64,000 bases of DNA from Buchnera aphidicola (Aphis nasturtii) (GTDB lineage: Bacteria; Pseudomonadota; Gammaproteobacteria; Enterobacterales; Enterobacteriaceae), in the NCBI RefSeq assembly GCF_005083345.1, contig NZ_CP034888.1, forward strand, positions 566,332 to 630,331. The letters are read 5' to 3'. A program made the position numbers and the translations under genes. Below are positions 1 through 64,000 of the stretch, in pieces. The notes beneath the pieces were generated by a model. That model saw only the letters and a list, made by a program, of their open reading frames with translations, was not told where the DNA came from and ran no database searches. Each line of letters begins with the position of its first letter. The first letter of the stretch is position 1.

Positions 1-60
1 AACACGCCTGGAAAGCGTGTATATGGAAACGTATCAAGGGTTCGAATCCCTTTCTCACCA
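1..60 (+). tRNA. tRNA-Ser (GGA), 3' part only
   Basis: The window opens inside a class II tRNA. The anticodon loop reads CCTGGAAAG (anticodon GGA), followed by a long variable arm and a T arm with GGTTCGAATCCC. The acceptor strand is CTCACC with discriminator A at position 60. This is the pattern of the E. coli tRNA-Ser GGA gene. The 5' part lies outside the window. No CCA is encoded: the acceptor runs directly into A residues. Confidence 0.93.
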
Positions 61-74
61 AAAAAATAAACAAC

Positions 75-782
75 CTAAATTAATAAAGTAGTTTCTAAAG
101 ATAAAACAATCATATCATTAAAGCTAGATTCTCTATCTTTTGACGAAACAGATTCTTTTTTTAAAATATGATCAGAAACTGTACAAATTGATAAAGCCTG
201 TGCTTTGAGTTCAGATGCAACAGAATATATGCCTGCCGTCTCCATATCTATACCAACAATATTATATTTTTTTAAAATATCTAGCATATTTCTATCAGTA
301 TAAAATGAATCAGTAGTAAAAAAATTGCCAATATGAATTTTTAAATTCATTTTTTTTGCAAATAAAAACGCATTATAAGTTATATTAAAATCTGAAATAG
401 CAGCATAATCATGATTATGGAATCGTATTCTATTAAATTTTGAATCTGTAGAAGCACCTAATCCAATAACAATATCACGTAATTTTATATCATCTCGTAC
501 AGCACCACAAGTTCCGATTCGAATAATTTTTTTTACATTATATTCTGTTATTAATTCTCTTACGTAAAGAGCAGCAGACGGTATCCCTATACCATGACTC
601 ATAACGGAAATTTTTTTATTTTTATAATATCCTGTATAAGCTAACATTAACCGTGTTTTATTAATTTGCTTATAATCATTTAAATAATTTTCAGCAATAT
701 ATTTTGCTCTTATGGGATCACCAGGCATTAAAATTACATCTGAAAAATCATTCTTTTTACTATTAATATGGAAAGTAGACAC
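75..782 (-). CDS. deoD: Purine nucleoside phosphorylase, DeoD type
   Basis: Cytoplasmic hexameric enzyme that cleaves purine (deoxy)nucleosides with phosphate to the free base and (deoxy)ribose-1-phosphate. The 235 residues match E. coli DeoD (239) end to end. Visible are the phosphate-site region MPGDPIRAKYIAENY near the start, the RIGTCG segment, and the nucleoside-binding segment IDMETAGIY, where E. coli has Glu-Met-Glu and this protein has Asp-Met-Glu. A conserved CTVSDH follows. It lies 32 bp downstream of deoB on the same strand, as in the E. coli deo operon. deoC and deoA are not present here, so the sugar phosphate probably feeds only through DeoB. Confidence 0.95.
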   Translation of the reverse strand: MSTFHINSKKNDFSDVILMPGDPIRAKYIAENYLNDYKQINKTRLMLAYTGYYKNKKISVMSHGIGIPSAALYVRELITEYNVKKIIRIGTCGAVRDDIKLRDIVIGLGASTDSKFNRIRFHNHDYAAISDFNITYNAFLFAKKMNLKIHIGNFFTTDSFYTDRNMLDILKKYNIVGIDMETAGIYSVASELKAQALSICTVSDHILKKESVSSKDRESSFNDMIVLSLETTLLI

Positions 783-814
783 TGATTTTTTCCTTGTTTT
801 TAAAATAAATGTTT

Positions 815-2047
815 TTAAAACATATATTTACCATATTTCATTTCTGATAATGAAAAATATTTTGCAATTGTTTGTCCTATATCAGAAAAAGTTTTACGAT
901 GACCTAAAAATTTTGTTTTTCTACTAGGAGAATAAATTAATATAGGAACGTTTTCTCTAGTATGATCTGTTCCTAACCAAGTAGGATCGCATCCATGATC
1001 TGCAGTAATAATAAGTAAATCTCTTTCTTTGACTAAATTAATCATATTGAACAACTGATTATCAAAAAACTCTAAACCTTTAGCATATCCAGAAACATCA
1101 CGACGATGACCCCAAATAGAATCAAAATCTACAAAATTAGTCAATACAATAGTATTGTTTTTTGCTAATTTCATTTCGTTAATAGTCGTGTTACATAATT
1201 CTTCTAATCCAAAAGATTTTATGCTTTTACTAATACCTACACCTGCATAAATATCTGAAATCTTTCCTATTCCCACTACTTTCCCTTGTTTCTCGTTTAT
1301 TAATTTTTCCATCACAGTAATAGAAGGGGGTTTTATTGATAAATCTAATCTATTTCCTGTTCTTTGAAAATTTAATTTATTATTTCCAATAAAAGGACGA
1401 GCGATCACCCGTGCTACTTTAAATTTATTTTCATTTAATAAATTTCGAATTTTTTGACACAATTTATAAAGTTTAGATAATCCAAAAATATTTTCATGAC
1501 ATGCGACTTGAAAAACAGAATCAGATGATGTATAAAAAATTGGTTTTCCTGTTTTTATATGTTCTTCACCTAATTTAGTAATAATTTCTGTACCAGATGC
1601 ATGACAATTACCAAGAATTCCAGGTAATTTAAAATTGTTTATGATTTCGTTTATTAAAGTATTTGGAAATGTATTATTAATCTTTTTAAAATAATACCAA
1701 TTATCTAAAACTGGAACTCCCGCTATTTCCCAATGCCCAGAAGTTGTATCTTTTCCGGAAGAAATTTCACTAGCAAAACCATAACTTGCAATAATTTTAG
1801 ATTCATTAAATTTTTCATGAAAACCTAAAGGATATTTTCCTGTTGAAGACTTATATGCTTGAGCTATTCCTAATTTTCTTAAATTAGGAATTTTTAAATA
1901 CCCTGCTCTTTCTTTATTTGCTTCACCTAAAAAACATTTTTCTACTATGTGTCCAAATGTATCAGCACCATGATCATTAAATTTATAAGAATCAATACTT
2001 GATCCGATTCCAAAAGAGTCTAAAATCATTAAGAAAACACGTTTCAT
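815..2047 (-). CDS. deoB: Phosphopentomutase
   Basis: Interconverts (deoxy)ribose-1-phosphate and the 5-phosphate, linking nucleoside salvage to pentose phosphates. It belongs to the alkaline-phosphatase-like metalloenzyme superfamily. The 410 residues compare with 407 in E. coli. The N-terminal metal motif ILDSFGIG is present, as are [11 protein letters not shown] (the phosphorylated Thr region) and the C-terminal metal ligands ITADHGCDP and GTDHTRE. It is the upstream gene of a deoB-deoD pair. The substrate-binding and metal residues look intact, so the enzyme is probably functional. Confidence 0.96.
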
Positions 2048-2079
2048 TTTGAATACCTACAAAATAAATTAAAATATAT

Positions 2080-3672
2080 TTACTGCTCTCTTATTGCATG
2101 AAAATTAATATCAACATATCGAGATATTATAATGTTTAAGTTTGCTTCATTAGGTGCTAAATATGTTAGATTATTGAAACTATCTAATGCTAAGTAAGAT
2201 TTATTTTTATTTAAAAACATATCAATACTTTTCTTATTACTTGATGTAATCCAGCGAGAAAATTTCACATTAACTTCTTCGTATATTGCATCTATTTTAT
2301 ATTCAGTTTTTAAACGTTGAATAACTACATCAAATTGTAATATACCAATAGCTCCTAAAATTAAATGATTATTATTAAAAGGATGAAAAACTTGTATTGC
2401 ACCTTCTTCTGATAATTGCATTAAACCTTTTTTTAATTGTTTTTTTTGCAAAGGATTTTTCAAAAGAATTCGACGAAATATTTCTGGAGAAAAACTCGGG
2501 ATACCAATAAAATTAATTTCTTCTCCTTCTGTAAAAGAGTCTCCAATCTTAATTGTCCCATGATTATGTATGCCAATTATATCTCCAGGATATGCTATTT
2601 TGATAGAAAATCTATCTCCTGCTATGAAACAAAATGCATCAGAAATAATGATATTTTTTTTTATTCTAACATGTCTTAATTTCATACCTTTTGTATACTT
2701 TCCTGATACAATTCTAATAAAAGCTATACGATCATGATGCTTTAAATCCATATTAGCTTGAATTTTAAATACAAAACCTGTAAAATTTTTTTCTTCAGGT
2801 TTTATTTTTCTTTTATTACTCATTCGATAAATAGGTGGCGGAGCCCATTTTATTAAACTTTCTAATATATGATCAACAGCAAAATTAGTTAATGCACTAC
2901 CAAAAAAAATAGGTGTAATGACATTTTTTAAAAAATCTTTTTTATTAAAATTTGAATATATATGACTAATTAATTTTAATTCTTCAAAAATTTGCAAAGT
3001 TAAATCTAAACTTATATATTTTTTTAATAAATTTTTATTTAAATTATTACAATCTATTTTAAAAACTTTGTTTTTTTCTAATTTATTATACAAATAAATT
3101 ACTTTTTCATCTAGATGAAAAACGCCTTTAAAATTACTTCCACAACTAATAGGCCAAGTAATAGGTACACAAGATAAATTTAATTCTTTTTCAATTTGAT
3201 CTAAAATCTCTATTGGTTCAAGGCTATCACGATCCAACTTGTTAATAAACGTAATAACAGGAGTATTATGTAATCGACTTACATCCATTAGTTTTTTCGT
3301 TCTTTCTTCTATGCCTTTTGCAGCATCAATAACTAACAAACAGCAATCTACTGCGGTAAGAATACGATATGTATCTTCTGAAAAATCTTGATGACCAGGA
3401 GTATCTAACAAATTAACTAGAATGTTTTTATATTGAAATTGGATAACAGAAGTTGTGACAGAAATTCCACGATCTTTTTCAATTTGCATCCAATCTGATT
3501 TAGCATATTTTCTACTTCCTCTTGCTTTTACTGTTCCAGAAGTACGAAGTATTTTCCCTAAAAGCAACATTTTTTCTGTAACAGTTGTTTTACCGGCATC
3601 AGGATGAGAAATGATAGCAAAAGTACGTCTTTTTTTTATTGCTAATTTATCATTTAAATTACACATATACAC
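2080..3672 (-). CDS. prfC: Peptide chain release factor 3
   Basis: GTPase that removes RF1/RF2 from the ribosome after peptide release. At 530 residues it is the same length as E. coli RF3 (529). G motifs are clear in the N-terminal 160 residues: SHPDAGKTT (P loop), the switch I region DRGISVTTS, DTPGH (G3) and NKLD (G4). Domains II and III follow, with FGSALTNFAVDHIL and the RF3-specific LQFDVVIQRLKTEY. It sits alone upstream of deoB with a 32 bp gap, so the three genes may be co-transcribed. Confidence 0.96.
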   Translation of the reverse strand: MYMCNLNDKLAIKKRRTFAIISHPDAGKTTVTEKMLLLGKILRTSGTVKARGSRKYAKSDWMQIEKDRGISVTTSVIQFQYKNILVNLLDTPGHQDFSEDTYRILTAVDCCLLVIDAAKGIEERTKKLMDVSRLHNTPVITFINKLDRDSLEPIEILDQIEKELNLSCVPITWPISCGSNFKGVFHLDEKVIYLYNKLEKNKVFKIDCNNLNKNLLKKYISLDLTLQIFEELKLISHIYSNFNKKDFLKNVITPIFFGSALTNFAVDHILESLIKWAPPPIYRMSNKRKIKPEEKNFTGFVFKIQANMDLKHHDRIAFIRIVSGKYTKGMKLRHVRIKKNIIISDAFCFIAGDRFSIKIAYPGDIIGIHNHGTIKIGDSFTEGEEINFIGIPSFSPEIFRRILLKNPLQKKQLKKGLMQLSEEGAIQVFHPFNNNHLILGAIGILQFDVVIQRLKTEYKIDAIYEEVNVKFSRWITSSNKKSIDMFLNKNKSYLALDSFNNLTYLAPNEANLNIIISRYVDINFHAIREQ

Positions 3673-3855
3673 TCTATTAAAATAATTTGTGCTGACAAAA
3701 TTTTATATAAATTAAAAATATATTTATGAAAATTTTTGTATTTATTTTTATATTTAAAAATATTTTTAAAACAAATAAATGGGTATAAATTAAATTAGTA
3801 TGCAATAATAAAAATATTTATAATTAAATTATAAATAATAAAAAGAGTTTCTTTA

Positions 3856-4881
3856 ATGAAAAAAAAAAATATATATATTGCATACACAGGCGGAACTATT
3901 GGAATGCAAAAATCGAATAATGGATATATTCCTATAGCTGGCTGTTTCAAAAAACAATTAATTAAAATGCCAGAATTCTACAGCCCAGAAATTCCAAATT
4001 TTGTTATTAAAGAATATAACCCACTAATTGATTCGTCTAACATGAGTCCAGTAGAATGGCAAAAAATTGCAGATGATATTAAAAAAAAATATTACAAATA
4101 CGACGGATTTATTGTTCTTCATGGAACAGATACTATGGCCTATACTGCCTCAGCATTATCTTTTATTTTAGAAAATTTAGAAAAACCAATTATTATAACT
4201 GGATCTCAAATTCCTATAGCAGCGATTCGATCAGATGGACGTCAAAATTTACTAAACTCGTTGTTAATTATAGCTAATTATCCTATTAATGAAGTAACTT
4301 TGTTTTTTAATCACAAATTATATAGAGGCAACAGAGCTACTAAATCCAATGCTGATGGTTTTAATGCATTTTCATCTCCTAATATTGCTCCTTTATTAGA
4401 AGTAGGAATCAATGTTCGTTATTTATATAAAGATAAATTTTTAAAAAAACAAAAAAAATTAAAGGTATATAAAATTATACCTCAACCTATTAGTATTATT
4501 ACTATATATCCAGGACTTTCTAGTAAAATTTTAAAAAATTTTTTGTTATATCCAGTAAAAGCATTAATTTTATGTACATACGGTGTTGGGAATGCACCTC
4601 AAAATAAAGACTTTTTAAACGAACTATATATTGCTGATAAAAAAAATATTATTATAATAAATTTAACGCAATGTGCATCTGGAAAAGTTAATATGAATGG
4701 ATACGCAACAGGTAACTCACTTAAAAAAGTAGGCGTTATTAGTGGTTATGATTTAACAGTTGAAGCAGCTTTGACTAAATTGCACTTTTTACTCAGTCAA
4801 AATATTCCAATAAAAAAAATTCGCATGCAAATGCAAAATAATTTACGTGGTGAACTAACAAATCATTCATATCTTTTATAA
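3856..4881 (+). CDS. ansA: L-asparaginase I (cytoplasmic)
   Basis: Hydrolyses L-asparagine to aspartate and ammonia in the cytoplasm. The 341 residues align throughout with E. coli AnsA (338). The first catalytic Thr is in AYTGGTIGMQ near residue 12, and the second catalytic set is in LHGTDTMAYTASALSF near residue 90. There is no signal peptide, which separates it from periplasmic AnsB. Codons 2-5 contain a run of 11 A (3859-3869) that is in frame as sequenced. Asparagine is a major phloem and aphid amino acid, so the enzyme could supply aspartate and nitrogen (inference). Confidence 0.95.
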   Translation: MKKKNIYIAYTGGTIGMQKSNNGYIPIAGCFKKQLIKMPEFYSPEIPNFVIKEYNPLIDSSNMSPVEWQKIADDIKKKYYKYDGFIVLHGTDTMAYTASALSFILENLEKPIIITGSQIPIAAIRSDGRQNLLNSLLIIANYPINEVTLFFNHKLYRGNRATKSNADGFNAFSSPNIAPLLEVGINVRYLYKDKFLKKQKKLKVYKIIPQPISIITIYPGLSSKILKNFLLYPVKALILCTYGVGNAPQNKDFLNELYIADKKNIIIINLTQCASGKVNMNGYATGNSLKKVGVISGYDLTVEAALTKLHFLLSQNIPIKKIRMQMQNNLRGELTNHSYLL

Positions 4882-4916
4882 TTTCGAAACATATTTAACT
4901 ACTCTTTAAATATTTC

Positions 4917-5492
4917 TTAATAAAAAGAATGATGCCCATGTAAATGTTGAGTTTGATCGATTACTTCTTTTATTTCAGGAAAAAAGGCTAATATTTTTTT
5001 TTCAATCATTTCTTTTAAAGTAACTCCTATCATTGAACATCCGTTACACCCCCCACTGAATTCTATTAACGCTATATTATTATTAGAAATATTAATTAAA
5101 TTAACTTTGCCACCATGTAACGATAACTGTGGATTGATTTCTATATTTAAAAAATTTTTTAATTTTTCTTCTATAGAATGTTCTTGATGTATAATATTTT
5201 TTCTGGCATAAGGAGCTTTAAAAGTAAGATGTGTACTTAATTTATCTACTACTAAATCAATTTTAGAATCTTTTAAAAAAGGAATAATCGCTTTATTAAC
5301 ATAAACATAGAAATTATTATACTTTAGCTTAACATCACATTCATCTATTTCATCTACAGAGCAATATGCTACTCTACATTCTGCATTCTCCATACCTGGA
5401 TTAACAATAAAAACACGAATTTGTGTTTCTATTGATTCTTTAGATAAAAGTGATAAAAAATAATTTTGAGCTTGATCAGAAATTTTAATCAT
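4917..5492 (-). CDS. nfuA: Fe-S biogenesis protein NfuA
   Basis: Carrier that receives [4Fe-4S] clusters and delivers them to target enzymes. At 191 residues it has the same architecture as E. coli NfuA: a degenerate A-type N-terminal domain (about 1-95) and a C-terminal Nfu domain with the cluster-binding CxxC in [18 protein letters not shown]. The gene is divergent from bioH, as in E. coli, but gntX, which lies between them there, has been deleted. With iscA missing from the isc cluster of this window, NfuA is likely one of the few carriers left. Confidence 0.95.
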
Positions 5493-5620
5493 AATAATTG
5501 TTTTAATGTGTTTTATTGATTTTAATTATGAATTTAATATAATAATTTTACTAATTAATTACTGTAAATACAAGAAAATTATAATTTAATATTTTATATA
5601 AAATATTATCATATCAAAAA

Positions 5621-6409
5621 ATGAAAAAATTTACTTGGACAACTCTAGGAAATGGAGATATTAATCTTATTATACTCAATGGATGGGGTATTAATTATAA
5701 AATATGGTTTTTTATAGTTAAAAAACTTAGTATGTATTTTAAATTACATTTAATTGATTTACCTGGAATAGGAGTAAATAAAAATCTTCAACCTACTAAC
5801 ATTCAACAAATCATTGAAATATTAAATTTTTATATGCCTAAAAATTCGATTTATCTAGGATGGTCACTCGGAGGATTAATTGCAACTAATTTTGCTCTAG
5901 TATATCCTAAAAAAACATTAGGACTTATTAGCGTATCATCTTCACCTTATTTTATCAAACAAAAAAACTGGCCAGGAATAGAGAAAAAAAATATATATCA
6001 TATATATGATGATCTATTAAATCAATATCATAAAACAATAAGCAACTTTTTATTCTTGCAAACATTCAAAGAAGAAAAATATTTTCAAGATTTAAAGATA
6101 TTAAAAAAAATGTTATTTAGTAAAAATAATATACCTAATCAACAAACGCTCAAAAAGGGATTAGAAATATTATTATCAGTTGATTTAAGATCTAAAATAT
6201 CTATGATTAAAGTTCCATTTCTACGTATATATGGATCGCTGGATACCTTAGTACCTAAAAAAATTTCAAGTTTAATTGATTTAATGTGCCCTGAAAGCTA
6301 TTCTATTATTATAGAAAAAGCCGGTCACGTGCCATTTATTTCACACAAAGAAGAATTTTGTTCTATTTTATTAGAATATTTTTCAAAAAAAATAAAAATT
6401 AAAAATTAA
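5621..6409 (+). CDS. bioH: Pimeloyl-ACP methyl ester esterase
   Basis: Alpha/beta hydrolase that removes the methyl group from pimeloyl-ACP methyl ester in biotin synthesis. The 262 residues compare with 256 in E. coli. The oxyanion segment LNGWG is near residue 20, the nucleophile Ser is in GWSLGG (about 82-87), the Asp is in YGSLDTLVP and the His in KAGHVPFISH. All three catalytic residues are therefore in place. It stands divergent from nfuA, the ancestral arrangement. Confidence 0.92.
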   Translation: MKKFTWTTLGNGDINLIILNGWGINYKIWFFIVKKLSMYFKLHLIDLPGIGVNKNLQPTNIQQIIEILNFYMPKNSIYLGWSLGGLIATNFALVYPKKTLGLISVSSSPYFIKQKNWPGIEKKNIYHIYDDLLNQYHKTISNFLFLQTFKEEKYFQDLKILKKMLFSKNNIPNQQTLKKGLEILLSVDLRSKISMIKVPFLRIYGSLDTLVPKKISSLIDLMCPESYSIIIEKAGHVPFISHKEEFCSILLEYFSKKIKIKN

Positions 6410-6424
6410 AATACCCAAAATATC

Positions 6425-6445
6425 AGCCCCAAAAAAAATGGGGCT
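6425..6445. terminator. Hairpin between convergent bioH and ssb
   Basis: A perfect 6-bp GC-rich stem, AGCCCC/GGGGCT, flanks a 9-nt loop that is A-rich on the plus strand. It lies 16 bp after the bioH stop and 20 bp after the ssb stop. No long T run follows on either strand, so it may be an imperfect bidirectional terminator or an mRNA 3'-end stabiliser. GC-rich stems are rare in this AT-rich sequence, which makes it more than chance. Confidence 0.5.
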
Positions 6446-6465
6446 AAAACATATTTTAAATTAAT

Positions 6466-6969
6466 TTAAAATGGAATTTCATCATCAAAATCTATTTCTG
6501 AAGAATCAACTTGTTCTTTTTTTAATTTGTACTTTTCTAAATTTTTAGATACATCAGTAGTTTCTATCTTTTTTGTTTTTAAAATATTATTATTTTCATT
6601 TGTATTATAAGAATTAGAATTTCGGTTTCCAAGCATTTGCATTGTACCACCAATATTTACTATGATTTCTGTTGTATATCGTTCAAAACCATTTTGGTCT
6701 TGCCATTTTCTTGTTTGAAGTGAGCCTTCAATGTAGACTTGTGAACCTTTTCGCAAATATTCTCCAGCTATTTCAGCTAATTTTCCAAATAAAACTACTC
6801 TATGCCATTCTGTTTTTTCTTTACTTTCACCTGTATTTTTATCTTTCCAATTTTCTGAAGTTGCAAGTGTCATATTGACTACTGCATTACCATTTGGCAT
6901 ATATCTTACTTCTGGATCTTGACCTAAATGACCAATTAAAATTACTTTGTTTACACCTCGACTTGCCAT
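6466..6969 (-). CDS. ssb: Single-stranded DNA-binding protein
   Basis: Coats single-stranded DNA in replication and repair. The start at [20 protein letters not shown] is chosen because it is identical to the E. coli start. An ATG four codons upstream overlaps the GGAG ribosome site and is probably not used. The OB fold occupies about residues 1-110 ([30 protein letters not shown]). It is followed by an Asn/Lys linker much poorer in Gly/Gln than in E. coli, and by the acidic C-terminal tip DFDDEIPF that recruits partner proteins. The product is about 167 residues. Confidence 0.96.
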
Positions 6970-7733
6970 AAAAAACTCCATTTCTAAATTAATTGATATA
7001 AATATGTTTTAAATAGTATCTTTGATTATTTAACATATGTCATAAATATTTAATTTATTTTTTAAAAAATATATTTTATTAATAAAATATTTAAAATACT
7101 TTAACTAAAATTTTTTAAAAGCATTTAAAAGTTTAATTAACTTATATTGTAAATAGAATATATATGATTAAAATAAAAAGAAAGTTATATATTATAATCG
7201 ATTTTTATTTTTTAAATTTTTTAGAATTATATAAATTAAAATTATTTTTTAAATAAATTTATTATTTATAATGATTATATGTACAATATTTATTGTATTT
7301 TTATCTTAAATGAACATAAAACCTATACGACTTTAAATAAAAAAGTTTAATATATAAAAAATCTAAATATTTATCAAAATACAAAATATGATAAAATTGT
7401 TTAAATCACAAATTAAATAAATCAATTTTAACATTTTATCTTATAAATTAATCTTTACCTTTAAATTCATTTTAAAAGACACTTTAATATTACTCATATT
7501 TTACAAATATTCCCTTAAAAAAATATTTCACTTATGTTGTTAGTAAAAGTACAGATTAAAAAATTTTATTATAAATCAAGTATAAGATATGTATTTTATA
7601 AAAAATTAAATAAATATTTTAAAAGCTACAAAAATAATGTTTAAAATAATTTACAAGATGTAAAGTAAATTTATCAGCACATAGTTTATTGTTGTAATAT
7701 TAGAATATAATTTCAAAGTGATTTGCTAAAATA
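6970..7733. other. Gene-free spacer between ssb and dnaB
   Basis: About 760 bp of very AT-rich sequence between divergent ssb and dnaB. I see no coding stretch with recognisable homology, no tRNA and no GC-rich hairpin. It must hold the promoters of both genes and is otherwise probably eroded remains of genes lost between them. Confidence 0.7.
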
Positions 7734-7751
7734 ATGGTATATGCAATATAT

Positions 7752-9131
7752 ATGGGTAAAAATAAATTATATTTAAATCAAATTAATAGATTAAAGATTC
7801 CTCCACATTCAATAGAAGCAGAACAGTCGGTTTTAGGCGGTTTAATGTTAGATAATGAACAGTGGGACACTGTTTCAGAACATGTAGTTGTTGATGATTT
7901 TTTTAGTAAACCACATCGTTTAATATTTGAAGAAATGCAACAACTACTGAATTCAGGACATCCAATTGATTTAATTACATTATCTGAATCTTTAGAACAA
8001 AAAGGAAAACTAGAAAGTGTAGGTCGATTTTCTTATCTAGCTGAGTTATCAAAAAATACTCCTAGTACAGCAAATATAACTGCTTATGCTGATATAGTTA
8101 GAGAACGTGCAATCATAAGAGAAATGATATTAGTTGCTAATAAAATAGCAAACGCAGGATATGATACACAAGGGCGAAAAAGTGAAGAACTTTTAGATTA
8201 CGCAGAATCAAGTGTTTTTAAAATAGCAGAAAAACGTTTTAAAAAAGATTCCGGACCTAAAAATATTGAAAAAGTACTTGATGAAACAATTAGTAGTATT
8301 GAAAAATTATTTTTATGCCCTAATGACGGAGTGACAGGAATTAATACAGGATATCAAGATTTAAATAAAAAAACATCAGGCTTACAACGTTCTGAATTAA
8401 TAATTATAGCAGCTAGACCTTCTATGGGGAAAACTACTTTTGCAATGAATTTATGTGAAAATGCTGCTATGTTATATGATAAACCAGTGTTAATTTTTAG
8501 CTTAGAAATGCCTGGAGAACAAATTATGATGCGCATGTTAGCATCATTATCTAGAGTTAATCAAGCGCGTATAAGAACCGGTAAATTAAATGATGAAGAT
8601 TGGTCTAGAATGTCAGGTACAATTAATGTTTTGCTTAAAAAAAAGAATATTTATATAGATGATTCTTCTGCTCTTACACCTAGTGAGGTTCGCTCTAGAG
8701 CACGTCGTATTTATCGTGAAAACAATGGTTTAACTTTAATTATGGTAGATTATTTACAACTAATGAGAGTTCCATCTCTTTCAGATAATAGAACTCTGGA
8801 AATCGCTGAAATTTCAAGAACATTAAAAGCACTTGCAAAAGAATTACAAGTTCCAGTAATCGCTTTATCACAATTAAACCGTTCTTTAGAGCAAAGAGCA
8901 GATAAAAGACCAGTAAATTCAGATTTAAGAGAATCTGGCTCTCTAGAACAAGATGCAGATTTAATCATGTTCATATATCGAGATGAAATATATCATGAAA
9001 ATAGTGATTTTAAAGGTGTAGCAGAAATTATAATTGGCAAGCAAAGAAACGGACCAATTGGAACAATTAGTTTAACTTTTAATGGTCATTGGTCTAGATT
9101 TGATAACTATTGTAGCCCTAAATACGATTAA
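7752..9131 (+). CDS. dnaB: Replicative DNA helicase
   Basis: Hexameric 5'-3' helicase of the replication fork. From about residue 15 to the end it matches E. coli DnaB very closely. The N-terminal DnaG-interacting domain begins KIPPHSIEAEQSVLGGLM, and the RecA-like domain has the Walker A motif ARPSMGKTTFA, the Walker B region LIMVDYLQLMR and the arginine-finger region SDLRESGSLEQDADL. I prefer the ATG at 7752 (MGKNKLYLNQ resembles MAGNKPFNKQ). An in-frame ATG at 7734 would add six residues. Confidence 0.95.
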   Translation: MGKNKLYLNQINRLKIPPHSIEAEQSVLGGLMLDNEQWDTVSEHVVVDDFFSKPHRLIFEEMQQLLNSGHPIDLITLSESLEQKGKLESVGRFSYLAELSKNTPSTANITAYADIVRERAIIREMILVANKIANAGYDTQGRKSEELLDYAESSVFKIAEKRFKKDSGPKNIEKVLDETISSIEKLFLCPNDGVTGINTGYQDLNKKTSGLQRSELIIIAARPSMGKTTFAMNLCENAAMLYDKPVLIFSLEMPGEQIMMRMLASLSRVNQARIRTGKLNDEDWSRMSGTINVLLKKKNIYIDDSSALTPSEVRSRARRIYRENNGLTLIMVDYLQLMRVPSLSDNRTLEIAEISRTLKALAKELQVPVIALSQLNRSLEQRADKRPVNSDLRESGSLEQDADLIMFIYRDEIYHENSDFKGVAEIIIGKQRNGPIGTISLTFNGHWSRFDNYCSPKYD

Positions 9132-9247
9132 TCTAATAAATTAAATAAAAGCACTATTTTAAAAATATACTTTATTAATATAAAAAATTTTAACTAAAAA
9201 TTTTTATATTATATAATCATAGTTTTATATAAATAAAATTAAAATAT

Positions 9248-10207
9248 ATGAATAAGAAAAAGATCTTAAAAATTGGGATTGTAATGGATCCAATTCAATT
9301 AATTAAAATTGAAAAAGACTCTAGTTTTGCTATTTTGCTTGAAGCACAAAAAAGAAATCATCAAATTCATTATATGGAAATAAATGATTTATATTTAAAA
9401 AAAAATCATGCATATGCAAAAACGCGTTTAATAAAAATACAAAAAAAAATAAATGATCACTTTAGTTTCATACAAGAACAAAATATTTCATTAAATCAAT
9501 TAGATGTTATATTAATGCGTAAAGACCCACCATTTAATATGGAGTTTATATACGCAACTTATATTCTAGAACGAGCAGAAAAATCAGGTGTATTAATTAT
9601 TAATAAACCACAAAGTTTAAGAGATTGTAACGAAAAAATATTTGCCTCATTGTTTTATAAATTTATACCAGATACATTAGTCACTAGAAATATATCTCAA
9701 ATATATAATTTTTGGGAAAAACACAAAGATATAATTATTAAACCTTTGGATAATATGGGAGGTTCAAGTATTTTCCGAATTAAAGAAGATGATGTAAATT
9801 TTTTAGTAATCGCAGAAATCATGACTAATTATGAAAAAAAATATTGTATGGTTCAAAATTATTTACCATCAGTCAAATATGGAGATAAAAGAATATTAAT
9901 TATTAATGGTCAAGTAATACCTTGGTGTGTAGCAAGAATTCCTAAAAAAGGTGAAACCAGAGCAAATATAGCTGCTGGAGGTATAGCTCAAGTAAAAACA
10001 CTAAATAAAAAAGATTGGGAAATATCAAATTATTTATCTCCTATTTTAAAAGAAAAAGGACTAATTTTTGTTGGATTAGATATTATAGGTGATAAGTTAA
10101 CAGAAATTAACATTACAAGTCCAACATGTATTTGTGAAATTGAGTTAAATACAAATATTTCTATTACGGGTATGTTAATTGATTATATTGAAAATCAAAT
10201 ATATTAA
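9248..10207 (+). CDS. gshB: Glutathione synthetase
   Basis: ATP-grasp enzyme joining gamma-glutamylcysteine and glycine. The 319 residues compare with 316 in E. coli. Recognisable segments are KIGIVMDPI at the start, VILMRKDPPF, NKPQSLRDCNEK, the ATP-binding KPLDNMGGSSIFR and the C-terminal INITSPTC. One difference stands out: E. coli has an Arg after TSPTCI where this protein has Cys (TCICEIE). Next comes ruvX, 13 bp downstream. yqgE, which lies between them in E. coli, is absent. Confidence 0.95.
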   Translation: MNKKKILKIGIVMDPIQLIKIEKDSSFAILLEAQKRNHQIHYMEINDLYLKKNHAYAKTRLIKIQKKINDHFSFIQEQNISLNQLDVILMRKDPPFNMEFIYATYILERAEKSGVLIINKPQSLRDCNEKIFASLFYKFIPDTLVTRNISQIYNFWEKHKDIIIKPLDNMGGSSIFRIKEDDVNFLVIAEIMTNYEKKYCMVQNYLPSVKYGDKRILIINGQVIPWCVARIPKKGETRANIAAGGIAQVKTLNKKDWEISNYLSPILKEKGLIFVGLDIIGDKLTEINITSPTCICEIELNTNISITGMLIDYIENQIY

Positions 10208-10220
10208 TAGAGATAAAAAA

Positions 10221-10628
10221 ATGGTTATTGCTTTTGATTTTGGAATCAAAAATATTGGAGTCGCTATAGGAGCAAAAATTCTTAAAAAAGGAAAAGCTTT
10301 AAATAAATTAATTGCGTATAATGGATGTCCTAATTGGAACGATATAAAACATTTACTACATATCTGGAAACCTAATTGTATTGTTGTCGGTTTACCTTTA
10401 AATATGGATGGTACAAAACAAAATATAACAAAAAAAGCAGAACAATTTGCTAATTTGTTACAAAATAAATTTAATACTTCTGTTGAATTACATGATGAAC
10501 GTTTAACTACAAAAGAAGCTAGATCTTTATTATTTCATCAATATGGTTTTAAAGCATTAAAAAAAGATAAAATTCATTCTACTGCAGCTGTTATTATATT
10601 AGAAAGTTGGTTTAACAAATATTTATAA
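10221..10628 (+). CDS. yqgF: RuvX/YqgF RNase H-fold nuclease
   Basis: Putative Holliday-junction resolvase-like nuclease, also implicated in processing of pre-16S rRNA 5' ends. It is 135 residues when started at MVIAFDFGIKNIGVAIG, which aligns with the E. coli start. An upstream ATG at 10179 would overlap gshB and adds unrelated residues. Catalytic acidic residues are visible in AFDFG, in LHDERLTT and near the C-terminus (HSTAAVIILESW). VVGLPLNMDG is strongly conserved. It is likely the second gene of a gshB-yqgF-yggS-hemW transcript. Confidence 0.94.
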   Translation: MVIAFDFGIKNIGVAIGAKILKKGKALNKLIAYNGCPNWNDIKHLLHIWKPNCIVVGLPLNMDGTKQNITKKAEQFANLLQNKFNTSVELHDERLTTKEARSLLFHQYGFKALKKDKIHSTAAVIILESWFNKYL

Positions 10629-10655
10629 CAGCTAATTATTCTTAATTGTAAAAAT

Positions 10656-11333
10656 ATGAACAATATCGAAAATAATATAAAAATTCTTAAAAAAAAAATA
10701 CAATATTTGTTAACAAATAATAATACTGAGTCAAAAAAAATTAAAATTATTGCAGCTAGTAAAAATCAATCAGTTGAAAATATTCAAACAGCTTTATTAT
10801 CTGGAATATATGAATTTGGAGAAAACTATATTCAAGAAGGTATCAATAAAATTAAAAAATTAAAAAAAAATAATAAAATTATTTGGCATTTTATAGGAAA
10901 ACTACAATCAAAAAAAACTAAATTGGTTGCCCAATATTTCGATTGGTGTCAAACTATTGATCGAGAAAAAATCGCAATTTTATTAAATAAATACAGAATA
11001 AAGCAAAAAGTTCCGATAAATGTCTTGATACAAATCAATATTTCTGAAGAAAATAATAAAAATGGAATTTCTATAAGGAATTATCAAAAACTAGCTGAAA
11101 TTGTTTCTAAAATGCCTAATCTTAACTTTCGTGGAATTATGGCGATGCCTAAAAAAAAGAAAGAAATAATAAAATATCAGGATTATAAAAATATTAATAA
11201 TATATTTAACATTTTAAAACATAAATATCAATCAGTTGATACATTATCATTAGGAACAAGTTTTGATATAAAAACTGCTATTATGTACAATAGTAATATG
11301 ATTAGAATCGGGAAAAGTATTTTTAAAAATTAA
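10656..11333 (+). CDS. yggS: PLP-binding homeostasis protein YggS
   Basis: Member of the PROSC family of pyridoxal-phosphate carriers, a TIM-barrel protein without known catalysis that buffers free PLP. The 225 residues compare with 234 in E. coli. The PLP lysine sits in IIAASKNQS near residue 33. FGENYIQEG, WHFIGKLQSKK and the C-terminal phosphate-binding SLGTSFDIKTAI are present, though E. coli has SMGMSDD at that site. Codons 11-14 lie on an A10 tract (10689-10698) that is in frame, a useful contrast to the A9 frameshifts elsewhere in the window. Confidence 0.93.
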   Translation: MNNIENNIKILKKKIQYLLTNNNTESKKIKIIAASKNQSVENIQTALLSGIYEFGENYIQEGINKIKKLKKNNKIIWHFIGKLQSKKTKLVAQYFDWCQTIDREKIAILLNKYRIKQKVPINVLIQINISEENNKNGISIRNYQKLAEIVSKMPNLNFRGIMAMPKKKKEIIKYQDYKNINNIFNILKHKYQSVDTLSLGTSFDIKTAIMYNSNMIRIGKSIFKN

Positions 11334-11370
11334 TATTGTAATACATTATTTCTTTTAACAATCAAATATT

Positions 11371-12501
11371 ATGATAAAGTTACCTCCAATTAGTTTATAT
11401 ATTCATATTCCTTGGTGTATGAAAAAATGTGGATATTGTGATTTTTATTCATATGTTAGTAAAACAAATATCCCAGAAAGAGAATATATTAAAAATCTAC
11501 TTAAAGATTTAGAAAAAGATTTAAAATTAATAAATCAACGGAAAATAAATAATATCTTTATTGGAGGAGGAACACCTAGTTTATTACATAATGAATCTAT
11601 TAAAATTTTGATAAAAGGCATAAAAAAAAGAGTATTGATTTCTAAACATTCAGAGATTACTATAGAATCGAATCCAAAAACAATAGAATATAAACGTTTT
11701 AGAAAATATAAACAATCAGGAATTAATCGATTTTCTCTAGGTATTCAAACATTTAATTCAAGTTTATTAAAAAAAATAGAACGCACATATAACAAAAAAG
11801 AAGCTATTGAAGCGATTAAGGAAATTAAAAAAATTAATAGTAATTTTAATATAGATATTATGTATGGATTGCCTAATCAATCATTAAATAATGTTTTATC
11901 AGACTTAAAATATGCAGTTAAATATAATCCAACACATATATCATGGTATCAATTAACAACTGAACCTAATACTTCTTTTTATAAAAAAAAAATATGCTTA
12001 CCTAATGAAAATATTATATTTAAAATGTTTAATCAAGGTGAAAAATTTTTACAAAAATCAGGTTATATAAAATATGAAATATCTTCATATATGAAATCAA
12101 AATATAAATGTCGTCATAATCTTAATTATTGGAATTTTGGAGATTATATTGGTATAGGATGTGGTGCTCATGGTAAAATTACTAAAATAAATGGTGATAT
12201 TATTAGAACTATTAAAAATAAAAATATTAATGACTTTATAAATGGAAAATATTTAGACGCTAAAAAATTAATTGCAGAAAAAGATAAACCTTTCGAATAT
12301 TTTATGAATGCTTTTCGGTTATATCAACCTATCTATAAAAAAGATTTTCAAGAACGTACTAATATTAGTATATTTGAGATAAAAAATAAAATTAAAAAAG
12401 CATTAAAACATAAATATATCATAGAAAATGCAAATTCTTGGGAAACCACGAAAAAAGGAAAAATATTTCTTAATTCATTATTAAAAATTTTTTTAAATTA
12501 A
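11371..12501 (+). CDS. hemW: Heme chaperone HemW, radical-SAM type
   Basis: Radical-SAM protein of the HemN family thought to insert heme. The 376 residues match E. coli HemW (378). The cluster motif CMKKCGYC (CxxxCxxC) is near residue 16, with FIGGGTPS following. The heme-binding signature HNLNYW, which separates HemW from true coproporphyrinogen oxidase, is present. It ends 6 bp before the convergent trmB. yggT, yggU and rdgB, found upstream in E. coli, are missing here. Confidence 0.92.
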   Translation: MIKLPPISLYIHIPWCMKKCGYCDFYSYVSKTNIPEREYIKNLLKDLEKDLKLINQRKINNIFIGGGTPSLLHNESIKILIKGIKKRVLISKHSEITIESNPKTIEYKRFRKYKQSGINRFSLGIQTFNSSLLKKIERTYNKKEAIEAIKEIKKINSNFNIDIMYGLPNQSLNNVLSDLKYAVKYNPTHISWYQLTTEPNTSFYKKKICLPNENIIFKMFNQGEKFLQKSGYIKYEISSYMKSKYKCRHNLNYWNFGDYIGIGCGAHGKITKINGDIIRTIKNKNINDFINGKYLDAKKLIAEKDKPFEYFMNAFRLYQPIYKKDFQERTNISIFEIKNKIKKALKHKYIIENANSWETTKKGKIFLNSLLKIFLN

Positions 12502-12507
12502 AATAAT

Positions 12508-13224
12508 TTAGAATTTAGACTGAAATATCAAATTAAAAATTTCATTTCCTAACATGTTTGCTTTTTTTTCAAATCTTGTTTTGATATGAGGAAAAAAATT
12601 ATCAATATAATAATTTGTATCAGATAAATTTACATATTGATTAATATTTTTTATAGTATCTAATATATAAAAAGCATATTCCTTTGAGTCAGTTTTAATG
12701 TGTAAAATGCCATTAAAAATTAATTTATTTAAAATATTTTTTAAAAAATTATATTGTATCATTCTTCTTTTTTGATGTCGTTTCTTAGGCCATGGATCAG
12801 GAAAGAAAATTTGTACTCTTGATAATGTATGATTATCGATCATATTGTTCATTACTTCTATTACATCGTAGTAAATAATTTTTAAATTTTTTAATTTAGA
12901 AAGAGAGGCAAGACGTAAACAAGAACCTATTCCAGATAAATATACTTCAACGCCTAAAAAATTTTCATGACAAGAATTTATTGCTGTTTGTACTAAAGAC
13001 TCTCCTGATCCAAAACCAATATCTAAAATTACTGGATAATTATATTTAAAAACTGATTTAAAATTTATATTTTTTAATTGATAATCAATACCAAATGAAA
13101 ACCAATTTTCTTTCATTGATTTTAATTGAGATTTGGTTGTACGACCTTTTCGGCATACAAAACTTTGATTTTTTCTTAAAAATATCCCATTTTTATATTT
13201 AGGTGTGATAATATTATTTTTCAT
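12508..13224 (-). CDS. trmB: tRNA (guanine-N7-)-methyltransferase
   Basis: Methylates G46 in the tRNA variable loop. The 238 residues compare with 239 in E. coli. The SAM-binding motif is LDIGFGSGESL, followed by NFLGVEVYLSGIGSCL. The catalytic-site segment VQIFFPDPWPKKRHQKRR is near the middle, and FPHIKTRFEKKA is near the C-terminus. It is divergent from mutY, as in E. coli. Confidence 0.95.
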   Translation of the reverse strand: MKNNIITPKYKNGIFLRKNQSFVCRKGRTTKSQLKSMKENWFSFGIDYQLKNINFKSVFKYNYPVILDIGFGSGESLVQTAINSCHENFLGVEVYLSGIGSCLRLASLSKLKNLKIIYYDVIEVMNNMIDNHTLSRVQIFFPDPWPKKRHQKRRMIQYNFLKNILNKLIFNGILHIKTDSKEYAFYILDTIKNINQYVNLSDTNYYIDNFFPHIKTRFEKKANMLGNEIFNLIFQSKF

Positions 13225-13344
13225 ATTTAATTAAATTGTTAATTATAAATATTTTATAAATGTTTATAAATGAATATATTATATTTTAACTGATTTTAAA
13301 AACACATCTATATCATCTCCTAACGAAAAATAGTTTTTATTAAA

Positions 13345-14385
13345 ATGACATTTAATATTTTTTCAAGATTAGTCGTTAATTGGTATCATTTAAGTGGAAG
13401 AAAAAATCTTCCTTGGCAAAAAGATAAAACATTATATAAAGTTTGGGTATCTGAGATAATGTTACAACAAACTCAAGTAAAAACTGTTATTCCATATTTT
13501 AACAAATTTATATCACAATTTCCAAATTTAAATTCCCTAAATAATGCTGATTTAAATCATATTTTATATTTATGGAGCGGATTAGGATATTATAAAAGAG
13601 CTAAAAATATTTATGACACAGCTAAAATTATAGAAAAAAAATTCAATGGAAAATTTCCAAAAAATATTTTAGATTTAGTTAAATTACCAGGAATAGGAAA
13701 ATCTACTGCTGGAGCTATTTTATCTTTTACATTAAATTATTTTTGTTCTGTATTAGATGGTAATGTAAAAAGAATTCTAATACGACACTATGGCATTGCT
13801 CAATGTTTAAAAAATTCTATAACTGAAAAAAAATTATGGAATTTAATAGAAACTATAACTCCTATTCATAATACCGGAGCCTTTAATCAAGGTATCATCG
13901 ATATAGGAGCATTAATTTGTACACCTCAAGTTCCTAAATGCGATATTTGTCCTTTAAATATAACATGTATTGCTTATAAAGAAAAAGAATGGAAAAAATA
14001 TTCTTTTCAAAAGAAAAAAAAAATAAAATTAAAGAAACAATACTGGTTTGTTATAATTTACTTTGAAAACAAAGTTTGGATGCAAAAAAATACCATAACA
14101 AATATTTGGAATCATTTGTTTTGTTTTCCGAATTTTGACAAAAAAAAACAAGCTATCGAATGGATAAAAAAAAATCAAATAAATACTAAAAAATATAAAG
14201 AAATGAACTCTTTTAATCATGAATTCAGTCATTTAACAATGCAAGCAACTCCTATTTTAATCAAATTATGTTTTCATAATCATTTTTTTGACACTAAACA
14301 ACAGGGAATTTGGTATAATTTAAAACAACCTCAAAAAATAGGATTACCTACATTAGTAAAAAAAATTTTAAAGTTATTAATATAA
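13345..14385 (+). CDS. mutY: Adenine DNA glycosylase
   Basis: Removes A mispaired with 8-oxoG or G. The 346 residues compare with 350 in E. coli. The catalytic Glu is in VWVSEIMLQQTQV, the helix-hairpin-helix in KLPGIGKSTAGAI, and the catalytic Asp in FNQGIIDIGALIC. The [4Fe-4S] ligands are spaced C-x6-C-x2-C-x5-C in CTPQVPKCDICPLNITC. A Lys-rich linker leads to a MutT-like C-terminal domain. It is followed at 27 bp by yggX, the E. coli order. Retention is notable since mutL is not at its expected position in this window. Confidence 0.95.
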   Translation: MTFNIFSRLVVNWYHLSGRKNLPWQKDKTLYKVWVSEIMLQQTQVKTVIPYFNKFISQFPNLNSLNNADLNHILYLWSGLGYYKRAKNIYDTAKIIEKKFNGKFPKNILDLVKLPGIGKSTAGAILSFTLNYFCSVLDGNVKRILIRHYGIAQCLKNSITEKKLWNLIETITPIHNTGAFNQGIIDIGALICTPQVPKCDICPLNITCIAYKEKEWKKYSFQKKKKIKLKKQYWFVIIYFENKVWMQKNTITNIWNHLFCFPNFDKKKQAIEWIKKNQINTKKYKEMNSFNHEFSHLTMQATPILIKLCFHNHFFDTKQQGIWYNLKQPQKIGLPTLVKKILKLLI

Positions 14386-14412
14386 CTTTTCAAAATAAGG
14401 AAAATTAAAGAA

Positions 14413-14652
14413 ATGTATCGTAAAATTTTTTGTGTATTTTTAGAGCAAGAATCTGAAGGTCATGAGTTTCCACCGTATCCAGGTGAATTAGGAAAAAAAA
14501 TATACAATAAAATATCTAAAAAAGCTTGGAAAAGATGGATTATACAACAAACTAAAATAATAAATGAAGAAAAATTAAATATGCAAAAAGAGATAGATCG
14601 AAAAAAAATCGAAAAACAGATGCAATTATTTTTATTTAAAAATATTATTTAA
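14413..14652 (+). CDS. yggX: YggX Fe(II)-trafficking/oxidative protection protein
   Basis: Small protein linked to protection of labile Fe-S clusters and iron trafficking. It has 79 residues against 91 in E. coli. The N-terminus RKIFCVFLEQESEGHEFPPY keeps the single Cys, and YPGELGKKIYNKISKKAW is conserved. The C-terminal dozen residues of the E. coli protein are missing, and I found no continuation in another frame. It follows mutY as in E. coli. Confidence 0.92.
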   Translation: MYRKIFCVFLEQESEGHEFPPYPGELGKKIYNKISKKAWKRWIIQQTKIINEEKLNMQKEIDRKKIEKQMQLFLFKNII

Positions 14653-14727
14653 AATATACAATCATATTTTTTAAATAAAATATACATTATACTTTTAATC
14701 TTTTATACATTAAAATTTACTAAAAAA

Positions 14728-15510
14728 GTGCTTATATTTGACTCTGGTATAGGTGGGATTGCTATATTAGAAAATATTAAAAATAAACTTCCTAACAAAA
14801 ATTATATATATTTATTGGATAATGAAGGGTTTCCTTATGGAGAAAAAAAAGAATCTTTTATTATTAAAAGAAGTACTAAGATAATCAATACCATTAAAAA
14901 TCTTTACCCAATTAAAATAGTTATTATAGCTTGTAATACTGCAAGCACTGTATCTTTATCTGTATTGAAAAAAAAATTTAATATTCCTATTATAGGAGTT
15001 TTACCTTTATTAGATAAAGTTACTAAAATTAAAAAAAATAATAATATTGGTTTCATAGCAACTAAAGCTACAATAAATAGTTCATATGTGAAAAATCTTA
15101 TATCTCAATATATTAACTATATAAATATAAAAGTAATAGCTACAAATGAACTAGCTAAAATTGCTGAAAAAAAAATGAAAAAAATATCAATTTCTAATTA
15201 TGCATTAAAAACAATTTTTCATTCTTGGATGATACCTTCGGTACAACCTGATATTATATATCTTGGATGCACTCATTTTTCATTTTTAAAAAATGAAATT
15301 CAAAGTATTTTTTATAAACCAATTAGTTTTTTAGATTCTCATACAATTACTACTAAAGCAGTTAAAAAATATTTTTTAGATAATAACAATAATCAAAATA
15401 TTAAGAAAAATATTTTTTTATATTCTCAAGATAATATAGAACTGGATAAACTATTGCATATTTTAAAAAAATATAAATTTAACGATATAAAAAAAATTAA
15501 TTTAAATTAA
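14728..15510 (+). CDS. murI: Glutamate racemase
   Basis: Makes D-glutamate for peptidoglycan. The reading frame opens at a GTG giving VLIFDSGIGG, where many MurI proteins begin. E. coli has a longer N-terminal extension, and no ATG is available upstream in frame. The two catalytic Cys are in IIACNTASTVSL and YLGCTHFSFL. The 260 residues otherwise cover the whole racemase fold. The last 14 bases overlap the 3' end of convergent sbcB. Confidence 0.92.
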   Translation: MLIFDSGIGGIAILENIKNKLPNKNYIYLLDNEGFPYGEKKESFIIKRSTKIINTIKNLYPIKIVIIACNTASTVSLSVLKKKFNIPIIGVLPLLDKVTKIKKNNNIGFIATKATINSSYVKNLISQYINYINIKVIATNELAKIAEKKMKKISISNYALKTIFHSWMIPSVQPDIIYLGCTHFSFLKNEIQSIFYKPISFLDSHTITTKAVKKYFLDNNNNQNIKKNIFLYSQDNIELDKLLHILKKYKFNDIKKINLN

Positions 15511-16957
15511 TTTGCCCGTAAAATAAAGTTTTATACTTGTGAAAAACATATTCTAATAATTTATTTAATAAGTTAACTTTTTCTATATCAAAAGAAAATT
15601 TTTCTAAAAGATCTTCAATCGTATGTATATATTCTTTTAAAATAAATCGATTAAAAACCTTTAAACAATGATTAAACCAAATCTTTTTTTCATTAGTATT
15701 TAATATAAATAAAAAATTTCGAGCTTTATATCGGAAAAAAAGTTCTTTTAAACGCATATCTTGAAAATTTAATTGAAGATTTTTTAAATTTATCGGTTGA
15801 GTATTACTAATTTTTTTTATTAATCTTTTATCATTTAAATTAAAAAAATTATTATAAATTTGTAAATCTACATTAGAAGTTTTTTGAAATGTATTTTTTT
15901 GAGAAAAAATTTTTTTTATAGTATTTATTATGAAATAATTCAACTTAATTAAATTTATTTTTTTATCAATATAAAAATTTTGTATTTTTAATCTTTCCGT
16001 ATCTTCCGTTCGAATAAGATTGATAGGAACTAATATAGGACAACGGTTAAAATGTATTAATACTATTCCTAAATCAAATAAATTTTTTATTTTAATATTT
16101 TGATAATCATGATTTTTTAAAAAATGAATTAATTTTTTAATATCTTGAAACAAATCTATTGAAATTAATATATTATTATTATTTTCATGCCAAAACAAAG
16201 GTAGTATAAAACTCATATTATTACGTATAGCACCAAAGCAACTAGAAATATAAAGTATAGGTTGAAAATTTTTCAAATTAATTAATTTAAATAATTCATT
16301 TTTTTTTCTATATTTTAAAAAAAAATTAAATAATTTTGGTTGCTGTTCTTTTACTAATTTTGCTAATTTAATAGTAGCGTAAACATCGGAAACTGCATCA
16401 TGTGAATTATCATGTAATATATTATTTTCTTGAGTTAAATTAGATAATTTAAAAATAGGCATACCAAGATTATTTTTAGGCCATTTAATTCCATTAGGTC
16501 TCAAAAGATAACATATCCTCATAATATTTAATAAATCCCAACGTGAGTTATTATTTTTCCAACTCCATTCATATGGATCTAAAAAATTACGATAAAATAT
16601 ATTTCTTGTAATTTCATCATCAAAAACAATATTATTATAACCTACTATACAAGTATTAGGATGAGTTAAGATCTTATATATTTTTTTAGAAAATTCATAT
16701 TCATTAATACCATGCTTAAATGTGTACTGCGGAGTAATTTTAGTGATTAAAATAGAATATGGTTCTGGTAAATAATCATCTGATGGAAAACAATAAAAAC
16801 ATTTTGGTTTTTCAATAATTTCTAAGTTCTTATTTGTTCTAATAGATGCAAATTGAGCTGGTTTATCCAATGATGTATGTGTGCCAAAAGTTTCATAATC
16901 ATAGAATAAAAAAGTAAACTGATTTTTTTGAGAAGAAAATTGTATATTTTTTTTCAT
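15497..16957 (-). CDS. sbcB: Exodeoxyribonuclease I
   Basis: Processive 3'-5' single-strand DNA exonuclease used in recombination and repair. The 486 residues compare with 475 in E. coli. The DEDD exonuclease motif I is FYDYETFGTHTSLD near residue 18, motif II is VGYNNIVFDDEI and motif III is HDAVSDVYATIKLA. The C-terminal half is very Lys/Asn/Ile-rich but colinear. It is transcribed away from the tRNA-Asn and overlaps murI tail to tail. Confidence 0.94.
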   Translation of the reverse strand: MKKNIQFSSQKNQFTFLFYDYETFGTHTSLDKPAQFASIRTNKNLEIIEKPKCFYCFPSDDYLPEPYSILITKITPQYTFKHGINEYEFSKKIYKILTHPNTCIVGYNNIVFDDEITRNIFYRNFLDPYEWSWKNNNSRWDLLNIMRICYLLRPNGIKWPKNNLGMPIFKLSNLTQENNILHDNSHDAVSDVYATIKLAKLVKEQQPKLFNFFLKYRKKNELFKLINLKNFQPILYISSCFGAIRNNMSFILPLFWHENNNNILISIDLFQDIKKLIHFLKNHDYQNIKIKNLFDLGIVLIHFNRCPILVPINLIRTEDTERLKIQNFYIDKKINLIKLNYFIINTIKKIFSQKNTFQKTSNVDLQIYNNFFNLNDKRLIKKISNTQPINLKNLQLNFQDMRLKELFFRYKARNFLFILNTNEKKIWFNHCLKVFNRFILKEYIHTIEDLLEKFSFDIEKVNLLNKLLEYVFHKYKTLFYGQINLN

Positions 16958-17287
16958 TATATAATCTTAATTATTTAAACAATTAAATTTAAAAAAATTT
17001 TTTTAAATCTTTAAAATAAATTTTTTAAAAGAAAATTTTATTAAGGTTGTAAATATTGTAAATATAAAAAATATTTAAAAATATATTAAAATTTGTATAT
17101 AAATTTAAAAGAAAAAATAAAATACATACGAAATATCTGATATTAAACAATATAGAAAATGAAATAAAATATTATTTCTGAAAATTTAAAAGGTTATGTT
17201 AGAAATGAATTATGAAGAAACTAAAAAATTTTTATAATGAAAAAAATTATAAATTTATATATTATTTTATATTAAAATCGAATTTTT
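16958..17287. other. Gene-free spacer upstream of sbcB
   Basis: About 330 bp between the sbcB start and tRNA-Asn. It is almost pure A/T and I see no gene, hairpin or repeat in it. It probably carries only the sbcB promoter and tRNA trailer sequence. Confidence 0.7.
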
Positions 17288-17360
17288 CTCCTCTGACTGG
17301 GCTCGAACCAGTGACATACGGATTAACAGTCCGCCGTTCTACCAACTGAACTACAGAGGA
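17288..17360 (-). tRNA. tRNA-Asn (GTT)
   Basis: Read on the minus strand, the acceptor TCCTCTG pairs with CAGAGGA. The D arm is GTTCAGTTGGTAGAAC, the anticodon loop is CTGTTAA (anticodon GTT) and the T loop is GGTTCGAGCCC. It matches E. coli tRNA-Asn almost base for base. The discriminator is G, followed by A residues, so no CCA is encoded. Confidence 0.96.
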
Positions 17361-17495
17361 ATATTGATATTTATATCAAAAATTTGCATGTCTGTCAAAT
17401 ATATATATAAAATTAAAAATTAACTACAAAATTTTTAAAAGAAGTATAGATTATTATTAAAAATTCATTTATAGTAAAAGATATAAAAATATTAC

Positions 17496-17568
17496 GGCCC
17501 TTTAGCTCAGTGGTTAGAGCAGGCGACTCATAATCGCTTGGTCGCTGGTTCAAATCCAGCAAGGGCCA
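17496..17568 (+). tRNA. tRNA-Ile2 (CAT anticodon, lysidine type)
   Basis: The sequence GGCCCTTTAGCTCAGTGG... with anticodon loop CTCATAA matches the E. coli minor isoleucine tRNA (ileX) far better than elongator or initiator tRNA-Met. The D arm TCAGTGGTTAGAGCAGGCGA and variable loop TGGTCGC are the ileX forms. C34 must be modified to lysidine by TilS to read AUA. No CCA is encoded (discriminator A, then TAAAAA). Confidence 0.93.
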
Positions 17569-17659
17569 TAAAAAATTATAAAATTAAAACCAAAAAAATT
17601 TTTATATGTTTATAAAAATATTACCTAAATTTTTCATCATTAATTAGGGCTGAAATGTG

Positions 17660-18303
17660 ATGGAATGGAAAAAAGAATTTATTGAATTTCTTTTAAAAAA
17701 AAAGTCTTAAACTTTGGAACATTTATACTAAAATCTGGCCGAAAAAGCCCTTATTTTTTTAATTCAGGCCTGTTATCTACAGGTAAAGAAACTGCTAAAA
17801 TTGGATTATTTTATGCACGTGCAATAATGGATTTAAATATTAAATTCGATGTGCTATTTGGTCCTTCTTATAAAGGCATCCCTATTGTCGTTTCTACTTC
17901 TATCGCATTAAAAAATCAATATAATTTAAATATTTCATATGCTTTTAATAGAAAAGAAGAAAAAAAATACGGAGAACAAGGACAGTTAATCGGAGGAGAT
18001 ATAAAAAATAAAAAAATTATTATTTTAGATGATGTGATCACTTCAGGAATGTCAATTAATCATTCAATTAAAATAATTGAAAAAGAAAACTCTAAAATAT
18101 CTTCGATATTTGTTCTTCTTGATCGAAAGGAAAAACAAGAAAGTAATCTAAATAAAACCAATTATCTAAAAAAACAAAAAAGTCATAAAATCAATTCTAT
18201 TATCACAATAGATGATTTAATTGTATATCTTTCAAAAAAAGAAAAACTAAAAAAATACGCTGATCAATTAATAAAATATTATACAAAACATGGTACTTTT
18301 TAA
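17660..18303 (+). CDS. pyrE: Orotate phosphoribosyltransferase, frameshifted at A9
   Basis: Converts orotate and PRPP to OMP in pyrimidine synthesis. The ATG at 17660 opens EWKKEFIEFLLKK, which matches the E. coli N-terminus (RQFIEFALSKQ). After nine A (17695-17703) this frame stops at 17708. The +1 frame continues VLNFGTFILKSGRKSPYFF without a break to 18303. One extra A would fuse them into a protein of about 214 residues, the E. coli length (213). The PRPP site IIILDDVITSGMSI and the loop YKGIPI are intact. A downstream ATG at 17827 would give only 158 residues lacking the N-terminal helix and first sheet. Purifying selection seems to have kept both halves. rph, upstream in E. coli, is gone. 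Confidence 0.9.
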
Positions 18304-18322
18304 TAAAAATTAATATTAGTAT

Positions 18323-18784
18323 TTATATGCCAGAATGACCAAATCCACTTTGAAAACGAGTAGTTTTTTTAAATTTTTTCACTATATAAAATTCAGGTCG
18401 AATAATAGGAACGAATACTATTTGAGCAATTCTATCATTAGGATTAATACAAAAATCTTTCATACCTCTATTCCATAAGGAAACCATTAATTCGCCTTGA
18501 TAATCTGAATCAATTAAACCCACTAAATTGCCTAAAACAATACCATTCTTATGACCTAATCCAGAACGTGGTAAAATTAAAGCAGTAATATAAGGATTTT
18601 CAATATATATTGAAATCCCAGTGGGGATTAAAACAACTTCTTTAGGAGACAAAATTATTTTTTTATTTATACATGCTTTAAGATCTAACGCAGAAGATCC
18701 TGGAGTAGCATATTCTGGGAAAAAAATATTATTATTCTTAACATCAGAATTTAAAAACTTGATTTGAATTTTATTTGTATTCAT
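18323..18784 (-). CDS. dut: dUTP pyrophosphatase
   Basis: Hydrolyses dUTP to dUMP and pyrophosphate, keeping uracil out of DNA and supplying dTMP synthesis. The 153 residues compare with 151-152 in E. coli. The five trimeric dUTPase motifs are visible: [43 protein letters not shown] and the C-terminal [10 protein letters not shown] arm. It is convergent with pyrE with a 19-bp gap. E. coli has slmA between them, and it is absent here. Confidence 0.95.
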
Positions 18785-18810
18785 AATCTTTTTTAATTTG
18801 TGATTGAAAA

Positions 18811-19566
18811 CTATGATGAAACTATAAAGTCTGGGTTTTTTAGAGATTTTCTAGAAAGTAAGCAATAGTTTAAATTCATTTTTTCATGATAGGTTAGCAC
18901 ACTACCTCCTGCAGCTGTAACAATCGCATGTCCTGCTGCAGTATCCCAGATATATGTTGTTCCGAATCTTGGATAATATTGGGCTTTTCCTTCTGCTATA
19001 TAACAGAATTTTAAAGATGAACCTAATTTTTTGATTGTATACTTCTTGTTTTCTGTTTTATTGATAAAATCATATAATTTTTTATTCGGATGAGAACGAC
19101 TTACAATAAATCTTGGTATATTAGATTGGACTACAGAAATTTTTTTTTTATATCCTGATGGACTGATTTTCCAAGCTTGTTTTTTAAAAGCAAAATATAA
19201 AATATTAAAATAAGGAGCGTATATAACACCTAAAATAGGTATACCATGTTCAATTAAACTAATATTAACTGTAAATTCACCATTTTTTTTTAAAAATTCT
19301 TTAGTTCCATCTAATGGATCAATTAGCCAATAGGTACTCAAATTTTTTACGTATTGAATATTTTTTACACTTTCTTCAGATAATATGGCAATATTAGGAG
19401 CAATAGTATATAATCCATCTTTGATAACTTTATCTGCAATTTTATCTGCACTAGTCACTGGACTTTTATCTAGTTTATAAGAAATATCAACTAACTCATT
19501 AGAATAGTAAATACTCATAATAGCAGCTCCAGCATTTCGAGCTAGGTTACAAATTTTATTAATCAT
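18811..19566 (-). CDS. cysQ: 3'(2'),5'-bisphosphate nucleotidase CysQ
   Basis: Removes the 3'-phosphate from PAP/PAPS generated in sulfate assimilation, an inositol-monophosphatase-fold enzyme. The 251 residues compare with 246 in E. coli. Metal motifs are ILSEESVK (Glu), [12 protein letters not shown] (the DxxDGT motif) and the C-terminal [15 protein letters not shown]. It lies 26 bp upstream of dut on the same strand and just downstream of rplI. Confidence 0.94.
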
Positions 19567-19589
19567 TTAACACCAATTTTAAAAGCAAA

Positions 19590-20042
19590 TTATTTTTTTT
19601 CTATAATATTTACTATAAAATGCTCATATATTTCACTATGTGGTTGAAAAGTTACTTGATGCTCTCCTATATGACGCAACACTCCATTAGGAAGTTTTAT
19701 TTCTTTTTTATTAATTTTTATGCCTATTCGAGACATTTCTGTAATAATATCTCTTATACCTACAGAACCAAATATTTTCTTTTCTTTTCCAACTTTTGAA
19801 GAAATAGTTATAGATTTAATTTGTTTTACTTTTTCAGCACGAGATTTAGCGATCAGAAATTTATTAATATTTTCTTCTTTTAATTTCACTTGCTGAGCTT
19901 CAAAAGATTCAATATTTTTTTTATCAGCTAAAATAGCTTTTCCTTTTGGAATCAGATAGTTTCTAGCATAACCTGATTTAACTTTTACAATTTTACCAGA
20001 ATCACCTAATTTATTCACTTTTAACAAAAGAATTACTTCCAT
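19590..20042 (-). CDS. rplI: 50S ribosomal protein L9
   Basis: Large-subunit protein binding 23S rRNA near the L1 stalk. The 150 residues compare with 149 in E. coli. The N-terminal rRNA-binding domain (MEVILLLKVNKLGDSGKIVK, YARNYLIPKGKA) is followed by the long connecting helix and a C-terminal domain (GSVGIRDI). It is the last gene of the rpsF-rpsR-rplI operon. Confidence 0.96.
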   Translation of the reverse strand: MEVILLLKVNKLGDSGKIVKVKSGYARNYLIPKGKAILADKKNIESFEAQQVKLKEENINKFLIAKSRAEKVKQIKSITISSKVGKEKKIFGSVGIRDIITEMSRIGIKINKKEIKLPNGVLRHIGEHQVTFQPHSEIYEHFIVNIIEKK

Positions 20043-20090
20043 TATTTATTATTCTCTTTAAAGTTTAAAAATATAATAATTCATTTAATA

Positions 20091-20318
20091 TTAACGATGT
20101 TGATCAGTATATGGAAGTAAAGCAAGGTATCTTGCTTTTTTAATCGCTCTAGATAACTGACGTTGATATTTAGCTCGAGTCCCAGTAATACGACTAGGAA
20201 CAATTTTACCATTTTCTGTAATATAGTTTTTTAACATAGAAATATCTTTATAATCTATTTCTTGAATATTTTCTGCAGTAAAACGACAAAATTTGCGACG
20301 ACGAAAATAACGTGCCAT
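20091..20318 (-). CDS. rpsR: 30S ribosomal protein S18
   Basis: Small-subunit platform protein that partners S6. It is 75 residues, the same as E. coli. [16 protein letters not shown] at the N-terminus and the C-terminal [20 protein letters not shown] are nearly unchanged. It lies between rpsF and rplI. The primosome gene priB, which sits between rpsF and rpsR in E. coli, has been deleted, leaving about 100 bp. Confidence 0.97.
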
Positions 20319-20421
20319 AATAAAAGACCTTTCAAAATAAAAACAAAATGATTTTTAAATTTATATATTTTTTTGAAAAATTTTATAAAAATATTTTTAG
20401 TATAAATAATTTTTTTAAAAA

Positions 20422-20763
20422 TTATTTTTTTTCTTTTTTTTCTTCTTTTAATTTCATTATAGGAGATACTTCGCTAATTGCTTTTTTCACTAGCATAATC
20501 ATATTTCTAATAATTGCAATATTATAACGAAAATCTGTTTCTAATAAATTGATAACTTTAGGAACTGCTTCTATATTAATAAGAACATAATGTGCTTTAT
20601 GTAATTTATTAATAGAGTAAGATAATTGTCTTCTACCCCAATCTTCTAAACGATGTATAATTCCTGAATTATCAAGAACAATTTTTTTATATTTTTCAAT
20701 TATTATATTAATTTTATCGCTATAATCAGGATGGACTATAAAAATTACTTCGTAATGACGCAC
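20422..20763 (-). CDS. rpsF: 30S ribosomal protein S6
   Basis: Ribosomal protein S6, which forms a dimer with S18 on the platform. The start codon is GTG (20763-20761), preceded by a strong AAGGAG ribosome site. The 113 residues show [32 protein letters not shown] and [11 protein letters not shown], matching E. coli S6 up to about residue 100. The acidic, oligo-Glu C-terminal tail of E. coli is replaced by a Lys/Glu tail (LKEEKKEKK). Confidence 0.96.
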
Positions 20764-20806
20764 AAAACCGCTCCTTTTGGGTTATTTAGTTTCCTATATG
20801 TCAAAA

Positions 20807-20834
20807 AGTATAATATCTATTTTTTAGGAAACAA
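20807..20834 (-). promoter_or_regulatory. Putative sigma-70 promoter of the rpsF operon
   Basis: On the minus strand TTGTTT (20834-20829) is followed after 16 bases by TATACT (20812-20807), about 45 bp before the GTG of rpsF. Both boxes are close to consensus and the position suits the operon start. In such AT-rich DNA near-consensus boxes are common, so this is a candidate only. The same region also holds a long-range inverted repeat, GTTTCCTA/TAGGAAAC. Confidence 0.4.
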
Positions 20835-20951
20835 GGAACATTATATAAAAGAATAAACATTTTAAATACATAGTATTTTAATTCAATGGAAAAATCAATT
20901 AAATTTCATTGAAAAAATATAAAAAATAAAATTTTTGACCAATAGAACGCA

Positions 20952-23135
20952 TTATATACATAAAGACAATTCTATTTTTTTTTGATTCAAATTAACAGAA
21001 ATAACTTTTACTGTCAAAATATCACCAAGACAAAAAGTATTCTTAGTTGATTTCCCAATAAATTTTAATCCTACAGGATCAAAATAATAATAATCATCGC
21101 TCACATTGTCTATACGAATTAATCCGTCAATAAAATATTTATTTAAACGAACAAAAAAACCAAAAGAAGTAATATTGGAAATAACTCCAGTAAATATATT
21201 TCCAATTTTTTTTTCCATAAAATCACACTTTAACCAATCCATAACATCTCTATTCGCTTCATCTGCACGTCTTTCAGTCATAGAGCAATGCATTCCGATT
21301 TTTGTCATATCATTTTTATAATATAAATTAAAAAACTTATTTTTTTTATTATCATTTGATTTAAATAATATATGTTTAATAGCTCTATGCAAAAGAATAT
21401 CAGGATATCTTCTAATTGGAGAAGTAAAATGCACATAACTAGATAAAGATAGACCAAAATGTCCACGATTTTCTGGGGAATATACAGCTTGTTTCATAGA
21501 TCTTAATAATATAGTTTGAATCATTTCATAATCTGAACGGTGTTTAATTTTTTTTAATAGATCTGAGTAATGAATAGATTCTGGGATGTCACCACCAGTT
21601 AAAGATAATCCCAACCGATTCAAAATTCGTCGAAAATTTATAATACTATCTTGAGCAGGACGATCATGGTTACGAAATAAAATAGGATATTGATATTTTC
21701 TTATAAATTTAGCTGAAGATATATTTGCTAAAATCATACATGATTCAATAAATTTATGAGCATCATTTCTCACATGTTGATAAATATTTTTTATTTTAAA
21801 ATTAGAATCTAAAGTAAATTTAGTTTCAATATTTTCAAAATATACACCTTTTTTAGCAACATCATTTTTTTTTAATATTTTTTGTAATAATAATAAATTT
21901 TCAATTTGTTTTAACAGTTTATGATATTTTGAACAAAGTTCGATATCACCGTTCCAAATATTAAATATTTCATCGTATGTAAAACGTCCTTGAGAACATA
22001 TAACTGCTTCATAATATTGATATTTAATTAATTCTCCTGTATTTGATAAACTCATTTCACATATTATACATAAACGTTCTACGTGAGGATTTAAAGAACA
22101 TAAATTTGTAGATATTTTTTCTGGTAACATGGGTACTACTAATGAAGGAAAATATACAGAATTTCCTCTTTTTAAAGCTTCTTGATCTATAGCAGTACCA
22201 GGTTTGACATAGTAACTAACATCTGAAATAGCTACCCATAAATTCCATCCTTCTTCACTATTTTTTTTTTTACAAAAAATAGCATCATCAAAATCACGAG
22301 CATCTTCTTCATCAATAGTGAAAAATGGAAGATGTCTTAAATCTACACGATTTTTAAATTCTTTTTGATCGATTTTATTATTGATTTTGTATAATTGATC
22401 TTTGACTTCTTGAGACCATAGATAAGGAATAGTATGAGTTCGTATTGCAATATCTGTAGCAAGAGTAGTGCGCATTTCTTTACCACCAAGAACTTCTACA
22501 ATTTTTCCTTGCACTTTGTTTTTTTTATTTAAAAAATTTTTATTTAATTGCACAACAACAATAGATCCTACAGAAAGATTTTTTGTTAAAATTGATGAAA
22601 AAATAAATATTTTAAAATTAAATCGGCTATCATGCGGGATAACAAATTGTATTTTTTTTTCAATAGAATAGCGCCCTATAATAGGAGTATTATTTGATTT
22701 TAATATCTTTAATACTTTTGCTGTATTTCTTCCTTTTTTTTCAGATTTTATAATATGAGCTAAAATAATGTCACCATGAATACATAGTTTCATTTGTTCA
22801 ATAGACAACCAAAGATCTTCTTTTAATGTTTCACTTCTAAGAAAACCATAACCATCTCTATGACCGATTACTTTTCCTGTGACTGTATGAATATTTTCTA
22901 AAACAATATAATAATGATTACATGTATATATAATCTTCTTATCTCGTTCCATAGCTCTTAATCTACGACGCAATGCTTTTTTATCTTCTTTATTGTTAAT
23001 ATTAAATTTCTTTTCTATTTTTTTGTGACTTATGAAATCTTTATAGTTTTTTAAAAAAGATAAAATACACTCGCGACTTGGAATAGAATTCATATATTTT
23101 TTATAATCATTTTTTTGGTAGGTATCTACTACCAT
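20952..23135 (-). CDS. rnr: Ribonuclease R
   Basis: 3'-5' exoribonuclease that degrades structured RNA. The 727 residues compare with 813 in E. coli. The N-terminal helix-turn-helix region (IPSRECILSFL, RRRLRAMERD), the cold-shock domains (VIGHRDGYGFLR), the RNB catalytic core (TIDEEDARDFDDAIFC, with four Asp around the metal site) and the S1 domain (VISNITSFGFFVRL) are all present. The basic Lys-rich C-terminal tail of E. coli RNase R, needed for helicase-like activity and tmRNA contacts, is missing. nsrR, adjacent in E. coli, is absent between it and purA. Confidence 0.95.
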   Translation of the reverse strand: MVVDTYQKNDYKKYMNSIPSRECILSFLKNYKDFISHKKIEKKFNINNKEDKKALRRRLRAMERDKKIIYTCNHYYIVLENIHTVTGKVIGHRDGYGFLRSETLKEDLWLSIEQMKLCIHGDIILAHIIKSEKKGRNTAKVLKILKSNNTPIIGRYSIEKKIQFVIPHDSRFNFKIFIFSSILTKNLSVGSIVVVQLNKNFLNKKNKVQGKIVEVLGGKEMRTTLATDIAIRTHTIPYLWSQEVKDQLYKINNKIDQKEFKNRVDLRHLPFFTIDEEDARDFDDAIFCKKKNSEEGWNLWVAISDVSYYVKPGTAIDQEALKRGNSVYFPSLVVPMLPEKISTNLCSLNPHVERLCIICEMSLSNTGELIKYQYYEAVICSQGRFTYDEIFNIWNGDIELCSKYHKLLKQIENLLLLQKILKKNDVAKKGVYFENIETKFTLDSNFKIKNIYQHVRNDAHKFIESCMILANISSAKFIRKYQYPILFRNHDRPAQDSIINFRRILNRLGLSLTGGDIPESIHYSDLLKKIKHRSDYEMIQTILLRSMKQAVYSPENRGHFGLSLSSYVHFTSPIRRYPDILLHRAIKHILFKSNDNKKNKFFNLYYKNDMTKIGMHCSMTERRADEANRDVMDWLKCDFMEKKIGNIFTGVISNITSFGFFVRLNKYFIDGLIRIDNVSDDYYYFDPVGLKFIGKSTKNTFCLGDILTVKVISVNLNQKKIELSLCI

Positions 23136-23212
23136 ATTTACTTCTCCAATAACATTATTTAATAGTAATATCCATAGATTTTTTATTTTAATCTTTATCT
23201 TTAAATTTAAAA

Positions 23213-24505
<1,293 letters not shown>

Positions 24506-24537
24506 TTATGTAAATGACCTATTTTTTTGAAATACTT

Positions 24538-25461
24538 TTAATTAGAAATAATTTGATTCATATATTGGAAAAATTTATTATCAGAACTAATTAAGATAAT
24601 ATTATCTTTATTTTTAAAACTGTTTTCATAAGCATGTAAACTTCGAATAAACAAATAAAAAGATGAATCTTTTTGAAAATTATCCGAAAATAATTTTGCC
24701 ACTTCAGCTTCTCCTTGGCCTTTTAATATTAAAGCTTTTTTCCTCGCCTCTGCCAATATCATTGATACTTTGTAATCAGCCATAGCGCGTAATTTTTCTG
24801 CTTTTTCTTGTCCTTGAGAACGTTGACTTCTAGCAACAGCTTCTCGCTCTGCTCGCATTCTATTATATATAGCTTCAGATACTTCAATAGGTAAATTAAT
24901 TTGCTTAATACGAACATCAACAACTTCAATTCCTAAAGCATTCATGCTATTTACATTTATTTCAGATGAATTTTTTAAATTTACTGTTCCTTTATTTAAA
25001 GATTGCAGTACATCTAATGTTAATTTTCCTCTAGAATCAGTTACAATTTCTTTAACATTTAAACATCCTATTTCAGAGCGTAATCGATCACTAAACTTTC
25101 TTTTTAACAACACTTCAGCTTGAAAAATATCTCCGTTTCCAGTTGCTAAATAATAACGACTAAAATCATTAATACGCCATTTTATATAAGAATCTACAAT
25201 CAGATCTTTTTTTTCTTTTGTCACAAAACGATCAGCTTGATTATCCATGGTATGAATACGAGCGTCTAACATCTTAACAGATTCTAAAAATGGAATTTTA
25301 AAATGTAATCCAGGATTATAAACTAACGTTTTTTGATCGTTATTTTTTAAAACTTTTCCAAACTGCAATACGATCCCACGCTCTCCTTCTTTCACTATAA
25401 ATAATGAAGAAGAAATAAAAAGAAGTAAAATACTTGATAAACAAATTAATAATTTATTCAT
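24538..25461 (-). CDS. hflC: HflC, SPFH-family modulator of FtsH
   Basis: Inner-membrane SPFH/prohibitin protein that with HflK forms a large periplasmic cage around the FtsH protease. The 307 residues compare with 334 in E. coli. A single N-terminal membrane segment (about residues 3-22) is followed by the SPFH core VKEGERGIVLQFGKVL and a helical segment with EREAVARSQRSQGQEKAEKL. The C-terminus is somewhat shorter. It starts 4 bp after hflK, so the two are surely translated together. Confidence 0.94.
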   Translation of the reverse strand: MNKLLICLSSILLLFISSSLFIVKEGERGIVLQFGKVLKNNDQKTLVYNPGLHFKIPFLESVKMLDARIHTMDNQADRFVTKEKKDLIVDSYIKWRINDFSRYYLATGNGDIFQAEVLLKRKFSDRLRSEIGCLNVKEIVTDSRGKLTLDVLQSLNKGTVNLKNSSEINVNSMNALGIEVVDVRIKQINLPIEVSEAIYNRMRAEREAVARSQRSQGQEKAEKLRAMADYKVSMILAEARKKALILKGQGEAEVAKLFSDNFQKDSSFYLFIRSLHAYENSFKNKDNIILISSDNKFFQYMNQIISN

Positions 25462-25465
25462 ACAG

Positions 25466-26698
25466 TCATTCTCTCTCTATATTTTTAATATCATTGCGTA
25501 TTGAATTGATACGTCGTTGTTTAAAAAAATGGTTAGGAGATAATGAAGATAAATAATCAATCTCTTGGTCTTTTTTTAAAAAATTAGATTTATGTTGTAT
25601 TGGTTTAGTTAAATTTAAAAATGATTTATTATGTTTTTTTTTATCATATATAAAATTATTTAAAGACAAAAATAATGTTGAATTACTATTTTTATCAATA
25701 AAAACTTTTTTAGTGTGGCTTAATAATCTTTCCATAGATTCTATATAAATTCTTTTAAGAGTCATTTCTTTAGCTTTTTTATATTCTGGTAAAATTTTTA
25801 AAAATCGAACAATTTCTCCTTGGGCTTCTAAAATAATACGCGAAGAATATGCTTTAGCTTCTTCTAAAATGCGTTGAGCTTTTCCATGAGCTTTAGGTTG
25901 AACTTCATTTGCGTAAGCCTCTGCTTCACGTATATATTGTTCGCGATTTTCACGAGCTGCAATCGCATCATCAAAAGCAGATTTGACTTCCTCAGGAGGT
26001 CTAGCTGTTTGAAAGTTAACATCTAATATGGTTAAGCCCATATGATATGGTTGAATAGTTTCTTCAATTTCTTTTTGAGTATCATGTCTCACCAAAGTAC
26101 GTCCTTCAGTCAAGATACGATCCATGGTGGAACGTCCTATAACTCCACGTAAAGCACTATCAGTTGCTTGTCTTAAACTATCATCTGGATATGCAACAGA
26201 AAAAAGATAACTAGAAGGATCAGTAATTTTATATTGTATATTCATTTCTACACGTACTACATTTTCGTCTGAAGTTAACATTACACCTGAAGTTGCTAAT
26301 TCTCGAACTGTTTCAACATTTACTGTTTGCACATCATTAATAAAAACTGGTCTCCAATTTAATCCTGGTTCCACTAAATGACTAAATTTTCCAAAATGCG
26401 TTACTACTCCACGTTCAGCTTCTTTAATAGTATAAAACCCACTAGCACACCATATAAAAAAAGCTATAAAAATTAATATTAAACAAGGATGAATTTTCTT
26501 ATTTAATAAGTTTTTAGAATTAGTTGTATGATTGATTATATTGTTAAAGTTATATAAAATTTTTTTAAAATTTATTGAGGTTTTTTTTTCATTACTTTTC
26601 TTTTGTTCTTTTTTTTCAGAATAATCTTGTTCTGAACTATTTTTTTTTCCCCAAGGATCTAGTTCTGGTTTATGATTATTTGTTTGATTCCAGGCCAT
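25466..26698 (-). CDS. hflK: HflK, SPFH-family modulator of FtsH
   Basis: Partner of HflC in the FtsH-regulating membrane complex. The start at MAWNQTNNHKPELDPWG matches the E. coli N-terminus (MAWNQPG...DPWG) and is preceded by a GAGG ribosome site. An ATG 16 codons upstream is rejected. A membrane segment lies near residues 70-90 (LILIFIAFFIWCASGFYTIK), then the SPFH domain (GVVTHFGKFSHLVEPGLNWR). The Gly-rich N-terminal stretch of E. coli is reduced to Lys/Asn. hfq and hflX, which precede hflK in E. coli, are gone. Confidence 0.94.
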   Translation of the reverse strand: MAWNQTNNHKPELDPWGKKNSSEQDYSEKKEQKKSNEKKTSINFKKILYNFNNIINHTTNSKNLLNKKIHPCLILIFIAFFIWCASGFYTIKEAERGVVTHFGKFSHLVEPGLNWRPVFINDVQTVNVETVRELATSGVMLTSDENVVRVEMNIQYKITDPSSYLFSVAYPDDSLRQATDSALRGVIGRSTMDRILTEGRTLVRHDTQKEIEETIQPYHMGLTILDVNFQTARPPEEVKSAFDDAIAARENREQYIREAEAYANEVQPKAHGKAQRILEEAKAYSSRIILEAQGEIVRFLKILPEYKKAKEMTLKRIYIESMERLLSHTKKVFIDKNSNSTLFLSLNNFIYDKKKHNKSFLNLTKPIQHKSNFLKKDQEIDYLSSLSPNHFFKQRRINSIRNDIKNIERE

Positions 26699-26867
26699 TT
26701 TTGCCTCATTTATTAGTTTCAATGCTATATCATATGCTTTTAACAAATTTAAAATAATATATCTTATATTTTAAGATATGAAAACTGTATTTTTTTACAA
26801 TTTTTCAAAAATTAATCCATTCAAAATACTTTAATAATATATAGAATAGAAATTTTATATTTAAAAA

Positions 26868-27833
26868 TTAAAAATCTAATTCATATTTTTTAAAAATTTT
26901 TAACATCTCTTTGAAAATAATACTTGGATGAGAACTAATTAAAAAATAAACATTCTTCCATTTTTTTAACCATGTTAATTGATGTTTAGCTAATTTTCTT
27001 GTTGAAAAAATAATTTTTAAAATCATATCTTCGTAATTAATTTGATTTTCAAGGTATTCCCACATTTGCCGATATCCTATACAACGTATAGATGGTAATT
27101 GTTTATTTAAATCTCCTCTAAAAAATAAATTTTCTACTTCTTTTTGAAAGCCTGAAATTAACATTTGTTTTACACGCAATTCAATTTTTTCATATAACCA
27201 TTCTTTACTTTTAGGTAAAATAGAAAATTGAATTACATTGTATGGTAATTTATTTAACATATTATTTTTTAAAGATGTTAATGTTTTTCCAGAAATATAA
27301 AATATTTCTAATGCTCTTAATAATCTTTGAAAATCGTTTTTATGGATATTACTAGCAGATATAGGATCTATTAAATTTAATTGCTCGTATAAAAAATATT
27401 GATTGTATTTCACTTTTTCCAACAAATATTTTCGAATTTCAAAATTTGAAGGAGGTAAATTAGATAAACCATATAATAGTACATGGTAATAAAGCATTGT
27501 TCCTCCAACAAGCAATGGTATTTTTCCTAATTTTAAAATACTTTGAATTTCCTTATGAGCATCTTTTCTAAATTCAGCAACTGAATAAATTTCACTAGGA
27601 TCTTTAATATTTAACAAGCGATGTGGATGCATTTTTAAATCCAAATAATTGGGTTTATCTGTGCCAATATCCATATCACGATAAATTAAAGCAGAATCTA
27701 CGCTAATTATTTCTATTGGCAAATATTTTCTAAGATATATAGCAAGTTTACTTTTACCACATCCAGTTAAACCCATTAAAAAAAAAATAATCGGTTTTTT
27801 TGATTTAAAGATTTTTACTTTTTTTATATGCAT
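26868..27833 (-). CDS. miaA: tRNA dimethylallyltransferase
   Basis: Adds the dimethylallyl group to A37 of tRNAs reading UNN codons. The 321 residues compare with 316 in E. coli. The P loop is LMGLTGCGKSKLA, and SVDSALIYRDMDIGTDKP and the catalytic region IPLLVGGTMLYYHVLL follow. RCIGYRQMWEYL is near the C-terminus. It is the only survivor of the E. coli mutL-miaA-hfq-hflX stretch at this place. Confidence 0.95.
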   Translation of the reverse strand: MHIKKVKIFKSKKPIIFFLMGLTGCGKSKLAIYLRKYLPIEIISVDSALIYRDMDIGTDKPNYLDLKMHPHRLLNIKDPSEIYSVAEFRKDAHKEIQSILKLGKIPLLVGGTMLYYHVLLYGLSNLPPSNFEIRKYLLEKVKYNQYFLYEQLNLIDPISASNIHKNDFQRLLRALEIFYISGKTLTSLKNNMLNKLPYNVIQFSILPKSKEWLYEKIELRVKQMLISGFQKEVENLFFRGDLNKQLPSIRCIGYRQMWEYLENQINYEDMILKIIFSTRKLAKHQLTWLKKWKNVYFLISSHPSIIFKEMLKIFKKYELDF

Positions 27834-28376
27834 AATACTTCATCGATATTTATTTTATATGATCATTGTAAAAAAGGTTTTTAGAATTAATAGACGCAAA
27901 TGCTATATTTTGAATAATAAAAAAATTACATGAAATAATTTTAAGATTAATTTGATTATATTATGAAGCGATTGTAAAATCTTTTTAATATTTATTTAGA
28001 AAAGATTATTTTATTTAAAAAAATTTTATATTCTATAATAAGAAAAAATCAAATATTTTCAAAAAGTGTTAATTACTTAATTTTTGAAAATGTAAAACAA
28101 AACGATATGTATATAAAATAAATTTTTTACTATTACTGTTTGATTCATACAAGATGATAATTAAATATAAATAATTTTTTAATTAAATTCTTAAGTATAT
28201 ATTTCATGTCATGCTTTATACTATAAGAAAAAATTAATTTTATTTTTGAAAATAATTTAATATTCAACTATGTCTAATTTCAAATTAAAATATATTAATA
28301 CTAGATCAAATCACCAAGAAAAAATTTTACTATATTCCTTGTTAATAAATAATTAAAATATAATTAATGATAAGAT
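27834..28376. other. Gene-free spacer upstream of miaA
   Basis: About 540 bp of AT-rich sequence with no supported gene, tRNA or hairpin. In E. coli mutL sits directly upstream of miaA, so this is where a decayed mutL would be expected. I could not recognise any MutL motif (no ATPase GFRGEAL-type or N-terminal signature), so the link is positional only. Confidence 0.65.
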
Positions 28377-29555
28377 TTAATTATATATTTCTTTAGAAAA
28401 AATATTATTAATTGAAATATATTCGAGAACAATTAAATCAATTTCTTGGCTATCTAATTGTAAATGAGAAATTTTACTTAATGTTTGTTTTATGCCAAAT
28501 TTTTTTATTAAATTATCAATTTGCATAGATTCTGAATCATTTATATTTCTATAATATAAAGCTGCTGCAATACCCTTTATTAAATTATCATATGAAAAAT
28601 TATATTTTTTTGCTAATAAAAAAGGTTTGATTAAACGTTCATCTTTTCTTAGTTTTTGTAATGGATTTCTAGCAATACGTTCTATTCTATCTAATAAAAA
28701 AGGATTTTGAAAACGAATTAAAATTTTATTAATATAAGAAAAATGACTATTTTGATTAAAATTATATTTTTTAATTAATGTCAATCCACTTTCTTTCATA
28801 GCACCATAAACAATATCTTTTACATCATTATCTTTAATACTATGATATATAGTTTTATGATTTTTGATCCAACCTAAATACGCTGCTATAGCATGTCCTG
28901 TATTTAATGTTAAAATTTTTCTATCTATAAAAGATTTTAAATTATTACTAATTGTCATATTAATAATTTTAGGTATAGTTCCTTTAAATTGTTTTTGGTC
29001 AACAATCCATTCTTGAAAATTTTCAGCAATTAAAGATAAGCTGTTTTGTTCAAAAGAAGATATTGATGGCACAATAGTATCAATACTACAATCAATAAAA
29101 CCAATATGTTCGTTTAAATATTCATGATATTTAACAGAAATGTTCTTAAAAATAATTTTTTTAAGATAGGAGCTTGCTTGAGTTTTGTTTTCACAAGCAA
29201 TGATATTTAATGGAATTTTAGATTTTAGCTTAATTTTTAACATAATTCCTTTTTCTAAAATCAGTGCAATTTTATCCAGAGACGATGCGCCAATAGCTGT
29301 TGTAATTAAATTCATATCAGATATAACATTTAATATACGAGGATTATTTAAATTTATTGCACGAAAATTATTAACACTAATAATTTCTTGATAGTTATAT
29401 CCGACTAATTTCACGTTGTATTTTTTATAATAATTTAATGCATCTATTATATTTTGATTGATATCAGCAAATGTAAGATTAAAACCAGATTGTAATATTG
29501 ACTTTCCAATAAAAGCTCGTCCAATATTTCCCGCTCCAAAATGTAAAACGTTCAT
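28377..29555 (-). CDS. mtlD: Mannitol-1-phosphate 5-dehydrogenase
   Basis: NAD-dependent oxidation of mannitol-1-phosphate to fructose-6-phosphate. The start MNVLHFGAGNIGRAFIG aligns with E. coli MKALHFGAGNIGRGFIG. Four extra upstream codons are possible but less likely. Conserved segments include NIIACEN, IVDQKQFKG, LNTGHAIAAYLG and the C-terminal IKGIAAALYYRN. At about 392 residues it compares with 382 in E. coli. It follows mtlA by 19 bp and its product enters glycolysis at the step of the neighbouring pgi. Confidence 0.94.
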   Translation of the reverse strand: MNVLHFGAGNIGRAFIGKSILQSGFNLTFADINQNIIDALNYYKKYNVKLVGYNYQEIISVNNFRAINLNNPRILNVISDMNLITTAIGASSLDKIALILEKGIMLKIKLKSKIPLNIIACENKTQASSYLKKIIFKNISVKYHEYLNEHIGFIDCSIDTIVPSISSFEQNSLSLIAENFQEWIVDQKQFKGTIPKIINMTISNNLKSFIDRKILTLNTGHAIAAYLGWIKNHKTIYHSIKDNDVKDIVYGAMKESGLTLIKKYNFNQNSHFSYINKILIRFQNPFLLDRIERIARNPLQKLRKDERLIKPFLLAKKYNFSYDNLIKGIAAALYYRNINDSESMQIDNLIKKFGIKQTLSKISHLQLDSQEIDLIVLEYISINNIFSKEIYN

Positions 29556-29574
29556 AATCAATCCCAATTAATAT

Positions 29575-31467
29575 TTAAATATTTAAATATGATAACACCT
29601 CTTTTACATTTTTTGTTTTAGATAATTTCATAATAATATCTCGGTCATCTAATGCATTAGTAACCTGACTAACTACCATAATATGTTCATTATTTTTAGC
29701 GGCGATTCCAATTACAAGATAAGCTATATCATCAACATTATCACCAAAACATACACCATTTGGAAATTGGCAAAAAATTATTCCAGTTTTTAAAATATTA
29801 TCTTTTGCCTCTATAGTACCATGCGGTAATGCAATGTGTTCTCCTAGCCATGTAGATGCAATTTTTTCTCGTTCTAACATTGCATTAACATAATCAATCT
29901 TAACATAACCTTGTTCTACTAAATATTTTCCAACTATTTTGATAGCTTGCTCTTTATTAACAGCATATTGGTTAAGAAAAATATTTTTTTCATTTAATTG
30001 AAATAGTTTTTTAGGTTTATCTTGTATATTAACATTTACTTTAGTTATATGTTTATGATCATGAACGTTGTTATTTTTAATTAATTTGTTTACTAAAGAA
30101 TCATAAAAAATATTATCAAGAAAATTAACTAAAGATATATGTTTAGCGTTAGGAGCGTATTTTTTAGCACGTGAAGTTAAATTTTTATGCGTTATTACGA
30201 TATCAGTATTTTTAGGTATAGAACGAATAGAAACATTGAATATAGATATGTGCATTAAATTTTTTTTTCTTATTTTTTTTCGAAGAATACTTGCACCTAT
30301 TGCACTAGATCCCATGCCAGCATCACAAGCTACTACAATAGTATTAATATTTCTGAAGAAATAATCCGATTGATTATTATTTTGATGGTTTAATAACTTG
30401 TTATTAACGATTTGTTTAGATGAATTAAAAAACTTTTTCTTTTTATAATTAATAAGTTTTAATAATATAATAGAAATTAAAAAAGAAACGAGAAAAGAAG
30501 AAAAAATAGAAAAAATATTAATATAATAAAAATTTTTTTTTGTCATCGCTAAAATTGATAAAATAGATCCTGGTGAAACAGCCCCGATTAAACCACTCTG
30601 AAAAAAAACAAGTATAAAAATATTAGTCATACTTCCTAAAATAAGAGCTAATAGAAATTCTGGATTCATTAAAACATAAGGAAAGTAAACTTCATGGACA
30701 CCTCCTATAAACTGAATAATAGAAGCTCCCCCAGCGGATTTATAAAAATCTCCTTCTCCAAAGAAAAAACATGCCAGTAATATTCCTAATCCCGGACCAG
30801 GATTGGATTCAATTAAAAAAAATATAGAATTTTTATTTTCCAGTATATCTTGAAGTCCTAATGGAGAAAATATTCCATGGTTAATTGCATTATTTAAAAA
30901 AAATATTTTAGCAGGTTCAATTATAATAGCTATAAGAGGTAATAAATTATAATGTATAATAGTTCTTAATAAATAACCTAAAGAATTTGATAGCCATTCT
31001 ATACAAGGTCCAATAATAAAAAACGAAACAATGGTTAAAAATATTCCAATTATTACAACGGAAAAATTATTAATTAACATTTCAAATCCATGTTTTATTT
31101 TATTTTTTACTAACATGTCAAAATTTTTAATAATCCATCCACCTAATGTTCCAACAACCATGCCACCTAATAACATAGGTATTTTTGCACTTGTAATCAT
31201 ACCAATAATAGAAATACTTCCAATTATACCACCTCTTTCTCCTCCAATTAATTTACCTGCCGTATATGCAATAAGAATAGGTAGAAGGTAAAATATCATA
31301 GGTGAAATTAATTCTGATAAAACTTTATTTGGTTGCCAACCTGCAGGCGTAAATAAAGCGCTCATAATACCCCATGTAATAAAAATACTAATATTGGGCA
31401 TCATAATATTACTTAAAAATTGACCAAAACTTTGTATTTTAAATTTAATTGATTGAAACATATTCAT
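29575..31467 (-). CDS. mtlA: Mannitol-specific PTS enzyme IICBA
   Basis: Inner-membrane transporter that imports mannitol and phosphorylates it to mannitol-1-phosphate. The 630 residues compare with 637 in E. coli. The IIC membrane domain covers about residues 1-345 (with [13 protein letters not shown] and [15 protein letters not shown]). The IIB domain has the phospho-Cys in [13 protein letters not shown], and the IIA domain carries the phospho-His in [13 protein letters not shown]. All three domains are intact, so mannitol is probably a real carbon source. No mtlR repressor gene follows. Confidence 0.96.
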
Positions 31468-31584
31468 TGCTCATAATCTGGAAAATACATTAATATTAAA
31501 TAATAATACAAACCAATAACAAACTATTATTTAAATTTAGTGAAAAATCTTGAATATCTAAGAATACCAAAGAAATAAAATATT

Positions 31585-33243
31585 TTATTTATAAAAAAAT
31601 TTATAAAAATTTATTAAACCTCGCGTAGAAGAGTCGAAACGTTTATCGTTTTCTATATTAGAAAAATTTTTATAAATATTTTTAGCTAAATTTTTTCCTA
31701 ATTCAACACCCCATTGATCAAAACTGAAAATGTTTAATAAATGACCTTGGACAAAAATTTTATGCTCATATAAAGCAATTAATGCGCCTAAATTATAAGG
31801 TGTAATTTTTCGTATTAAAATAGAATTTGTCGGTTGATTTCCTATACATTGTTTAAATAAAAAATTTTTATCTGTTTTGTTTAGATGTTTTTTATTTTCT
31901 TCAAAAAGAATTGATTCTTGTAAAAAAGATTTTTCTGAATTTCCAAAAGCAAGTGCTTTGGTTTGAGCAAGAAAATTAGATATTAGTTTTATATGATGAT
32001 TTCCTAAATTATTATGAGAAATAATGGGGGCAATAAAATCACTTGGAATTAATTTAGTACCTTGATGTATTAACTGAAAAAAAGCATGTTGTCCATTAGT
32101 ACCTGGTTCTCCCCAAATAATAGGACCGGTTTGATAAGATATTTTTTGACCTTTTTTATCTACTGATTTACCATTAGATTCCATATTAGATTGTTGAAAA
32201 TAAGCTGAAAACCGATGCATATATTGATCGTATGGAAATATTGCTTCTGTTTGAGAACCAAAAAAATTAGTATACCAAATACTAATAAGTGCTAATATTA
32301 TTGGTATATTTTTTTCATATTCTGCATGGTAGAAATGATTATCCATAGCATGAGCACCATTTAAAAACTTCTCAAAATTATTAAATCCAATAGACAAAAT
32401 AATAGATAATCCAGCAGAAGACCATAATGAAAAACGACCACCAACCCAATTCCAAAATTGAAAAATATTTTTAATATTAATACCAAAATCTAGTGCATTT
32501 TGTATATTAGCTGATAATGCAAAAAAATGTTTATCCAAATTAGGTTTTTTTTTTACATTTTTTAAAAACCATATTTTTGCACTATTTGCATTAGTGATTG
32601 TTTCTTCTGTGTTAAATGTTTTAGAAGCTATCAAAAAAATTGTTGTTTCAGGATTAACTTTTTTTAAAACTTCAGAGAGATGCGTACCATCTATGTTTGA
32701 AACATAATGCATATTTAAATGATTTTTGTATGGACGTAATGCTTCTGTAACCATATAAGGTCCTAAATCAGATCCTCCGATGCCTATATTGACAATATCT
32801 GAAATAACTTTTTCAGTACAACCTTTCCATTCTCCAGTAATAACCTGTTCCGAAAAATCTTTCATTTTTTTTAATACGCGATTAATTTCAAACATAATAT
32901 TAGAATTGTCTACAAAAATTGGAGAATTATGTCTGTTACGCAAAGCAATATGAAGTACAGGACGGTTTTCTGTTTCATTGATATTTTTTCCAGAAAACAT
33001 TGATTGAATTGCATTTTTAATATCCATTTCTTTAGCGAAATCTAATAAATATCTTAAAGTGTTTTGAGTAATAAAATTTTTTGAAAAATCAACTAATATT
33101 TCATTTTCAAAATAAATAGAAAATTTTTCAAATCGATTAATATCTGATGAAAAAAGATCTTTTAAATGTAAATTTTTCATCACATGAAAATGATTTTTTA
33201 ACATATTCCAAGATCTAGTATGAGTCGGATTTATATATTTCAT
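31585..33243 (-). CDS. pgi: Glucose-6-phosphate isomerase
   Basis: Interconverts glucose-6-phosphate and fructose-6-phosphate. The 552 residues compare with 549 in E. coli. Signature segments are [18 protein letters not shown], the phosphate-binding [21 protein letters not shown] and the second signature [20 protein letters not shown]. The C-terminal lysine region [14 protein letters not shown] is present. Its position beside mtlAD groups hexose-phosphate entry steps in one place. Confidence 0.96.
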
Positions 33244-33369
33244 TTAAATAATCTCTTAAATAATATTATAAATATTTAATTATTATAATATAATGTTTTA
33301 AATTTTTAAAACAATCTTAAATATTTTATAAATGCAAATATTATACAACATAATTTATTACATATAAAA

Positions 33370-33918
33370 ATGATCAAATTAAATAATACAAATCTAATTT
33401 GGATTGATTTAGAGATGACAGGCTTAAATCCTAAAATTCATCGAATTATTGAAATAGCTACTTTAATCACAGATATTAAACTAAATATCCTTTCAAAAGG
33501 ACCAGTTATTGCTATTAATCAAAAAGAAACAGATATGTTACTGATGAATGAATGGAATAAAAAAAATCACATGAAAACTGGATTAATTGAAAAAGTAAAA
33601 AAAAGTACCTATAATGAATTTAAAGCTGAATCTAAAACTATATTTTTTTTAAAACAATGGGTGTCTTTTCAATCATCTCCTATGTGTGGAAATAGTATTT
33701 ATCAAGATCGAAAATTTTTGAATCAGTATATGCCAAATTTAGAAAACTATTTTCATTATCGTTGTATTGATGTTAGTACTATTAAAGAATTAGTATCTCG
33801 TTGGCACCCTAAGATTAAAAGATTTAAAAAAAAAAATAATCACACTGCCTTAGATGATATAAAGGAATCGGTAATGGAATTACGTTTTTATAAAAAAATT
33901 TTTTTTGATACTAGTTGA
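33370..33918 (+). CDS. orn: Oligoribonuclease
   Basis: Essential 3'-5' exonuclease that degrades RNA fragments of 2-5 nucleotides. The 182 residues compare with 181 in E. coli. It has a DEDDh fold: motif I is LIWIDLEMTGLNP, motif II is CGNSIYQDRKFL, and motif III with the catalytic His is NHTALDDIKESVMEL. It is followed by tRNA-Gly, as in E. coli (orn-glyVXY), with two of the three tRNA copies lost. Confidence 0.96.
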   Translation: MIKLNNTNLIWIDLEMTGLNPKIHRIIEIATLITDIKLNILSKGPVIAINQKETDMLLMNEWNKKNHMKTGLIEKVKKSTYNEFKAESKTIFFLKQWVSFQSSPMCGNSIYQDRKFLNQYMPNLENYFHYRCIDVSTIKELVSRWHPKIKRFKKKNNHTALDDIKESVMELRFYKKIFFDTS

Positions 33919-34026
33919 ATAAAATAATTGTATTAAAATTAACATAAATTATTTTTTTTAAAGTAAAGCTTGATTAATAAGTTTGATCTATATAAAATAT
34001 ATAATATTTAAAAATTAATTTAGTTT

Positions 34027-34102
34027 GCGGGAATAGCTCAGTTGGTAGAGCACAACCTTGCCAAGGTTGGGGTCGCGAGTTCAAATCTCGTTTCCCGCTC
34101 CA
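34027..34102 (+). tRNA. tRNA-Gly (GCC), CCA encoded
   Basis: The acceptor GCGGGAA pairs with TTCCCGC. The D arm is GCTCAGTTGGTAGAGC, the anticodon loop is CTTGCCAAG (anticodon GCC) and the T loop is GAGTTCAAATCTC. Discriminator T is followed by an encoded CCA. It sits between orn and amiB in the position of the E. coli glyVXY array, of which one copy remains. Confidence 0.97.
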
Positions 34103-34118
34103 AAAAAATAAACGAATA

Positions 34119-35006
34119 TTGGCTAAAAAATTAAGAAAATTTATGTTTTTTTATTGTTCGTACAAATGGATAATTTTAGCTTTTTTATTAATTAGTTTTC
34201 AAGCAAAATTTAAAAAACACATCGAAAAAAAAAATATTAATAAAATAATATTCATAAAAAATATAAATCATTATCAAAAAAAAATAATTGAACAAAAAAA
34301 CAAATTTACTATATTAATAGACCCAGGGCACGGTGGGAAAGATCCAGGATCGATTGGGCATACAGGGTTACAAGAAAAAGAAATAACGTTAAAAATTGCT
34401 ATTAGACTAAAAAAATTATTAGATAATAATAAATTGTTTCAAGCAGTTTTAACTCGTAACAATGATTCTTATTTATCTTTAAAAAAAAGAAGAAACTTTT
34501 TAAAATATCGAAACGTAAATTTACTAGTATCTATTCATGTAGATTCTTCACAACAACCATATGTGTCAGGAACATCAATTTGGATTATTTCAAATAATAG
34601 AATGCATCGTGAAATTAATAATTTTATAAAAAATACAAAAGAAAAAATTTATTTTTCTAAAAATATTAAAGATGCATTTAAAAACAATCAAAATAATATA
34701 TATTTAAAAAAAACTATTCTTGATTTACAACTTCATAGTTTTCAAGCTATAGAAATTGATCTATCACGTTATATATTTCAAGAATTTAAAAAAGTTGTAA
34801 AAATTAAAAAAATACAACCCAATTATGCCAGTTTAAGCATATTAAGTTCTATAAATACACCATCTATTTTAATTGAAACTGGATTTATTACAAATTTCGA
34901 AGAAGAAAGAAAATTAAGAACAATTTCCTATCAAAAGAAGGTGGCTAATGCTATCTACATTGCATTAAAAAATTATTTCCAAAATAAATCTACATCAAAT
35001 GCTTGA
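34119..35006 (+). CDS. amiB: N-acetylmuramoyl-L-alanine amidase, minimal AmiB
   Basis: Zinc amidase that splits septal peptidoglycan so daughter cells separate. The zinc ligands and catalytic Glu are visible in LIDPGHGGKDPG (His), GLQEKEITLK (Glu), LVSIHVDS (His) and the catalytic ILIETGF. E. coli AmiB has 445 residues with an AMIN targeting domain and a C-terminal LysM. Here an N-terminal membrane or signal segment (about residues 12-30) is followed after a short linker directly by the amidase domain, so AMIN and LysM are absent. The start is a TTG at 34119 or an ATG at 34143. The gene begins 16 bp after tRNA-Gly. Confidence 0.9.
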   Translation: MAKKLRKFMFFYCSYKWIILAFLLISFQAKFKKHIEKKNINKIIFIKNINHYQKKIIEQKNKFTILIDPGHGGKDPGSIGHTGLQEKEITLKIAIRLKKLLDNNKLFQAVLTRNNDSYLSLKKRRNFLKYRNVNLLVSIHVDSSQQPYVSGTSIWIISNNRMHREINNFIKNTKEKIYFSKNIKDAFKNNQNNIYLKKTILDLQLHSFQAIEIDLSRYIFQEFKKVVKIKKIQPNYASLSILSSINTPSILIETGFITNFEEERKLRTISYQKKVANAIYIALKNYFQNKSTSNA

Positions 35007-35043
35007 AATATATTGATTAAAACAATTTTTTAAATTTAATATC

Positions 35044-35079
35044 TTTTAAGCATCAAAATACCATTTAAGATGCTTAAAA
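35044..35079. terminator. Bidirectional hairpin between amiB and rpmE
   Basis: A perfect 11-bp inverted repeat, TTTTAAGCATC/GATGCTTAAAA, encloses a 14-nt loop. It lies between the convergent ends of amiB and rpmE and is bordered by T-rich sequence on the plus strand and AT-rich sequence on the minus strand. It is a likely shared intrinsic terminator. Confidence 0.7.
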
Positions 35080-35131
35080 TTAAAAATTTTTTTAAATTCA
35101 ACATGAAAAAATAATAATTTTATATAGTTTT

Positions 35132-35338
35132 TTATTTAGTCATTTTAAAACGTTTTTTAAATCTTTCAACACGTCCTCCAGTATCAATAATTCTTTGTTT
35201 TCCAGTATAAAATGGATGACATTTTGCACATATATCTAGATTTAGATTATGATTAATAGTTGAAAAAATTTCAATTATATTTCCACATGAACAAGTAGCT
35301 TTTATCTGAGAATAATAAGGATGTATTTTTTTTTTCAT
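35132..35338 (-). CDS. rpmE: 50S ribosomal protein L31 (zinc form)
   Basis: Bridges the ribosomal subunits. The 68 residues compare with 70 in E. coli. It is the zinc-binding type, with Cys in the ATCSCGN and DICAKCHPF segments, and [18 protein letters not shown] is conserved. priA is divergent from it in E. coli, and cytR and ftsN lie beyond. Here the neighbour on that side is the FtsN remnant. Confidence 0.96.
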
Positions 35339-35425
35339 AGGAAATTTTCCTTAATTTATTAAAAGTATTTATTCTATTATACAATTATTATTATATTAGT
35401 TATCAATTTTTCAGAAAAAATAAAA

Positions 35426-35672
35426 ATGGATCACAATCAAAATAAAATTAATTCAATGTATTTTAAAAAAAAAAAAAATTAAATTTAACAAATATAATTT
35501 ATTTACTATTCTATTAGTCATAATTATTTTTTTAATTTTTTTAAATATATTTTCAAAAAAAACAAATGATACACAAAAAAAAATATTTATCCAACAAAAA
35601 GAAGACGAAAATAAGCTACCTGATAAACCAAAGGAGAGATGGAAATATATTAAAAAATTAGAAAATTTATAA
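35426..35672 (+). CDS. ftsN: Minimal FtsN-like division protein, A14 tract
   Basis: FtsN activates septal peptidoglycan synthesis in the divisome. An ATG at 35426 opens a short basic N-terminus that runs into 14 A (35465-35478) and stops at once as sequenced. Removing one A (or adding two) joins it to an open frame ending at 35672 and gives 81 residues. These comprise a Lys-rich cytoplasmic stretch, one membrane helix (about residues 24-42, NLFTILLVIIIFLIFLNIF) and then LPDKPKERWKYIKKLE. That motif matches E. coli FtsN LPPKPEERWRYIKELE (residues 75-90), including W83, Y85 and L89, which are known to be critical. The long linker and SPOR domain are absent. Synteny agrees: E. coli has rpmE-cytR-ftsN-hslV-hslU. 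Whether it is made depends on slippage at the A tract. Confidence 0.72.
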
Positions 35673-35848
35673 AATAAATATTTTTCTATAATATTTGTTT
35701 TTACATGTATATTAATTAAATATTTTTAATATTCGATTTATTTAAAAAAATTTAAATTCATTAAGATAATATTAAACATTATTAATTTAATTAATAAAAA
35801 ATTTTATTTAATTTCTAAATAAAAATGTTACTTTAAGAGGTTTTTCTT

Positions 35849-36379
35849 GTGACCACAATATTAAGTGTAAGATTAAAAAATAAAGTAGTAATCGGAGGTG
35901 ATGGACAAGCAACTTTAGGCAATACTATTATGAAAAGTAATGTCAAAAAAATTAGAACTCTTTATCACGAAAAGGTAATTGCTGGTTTTGCTGGAGGAAC
36001 TGCAGATGCTTTTACTCTATTTGATATGTTTGAAAAAAAATTATCTATGTACCAAGGTCAACTACAACGATCAGCGATTGAATTAGCCAAGGACTGGAGA
36101 TCTGATAAAATGCTTAGAAAACTAGAAGCATTATTAGCAGTTGCTGATAAAGATAGTTCATTAATTATTACTGGAAATGGAGATGTAATACAACCTGAAG
36201 ATGATTTAATTGCGATCGGATCAGGAGGGTCTTACGCTCAATCAGCTGCGCGTGCATTAATAGATAATACTAATCTTAACGCTAAAAAAATTGTAGAAAA
36301 ATCGTTAAACATTGCCGCAAATATTTGCATATATACAAATCATATTTTTACCATAAAAGAATTACTTTCAGAAAAATAA
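35849..36379 (+). CDS. hslV: ATP-dependent protease subunit HslV
   Basis: Proteolytic subunit of the proteasome-like HslUV protease. The GTG start gives (M)[19 protein letters not shown], and the catalytic Thr follows the initiator. The 176 residues are the same length as E. coli. [27 protein letters not shown] and [16 protein letters not shown] are nearly unchanged. It is preceded by an AAGAGG ribosome site and followed 9 bp later by hslU. Confidence 0.97.
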
Positions 36380-36388
36380 GGACTATAT

Positions 36389-37720
36389 ATGTCTGAAATG
36401 ACTCCTCTTCAAATCGTTGCTGAACTTGATAAGTTTATTATAGGTCAAGAAAAAGCAAAAAAAGCGGTATCTATTGCATTAAGAAATCGTTGGCGTAGAA
36501 TGCAATTAAATAATGAATTAAGACAAGAAATTACACCTAAAAATATTTTAATGATCGGTCCTACTGGGGTCGGAAAAACAGAAATTGCTAGAAGATTAGC
36601 TAAGTTAGCTAATTCTCCATTTATCAAAGTAGAAGCAACTAAATTTACAGAAGTAGGATATGTAGGAAAGGAAGTAGATTCAATTATTCGAGATTTAACA
36701 GATGTAGCTATAAAAATGATTCGCGTTAAGAATATTGAAAAAAATAAAGCTAAGGTAGAAGAAATTGTTGAAGAAAGAATACTTGATGTTTTAGTTCCAA
36801 GACCTAAAAATCATTGTACAGACAGCGAAAAAAATAACAGTCTTTTAAATACTTTACAAATATTTCGTAAAAAATTAAGAGAAGGTGTTCTTGATGATAA
36901 AGAAATTGAGATTAACTTATTAGCTAGTACTATGGGTGTAGAAATAATGGCTCCTCCTGGAATGGAAGAACTAACAAATCAATTACAATCTTTATTTCAA
37001 AATTTAAGTGGTCATAAAAAAAATACAAGAAGACTTAAAATTAAAGACGCAGTTTTACTATTAAAAGAAGAAGAAGCTACAAAATTAGTTAATTTAGAAG
37101 ATATTAAAAAAGAAGCTATTCATGCAGTGGAACAAAACGGAATAGTATTTATTGATGAAATTGACAAAATATGTAGACGAAGCGATATATCTGGGCCAGA
37201 TATTTCAAGAGAAGGTGTGCAAAGAGATTTACTCCCGTTAATTGAAGGTTGTACTGTATCTACCAAATATGGCACGGTAAAAACAGATCATATTTTATTT
37301 ATTACATCTGGTGCATTTCAAACATCTACACCTTCTGATTTAATACCTGAACTACAAGGTAGACTACCAATTAAAGTAGAATTAAATCCACTAACAATAG
37401 ATGATTTTGAAAAAATACTTACTGAACCTACCGCCGCAATTACCACGCAATACAAAGCGCTAATGGAAACAGAAGGAGTGTGTATACATTTTACAAAAGA
37501 AGGAATTAGGAATATCGCAGAAGCGGCATGGAAAGTCAATGAGTCAATGGAAAACATAGGCGCTCGAAGATTGCATACAATATTAGAAAAATTAATGGAA
37601 GATATTTCTTTCAATGCTAGCAATATGAGCGGAAAAAAAATTAAAATAGATGCGCTATATGTTGAAAAAAATTTAAATCAATTAATATCTAATGAAGATC
37701 TTAGTCGTTTTATTTTATAA
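36389..37720 (+). CDS. hslU: HslU ATPase subunit
   Basis: AAA+ unfoldase that feeds HslV. The 443 residues are the same length as E. coli. It begins [20 protein letters not shown]. The Walker A motif is [11 protein letters not shown] with the pore loop [12 protein letters not shown], Walker B is [12 protein letters not shown], and sensor 2 is in [16 protein letters not shown]. The C-terminus ending DLSRFIL inserts into HslV. menA and rraA, next in E. coli, are absent and ibpA follows. Confidence 0.97.
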
Positions 37721-37785
37721 AACAATTAAAATATTTATCCATTAAAAATTATCTAAAATGGATGAATATTTTTACAGTTCTTCTA

Positions 37786-37812
37786 TTGAAAAAAATGAAA
37801 AAGATCATATAT
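37786..37812 (+). promoter_or_regulatory. Putative sigma-32 heat-shock promoter of ibpA
   Basis: The sequence TTGAAAAAAATGAAAAAGATCATATAT upstream of ibpA resembles a sigma-32 promoter: a TTGAAA -35 element at 37786-37791, about 14 bases of A-rich spacer, then a CATATAT element like the 3' half of the CCCCATNT consensus. It lies about 85 bp before the ibpA ATG. In other Buchnera a poly(A) length change in the ibpA promoter is known to abolish heat induction. This assignment is by pattern only. Confidence 0.45.
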
Positions 37813-37897
37813 AAATTAAGAAACTTTTTAAATGTTAAAAAAATATTATTTAATGAAATAATTAAAATATATTTTATAAATAAAAAAGGAGTTTTTT

Positions 37898-38374
37898 ATG
37901 TCTTATCGTTCATTTTCTTTTTTACCAAATATCAATCAAAATAGTATTTTTTCAAATAGATTCAATCAAATTGATAAAATGTTTAGTACTTTAACAGGAG
38001 AAAAACCACTATCAGAAACTCCATTATATAATCTTATTCAAATTGACGAAAAAAAATATACATTAATATTAAGTATTCCTGGGTATGAAGAAAAAGAATT
38101 AGATATATCTGTTCATAAAAATCAACTTATAATTCAAGGAAAAAAAGAAACAAAAAATCAAAAAAATGAAAAAATAGAGAAATATTTACATAAAGATATT
38201 ATATTTGGTAATTTTTCTTTAAATTTTAATTTCGATCATAAAATACGAGTAAATAAAGCAAATTTATCTTTAGGTTTATTAGAGTTAAACTTTGAATGTC
38301 AAATTCCAGATGAAGAAAAACCTAAAAAAATATTTATTAACAATCATAATAACACATCAATTAAACATAAATAA
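37898..38374 (+). CDS. ibpA: Small heat-shock protein IbpA
   Basis: ATP-independent holdase of the alpha-crystallin family that binds unfolding proteins. The 158 residues compare with 137 in E. coli. An N-terminal variable arm precedes the crystallin domain (about 45-135), with PLYNLIQIDEKKYTLILSIP and the LSLGLLELNF strand near its end. A KPKKIFIN tail matches the conserved C-terminal IxI-type anchor region (E. coli KPRRIEIN). A strong AAGGAG site lies 6 bases before the ATG, consistent with high expression. Confidence 0.93.
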   Translation: MSYRSFSFLPNINQNSIFSNRFNQIDKMFSTLTGEKPLSETPLYNLIQIDEKKYTLILSIPGYEEKELDISVHKNQLIIQGKKETKNQKNEKIEKYLHKDIIFGNFSLNFNFDHKIRVNKANLSLGLLELNFECQIPDEEKPKKIFINNHNNTSIKHK

Positions 38375-38405
38375 AATATAAGTAATGTTTAAAAAAGAAA
38401 AATTC

Positions 38406-38449
38406 TAATAATCATTGTGCTTATTTTAAATTTAGTACGATGATTATTA
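38406..38449 (+). terminator. Intrinsic terminator after ibpA
   Basis: A 15-bp inverted repeat, TAATAATCATTGTGC with GTACGATGATTATTA, contains two G-T wobbles and a 14-nt loop. It lies 31 bp after the ibpA stop and 35 bp before fpr. It would end the ibpA transcript or partially insulate fpr. The 3' flank is A-rich with only a short T run, which weakens the call. Confidence 0.55.
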
Positions 38450-38484
38450 AAAAAATAATTTTAACTAATCTATAGGAAAATAAC

Positions 38485-39237
38485 ATGAATCCATGGATTA
38501 ATGCTGAAGTTTTAAAAATAAAAAAATGGACTAAAAGTTTATTCAGCATTTTTTTAAAAGCACCAATATCAAATTTTCAAGCTGGTCAATTTACAAAATT
38601 AGCTCTATATGAAACTAATGAAAAAAAAAAAATTCAAAGAGCATATTCCTTTGTAAATGCACCAAGTAGTCAAAATTTAGAAATTTATATTATTCGAATT
38701 CCCAATGGAAAACTAAGTAATCTTTTATATAATCTTAAAGTTGGAGATAATGTATTTATCAAAAAACATGCATTTGGATTTTTCATTCTAAATGAAATAC
38801 CTAATTGCGAGACATTATGGATGTTTGCTACTGGAACTGCAATTGGTCCTTATTGTTCTATTTTACAGGAAGGTAAAGATATTAAAAGATTTAAAAATAT
38901 TGTTTTAGTGCACGCTGTCAGATATAAAAACGAGTTAATTTATTTACCTTTAATGAAAGAACTTAATACAAAATACAATGGGAAATTAAAAATTCAAACT
39001 ATAGTTAGTAGAGAAAAAGATAAAAATTCTTTATTAGGAAGAATTCCTTTTTTATTAAAAAACAAAATAATAGAAAACAAAATTGGATTAGATATTCATT
39101 GCGATAATTCACATATTATGTTATGTGGAAACCCATTAATGGTAAAAGAAACATATTTTTTATTAAATAAAGAAAGAAATATGACTAAACATTTAAGAAA
39201 AAAAAATGGACAAATCACTATGGAAAATTATTGGTAA
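38485..39237 (+). CDS. fpr: Ferredoxin/flavodoxin-NADP reductase
   Basis: FAD enzyme moving electrons between NADPH and flavodoxin or ferredoxin. The 250 residues compare with 248 in E. coli. The FAD-binding [10 protein letters not shown] (RxYS) and the NADP-binding [12 protein letters not shown] are present, and the C-terminus ends ENYW, close to E. coli HYW. The preceding ribosome site is AGGA. Its 3' end lies 6 bp from convergent epmA. The ferredoxin Fdx in this window is a possible partner. Confidence 0.95.
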
Positions 39238-39243
39238 ATTAAT

Positions 39244-40218
39244 CTAACAACGATCAAATGCAAATGACATAACTTCATAAATACTTTTTTTATTTAATGC
39301 AATCATTATTAAACGATCTATACCAATAGCTACTCCAGAGCATAAAGGTAATCCATGATTTATTGCATTTAAAAAATTATTATCTATTTTTCTTATAGGC
39401 AAGTTCATTTTTCGTCTATTTTTATTATCATTAATTAAACGTTTTTTATTTTCTAAATAATCTGTTAATTCATAAAATCCATTTCCTATTTCTATTCCTT
39501 TGAAAAATATTTCAAATCTTTCTGAAATACGATCATCTTTGCTATTTTTAGCAGCAAGAGAAGCTTGTTCTATAGGAAAATGATATACGAATGTAGGTTG
39601 ATATTCCCCCAAAAGTGGCTCTATTACTAGAGTAAATAATATTTCTATTAATGTGTTTAAATTTTTTTCAAAACATGTTAAGTGTTGCAAATTAAATTTT
39701 TTTGAAATTTTATATAATTCACAAATATCAGTAGAAAAAGGATCTATATTTAAATATTTTATAAACACTTCTTGATAAGAAATTTTTACTGCTTGTTTAG
39801 ATTGTAATATTTTTTGAAAAAATAAGTCTATTTGATCAATAAATTCGTGCATAGAATATGAAGTTTGATACCATTCAAGCATAGTAAATTCCGGATTATG
39901 ACGTTTACCATATTCTGTATTTCTAAAACTATGACATATTTGATATATAGGCCCACTTTTAGCTGCTAATAAACGTTTCATATGATATTCTGGACTGGTA
40001 ATTAACCATAGTTTTAACTTATTTAAATTATTTTCTAAAAATAAATAATTAGTTTCAAATGGTGTTAAATTTATATCTGTAACTGTTGATTTAGATAATG
40101 ATGGAGTTTCTACTTCTAAAATTTTTTTTTCTAAAAAAAACAAACGAATATTATTAATAATTTTTGCTCTTTTAATTAAATCTTTAATAGAAGCACTCGG
40201 TTTCCAATTATTTTGCAT
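39244..40218 (-). CDS. epmA: Elongation factor P beta-lysine ligase EpmA
   Basis: Class II LysRS paralogue without an anticodon-binding domain that attaches (R)-beta-lysine to EF-P, which helps ribosomes through polyproline. The 324 residues compare with 325 in E. coli. Motif 2 is CHSFRNTEYGKRHNPEFTML, motif 3 is GVAIGIDRLIMI, and LEVETPSLSKS represents motif 1. Active-site residues appear conserved. Confidence 0.95.
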   Translation of the reverse strand: MQNNWKPSASIKDLIKRAKIINNIRLFFLEKKILEVETPSLSKSTVTDINLTPFETNYLFLENNLNKLKLWLITSPEYHMKRLLAAKSGPIYQICHSFRNTEYGKRHNPEFTMLEWYQTSYSMHEFIDQIDLFFQKILQSKQAVKISYQEVFIKYLNIDPFSTDICELYKISKKFNLQHLTCFEKNLNTLIEILFTLVIEPLLGEYQPTFVYHFPIEQASLAAKNSKDDRISERFEIFFKGIEIGNGFYELTDYLENKKRLINDNKNRRKMNLPIRKIDNNFLNAINHGLPLCSGVAIGIDRLIMIALNKKSIYEVMSFAFDRC

Positions 40219-40315
40219 ATAACTTCCTTATAAAATTTATATAAAAATAAAATTTAATATTTTTTTTTGATTAAAGTTAAAATAAAAATTATTTATAAAA
40301 AATAAGCAATAAAAA

Positions 40316-40816
40316 ATGAAAAAAACAGCAATCTATCCAGGTACATTTGACCCAATTACATATGGACATTTAGATATTATAACTCGCGCAATAAAAATTT
40401 TTGATAATATAATTATTGCTGTTTCTTCTGATAACTTAAACAAAAAAACTATTTTTAGTTTAAAAGAACGTATTAAATTAACTCAGTTAGCTACAGCTAA
40501 TATACATAATATTAAAAAAATAGTTGGTTTTAATGATTTACTAGCTAATTTAGCTAAAAAAGAAAACACTAATATTTTAATTAGAGGAGTTCGTACAATA
40601 TTTGATTTTGATTATGAAATTAAATTAGCTGCAATAAATAAACAAATATACCCTGAACTAGATAGCATATTTTTACTTTCATCTCAAGAAACTTCATTTA
40701 TATCATCATCTTTTGTAAAAGAAATCGCAAAATACAAAGGAAATGTAAAACCATATCTTCCTAAAGAGATACATTTGGCTTTATTAAAAAAATTTCAAAA
40801 AACTAATATTCTATAG
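40316..40816 (+). CDS. coaD: Phosphopantetheine adenylyltransferase
   Basis: Fourth step of coenzyme A synthesis, adenylating 4'-phosphopantetheine. The 166 residues compare with 159 in E. coli. The nucleotidyltransferase HxGH motif is in IYPGTFDPITYGHLDII. LIRGVRTIFDFDYE and SSSFVKEIAKYKGNV (the ISST-like motif region) are present. A strong terminator follows 24 bp after the stop. Confidence 0.96.
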   Translation: MKKTAIYPGTFDPITYGHLDIITRAIKIFDNIIIAVSSDNLNKKTIFSLKERIKLTQLATANIHNIKKIVGFNDLLANLAKKENTNILIRGVRTIFDFDYEIKLAAINKQIYPELDSIFLLSSQETSFISSSFVKEIAKYKGNVKPYLPKEIHLALLKKFQKTNIL

Positions 40817-40840
40817 ATATAATCTTAATAATTAATAAAA

Positions 40841-40867
40841 AATAATAGGGCATGTAGCCCTATTATT
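40841..40867. terminator. Strong bidirectional intrinsic terminator
   Basis: A perfect 11-bp stem, AATAATAGGGC/GCCCTATTATT, with a 5-nt ATGTA loop is followed by a T run on the plus strand and preceded by an A run that gives U residues on the minus strand. It sits between the convergent ends of coaD and the orphan gene and should terminate both. It is one of the clearest hairpins in the window. Confidence 0.85.
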
Positions 40868-40891
40868 TTTTTAAGTAAAAATTTTCAAAGA

Positions 40892-42417
40892 TTAATTAAC
40901 AAAATATGAATGTTTTATTATTGGTGCATTTGTATATGAAAAAATGACTGTTGTTTTTACTCCAAAAGAATGATGTTCTGTTACATCATTTGCATTGACA
41001 GAATAAAAATCAGATAAATTAGTAGCGACAATTCTAATTGTACCATCTTCTAAGTGAGTAATTTCATAAAAATTATTTGCACGTACAATACGAGAACCAT
41101 TTAATCCTGGATGTTCAGCAATTAATTTTAAGTAAGATGGCTTTAATAATGTAGGATTAGCATATTGAGAAACGAACTTTTGTTCTATATCGTTAGTGAT
41201 TAATTTTTTAAAATTTTCAATCATTGCTTCTTTAGTTGAAGAAGAAATTAAATGCCCATCAATTAGAAATACAGCAGAATCAAAATCTATCATAAAATAC
41301 TCATTTAATTCTTTAGGAATTTCTAAATCTTTATACATATCTTTGTAATAAGATACTGTATTTTTTGAATGTGGAAACAATGGAGGCTCTTTAAAAACTG
41401 TCCATGGATGTTTATTTTTATCAACATCATTATAATGAGCTTTGTTAATACTGCTATTTATTTTATCTTTAAATATTTGATCGGATTGCAAATTTTTTTG
41501 TTGTACTGCTGTGTAAAAATTTTCATCTAAATCATTTGGATACTGTACTGTAAAATTCTCTTCTTTTGGAATTTCAACATTTAAATCAGGAAAAGAACTT
41601 TCATATTCAGGATGTTTAGGATTATGATTTAATTTATTAACTACTCTTAATCTTCCTTGTTCTCTTATTTTTTCAATTAAAGCATGTATAAATAATTTTG
41701 AAGATTCAATTGTTTTTCTTAACTTTTTCACATATTCAATTAAACTATCAATTTTATCATTTACTTTTTTAGTAGACTCATCCATTGAAGATCCGACTAT
41801 AAATTTATAGCCTGCGTCAAAAATTTTCTTAAGTGTAGTACCATTAAATAAATCAATAACTTCATTTTTAATTGCATTATAAGCTGCAGATATTTTTTCT
41901 TGCAATACATGAAATATTTTTGAACTTAATTCTTTTAAATTGATATTTTCAATTGTATCTTTAATGAGATTTATTAAATAATTAAAAGAATTTGGGAAGA
42001 AATCTAAAATAGATTGAATGATGGATTCAGAGGGGCATTCAGAAGAGAGTTCAGAAGCAGTTTTTTTTTCACAGAGTTTTCATTATTTAATTCATTAATA
42101 CTATTATTAACATCAATTTCATTATTTTCTGTTGATTTTTTTTTTATATTTTCTACTTTATCTAATTCAGATAAAAATCTTTCATATAATTTTTCTAATT
42201 TAATTAAATTTAACTCAGTTTCATTTGAAGATATTGTAATTTTACTATCTTGAGAATGTTTAGAAATTTTAGAATTTTTATCTAATTCTTTACGATAATC
42301 TTCAACTTTTTTACTAATATGTTCAAGATCATTAGGATTTATTATAATTTTTAAATTATCGTTTTTTTCAAAAGATATTGGATTTAATTTATCAACTAGA
42401 TTAATATTAGATGACAT
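40892..42417 (-). CDS. Orphan protein, split by an A9 frameshift
   Basis: I do not recognise this gene outside Buchnera; from memory, Buchnera-restricted orphans (the yba series) lie near this position. The ATG at 42417 opens 118 codons, ending ENSVKKK on an A9 tract (42069-42061), after which this frame stops at 42004. One extra A joins it to a second frame that runs TASELSSECPSESIIQ and on to 40892. That includes 52 stop-free codons before the TTG at 41905 that otherwise looks like a separate start. The fused product is about 508 residues. The N-terminal 120 residues are polar, Asn/Ser/Lys/Glu-rich and probably coiled coil. A helical middle follows, then a more globular C-terminal 200 residues (WTVFKEPPLFPHS, FMIDFDSAVFLIDGHL, IVRANNFYEITH). 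There is no signal peptide or membrane segment. An AAGGAAAC ribosome site precedes the ATG. Confidence 0.8.
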
Positions 42418-42657
42418 AATTTTGTTTCCTTTTTTTAAACTATTTAAAACTATACACTTGTTTAATGAAAATATTTCTGTTAATTTTTTTAGAAAATTTT
42501 TTTAAAAAATTAACATAAAAATAAATTATTTTAATTAGTACTTTTTAGTTTATTATTTTTTATTTTTTAAGAGATATAAAAAATAAAAGTTTTATTTCAT
42601 ACATTTTAAATCTATTTTTAGAAAAGTCAATTATTAATAATAAAAAATAAAAATATT

Positions 42658-43401
42658 ATGAATATATATTTAATTATAAAAAATACTAATGTAAGATTAC
42701 AAAAAATAATTAATGAATATAATATAAAACATGATGAAAACGCTTCTTTCGCTCTAATAATAAATAACAATACATTAGAATTATATGATCGTTCAAAACT
42801 TGGTCAAAAAAGTATTAAAGTTGATTTCTTATCTAAACACAATAATTATAGATGTTTAAATTTTAAAAAAAAAAATGAAGCTCTTTATAAAGCATTAGGT
42901 ATTAAAAAAAATTATTTTCCTTCTGTTATTGATGCAACAGCTGGATTTGGAAGAGATGCGTTTCTAATTTCTTTTTGGGGCTGTTATGTTGTTATGATTG
43001 AACGTAATCCAGTAATTGCTGCTTTATTAAAAGATGGTTTACAGAGGGCATATGAAGATCAATATATTGGATATTGGTTAAAACAAAGATTGCATTTAAT
43101 ATTTGATGACAGTTTCAAAATGCTTGAAATACCAATTTGTCAACCAGATATTATTTATTTAGATCCAATGTATCCAATTAATAAAAAAAAAACATTACCT
43201 AAAAAAAATATGCAATTTTTAAGAAAGATAATAAAAAATAATGATAATTATGAAAATTTATTAAATATTTCTAGAACATTTGCAAGAAAAAGAATCATTG
43301 TAAAAAGACCCTCTTATGCAAAACCTTTATCTAACGAAAAATTTGAATTTTCAATTAATAATAAAAACCATCGTTTTGATGTATATTTACCTTTCAAATA
43401 A
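42658..43401 (+). CDS. rsmJ: 16S rRNA m2G1516 methyltransferase RsmJ
   Basis: Methylates G1516 of 16S rRNA. The 247 residues compare with 250 in E. coli (YhiQ). The SAM motif is VIDATAGFGRDAFLI, followed by VVMIERNPVIAALLKDGL and the catalytic-region DIIYLDPMYP. Its linkage to pitA follows E. coli (uspAB and yhiP between them lost). Confidence 0.94.
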   Translation: MNIYLIIKNTNVRLQKIINEYNIKHDENASFALIINNNTLELYDRSKLGQKSIKVDFLSKHNNYRCLNFKKKNEALYKALGIKKNYFPSVIDATAGFGRDAFLISFWGCYVVMIERNPVIAALLKDGLQRAYEDQYIGYWLKQRLHLIFDDSFKMLEIPICQPDIIYLDPMYPINKKKTLPKKNMQFLRKIIKNNDNYENLLNISRTFARKRIIVKRPSYAKPLSNEKFEFSINNKNHRFDVYLPFK

Positions 43402-43437
43402 AATAAGAGTACAATTAAATGAATATGTACTCCTATT
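43402..43437. terminator. Hairpin between rsmJ and pitA
   Basis: A 12-bp stem with one mismatch (AATAAGAGTACA with TGTACTCCTATT, loop of 12 nt) lies just after the rsmJ stop and before the pitA end. It is a reasonable bidirectional terminator for the convergent pair, though flanking T runs are short. Confidence 0.5.
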
Positions 43438-43460
43438 CAAAAAACTATAATTAATATTAT

Positions 43461-44915
43461 TTAGTTTATTAAAAACAATGCTATCGAATATAAAAATCCA
43501 GAAATTAAAATTGAAATAGGCAAAGTTAATACCCAAGCAACAATAATATTTTTCATAGTAGTTTTTTGAATTCTATCTCCATCAGCTAACATAGAACCTG
43601 CTACTGACGATGATAAAATATGTGTTGTAGAAACAGGAATTCCTGTATAGCTAGCTATTCCAATAGAAAAAGTAGCAGTTATTTGAGCTGACATAGCCTG
43701 TGCATATGTCATTCTTTTTTCACCTATTTTTTCACCGATAGTAACAACTATACGTTTCCAACCAAACATTGTTCCTATAGATAAAGAAAACGCAATAATT
43801 AATATAATCCAAATTGGTGCGTATTCTACAGTTTTAAGTATTTCTTTTTTAGTTTTATATAAAAAATTTTTTTCGTTTTTATTAATATCAAAACTAGTTA
43901 TTTGATCAATGTTATCAGAAATACAAAGTAACAAGTGACGCAATTGAAATCTTTTTTGTATATTTAAGTTTTTATAATCATATACGTTATTCAATAAAAT
44001 ATGGGCTTCTTTAATATTTTTTGTTATATGAGAATAATTAAGATATAATTTTTTATTATTATTTTTTTTAATTATGTTTATACGATTATTTGAATAATAT
44101 TTATACAAATAATTAAGTGTATTTTTTGTGTCAATGATTTCGTTTCTAGTAGTATTTAGATTGATTAAAAAACTAGCTGGTATAATACTAATTAATACAA
44201 GCATAATTAATCCAATTCCTTTTTGACCATCATTTGCTCCATGTGCATAACTAACTCCAATAGATGATAAAATTAATGCTATTTTAATTGAAAGTGGAGG
44301 ATTTTTTTTTCCTTTACTTTTTTCATATTCTAATGGAGTCATATGAATTCGATTAAATTTTTTATATTTATTTGTAATATACCGTAATACAAATATTATA
44401 CTTCCAGAAATGATTAATCCGATAACAGGAGATAAAATTAAAGATATAAAAACATTTAAAATTTTAGATATATTTAATGCGTGAACTAAAGAGGAACCTG
44501 TATATATTGCATTAGTCAAACCAACTCCAATAATTGCTCCAATAAGAGCATGAGAACTAGATGCAGGCAAGCAAAAATACCAAGTAGACAAATTCCATAG
44601 TATCGCAGCAAGTAAAATAGAAAAAACTATTGCAAGCGCATGCTGAGGATTCTCATTTAATAATAAATCATTAGGTAATAAATGAACAATAGCATATGCT
44701 ACTGTCAAACCTCCAAGCAAAACGCCTAAAAAATTAAATATACCAGACATTATAACTGCAAGATTCGCAGACATAGCTCTAGTATAAATTAAAGTTGATA
44801 CAGCATTCGCTGTGTCATGAAAACCATTAATAGCTTCATAAAATAAAACAAAAAATAAAGCTAAAAAAATAAATAAACTATGATTCAAGTCAGAATAAGA
44901 AAATAAATATAGCAT
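43461..44915 (-). CDS. pitA: Low-affinity inorganic phosphate transporter PitA
   Basis: Proton-coupled symporter for metal-phosphate complexes in the inner membrane. The 484 residues compare with 499 in E. coli. The two PiT signature repeats are visible: GFHDTANAVSTLIYTRAMS near residue 30 and AQITATFSIGIASYTGIPVS near residue 415. About ten hydrophobic segments flank a long soluble loop (about 250-350). It probably supplies phosphate in the absence of a high-affinity pst system here. Confidence 0.95.
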   Translation of the reverse strand: MLYLFSYSDLNHSLFIFLALFFVLFYEAINGFHDTANAVSTLIYTRAMSANLAVIMSGIFNFLGVLLGGLTVAYAIVHLLPNDLLLNENPQHALAIVFSILLAAILWNLSTWYFCLPASSSHALIGAIIGVGLTNAIYTGSSLVHALNISKILNVFISLILSPVIGLIISGSIIFVLRYITNKYKKFNRIHMTPLEYEKSKGKKNPPLSIKIALILSSIGVSYAHGANDGQKGIGLIMLVLISIIPASFLINLNTTRNEIIDTKNTLNYLYKYYSNNRINIIKKNNNKKLYLNYSHITKNIKEAHILLNNVYDYKNLNIQKRFQLRHLLLCISDNIDQITSFDINKNEKNFLYKTKKEILKTVEYAPIWIILIIAFSLSIGTMFGWKRIVVTIGEKIGEKRMTYAQAMSAQITATFSIGIASYTGIPVSTTHILSSSVAGSMLADGDRIQKTTMKNIIVAWVLTLPISILISGFLYSIALFLIN

Positions 44916-45017
44916 AATATTTTAGCCATTTTGATGAATTGAACTAAACTTATTATCCTTGAGAAAGTATCTTTTAGGAAAGCAAAATATAATATTTTTT
45001 TTAAAAAAATATTTTAT

Positions 45018-46223
45018 TTAATTAAATTTTTTTAATTGTAAAGATAAAAATATTCCATAAATTAAAATAATTATCATAAAAATTGAAATTCCTAACCATT
45101 TTGAATAAAACCAAAAAAATCCACTAAATGTCCCAAATATGCTTGAACCTAAATAATAAAAAAATAAATATAAGGAAGTAGCTTGTACCTTGGCAAATTT
45201 TGCATATGCACTAACCCAACTACTAGCAATTGAATGAGAGGCGAAAAATCCCCCTGAAAAAATTATCAGCCCTGCAATAATAATTATAATTTGATTAAAT
45301 TGAGTAATTAATAAACCTAAAATCATTAATAATAGTGATATTATTAATATATTTACTTTATTATATTTATTTATTAACATTCCAGCTTTAGGGGAACTAT
45401 AAACTCCAGTTAAATAAATAATAGATAATAAACCTATACTTGATGCACTTAATAAAAATGGTTTTAATATTAATCGATATCCAATATAATTAAAAATAGT
45501 AATAAAACTTCCCATTAATAAAAAACCTATCATAAAAAGAATCAGTAATATTGGATTTTTTAAATGTAAGTAAAAATTACTTAAAAATTTTTTATAATTA
45601 ACAGGAATAGGGTAAAAATTTTTTGAAGATGGTAAAAAATATAGAAATAAAAAAGAAGATATTAATGAAAAAAGACCAATTGTAAGTAATGAAGTATTCC
45701 ATGAAAAATGCTCTGCTATAATACTACTTATAATTCTTCCAAAACATCCACCGATAGTATTACCACTGATATATAATCCAATGCAAAATGATAATGAATG
45801 TGAATGAATTTCTTCAACTATATATGTAATAGCAATTGCAACAACTCCGCTTAAAGACAATCCTATTAAAGCTCGAAGAAAAATAATCATATTCCAGTTA
45901 TCTACAAAAGAACAAATTATTGTTAAAATTGATGCAATTAGTAAAGATGTAGACATAATTAATTTTCTACCAATTACATCAGATAAAATTCCAGTAAATA
46001 ACGTACCTATAGCCATAGTTGCAGTTGTTGCCGATAAAGATAAACTACTTTCTGAAGCAGTTAAACAAAATTGCTTAGAAAATATCGGTAAAATTGATTG
46101 TACACAATATAAAATAGAAAAACTAGAAAATCCTCCTAAAAAAAGACATAAAATGATTTCATTAAACTTTTTTGTATTTTTTTTAATATATTTTGTTTTT
46201 TTAATAATATTTTGATTGTTCAA
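45018..46223 (-). CDS. ynfM: MFS transporter, YnfM family
   Basis: Inner-membrane major facilitator protein with about 12 hydrophobic segments and a Lys-rich cytoplasmic N-terminus. The 401 residues compare with 417 in E. coli YnfM. The MFS motif between segments 2 and 3 reads GILSDVIGRKLIM, and LILCLFLGGFSSF-type and FLRALIGLSLSGVVAIA segments fit the family. The substrate is unknown. Few transporters are retained in Buchnera, so its survival suggests an important solute. Between pitA and dapF. Confidence 0.85.
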   Translation of the reverse strand: MNNQNIIKKTKYIKKNTKKFNEIILCLFLGGFSSFSILYCVQSILPIFSKQFCLTASESSLSLSATTATMAIGTLFTGILSDVIGRKLIMSTSLLIASILTIICSFVDNWNMIIFLRALIGLSLSGVVAIAITYIVEEIHSHSLSFCIGLYISGNTIGGCFGRIISSIIAEHFSWNTSLLTIGLFSLISSFLFLYFLPSSKNFYPIPVNYKKFLSNFYLHLKNPILLILFMIGFLLMGSFITIFNYIGYRLILKPFLLSASSIGLLSIIYLTGVYSSPKAGMLINKYNKVNILIISLLLMILGLLITQFNQIIIIIAGLIIFSGGFFASHSIASSWVSAYAKFAKVQATSLYLFFYYLGSSIFGTFSGFFWFYSKWLGISIFMIIILIYGIFLSLQLKKFN

Positions 46224-46252
46224 AATTCTTAAAAACTCCTATAATTAATATT

Positions 46253-47119
46253 TTATATATATATACAGCCTTCATAAATGTATTTTGCTGGTCCTGTCAT
46301 ATATAAAGAATTTCTAAACCCTTTCCATTTAATTGATAAAATTCCACCTAGTAATTCTACTTGAACATTATTAGAAAGAATATTTTGTATAATACCCACT
46401 GCAACTGCAGCACATGCCCCACTTCCACAAGACTGAGTTTCTCCTTCATTACGTTCATAAACTCGTAATTTAATATAATTTTTATTTAAAATCTGCATAA
46501 AACCCACATTTATTCCTTCAGGGAAAATAGATTGTTTTTCTATTATTCTACCAATAGTTTTTACAGGTGCATGTTTTATAGATTCTACTTGAATGATACA
46601 GTGAGGGTTACCAATGGAAACTAAACTACATAATAAATTATTATCAAGTATTTTTGTTAAAAAATTATGATTTTTAAATTTTTCAGAATTTACTATTGAG
46701 TTTAATGTAAAAATAGGCTCATTCATATTAACTTCAATTATATCTTCGGAGATAAAATTAATAATTATATTTTTTTTATTTGTATTGAGATTAATTTTTT
46801 TTTTATTAGTTAAACCTTTTAAAATAAGAAATAATCCAACACATCTAGCTCCATTTCCGCATTGTTCTACTTCATTGCCATTAGAATTAAAAATACGATA
46901 ATAAAAATCAAATTCAACACTATTTGATTTTTCAATTAATAATAATTGATCAAATCCTATTCCAGTATGACGATTAGATAATTGTTTTATTTGTGATGAA
47001 GATAGAACAAAATCTTGTGTAATGGATTCAATAACCATAAAATCATTACCTAAGCCATGCATTTTAGAGAAATTAATTTTTTTTTTATTGCTAGTATTTA
47101 AATGCATTTGAGATTCCAA
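46253..47119 (-). CDS. dapF: Diaminopimelate epimerase
   Basis: Converts LL- to meso-diaminopimelate for lysine and peptidoglycan. The 288 residues compare with 274 in E. coli. The catalytic Cys pair is in [10 protein letters not shown] and [29 protein letters not shown] marks the conserved N-terminus. About 16 extra N-terminal residues include an in-frame A10 tract (T10 on the plus strand, 47078-47087), so the true start may be internal. Confidence 0.95.
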
Positions 47120-47215
47120 TAGTTGTTAGTTTTTTATATAAAATTTTTAATTAAACAAAATTATACAGATTTTGTTTTTTTTTAAAATAAATTAAATAAA
47201 TTTTAGGAAATATTA

Positions 47216-47563
47216 ATGAAAACTAAAATAAAATCTAATCAAAAAAATAATTTTTACGAATTAGTAAATGAATTATTTCTTAAGATTGAAGATAATTTAA
47301 ATTTGTATATTAATAAAATTGATTTTGATTATGAAATACAAGATTATATGATGACTATCACTTTTTCAAATAAAAGTATGATGTTAATTAATAAACAAGA
47401 ATTTTTAAAACAAATTTGGTTAGCTACAAAATTCAATGCATATCATTTTTATTATGATTTAGATAAATGGATTTGCAATCGTAGTAATAAAAATTTTTGG
47501 GAAATATTTCAAAAATCTTTTTCAATTCAAGCTAATACAAATTTAACATTTTATAATATTTAA
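47216..47563 (+). CDS. cyaY: Frataxin-like CyaY
   Basis: Iron-binding regulator of Fe-S assembly that contacts IscS. The 115 residues compare with 106 in E. coli. The helix-sheet pattern [16 protein letters not shown], the acidic [13 protein letters not shown] strand and [14 protein letters not shown] match, although the acidic iron-binding N-terminal helix is less acidic than in E. coli. dapF is divergent. cyaA, between it and hemC in E. coli, is missing. Confidence 0.92.
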
Positions 47564-47653
47564 AAGATTTTAATGGTTATGAACATATGATAACTAATTA
47601 TATATTTTATGATGATTTCATAATAATTTTTAAAAAAATATTTTATACTGAAT

Positions 47654-48592
47654 ATGAACAGTAATATGAAAAGAAAAACATTAAGAATTGCTACTAGAAA
47701 AAGTCCTTTAGCTTTAGCACAAACTAAATATGTTGAAAAAAAAATATTATCTTTATATCCCGATCTAAATATACAATTAGTACCTATAGTAACACATGGA
47801 GATAATATTTTAAATAAATCGCTTTCTAAAATTGGAGGAAAAGGACTTTTTATAAAAGAATTAGAATTTGCTCTTCTTGAAAATAGAGCAGATATTGCAA
47901 TACATTCAATGAAAGATCTTCCTGTTCATATTACTAAAGAATTGTGTTTAGTTAGTATATGCAAAAGAGGAAATCCATTAGATTCATTAGTTTCTAACCG
48001 ATATAAATCTATTAATCAATTACCTAAAGGAGCAAAAATTGGAACATCAAGTTTAAGAAGACAATGTCAATTAATAACTTATCGACCAGATTTAATTGTA
48101 GCTCCTTTGAGAGGCAATATAGAAACAAGAATAGCTAAATTAGATCAAGGTAAATATGATGCAATAATTTTAGCGACTGAAGGATTAAATAGATTGCGTT
48201 TAAAACATCGAATTACTCAAATTATACCTGCAGAATTATCTCTTCCCTCATGCGGTCAAGGGGCTATTGGAATACAATCTAGATTGTATGATAAACAAAT
48301 ACTATTTTTTTTATCACGTTTAAATCATATTAACACTTTCATTGAAATTAATACAGAACGTGCTTTCTGTAAAACTTTAGAAGCAGGATGTCAAATTCCA
48401 ATTGGAAGTTATGCGATTCTTAAAAAAAACAAAATATGGCTTAGAGGATTAGTAGGTTCGCCTGATGGAGCTATGATATTAAAAGGAGAAAGAGTTGGAT
48501 GGTATAATAATGCTGAAGAAATGGCTTATTCTTTAGCTAATGAATTACTTAGTAATGGTGCTCAGAAAATTCTTGATGATATTTATCTCTAA
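47654..48592 (+). CDS. hemC: Porphobilinogen deaminase
   Basis: Polymerises four porphobilinogens to hydroxymethylbilane. The 312 residues compare with 313 in E. coli. [47 protein letters not shown] and [11 protein letters not shown] are conserved, and the dipyrromethane-binding Cys is in [13 protein letters not shown]. It starts a hemC-hemD pair with 13 bp between them; the E. coli hemX and hemY are absent. Confidence 0.96.
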
Positions 48593-48605
48593 AATTAAAT
48601 TAAAA

Positions 48606-49351
48606 ATGAAAATATTAGTGATGAGACCTTCACCCGAAGGTGAAAAATTAGTAAATATACTAAATAATATCGGCATTATGTCTTGGCACTTTTCTTTATT
48701 TAATTTTTTACCTAGCACAAGTTCAATGAACTTGTCGAAAAAACTTCATGAATTATATACTTCAGATATAGTACTGATTTTTTCTAAAAAATCTGTTTAT
48801 TATGTAAATTTATATTTAAATAAAAATAACTTAGATTGGCCTCTTAGTCCAGATTATTATACTATTGGTAAAGGTACAGCTATTTTTCTTAAACAGCATA
48901 TTAAAAAAAAATTCTATTTCCAGAGAATGAAGAAAATAGTGAAGCTTTATTAAATCTGTTATATAAGCAAAATATTAGCAAAGCTAAAATAATTTTATTA
49001 AAAGGAGAAAATGGAAGAAAATTAGTAGAAAAAAGTTTACAAAAAAATAATTTTAATATATCCGTCATAGAATGTTATAAAAAAATTTTTAAAAAAATTA
49101 ATAATCTAGAAATAAAAAAATGGCGTTTTTACCAAATAAATACATTAATAGTAACTAGTGGTGATATTTTAAATCGACTAAACGAACAAATTGATGTTTT
49201 AAATAAAAATGAATGGTTATTTAAATGTAAAATATTTGTTGCAAGTAATAGATTAGGTGATATGGCTGAAAGGATAGGATGGAAAGATGTTATTGTTTGT
49301 TATTGTGCTGACAATGAAAATTTATTAAAAATTATAAAAAAATATAGCTAA
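48606..49351 (+). CDS. hemD: Uroporphyrinogen-III synthase, frameshifted at A9
   Basis: Cyclises hydroxymethylbilane to uroporphyrinogen III, the siroheme and heme precursor. The start MKILVMRPSPEGEKLV matches E. coli. After HIKKK an A9 tract (48903-48911) leads into a frame that stops at 48951. One extra A gives KILFPENEENSEALL, matching E. coli KILYPQDREISEVLL, then KGENGRKLVE, VIECYKK, TLIVTSGDIL and NRLGDMAERIGW, to a stop at 49351. The restored protein is about 248 residues (E. coli 246). Both halves look under selection, which argues for slippage rescue or a miscalled homopolymer rather than a dead gene. Confidence 0.9.
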
Positions 49352-49358
49352 ATTTTAT

Positions 49359-49432
49359 TCGGCGAAAGAGGATTTGAACCTCTGACCTACTGGTCCCAAA
49401 CCAGTTGCGCTACCAAGCTGCGCTATTCGCCG
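49359..49432 (-). tRNA. tRNA-Pro (TGG)
   Basis: On the minus strand the acceptor CGGCGAA pairs with TTCGCCG, the D arm has AGCGCAGCTTGGTAGCGC, the anticodon loop is TTTGGGA (anticodon TGG) and the T loop is GGTTCAAATCC. It corresponds to E. coli proM in the argX-hisR-leuT-proM array. Discriminator A is followed by non-CCA sequence. Confidence 0.96.
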
Positions 49433-49445
49433 TTTTTAAATTTTG

Positions 49446-49519
49446 GGTGGCTAATGGGATTTGAACCCATGACCACTGGAATCACAATCCAGCACTCTAC
49501 CAACTGAGCTATAGCCACC
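49446..49519 (-). tRNA. tRNA-His (GTG)
   Basis: On the minus strand it starts GGTGGCTATAGCTCAG, with the extra 5' G-1 of tRNA-His opposite discriminator C. The anticodon loop is TTGTGAT (anticodon GTG). It matches E. coli hisR. No complete CCA is encoded (C73 is followed by CA). Confidence 0.96.
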
Positions 49520-49547
49520 AAATAAAATAAAGTTTTATCAAAGTGAT

Positions 49548-49621
49548 TGCGCTCGACAGGATTTGAACCTGGTACCTCTACCTTCGGAAGATAGTGCTCT
49601 ATCCAAATGAGCTACGAGCGC
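49548..49621 (-). tRNA. tRNA-Arg (CCG)
   Basis: On the minus strand GCGCTCGTAGCTC pairs with GAGCGC, the anticodon loop is TTCCGAA (anticodon CCG), and the D arm is like E. coli argX. It leads the Arg-His-Pro tRNA cluster downstream of rho. leuT, present between hisR and proM in E. coli, is missing. No CCA is encoded. Confidence 0.94.
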
Positions 49622-49688
49622 ATCTATAACATGTAATTTAAATTTTATGACTAATTATTCTTATTGTCCAGCTTTTTTTATAAAAATT

Positions 49689-50948
49689 TTAAGAACGTTT
49701 CATCATATCAAAAAATTCGTCATTAGTTTTAGTCATAGATAATTTATTTAATAAAAATTCCATTGCATCTATTTCACTCATCGGGTGAATAATTTTTCTT
49801 AGTATCCACATTTTTTGAAGTTCATCTGGTAAAGTTAATAATTCTTCTTTTCTAGTTCCAGATCTATTATAATCAATAGCTGGAAAAACACGTTTTTCTG
49901 CTATTTTTCTAGATAATGGTAATTCCATGTTACCTGTTCCTTTGAATTCTTCATAAATAACTTCATCCATTTTTGAACCTGTATCAACTAATGCAGTTGC
50001 AATTATTGTTAAACTACCACCTTCTTCTACGTTACGAGCAGCTCCAAAAAATCTTTTAGGTCTATGTAATGCATTGGCATCAACTCCACCTGTTAAAACT
50101 TTACCTGAAGCTGGTACAACAGTGTTATAAGCACGTGCTAAACGAGTAATAGAATCAAGTAATATAATAACATCTTTTTTATGTTCTACTAATCGCTTAG
50201 CTTTTTCAATAACCATTTCTGCTACTTGAACATGCCTTGATGCAGGTTCATCGAAAGTAGAAGCAACAACTTCTCCTTTAACCAACCTTTGCATTTCAGT
50301 AACTTCTTCTGGTCTTTCATCAATTAATAAAACCATTAACACGCAATCTGGATGATTATAAGCTATGCTTTGTGCAATATTTTGTAATAATATTGTTTTT
50401 CCTGCTTTTGGAGGTGCTACAATTAAGCCTCTTTGACCTCTACCTATAGGTGAAGCTAAATCTAATACTCTTGCAGTTAAATCTTCTGTTGAACCATTTC
50501 CTCTTTCCATTCTCAGACGAGAATTAGCATGTAATGGTGTTAAATTTTCAAATAAAATTTTACTTCTTGCATTTTCAGGTTTGTCATAATTAACTTCATT
50601 AACCTTTAATAAAGCAAAGTATCTTTCGCCTTCTTTAGGTGGCCTTATTTTACCGGAAATAGTATCACCAGTTCTTAAATTAAATCTACGAATTTGACTC
50701 GGTGATACATATATATCGTCAGGACCAGCTAAATAAGAACTATCAGAGGAACGAAGAAATCCAAATCCATCTTGTAATATTTCTAAAACTCCATCTCCAA
50801 ATATATCTTCTCCGCTTTTTGCATGTTGTTTAAGGATTGCAAAAATAATATCTTGTTTACGCATACGCGCTAAATTTTCCAACCCCATTTTTTCACCAAG
50901 AATAATTAATTCGGAAACTGGCATATTTTTAAGTGCGGTAAGGTTCAT
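49689..50948 (-). CDS. rho: Transcription termination factor Rho
   Basis: Hexameric RNA helicase that releases RNA polymerase. The 419 residues are identical in length to E. coli Rho. The N-terminal domain with the cold-shock-like primary RNA site ([20 protein letters not shown]) is followed by the ATPase core with Walker [14 protein letters not shown], the segment [12 protein letters not shown] and the Q/R loops around [10 protein letters not shown]. rhoL and rhlB, upstream in E. coli, are lost. Confidence 0.97.
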
Positions 50949-51064
50949 AATGGTGGGTTCTTAGTAAAATCGGGGTAAATCTTGAAATGATAATTTTGAC
51001 ATAATGTATATTGTATTAATAAATTTTTACAAAGTTTAATATTTGAGATTAAAAATTAGTAAAT

Positions 51065-51391
51065 TTATTTAATATTCTCATCTAAAAATTTTTGGAGTTG
51101 CAATTTCGAAATTGCCCCAATTTTAGTAGCAAGAACCTGGCTGTTATGAAATAATAATAATGCAGGAATACCTCGAATAGAATACATCGGAGCTGTTTTT
51201 GGATTTGTTTCGATATTCAATTTTCCAATCTCTATTTTTTTAATGTATTCATGTGCTATTTCTTCTAAAATAGGTGCTAACATCTTACATGGATTACACC
51301 ATTCAGCCCAAAAATCAACTAATATAAAACCTTCTTTTTTTAAAACTTTTTCTTCAAAATTTTGATCTGTTAATTGAATGATATTGTTCAT
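51065..51391 (-). CDS. trxA: Thioredoxin with WCNPC active site
   Basis: General dithiol reductant. The 108 residues compare with 109 in E. coli. The fold is clear: [24 protein letters not shown] and RGIPALLLF with the cis-Pro. The active site reads WCNPC instead of the usual WCGPC: the codon is AAT. A change at the residue after the first Cys can alter redox potential. trxA lies between rep and rho, as in E. coli. Confidence 0.95.
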
Positions 51392-51561
51392 TTTTATTTA
51401 CTCTCAAGAAAACTTACAATAATTTAACTTTTTAATAAATATTTTATAATATTATCATTTTTAAAAATTGATTTAAACTAAAATTATAGAATTTTTACTT
51501 TTAGTGTTTTTTAAAATTATTTCCTTAATTATTATTATAAATAATATATTTTTTATTTTTT

Positions 51562-53517
51562 TTATTTTGAATAATTACTTGGAAAAATATTTTCATCCCA
51601 ATGCAAATCTTCTTCGGGTAATTCAAATAAAAACCTGCTAGGTAATGTATATAATTTTTGTCCATACTGTATTCTTGTTTGACAATATGTTAAAAATAAT
51701 TGTTTTTTTGCGCGAGTAATACCTACATAAGCCAGTCTTCTTTCTTCTTCTATATTATTTTCATTAATACTTTTTGTATTAGGCAAAATACCTTCGCTCA
51801 TTCCAATAATAAAAACATAAGAAAATTCTAACCCTTTAGACGAATGCAATGTCATTAATTGAACTTGATTCGAGTTTTTAGGTTTTTTATCATTATTAAT
51901 TATATCACGAAGTGTCATTTTTGTAATAATTTCTAATAAGTTCATAGGTTTTTCAAAATTATTTCCTTTTATTAAACTTTTTATCCAATTAGATAATGTA
52001 TGCACATTGTTTATACTTTGATTTATTTTATCCGGTTCTTTTAAAGTTTTTTCTAACCATGATTCATATTGAATTTCATCAATAATGATATCTAGAATAT
52101 CATGAGGTTGTAAAATAGAGATTGAGGTAATTTTATTTATCCAAGAAGTAAATATTTTTATTTTATCCAATGTTGATTTAGGTAAAACATTTTTTATTTC
52201 TGGGTGATTACTTACTTGAAAAAAACTTATATTTTTTTCAATAGAAAATTCTTCGATTTTATTCAGCGTAGTAATTCCTATGCGACGACACGGAATATTT
52301 AATATTCTTGCAAAAGCATAATTATCATTATGATTAATGATTAATCGAAGATAACTTAATAAATTTTTAATTTCAGGACGTGAAAAAAATGATGAATTAT
52401 TAGAAATTTTGTAAGGAATATTTCGTTTGAGAAAAATTTTTTCAAGAATTTGAGATTGATAGTTTCCCCGATACAATATAGCATAATCTTTATATTGTAT
52501 TTTGCTTATAGCACATTCATATATTATCTTTTGCGCTATTTTTTCTGCTTCAATTTCTTCATTCTTACCAATTAAAATATTTATTTTATTTCCATATTTT
52601 AATTGAGAAAATAATTTTTTTTTAAAATAATTTGGGTTATATGAAATAAGTTTATTTGCAGCTTTTAATATTCTTCCATAAGAACGATAATTTTGTTCCA
52701 TTTTTATAATTTTTAAAGTAGGAAAATCTTTTTTTAACAAAAAAATATTTTGAGTTGTAGCGCCTCTCCATGAATATATTGATTGATCATCATCTCCAAC
52801 CAAAGTAAAATTAGAATTTATTTTAGTTAGTGTTTTAATTAATTCATATTGACTGTGACTAGTATCTTGATATTCATCTACCAATAAATAGTTTATTTTT
52901 TTTTGCCAACGATTTTTTATAACGTTATTTTTTTTAAATAATAATGTTGGAATACAAATTAAATCATCAAAATCTAATATATTTGATTCATGTAAATAAG
53001 TAGTATATTTTTCATAAAAATATGCAAAATCTTCTTCTTGATTAGATTGTGATAAAAGTTTCACATCTGAAGGTGTATAAAATTTGTTTTTCCAATAGGA
53101 AATCATAAAAATTAAATTTTTTAGTAATTTTCTATCATTGTTAATTTTTTTATTAGTTATTTTTTTTAATAATATAATTTGATCTTTTTCATCAAATAAA
53201 GAAAAATTAGGATTTAATTCTAAAAAATCAATTTCTTTTTTAATAATTGTCAATCCAAATGAATGAAATGTTGAAATAGTTATTTGTTTTATTTCGAAAG
53301 TACTTAAATATTTTAAAAGACGAAGCTTTATTTCATGAGCAGCTTTGTTAGTAAACGTTAAAGCAATAATATTTTTAGGTTGATATTCGCAATATTTTAT
53401 CAAATAAATAATTTTATTAATAATTACTTTTGTTTTTCCAGAACCAGCCCCTGCTAATATTAAACAGGGACCATTGATGAATTCTACAGCATTTTTTTGA
53501 ATACAATTAAGAGGCAT
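51562..53517 (-). CDS. rep: ATP-dependent DNA helicase Rep
   Basis: Superfamily 1A 3'-5' helicase that helps replication forks past bound proteins and in restart. The 651 residues compare with 673 in E. coli. Motif I is LAGAGSGKTKVI, motif Ia ALTFTNKAAHEI, motif II LLVDEYQDTS, motif III LVGDDDQSIYSWRGA, motif V LMTLHSSKGLEF and motif VI RRLAYVGITRAKK. UvrD shares these motifs, but the position upstream of trxA and rho supports rep. Confidence 0.94.
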   Translation of the reverse strand: MPLNCIQKNAVEFINGPCLILAGAGSGKTKVIINKIIYLIKYCEYQPKNIIALTFTNKAAHEIKLRLLKYLSTFEIKQITISTFHSFGLTIIKKEIDFLELNPNFSLFDEKDQIILLKKITNKKINNDRKLLKNLIFMISYWKNKFYTPSDVKLLSQSNQEEDFAYFYEKYTTYLHESNILDFDDLICIPTLLFKKNNVIKNRWQKKINYLLVDEYQDTSHSQYELIKTLTKINSNFTLVGDDDQSIYSWRGATTQNIFLLKKDFPTLKIIKMEQNYRSYGRILKAANKLISYNPNYFKKKLFSQLKYGNKINILIGKNEEIEAEKIAQKIIYECAISKIQYKDYAILYRGNYQSQILEKIFLKRNIPYKISNNSSFFSRPEIKNLLSYLRLIINHNDNYAFARILNIPCRRIGITTLNKIEEFSIEKNISFFQVSNHPEIKNVLPKSTLDKIKIFTSWINKITSISILQPHDILDIIIDEIQYESWLEKTLKEPDKINQSINNVHTLSNWIKSLIKGNNFEKPMNLLEIITKMTLRDIINNDKKPKNSNQVQLMTLHSSKGLEFSYVFIIGMSEGILPNTKSINENNIEEERRLAYVGITRAKKQLFLTYCQTRIQYGQKLYTLPSRFLFELPEEDLHWDENIFPSNYSK

Positions 53518-53563
53518 AATAAATATTAATTAATATAAGGTTTTTAAAGAATATAAGTATATA

Positions 53564-55036
53564 TTATTCAGCTACTGAAATTTTTTTCATTTCTTTCATA
53601 TAATTTCTTAGTTTATATCCAATAATTTCAATTGGATGATTTCGTATTTCTTCATTTATTTTGTATAATTCAATATTATCTATTGATTTATTATACAACG
53701 ATGATCCTAAATCAGATTTTTCCAGATCCATTATAAAATTTTTTAAGATGGGATAGGCTGATTCAGAAAAAAGATAACTACCATATTCAGCAGTATCTGA
53801 GATCACCATATTCATTTCATATAGTTTTTTTCTTGCAATTGTATTAGCAATTAATGGTAATTCATGTAAAGATTCATAATAAGCTGATTCACTTTTAATA
53901 CCGGATTGTAACATTGTTTCAAAAGCTAATTCAATTCCTGCTTTTATTATTGAAACCATTATTGTACCATGATCATAGTATTCTTGTTCACATATTTTTT
54001 TTGAACAAAAAGGTGCTTTTTCAAAATCTTGTTCTTTCGTGTGATTACGCCAATTTAATAATTTTAAATCGTTATTTTTCCAATCATTCATCATTTCATG
54101 AGAAAATTCACCTGAAATAATATTATCCATGTGTTTTTGAAATAGCGGTTTTAATAATTTTTTTATTTTTTGAGATAATTTAAATGCTCTTATTTTAGAT
54201 TGATTAGACAATCTATCCATCATTAATGTGATACCTCCATGTTTTAATGATTCAGTAATTGTTTCCCATCCATATTGTATTAATTTTCCTGCATAATCAG
54301 GTTCGTTGTAATCTTTAATTAATTTTTCATAACATATTAATGATGCTGTTTGTAACATTCCACATAAAATTGTTTGTTCTCCCATTAAATCTGATTTTAC
54401 TTCAGCTACAAATGATGATTCTAAAACTCCAGCACGATGACTGCCTATTGAATAAGCCCATGCTTTAGCAATATCTAAACCAATTTTTTGAGGATCATTA
54501 TCATAATGAACAGCAATTAATGTAGGCACTCCAAATCCTCTTTTAAATTCTTCTCGAACTTCAGTACCAGGGCATTTTGGTGCTACCATAATCACTGTGA
54601 TATCTTTTCTAATTTTTTCGCTACATTCTACAATGTTAAAACCATGTGAATAACCTAAACATGCATGAGGTTTCATTAATTTTTGAACTTCTTGAACTAC
54701 AGCTTTATGTTGTTTATCAGGTGTTAAATTAATAACTAAATCAGCACCTGGAATTAAATTTTCATAACTATTTACTTTAAAATTATTGTTTGTAGCATTC
54801 AACCAGGATTGATTTCGTTTTAAAATACTATCACTTTTTAGTGCAAAAGCTATATTTAATCCTGAATCTCTCATATTTAAACCTTGATTTAAACCTTGAG
54901 ATCCACAACCTATAATAATAATATTTTTATTTTTTAAAATATTATTTTCCTTTTCAAATTCTTGTCTTTTCATGAAACGACATTGTTTAATTTCTTTAAT
55001 TTTTTGTCGAAAAGATAATTTATTAAAATAATTCAT
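53564..55036 (-). CDS. ilvC: Ketol-acid reductoisomerase
   Basis: NADPH-dependent second step of isoleucine and valine synthesis. The 490 residues compare with 491 in E. coli, the long class II form. The NADPH site is [20 protein letters not shown], the metal and substrate region is [17 protein letters not shown], and [20 protein letters not shown] is conserved in the second domain. It follows ilvD by 53 bp on the same strand. The regulator ilvY, divergent from ilvC in E. coli, is gone. Confidence 0.97.
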
Positions 55037-55089
55037 TTTATTATTTCCAATATATAAAAATTAATTTATTATTAAATATTTGATTCTCT

Positions 55090-56943
55090 TTAAAGATTAA
55101 ATAATTTATTTTTATCCCTAATTGCACCGGTATCTGCGCTAGTGGCACAAGCAGCATAATATTTTAACGCTAATGAAATCTTTCTTTTTCGATTTAATGG
55201 TTTAAATGCTTGATCGCCTTTTAATTTTTCTTCTCTCATGCGATTTTTAATTTCTTTTTCCGTAAGATTTAAATGAATTGTCTTGTCATAAATATTAATT
55301 TGAATATTGTCTCCATTTTGAACTAATGCTATTATCCCTTGATTAGCAGCTTCTGGAGAAATATGCCCTATTGACAATCCTGATGTTCCACCGGAAAATC
55401 GACCATCAGTAATCAATGCGCATGTTTTATCTAATTTCATAGATTTTAAATATGTTGTTGGATATAACATTTCTTGCATTCCAGGACCTCCTTTTGGCCC
55501 TTCATATCGAATAACTATTACATCTCCAGAAATAACTTGACCCTCTAGTATTGATTTAACTGCTTCTTCTTGACTTTCATATACCTTTGCTGTACCAGAA
55601 AAAATATAATTTTCTTTGTCTATACTCGCTGTTTTTATTATACAACCATTTTTTGCTAAATTACCATATAAAACCGATAAACCACCTTCTTTACTATAGG
55701 CATTCTCGCAAGATCGAATACAACCGGTAACACGATTTGTATCTAGTTTATTCCATCTAAAATTTTGTGAAAATGGTTTAACTGTTCGTATACCACCAGG
55801 TCCTGCATGAAACATTTCTATTATGTTATTTTTTTTTGTAGATAAAATATCATAATCATTTATTGTATCTTTTAAAGTTAATCCTAGTATGTTTTTAGTT
55901 TGATTATTTAATAAATGACAACGATTTAATTCTCCTAATATACGCATAACACCACCTGCTCGGTGTACATCTTCTACATGATATAATTTTGTACTTGGAG
56001 CAACTTTACAAATATGTGGAGTGTTTTTTGAAAGTTTGTCAATGTTAGACATTTTAAAATCAATATTTCCTTCATGTGATGCAGCTAATAAATGCAATAT
56101 AGTATTAGTAGATCCACCCATAGCAATGTCTAACATCATTGCATTTTCAAAAGATTCTTTATTTGCAATATTTCTAGGTAAAAATTGTTTTTTATCATAT
56201 TCATAATAATCTTTTGTAATTTTTACTATTATTTTAGCTGCTTGTTTAAATAATTTTTTTCTATCAACATGAGTGGCTAACAATGTTCCATTTCCTGGCA
56301 AGGATAAACCTATTGCTTCCATTAAGCAGTTCATAGAATTAGCAGTAAACATACCTGAACAAGATCCGCATGTAGGACAAGATGATAACTCAATATTTTT
56401 TATAAATTCATCTGAATTATTAGGATCTCCTCCGTGAATAATTGCGTCAACTAAATCAATTTTTTCTGTTTTTTCTTTAATTTGTATTTTTCCCGCTTCC
56501 ATCGGTCCTCCTGAGATAAAAACCGAAGGTATATTTAAACGCATAGCCGCCATAAACATTCCAGGTGTAATTTTATCACAATTAGAAACACATATCATTG
56601 CATCTACACAATGTGCATTAATTACATATTCTATAGAATCTGCAATTAGTTCGCGAGATGGTAAAGAATATAGCATTCCTGAATGACCCATTGCTATTCC
56701 ATCATCTATTGCGATAGTATTAAATTCTTTAGGAACACCTCCTGATTTTGAAATTTCTTTTGAAATAATTTGAGCTACTTCTTGTAAATGAATATGACCT
56801 GGTACAAATTGAGAAAAAGAATTAACTATTGCTATAATTGGTTTTTTAAAATCTTCATCATTCATTCCTGTAGCACGCCATAAAGATCTAGCTCCAGACA
56901 TATTTCTTCCCTGCGTTGTTTTAAACGAACGATACTTAGGCAT
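55090..56943 (-). CDS. ilvD: Dihydroxy-acid dehydratase
   Basis: Fe-S enzyme of the third step in branched-chain amino acid synthesis. The 617 residues compare with 616 in E. coli. The cluster-binding Cys are in [12 protein letters not shown] and [32 protein letters not shown] and [19 protein letters not shown] are the C-terminal signatures. With ilvC it supports overproduction of host-required amino acids. ilvE and ilvA, its E. coli neighbours, are absent, so the host may finish transamination (established idea for Buchnera). Confidence 0.97.
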
Positions 56944-57121
56944 TTTCAGATAACCTCATGAGAATGTTATTTTTGTTTAATATTATTTTTGTTTAATATA
57001 AATTAAAAATATTTAATATAATTTTAAAAAATATATTTATTTTTTTATTATAGGAATAGTAATTTTATACGATTAATTGATTGTAAAAAGAAATTATTTT
57101 ATGAATCTGATGAGTGAAATT

Positions 57122-57197
57122 TGGCAGGGGTGGAAGGATTTGAACCTACAACTTTCGGTTTTGGAGACCGATGCTCTACCAATTGAACTACACCCCT
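57122..57197 (-). tRNA. tRNA-Trp (CCA anticodon), CCA end encoded
   Basis: On the minus strand AGGGGTGTAGTTCAATTGG begins the gene. The anticodon loop is CTCCAAA (anticodon CCA). The acceptor pairs AGGGGTG with CACCCCT, discriminator G, and an encoded CCA. It matches E. coli trpT. Confidence 0.97.
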
Positions 57198-57361
57198 AAT
57201 GGTGTTTAAATCTTTAAAAAAGTTAATTATATTCTTTATTAATAAAAAAGTCTAGTTTGTATTTTATAAAAATTTTCATTATAAAAGTATATTAATTTTT
57301 AGAACTAATTTTTTTAAAATGATAGAATATTAATTTTATTCATACGCAAGGTAAGTATTTT

Positions 57362-58576
57362 ATGAAAACTCCCATTTATCTAGATTATGCAGCTACTACA
57401 CCAGTAGATTATGAAGTTGCTAAAGAAATGATGAATTATTTAACGATTGATGGAATGTTTGGAAATCCAGCTTCTCGTTCACATAAATTTGGTTGGGAAG
57501 CGGAAGAAATAGTTGATATTGCTCGTAATCAAATATCTGATTTAATTGGGGCAGATTCACGTGAAATTATATTTACTTCCGGCGCAACTGAAGCGAATAA
57601 TTTAGCCGTTAAAGGTATTGCTTTATTTCATAAAAAAAAAGGAAATCATATTATTACAAGTAAAACAGAACATAAATCAGTATTAGATGCTTGTAGATAT
57701 TTAGAAGGAGAGGGTTTTTCTGTAACGTATTTAACTCCTAAAAATAATGGAATTATTGATTTAAATGATTTAAAAAAACATATAAAAAAGAATACTATAC
57801 TCGTTTCTATTATGCATGTAAATAATGAAACTGGAATTATACAAGATATTAAAAGTATATCTAAAATTTGTGAGTCTCATGATATTTTTTTTCATGTAGA
57901 TGCAACACAAAGTATAGGTAAAATCGATGTTAATGTAAAAAATTCATTTATAGATTTAATGTCTTTTTCAGCGCATAAATTATACGGGCCAAAAGGGATT
58001 GGAGGTTTATACGTCCGTCGAAAACCTCGAGTTCGTCTATTAGCATCCTTGCATGGCGGTGGTCATGAAAGAGGAATGAGAGCTGGAACTTTACCAGTTC
58101 ATCAGATTGTTGGTATGGGGAAATCTTTTGAATTAGCGAAAAAAAAAATAAAAGATGATTTTTTGCATCTAAATAATTTAAGAAATGATTTATGGAGTGG
58201 AATTAAAAATATTGAAGAAGTTTATTTGAATAGTGATTTAAAACAAGGAGCACCTCATATTTTAAATGTTAGTTTCAACTATGTTGAAGGTGAATCATTA
58301 ATTATGTCACTAAAAGATTTAGCTATTTCTTCAGGATCAGCGTGTACTTCGTCTAGTTTAGAGCCTTCTTATGTGTTGAGAGCTTTAGGGATAAAAGATG
58401 AATTAGCACATAGTTCTATTCGCTTCTCTATTGGAAGATTTACAACAAAAGAAGAAATTCAGTATACAATCAAGTTAGTTCATCAATCTATTTCTAAACT
58501 TCGCGAACTTTCACCGTTATGGGAAATGTTTAAATCAGGAGTTGATTTAAATAGTATAGAATGGGATCATAGTTAA
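57362..58576 (+). CDS. iscS: Cysteine desulfurase IscS
   Basis: PLP enzyme that takes sulfur from cysteine for Fe-S clusters and tRNA thiolation. It is 404 residues, the same as E. coli. It begins [12 protein letters not shown]. The PLP lysine is in [15 protein letters not shown], and the mobile-loop Cys is in [20 protein letters not shown]. An AAGGTAAG ribosome site precedes it. The repressor iscR, which precedes it in E. coli, is gone, so cluster-dependent repression is presumably lost. Confidence 0.97.
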
Positions 58577-58609
58577 AATAATACATTTTAAATAAAAAGG
58601 TATTTAAAA

Positions 58610-58996
58610 ATGGCTTATAGTAAAAAAGTTATGGATCATTATGAAAATCCTCGTAATGTTGGTTCGTTTTCTAATTCAGATATCAATGTAGGAAGTGGTT
58701 TAGTAGGTGCGCCTGCTTGTGGTGATGTGATGAAATTACAAATTAAGGTAAACTCAAAAGGTATTATTGAAGATGCTTGCTTTAAAACATACGGTTGTGG
58801 TTCTGCAATTGCTTCCAGTTCACTTGCAACAGAATGGATAAAGGGAAAATCAATAAAGGAAGCAGAATCTATTAAAAATACAAGTATAGTAGAAGAATTA
58901 GAATTACCTCCAGTCAAAATTCATTGTTCAATTTTAGCAGAAGATGCTATTAAAGCAGCTATTGCAGATTATAAAAACAAAAAAAACAGAGAATAA
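58610..58996 (+). CDS. iscU: Fe-S scaffold protein IscU
   Basis: Scaffold on which [2Fe-2S] clusters form. It is 128 residues, the same as E. coli. The three ligand Cys are in VGAPACGDVMK, KTYGCGSAIASSS and VKIHCSILAED, and the chaperone-recognition motif LPPVK that HscA binds is intact. It starts 33 bp after iscS. iscA, which follows iscU in E. coli, is missing and a long palindrome occupies the junction. Confidence 0.97.
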   Translation: MAYSKKVMDHYENPRNVGSFSNSDINVGSGLVGAPACGDVMKLQIKVNSKGIIEDACFKTYGCGSAIASSSLATEWIKGKSIKEAESIKNTSIVEELELPPVKIHCSILAEDAIKAAIADYKNKKNRE

Positions 58997-59007
58997 TATC
59001 TCTTTTA

Positions 59008-59040
59008 TAATTTAATGTTGAAAATTTTTCAACATTAAAT
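59008..59040. terminator. Palindromic hairpin between iscU and hscB
   Basis: A perfect inverted repeat, AATTTAATGTTGAAAA with TTTTCAACATTAAATT around a single central T, is followed by TTAATTTAAT. The 16-bp arms would fold into a stable stem with a short loop. It probably terminates or processes the iscSU message ahead of hscBA-fdx, at the point where iscA has been deleted. Confidence 0.7.
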
Positions 59041-59081
59041 TTTAATTTAATATTTTAAAATCAATATGATTTAGGTATTTT

Positions 59082-59579
59082 ATGAATTATTTTGAATTAT
59101 TTACATTACCAAAAAAATTTAGAATTAATAAAGATTTGCTAAATAAAAATTTTTATAAATTGCAATTAAAATTTCATCCTGATTTATTTATAAATCAGTC
59201 TGAATCTAAAAAAAAATGGGTTTTGAAAAAATCTATTGAAATTAATAAAGGATATAAAATTTTAAATAGTTCACTAAATAGATCAATGTATTTACTTTTT
59301 TTGAATGGCGTTAAAGTAGACTCAGAAAAATTATTATCTGAAAATCAATGTTTTTTAAAAAAATATTTTTTTTTATACGAAGAATTAGAACTTTTGAAAA
59401 AAAAATATCATTCAAATACAATCCATTTTAATACTTTTATAAAAAAAATAGAAAATGAAATAAAAGATTGCGAAAATATAATTGATTTCGAATTTCACAA
59501 TAAAAATTGGAATAAAATTATTCATTCAGTATCTCAATTGTTGTTTTTAAAGAAAATAAAAAAAAAATTAAAAACATAA
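59082..59579 (+). CDS. hscB: Co-chaperone HscB
   Basis: J-domain partner of HscA that delivers IscU. The 165 residues compare with 171 in E. coli. It starts [13 protein letters not shown]. The J-domain HPD is in LKFHPDLF, and [20 protein letters not shown] follows. The C-terminal helical bundle that binds IscU is Lys-rich but the right length. It is followed by hscA at 40 bp. Confidence 0.94.
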
Positions 59580-59619
59580 AAATTTTTTACTTAAATTAAA
59601 TAAATTAGGATGTTTTTAT

Positions 59620-61446
59620 ATGATTTTTTTAAAAGAAAAATTTAATGAAAAATTAATTTTGGGGATTGACTTTGGTACTACTTACTCTCTTGTATCTACT
59701 GTAGAAAAAAATCATGCTATATTGTTACCTGATAATAAGAAACGTTATTTATTACCATCTATTGTAAATTATAAAAAAAATGATTTGACAGTGGGTTGGG
59801 ATGCAGAAAATAAAGTTCTTGAGGATCCGGAAAATACAATTGTTTCAGTAAAACGATTAATTGGCCGATCTATTGATTTTATTAAAAAAGAATTTCCAAT
59901 TTTACCTTATATTATAGATCAAAATAAAAACGGAGATGTTTTTTTTTATACTGATTCAGGAAAAATTTCTTCTACTGAAGTTGTGAGTGAAATATTAAAA
60001 TGTTTAAAAACAAGAGCTTGTTCTTTATATAATAAACAAATGGATGCAACAGTTATAACTGTACCAGCATATTTTAATAATATTCAACGTTCTTTAATAA
60101 AAAAAGCCGCTATTACTGGCGGAATTAATTTAATTAGATTATTAAATGAACCCACATCTGCTGCTGTAGCATATGGTTTAGAAAAAAATAAACAAGGAAT
60201 TATTGTTGTATATGATCTTGGAGGTGGTACTTTTGATGTTTCTGTATTAAAGTTAAATAAAGGATTGTTTGAGGTGCTAGCTACAAGTGGTGATTGCAAT
60301 TTAGGTGGAGATGATTTTGATATCATTTTAGCAAATTATATTTATCAAAAAGCTAAATTATCAGGTCATAAGTATAATAATTTTTTTAATGCTTTATTAT
60401 TAAAAATCGCAAAAAAAACTAAAATACAGTTAACTTACCATAAAATTGTAGAAATTAGTATTTTAGACTGGAAAGGAGTAATTACTCGTGATGAATTTAA
60501 TTTAATTATTAAAGATTTAGTTAAAAAAACTTTATTAATCTGTATAAAAATATTTAAAGAAATCGATCTAGATGTAAAAACAATTAAAGAAGTGATTATG
60601 GTAGGAGGCTCTACACGAGTTCCATTAGTTTATCATGAAGTTAAACACTTTTTTTCAATTAACCCATTAATTTCAATTAATCCAGATAAAGTCGTAGCAA
60701 TTGGAGCGGCATTACAATGTAATATGCTTGTATCCAATACTAAAAAGAATCGAACAATATTGTTAGATGTTGTACCTCTTTCATTAGGAATTGAAGTTGT
60801 AGGAGGATTTGTAGAAAAAATTATCTTGCGAAATAGTCATATACCTATTTCAAAAACAAAAGAGTTTACAACTTCAAAAGATAATCAAACAGGTATTGTT
60901 ATTCATATTTTACAAGGCGAAAGAGAGCTTGTAAAACATTGTATTTCACTTTCTCGTTTTATTTTAAAAAATATTCCACTTGGAAAAGCAGGTACAGTTA
61001 GGATTTTAGTTACATTTCAAATTGATACTGATGGTTTGATTAGTATAACAGCACGTGAAAAAAATACTAATAAACACAAAACAATACAAATTGATAATTC
61101 TTTATTAGACTATCAAAAGATCTCTAAAACTGTTAAAAATCATTTTCATTACACTAAAAATGATTATTATCTTAGGGTGAAAGAAGAAAAAAAAACTGAA
61201 TCTAAGAATATTTTAGATTTATTAAAGAATGCTTTAAAACAAGATAAAAATTTAATTAGTATAAAAGAATTAGAAAAAATCAAATCAAATCAAATCAAAT
61301 TGCAAAAATCAATTGATGAAGATGATTTTTATTCAATTAAGTTAAATTTAAAAAAATTAGATGAAGTAACTAAAAATTTTTTTTCATTGCGTTTAAAAAA
61401 TGCAATTAATAATTCTCTAAATGATAAGATAAATGAGACTAAATAA
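59620..61446 (+). CDS. hscA: Specialised Hsp70 chaperone HscA
   Basis: Hsp70 that uses ATP to release clusters from IscU. The 608 residues compare with 616 in E. coli. ATPase signatures are [30 protein letters not shown] and [17 protein letters not shown]. The substrate-binding domain begins around [13 protein letters not shown]. The C-terminal lid is Lys/Asn-rich. The stop overlaps the ATG of fdx in a TAATG, so the two are translationally coupled. Confidence 0.95.
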
Positions 61447-61781
61447 TGCCAAAAATTTTTTTTCTACCCCATAAGTTGATATTACCAAAAGGTGCTATTT
61501 GTGAATGTAAAAAAGGTGAAACTATCTTAAATGTTGCATTATTTCATAATATTAAGTTAGAACATGCATGTGAAAAATCATGTGCTTGTAGTACCTGTCA
61601 TTGTATTATACGAAAAGGTTTTCTTTCTCTTTCAGGATGGACTGAAAAAGAAGAAGATGTTTTAGATAAAGCATGGGGTCTTGAATCGACTAGTCGACTC
61701 AGTTGCCAGGCTATTATCGGAGATAGCGATATAGAAGTAGAAATTCCTTTATATAATGCTAATCATGTTTCTGATAGTTAA
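61446..61781 (+). CDS. fdx: [2Fe-2S] ferredoxin of the ISC system
   Basis: Adrenodoxin-type ferredoxin that supplies electrons for cluster assembly. It is 111 residues, the same as E. coli. Cluster Cys are in [16 protein letters not shown] and the final one in [19 protein letters not shown]. It overlaps hscA by one base. It ends 6 bp before convergent der. iscX, its E. coli follower, is absent. Confidence 0.96.
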
Positions 61782-61787
61782 TAAAAA

Positions 61788-63152
61788 TCATGAAATATAT
61801 GGGTTTTTTATTTCTTTAAATTTGATTTTGATTGGAATTCCATTGACTTGCAAAGCTTCATAAAAAAAATTTTTTAAATATTTTTTGTAAGTTAATGATA
61901 AATGTCTGATTTGATTTCCATGTATAATAATTTGAATTGGATTAGAACTGCCTAAATGTGCATATTTTAGTTTTATTCTGCGTCCTTTTATTAGCGGAGG
62001 TTGATGCTTTGTTATTGCATCTTTCATAATTTTCATGAGTTTTGCAGTACTTATATTATTTTGATAGGATTTATAAATATTTTCAACTAATTTAAATATT
62101 TCAAAAATTTTTTTACCTTTCAGTGCTGATATGAAATGTATTTTTGCAATAAAAGAGTTTTTGAATTGATAGTTTATTAATTTTTTAAATTTTTTTTGTT
62201 CTGAATAATTTAACAAATCCCATTTATTAACTATTAAAATGACTGGTTTTCCACAGTTTTCAGCAATTTTCGCTAATAATAAGTTTTGATTACATAATTT
62301 GTTTTGTTCATTTTTTGCATCCACCGTTAACAATGTTATATCTGTTTGTTCAATAGTTTTTAAAGTTTTTATAATAGATATTTTTTCAATTTTGCTTTTG
62401 TTTCTTTTCTTTTTTGATGCTCCTGCTGTGTCAATTAAAATATAATTTTTATTATTATATTTTATAGGTACAGATATAATGTCTAATGTTGTACCTGCTA
62501 TATTAGAAGTAATAATTCTATTTTGCATTACAAGTGCATTTATTAATGTTGATTTTCCAACATTTGGTTTTCCTATAAATGCAATTCTTATTGGAATTTT
62601 TTCTATTTCTGTTTGTTTATTGATTGTTTTTTTTGCCTCTACTTTTTTAAATGCAAATTCTATCCAAGGAGTTAAGTATTTATTAATCAAATTATTAATT
62701 CCTTGGTTATGACTCGCAGAAATTTTTATATTTTTTTTAAATCCTAAAGAATAGAATTCATGTATTTTTTCATCTTCTTTTATTCCATCTATTTTATTAA
62801 TAATTAAAAATGATGTTTTTTGGTGTTTTCTTATTTTTTTTAATATTTCATATTCTTCTGGAAGTATTCCTTCGCGAGCGCTTACTATAAACAAAATTAA
62901 ATCAGCTTCTTTTATAGCTATCAATGTTTGTTCGTAAGCTTTGGTTTGTATTGTTTCTGACTCAAAGTCAAAACCAGCAGTATCTGTTAGAATAAACTTT
63001 TTATTTTTTTCTAAATAACAAACTTCGCAATTTCTATCTCGAGTGAGTCCTGAGAAATTTGAAACTAATGCATTTCTTTTTTTAGTTAAAATATTAAATA
63101 AAGTAGATTTTCCTACATTGGTACGACCAATTAATACGATAATAGGCAACAT
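61788..63152 (-). CDS. der: GTPase Der (EngA), ribosome assembly
   Basis: Double-GTPase needed for 50S subunit maturation. The 454 residues compare with 490 in E. coli. The first G domain has IGRTNVGKSTLFN, DTAGFD and NKID. The second has IGKPNVGKSTLINAL, DTAGASKKKR and NKWDLL. The KH-like domain includes HQPPLIKGRRIKLKYAHLGS. Some acidic linker and C-terminal tail are missing compared with E. coli. Confidence 0.95.
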   Translation of the reverse strand: MLPIIVLIGRTNVGKSTLFNILTKKRNALVSNFSGLTRDRNCEVCYLEKNKKFILTDTAGFDFESETIQTKAYEQTLIAIKEADLILFIVSAREGILPEEYEILKKIRKHQKTSFLIINKIDGIKEDEKIHEFYSLGFKKNIKISASHNQGINNLINKYLTPWIEFAFKKVEAKKTINKQTEIEKIPIRIAFIGKPNVGKSTLINALVMQNRIITSNIAGTTLDIISVPIKYNNKNYILIDTAGASKKKRNKSKIEKISIIKTLKTIEQTDITLLTVDAKNEQNKLCNQNLLLAKIAENCGKPVILIVNKWDLLNYSEQKKFKKLINYQFKNSFIAKIHFISALKGKKIFEIFKLVENIYKSYQNNISTAKLMKIMKDAITKHQPPLIKGRRIKLKYAHLGSSNPIQIIIHGNQIRHLSLTYKKYLKNFFYEALQVNGIPIKIKFKEIKNPYIS

Positions 63153-63173
63153 TTTAGCGTAAACTCTTTTTAA

Positions 63174-63788
63174 TTAATTTTTTTTATTTATTTGAATTTC
63201 ATTTATTTTCATATCAATTATTTCTTTAGACACTTTAGATTGTTCAAAGAATTTGCTTTTTTTCCAAGATTTAATAGCTAGCTTTATATTTCCATTTTTC
63301 ATAAAAATATCTCCTTTTATATTCTCTACTACATTTCTCCAAGAATGATCTTTAATTGTTTGAATAATATGCATTGCATCTTTATTTTTATTTTGTTGTA
63401 TTTTTATTTTTGACATTCTAAATTTTAAAATATTTTTTAAGTTTTCATCTTTTGTATATTTTAAACTTGTTTCTAATTGAATAAACGCTTTTTCTAAATT
63501 ATTTTTTAAAATATATTCTTTTGCCAATGACAAAGAAACTAAAGTGCCATAAATATTTTTATTTTCTATTATAAATTTTTCTATATTTAAAAAATTTGAA
63601 TTCTTTTTTGCATCTATCTCATTTATTATTTCTTCATATGTATTTTTTTCTAAATTTTTTACTCTATTTTTTGGTTTGATAATAAAAAATAATATAAAAC
63701 AAATTAGAATTAAGAAAAATATGGTTAAAAAAACTTTTTTTTTGGAAATTCTGAATTTTTTAATTTGATTATTTTGCATTGAATGCAT
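63174..63788 (-). CDS. yfgM: YfgM, inner-membrane TPR-like protein
   Basis: Ancillary SecYEG-associated protein involved in periplasmic chaperone traffic. The start at 63788 (MHSMQNNQIKK) has an AAGGA site 8 bases upstream. An earlier ATG at 63887 adds 33 Lys-rich residues not expected in the family. A short cytoplasmic segment and one membrane helix (FLTIFFLILICFILFFII) precede a TPR-like periplasmic part with ENKNIYGTLVSLSLAKEYI, close to E. coli ENKNTYGALASLELAQQFV. It directly precedes der, with bamB missing between them. Confidence 0.88.
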   Translation of the reverse strand: MHSMQNNQIKKFRISKKKVFLTIFFLILICFILFFIIKPKNRVKNLEKNTYEEIINEIDAKKNSNFLNIEKFIIENKNIYGTLVSLSLAKEYILKNNLEKAFIQLETSLKYTKDENLKNILKFRMSKIKIQQNKNKDAMHIIQTIKDHSWRNVVENIKGDIFMKNGNIKLAIKSWKKSKFFEQSKVSKEIIDMKINEIQINKKN

Positions 63789-63951
63789 TTTTTTTCCTTT
63801 TTTTTCAAATAAAAATAAATTTTTTATAAGTTTAATCTTTTTGACATTAAAAAGATATTTTTTAAAATTTTTTTTTAATGAATGCAATACTAATTTTTTA
63901 GAAAAAAGTAATTATTTCATTTTTATTAAAATAAAATGACTTTTAAAAAAG

Positions 63952-63982
63952 TTATACCCATAAAAAACACTAATTATACACA
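63952..63982 (+). promoter_or_regulatory. Two DnaA-box-like 9-mers, possible edge of oriC
   Basis: TTATACACA at 63974-63982 is a perfect fit to the DnaA box TTATNCACA and equals box R2 of E. coli oriC. TTATACCCA at 63952-63960 differs by one base. They have the same orientation and are spaced 22 bp apart (about two helical turns). They lie in a gene-free stretch upstream of yfgM. As I recall, Buchnera genomes place mnmG (gidA), the classic oriC neighbour, next to this block, but that gene is beyond the window. Confidence 0.4.
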
Positions 63983-64000
63983 GCTAATTAATACCAGAAG

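Follow-up and report, generated by a model that had tools for sequence, protein, structure and literature searches.

A minimal FtsN in Buchnera aphidicola, split by a run of adenines and probably still decoded

Just upstream of hslV, Buchnera aphidicola carries what is almost certainly the orthologue of FtsN (interval 35426-35672). Of the protein there remain a short tip on the cytoplasmic side, a single membrane helix and the E-motif, and a long run of adenines places the start and the motif in different frames. The remnant is probably a functional minimal FtsN (mini-FtsN) that is decoded across this run, either by slippage or through mixed run lengths. The window, that is, the whole stretch of DNA analysed here, is 64 kb long (G000:C1:566332-630331) and belongs to a 641-kb genome in three contigs (G000); the features around the locus are listed in Table 1. 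Over its first 6000 bases the leucine plasmid of this genome shares 95.5% identity with the plasmid of Buchnera from Aphis urticata, the top match among 49 Buchnera records, which places the bacterium in an Aphis aphid. The names rpmE and hslV are those we take the two neighbours to have (hslV was also matched by search), and the amidase is presumably AmiB-like.

Table 1. Features of the ftsN locus, in window coordinates
Feature	Position	Strand	Remark
AmiB-like (presumed) N-acetylmuramoyl-L-alanine amidase	34119..35006	+	Pfam Amidase_3, E 9.3e-47
rpmE (name assumed), divergent neighbour	35132..35338	-	
N-part (ATG + 18-residue frame, cytoplasmic tip)	35426..35482	+	TAA 35480-35482 after A run
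A14 run, N-part and C-part thereby in different frames	35465..35478	+	
Mini-FtsN C-part, own frame, 63 codons + TAA	35481..35672	+	NCBIfam FtsN E 5.7e-6, below cut-off
Transmembrane segment LFTILLVIIIFLIFLNIFS	35499..35555	+	top 19-residue hydropathy, mean 2.97
E-motif LPDKPKERWKYIKKLENL = E. coli FtsN 75-92	35616..35669	+	12/18 identical
TAA stop	35670..35672	+	aligned with E. coli FtsN codon 93 (CAG)
hslV (name assumed, also matched by search), downstream neighbour, as for E. coli ftsN	35849..36379	+	

Identity and frame of the remnant

Descent from FtsN is argued from the adjacency to hslV, which ftsN also adjoins in E. coli, from the top NCBIfam match, and from the distance between the membrane helix and the motif W, which is 29 residues in the window and in E. 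coli FtsN alike. When E. coli FtsN 75-92 is slid along all six frames of the window (BLOSUM62, ungapped), this site scores 71 and the runner-up 24; the E-motif pattern has a single match in the window and none in 100 dinucleotide-block shuffles. The W at 35640, the Y at 35646 and the L at 35658 stand for W83, Y85 and L89 of E. coli FtsN. For the 63-residue C-part, FtsN is the top NCBIfam match (NF008179 / TIGR02223), far below the family cut-offs (26 bits vs 525; 18.9 vs 107.65), and in Pfam none of the three C-parts submitted had a match that reached the cut-off. An AlphaFold2 model of the C-part has helices at 11-51 and 60-69 (mean pLDDT 78.3, pTM 0.36), the transmembrane segment being part of the long helix.

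What the mini-FtsN shares with E. coli FtsN is thus the hslV neighbour, the single membrane helix, the W83/Y85/L89 E-motif and the spacing between helix and motif. Unlike E. coli FtsN, it ends at the position of codon 92, has no third helix, no Gln-rich linker and no SPOR domain, and is split by A14. SPOR had no match in the G000 genome or in any other of the 41 Buchnera-type genomes searched, a set that does not include G003 and G030. In E. coli, amidases of the AmiB kind make the denuded glycans to which SPOR domains bind; an AmiB-like amidase is present in 34 of the 43 genomes though the search of the 41 brought up no SPOR. The RDYV/KDYV start is not recognisable in the Buchnera N-part, in contrast to E. 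coli, where it is present, and to several symbionts with KDYV/KDYI. In E. coli FtsN, D5 in this cytoplasmic start contacts FtsA (PMC9525312).

A sequence-only reading of the window had proposed an FtsN orthologue between rpmE and hslV, reduced to a tail, one helix and the E-motif. Its identification and placement are borne out by the E-motif match, the hslV adjacency and the NCBIfam best match, and the reduction by a stop that falls three residues after the L89 equivalent: as the alignment to E. coli shows, ftsN has here been cut at codon 93 to the short tip, the helix and the motif. The same reading took the interval for one intact 81-residue frame, and there it fails. The frame is not open: the 247 nt of the interval are not divisible by three, and A14, lying between the start frame and the motif frame, rules a single open frame out; no longer run of A or T occurs anywhere in the window. 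Translation from the ATG at 35426 gives MDHNQNKINSMYFKKKKN, 18 residues, and then meets a stop; inspected by eye, the window has no ATG, GTG or TTG in the motif frame from the run to the motif.

Conservation, frame state and constraint among relatives

Of the 36 genomes of the genus, G000 among them, all but G030 yielded hslV (35), and the motif lies upstream of it in 31 of the 36. It was not seen upstream of hslV in G004, G019 and G025; two more genomes are unscored, G003, in which the C-part reads N, and G030, in which hslV was not found. A profile search of 43 whole genomes recovered the same 31 carriers and one genome of a related genus (G053), and the profile made from the motif rows brought up no additional same-genus copy in these 43 genomes. 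All 31 carriers have a stop three residues past the L89 equivalent. None of them varies at the W, the Y, the L89 equivalent or the last L, although the first three owe this in part to the choice of rows, which began from the pattern W.Y..L. Over the 1953 codons of the 31 genomes the C-part frame contains no stop, whereas the other two forward frames hold 185 and 209. The random substitutions or stops in W/Y/L that would have told against the sequence-only reading were thus not seen in the 31 carriers.

Is the broken frame peculiar to the window? A start upstream of the run is found in 30 of the 31 carriers, the window included, and many of these starts are MY..NKINSMYFKK-like; they were chosen by pattern, that of L024 by eye. 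From start to motif, the frame is open in 13 and broken in 17 of these 30 genomes with both halves, so that, besides the window, it is not intact in 16 of the other 29. L014 (G002), which has lost its start, is left out of these counts; L016 and L022, in which start and motif are in register with a stop between them, are scored as broken. The longest A run between the halves measures 8-19 in all 30 genomes and 9-19 in all 17 broken ones; the window's A14 exceeds the about 9 or more A looked for at a break. The registers divide 15 : 9 : 6 for frames 0, 1 and 2, and in two of the 15 frame-0 genomes a stop separates the halves, which would call for two frame changes; a bias to one direction of slippage was sought in the 30 genomes and not found. 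Openness in 13 of 30 gives p 0.25 against one third, and selection for openness is not clear. On a tree of 27 scored genomes (L016, L022 and L024 omitted) the frame state changes at least seven times; no member of the clade L011, L012, L015, L016 and L115 is open, nor is L001, L005 or L009, and many tips may have broken only recently. In the 43 genomes, internal stops occur in none of 34 amidase matches and none of 37 FtsI-type matches, and FtsW is broken in one of its 37 matches; the 35 hslV genes of the same-genus genomes have no internal stop either.

To judge by its substitutions, the FtsN remnant is under purifying selection. In 36 pairs among the nearest nine genomes (window included), FtsN dN/dS ranges from 0.12 to 0.66, against 0.017-0.072 for hslV in the same nine; FtsN is overall far less constrained. 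Grouped by frame state, with each group computed alone and no test between groups, pooled FtsN dN/dS is 0.40 in four sister or near-sister pairs with both frames broken (Fisher p 1.5e-5), 0.47 in three pairs with both open (p 0.0026) and 0.60 in four mixed pairs (p 0.015). On these ratios, constraint where the frame is broken resembles constraint where it is open. It is visible in the last 18 codons of the broken pairs, which carry 14.5 synonymous changes on 38.8 sites and 9.5 non-synonymous changes on 177.2; the transmembrane segment and the linker are only mildly constrained. G002, compared with its sister, gives 0.55 (p 0.12); its start is gone and so is part of the motif, within LPPKP, while its FtsL segment (see below) is exact. 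Because the mini-FtsN is missing in G004 and G019, which keep FtsW, and decaying in G002, it is taken to be dispensable in some lineages.

FtsW, FtsL and the decoding of the remnant

FtsW is present in 37 of the 43 genomes, two of which (G003 and G030) are unscorable for the mini-FtsN; 32 of the 35 scorable ones have it, and the three that keep FtsW and lack it are the same-genus G004 and G019 and, outside the genus, G079. None of the six FtsW-less genomes, the same-genus G025 and five of other genera, has a mini-FtsN (Fisher p 1.9e-5 for the association, a p-value that ignores kinship). FtsL runs in parallel. The Buchnera protein keeps the AWI segment as WRNLI[IL]EK, for which E. coli has WRNLILEENA (the L86/E87/A90 region), and ends about 8 to 19 residues past it in the rows examined. 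Of 35 same-genus genomes read, 33 have the segment unchanged, all 31 FtsN carriers among them. The three FtsW-positive genomes without a mini-FtsN have it gone (G004, and G079, in which the FtsN motif is not recognised either) or altered (WRELMIEK in G019); in G053, which has a mini-FtsN, it is a divergent LRNLSIELN. FtsB is short too: a stop-to-stop frame of 69 residues in the window genome (G000:C1:451900-452450, L195), and frames of 69, 69 and 73 in G016, G013 and G027.

Given the conservation and this co-loss, we hold with good confidence that the mini-FtsN acts by activating FtsWI, and it is very likely functional in most of its carriers; the inference of function draws on the conserved W/Y/L and on co-loss with FtsW and the FtsL AWI segment. 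In the E. coli model, FtsN W83-L89 lies against FtsL L86/A90 and FtsI (PMC10390529); the second helix of the E. coli FtsN E domain suffices for division when overexpressed, whereas FtsN with W83A and Y85A combined does not sustain it (PMC9525312). By analogy, the Buchnera E-motif would be held 29 residues outside the membrane helix, would bind between the FtsL AWI segment and FtsI and, once bound, would turn on septal peptidoglycan synthesis by FtsW-FtsI. There would be no SPOR-based enrichment at the septum, and localisation would rest on the complex itself.

If the motif is under selection, how is it reached from a start in another frame? Full-length product would come from the smaller share of messages or ribosomes in which the frame shifts within the run, by transcriptional or ribosomal slippage, and genome copies with other run lengths might help supply in-frame product. 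For the window strain we lean towards a frame change on the A run as the main route. What favours slippage is FtsL, which has the same layout, with a poly-A run (longest 8-18 A) directly before the conserved segment. In 34 same-genus genomes, all scored by script, its frame is open in 15 and broken in 19, and 18 of the 19 broken ones share one register; on the tree, 11 of 12 inferred frame changes are between frames 0 and 2. In the window genome (G000:C1:244450-245050, L179) an A12 run breaks the FtsL frame before WRNLIIEKN. The shared register is the one that would be reached by adding one A to the message or by the ribosome stepping back once (-1). Against slippage count the lack of an FtsL-like register bias in FtsN and the window's own register, which is other than that of its FtsL and is not restored by one insertion. 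In the 30-genome tally the FtsN/FtsL states are broken/open 8, open/broken 7, broken/broken 6, open/open 5 and unscored 4, with no correlation evident between the two.

Rescue of this kind has precedents. Endosymbiont genes frameshifted at poly(A) are rescued by transcriptional slippage in Buchnera of R. padi and in Blochmannia (PMC3164680, PMC3017870), and earlier work cited in the latter gives 30% of transcripts as full-length for frameshifted genes (PMC3017870). In Buchnera homopolymers, insertions far outnumber deletions among the run errors of transcription; these insertions were found with no frame-restoring case (PMC5574713). The mini-FtsN resembles slippage-rescued genes in the long A run at the break, in the conservation on both sides of it, in the recurrence of the break in relatives and in the purifying selection of broken lineages (the four pairs at dN/dS 0.40). 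What sets it apart is that the interrupted gene encodes a septum activator and that FtsL, the presumed partner, is interrupted too.

The same split admits other explanations, and they bear on different parts of the reading. Buchnera is highly polyploid. The run may differ in length between genome copies or cells, or the assembled length may be off, a fraction of the DNA then being in frame with no need of recoding; the length of A14, the range of 8-19 in relatives and the at least seven changes of state over the 27 scored genomes are all compatible with this, though we consider it unlikely as the whole explanation, since mixed lengths poorly explain a 9-A broken FtsL common to five related genomes (G032, G011, G021, G035 and G002), and FtsN is broken in 17 separate genomes, not in one assembly. 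That the window strain has lost ftsN function, and that the motif is left only because the frameshift is recent, is a decidedly unlikely account: the frame is indeed broken, the motif is absent in 3 of 36 same-genus genomes and G002 is decaying, but broken pairs are constrained about as open ones are, the motif persists in 31 genomes, and it is co-retained with FtsW and the FtsL AWI segment. Translation of the C-part alone, from a non-standard start after the run, would yield a membrane peptide without the tail; helix and motif both lie in the C-part, which is open in 31 of 31 carriers, but this route is scarcely credible given a start upstream of the run in 30 of the 31 and, in the window, no ATG, GTG or TTG before the motif.

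One further alternative concerns the target. FtsI is the sole transpeptidase match in 10 of the 31 same-genus carriers, the window genome included. The second type, which we take to be PBP1b, is present in G065 with no match to FtsI, FtsW or FtsN, and no transpeptidase of either type was matched in G025, G094, G087, G125 and G126. The mini-FtsN tracks FtsWI rather than the second transpeptidase. Since FtsI is the only match in those 10 carriers, it is unlikely that the second synthase alone is targeted, and with G065 having the second type and no FtsN, the bifunctional PBP1b is disfavoured as the target; that it, rather than FtsWI, is what the mini-FtsN acts on is very unlikely. There is biochemical support for it: PBP1b is bound and stimulated by the E-peptide of E. 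coli, which in the same assay did not do so with PBP3, FtsW-PBP3 or FtsBLQ (PMC7939390).

Truncated FtsN in other symbionts and what the remnant means

A cut to the core is not unique to this lineage: the same is found in other symbionts, Serratia symbiotica among them. A truncated FtsN is already published there: in strains SCc and STs, aphid endosymbionts like Buchnera, FtsN is cut to a small portion, which was argued to be sufficient from E. coli FtsN 1-119, and most such diminutions are common to other small genomes (PMC5013485). In what was consulted of that description there is no mention of a frame split at poly-A, of a parallel in FtsL or of co-loss.

Upstream of hslV in other Enterobacterales, mostly with small genomes, 24 stretches were examined: six have FtsN and SPOR in one frame, seven an FtsN motif frame without SPOR, and 11 no match; one of the seven, G129, has a weak SPOR piece elsewhere. 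Once named records are included, four other symbionts, Wigglesworthia (L104), Gullanella (L082), Serratia symbiotica (L058) and G073, stop FtsN three residues past the L89 equivalent and a fifth, G123, stops it two residues past, so that five other symbionts end FtsN at Buchnera's position, within one residue. The remaining SPOR-less motif frames, other than G073 and G123, run 16-88 residues further, as does L123. This last, the mini-FtsN of G053, keeps WKYIEEL and continues for 16 residues after the L; G053 yielded no Amidase_3 match. The stop is TAA in the three Buchnera rows compared and TGA in Wigglesworthia; L058, L082 and G073 have TAG where codon 93 of E. coli is CAG, and a single C-to-T change at this first Gln codon after the motif would be a simple route to the TAG cases. 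In L058 (Serratia symbiotica PERIS-14S) the sequence past the TAG still resembles full-length FtsN, which is why its truncation is read as young or early, or the gene as a pseudogene; a piece of SPOR is found there in a separate open stretch. The gap between rpmE and hslV in G079 (L119) holds a 76-residue frame with a basic tip and a helix and, by eye, KKPQEQYFFFKKYK near its end; it has no FtsN profile match and may be a diverged FtsN that has lost W/Y/L.

How could this gene have escaped notice? A 2023 survey scores ftsN at 0% in 38 Aphidinae Buchnera and also at 0% in Lachninae, and infers that Buchnera turns on septal synthesis by other means (PMC10591338). Probably ftsN was missed there because it is short and often split. 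No earlier report of a Buchnera mini-FtsN was met in the literature consulted on Buchnera ftsN/ftsL or Wigglesworthia ftsN. Against the 0% of the survey (PMC10591338) now stands a constrained FtsN trigger in 31 of 36 same-genus genomes, and with it a caution that frame-broken endosymbiont genes are not to be scored as absent. In a speculative extension that we regard as improbable, the FtsN E-motif and the FtsL AWI segment would be a septum switch pared down to two touching segments, both behind slippery A runs, whose slip-dependent release would be a low-level, dose-limiting throttle on division, tolerated or used, and not damage. With Buchnera and five other symbionts cut at the same place, nature seems to have repeated the classical truncation experiment of E. 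coli, and FtsL, shortened to match, provides nature's own test of the model in which FtsN, FtsL and FtsI together activate septal synthesis.
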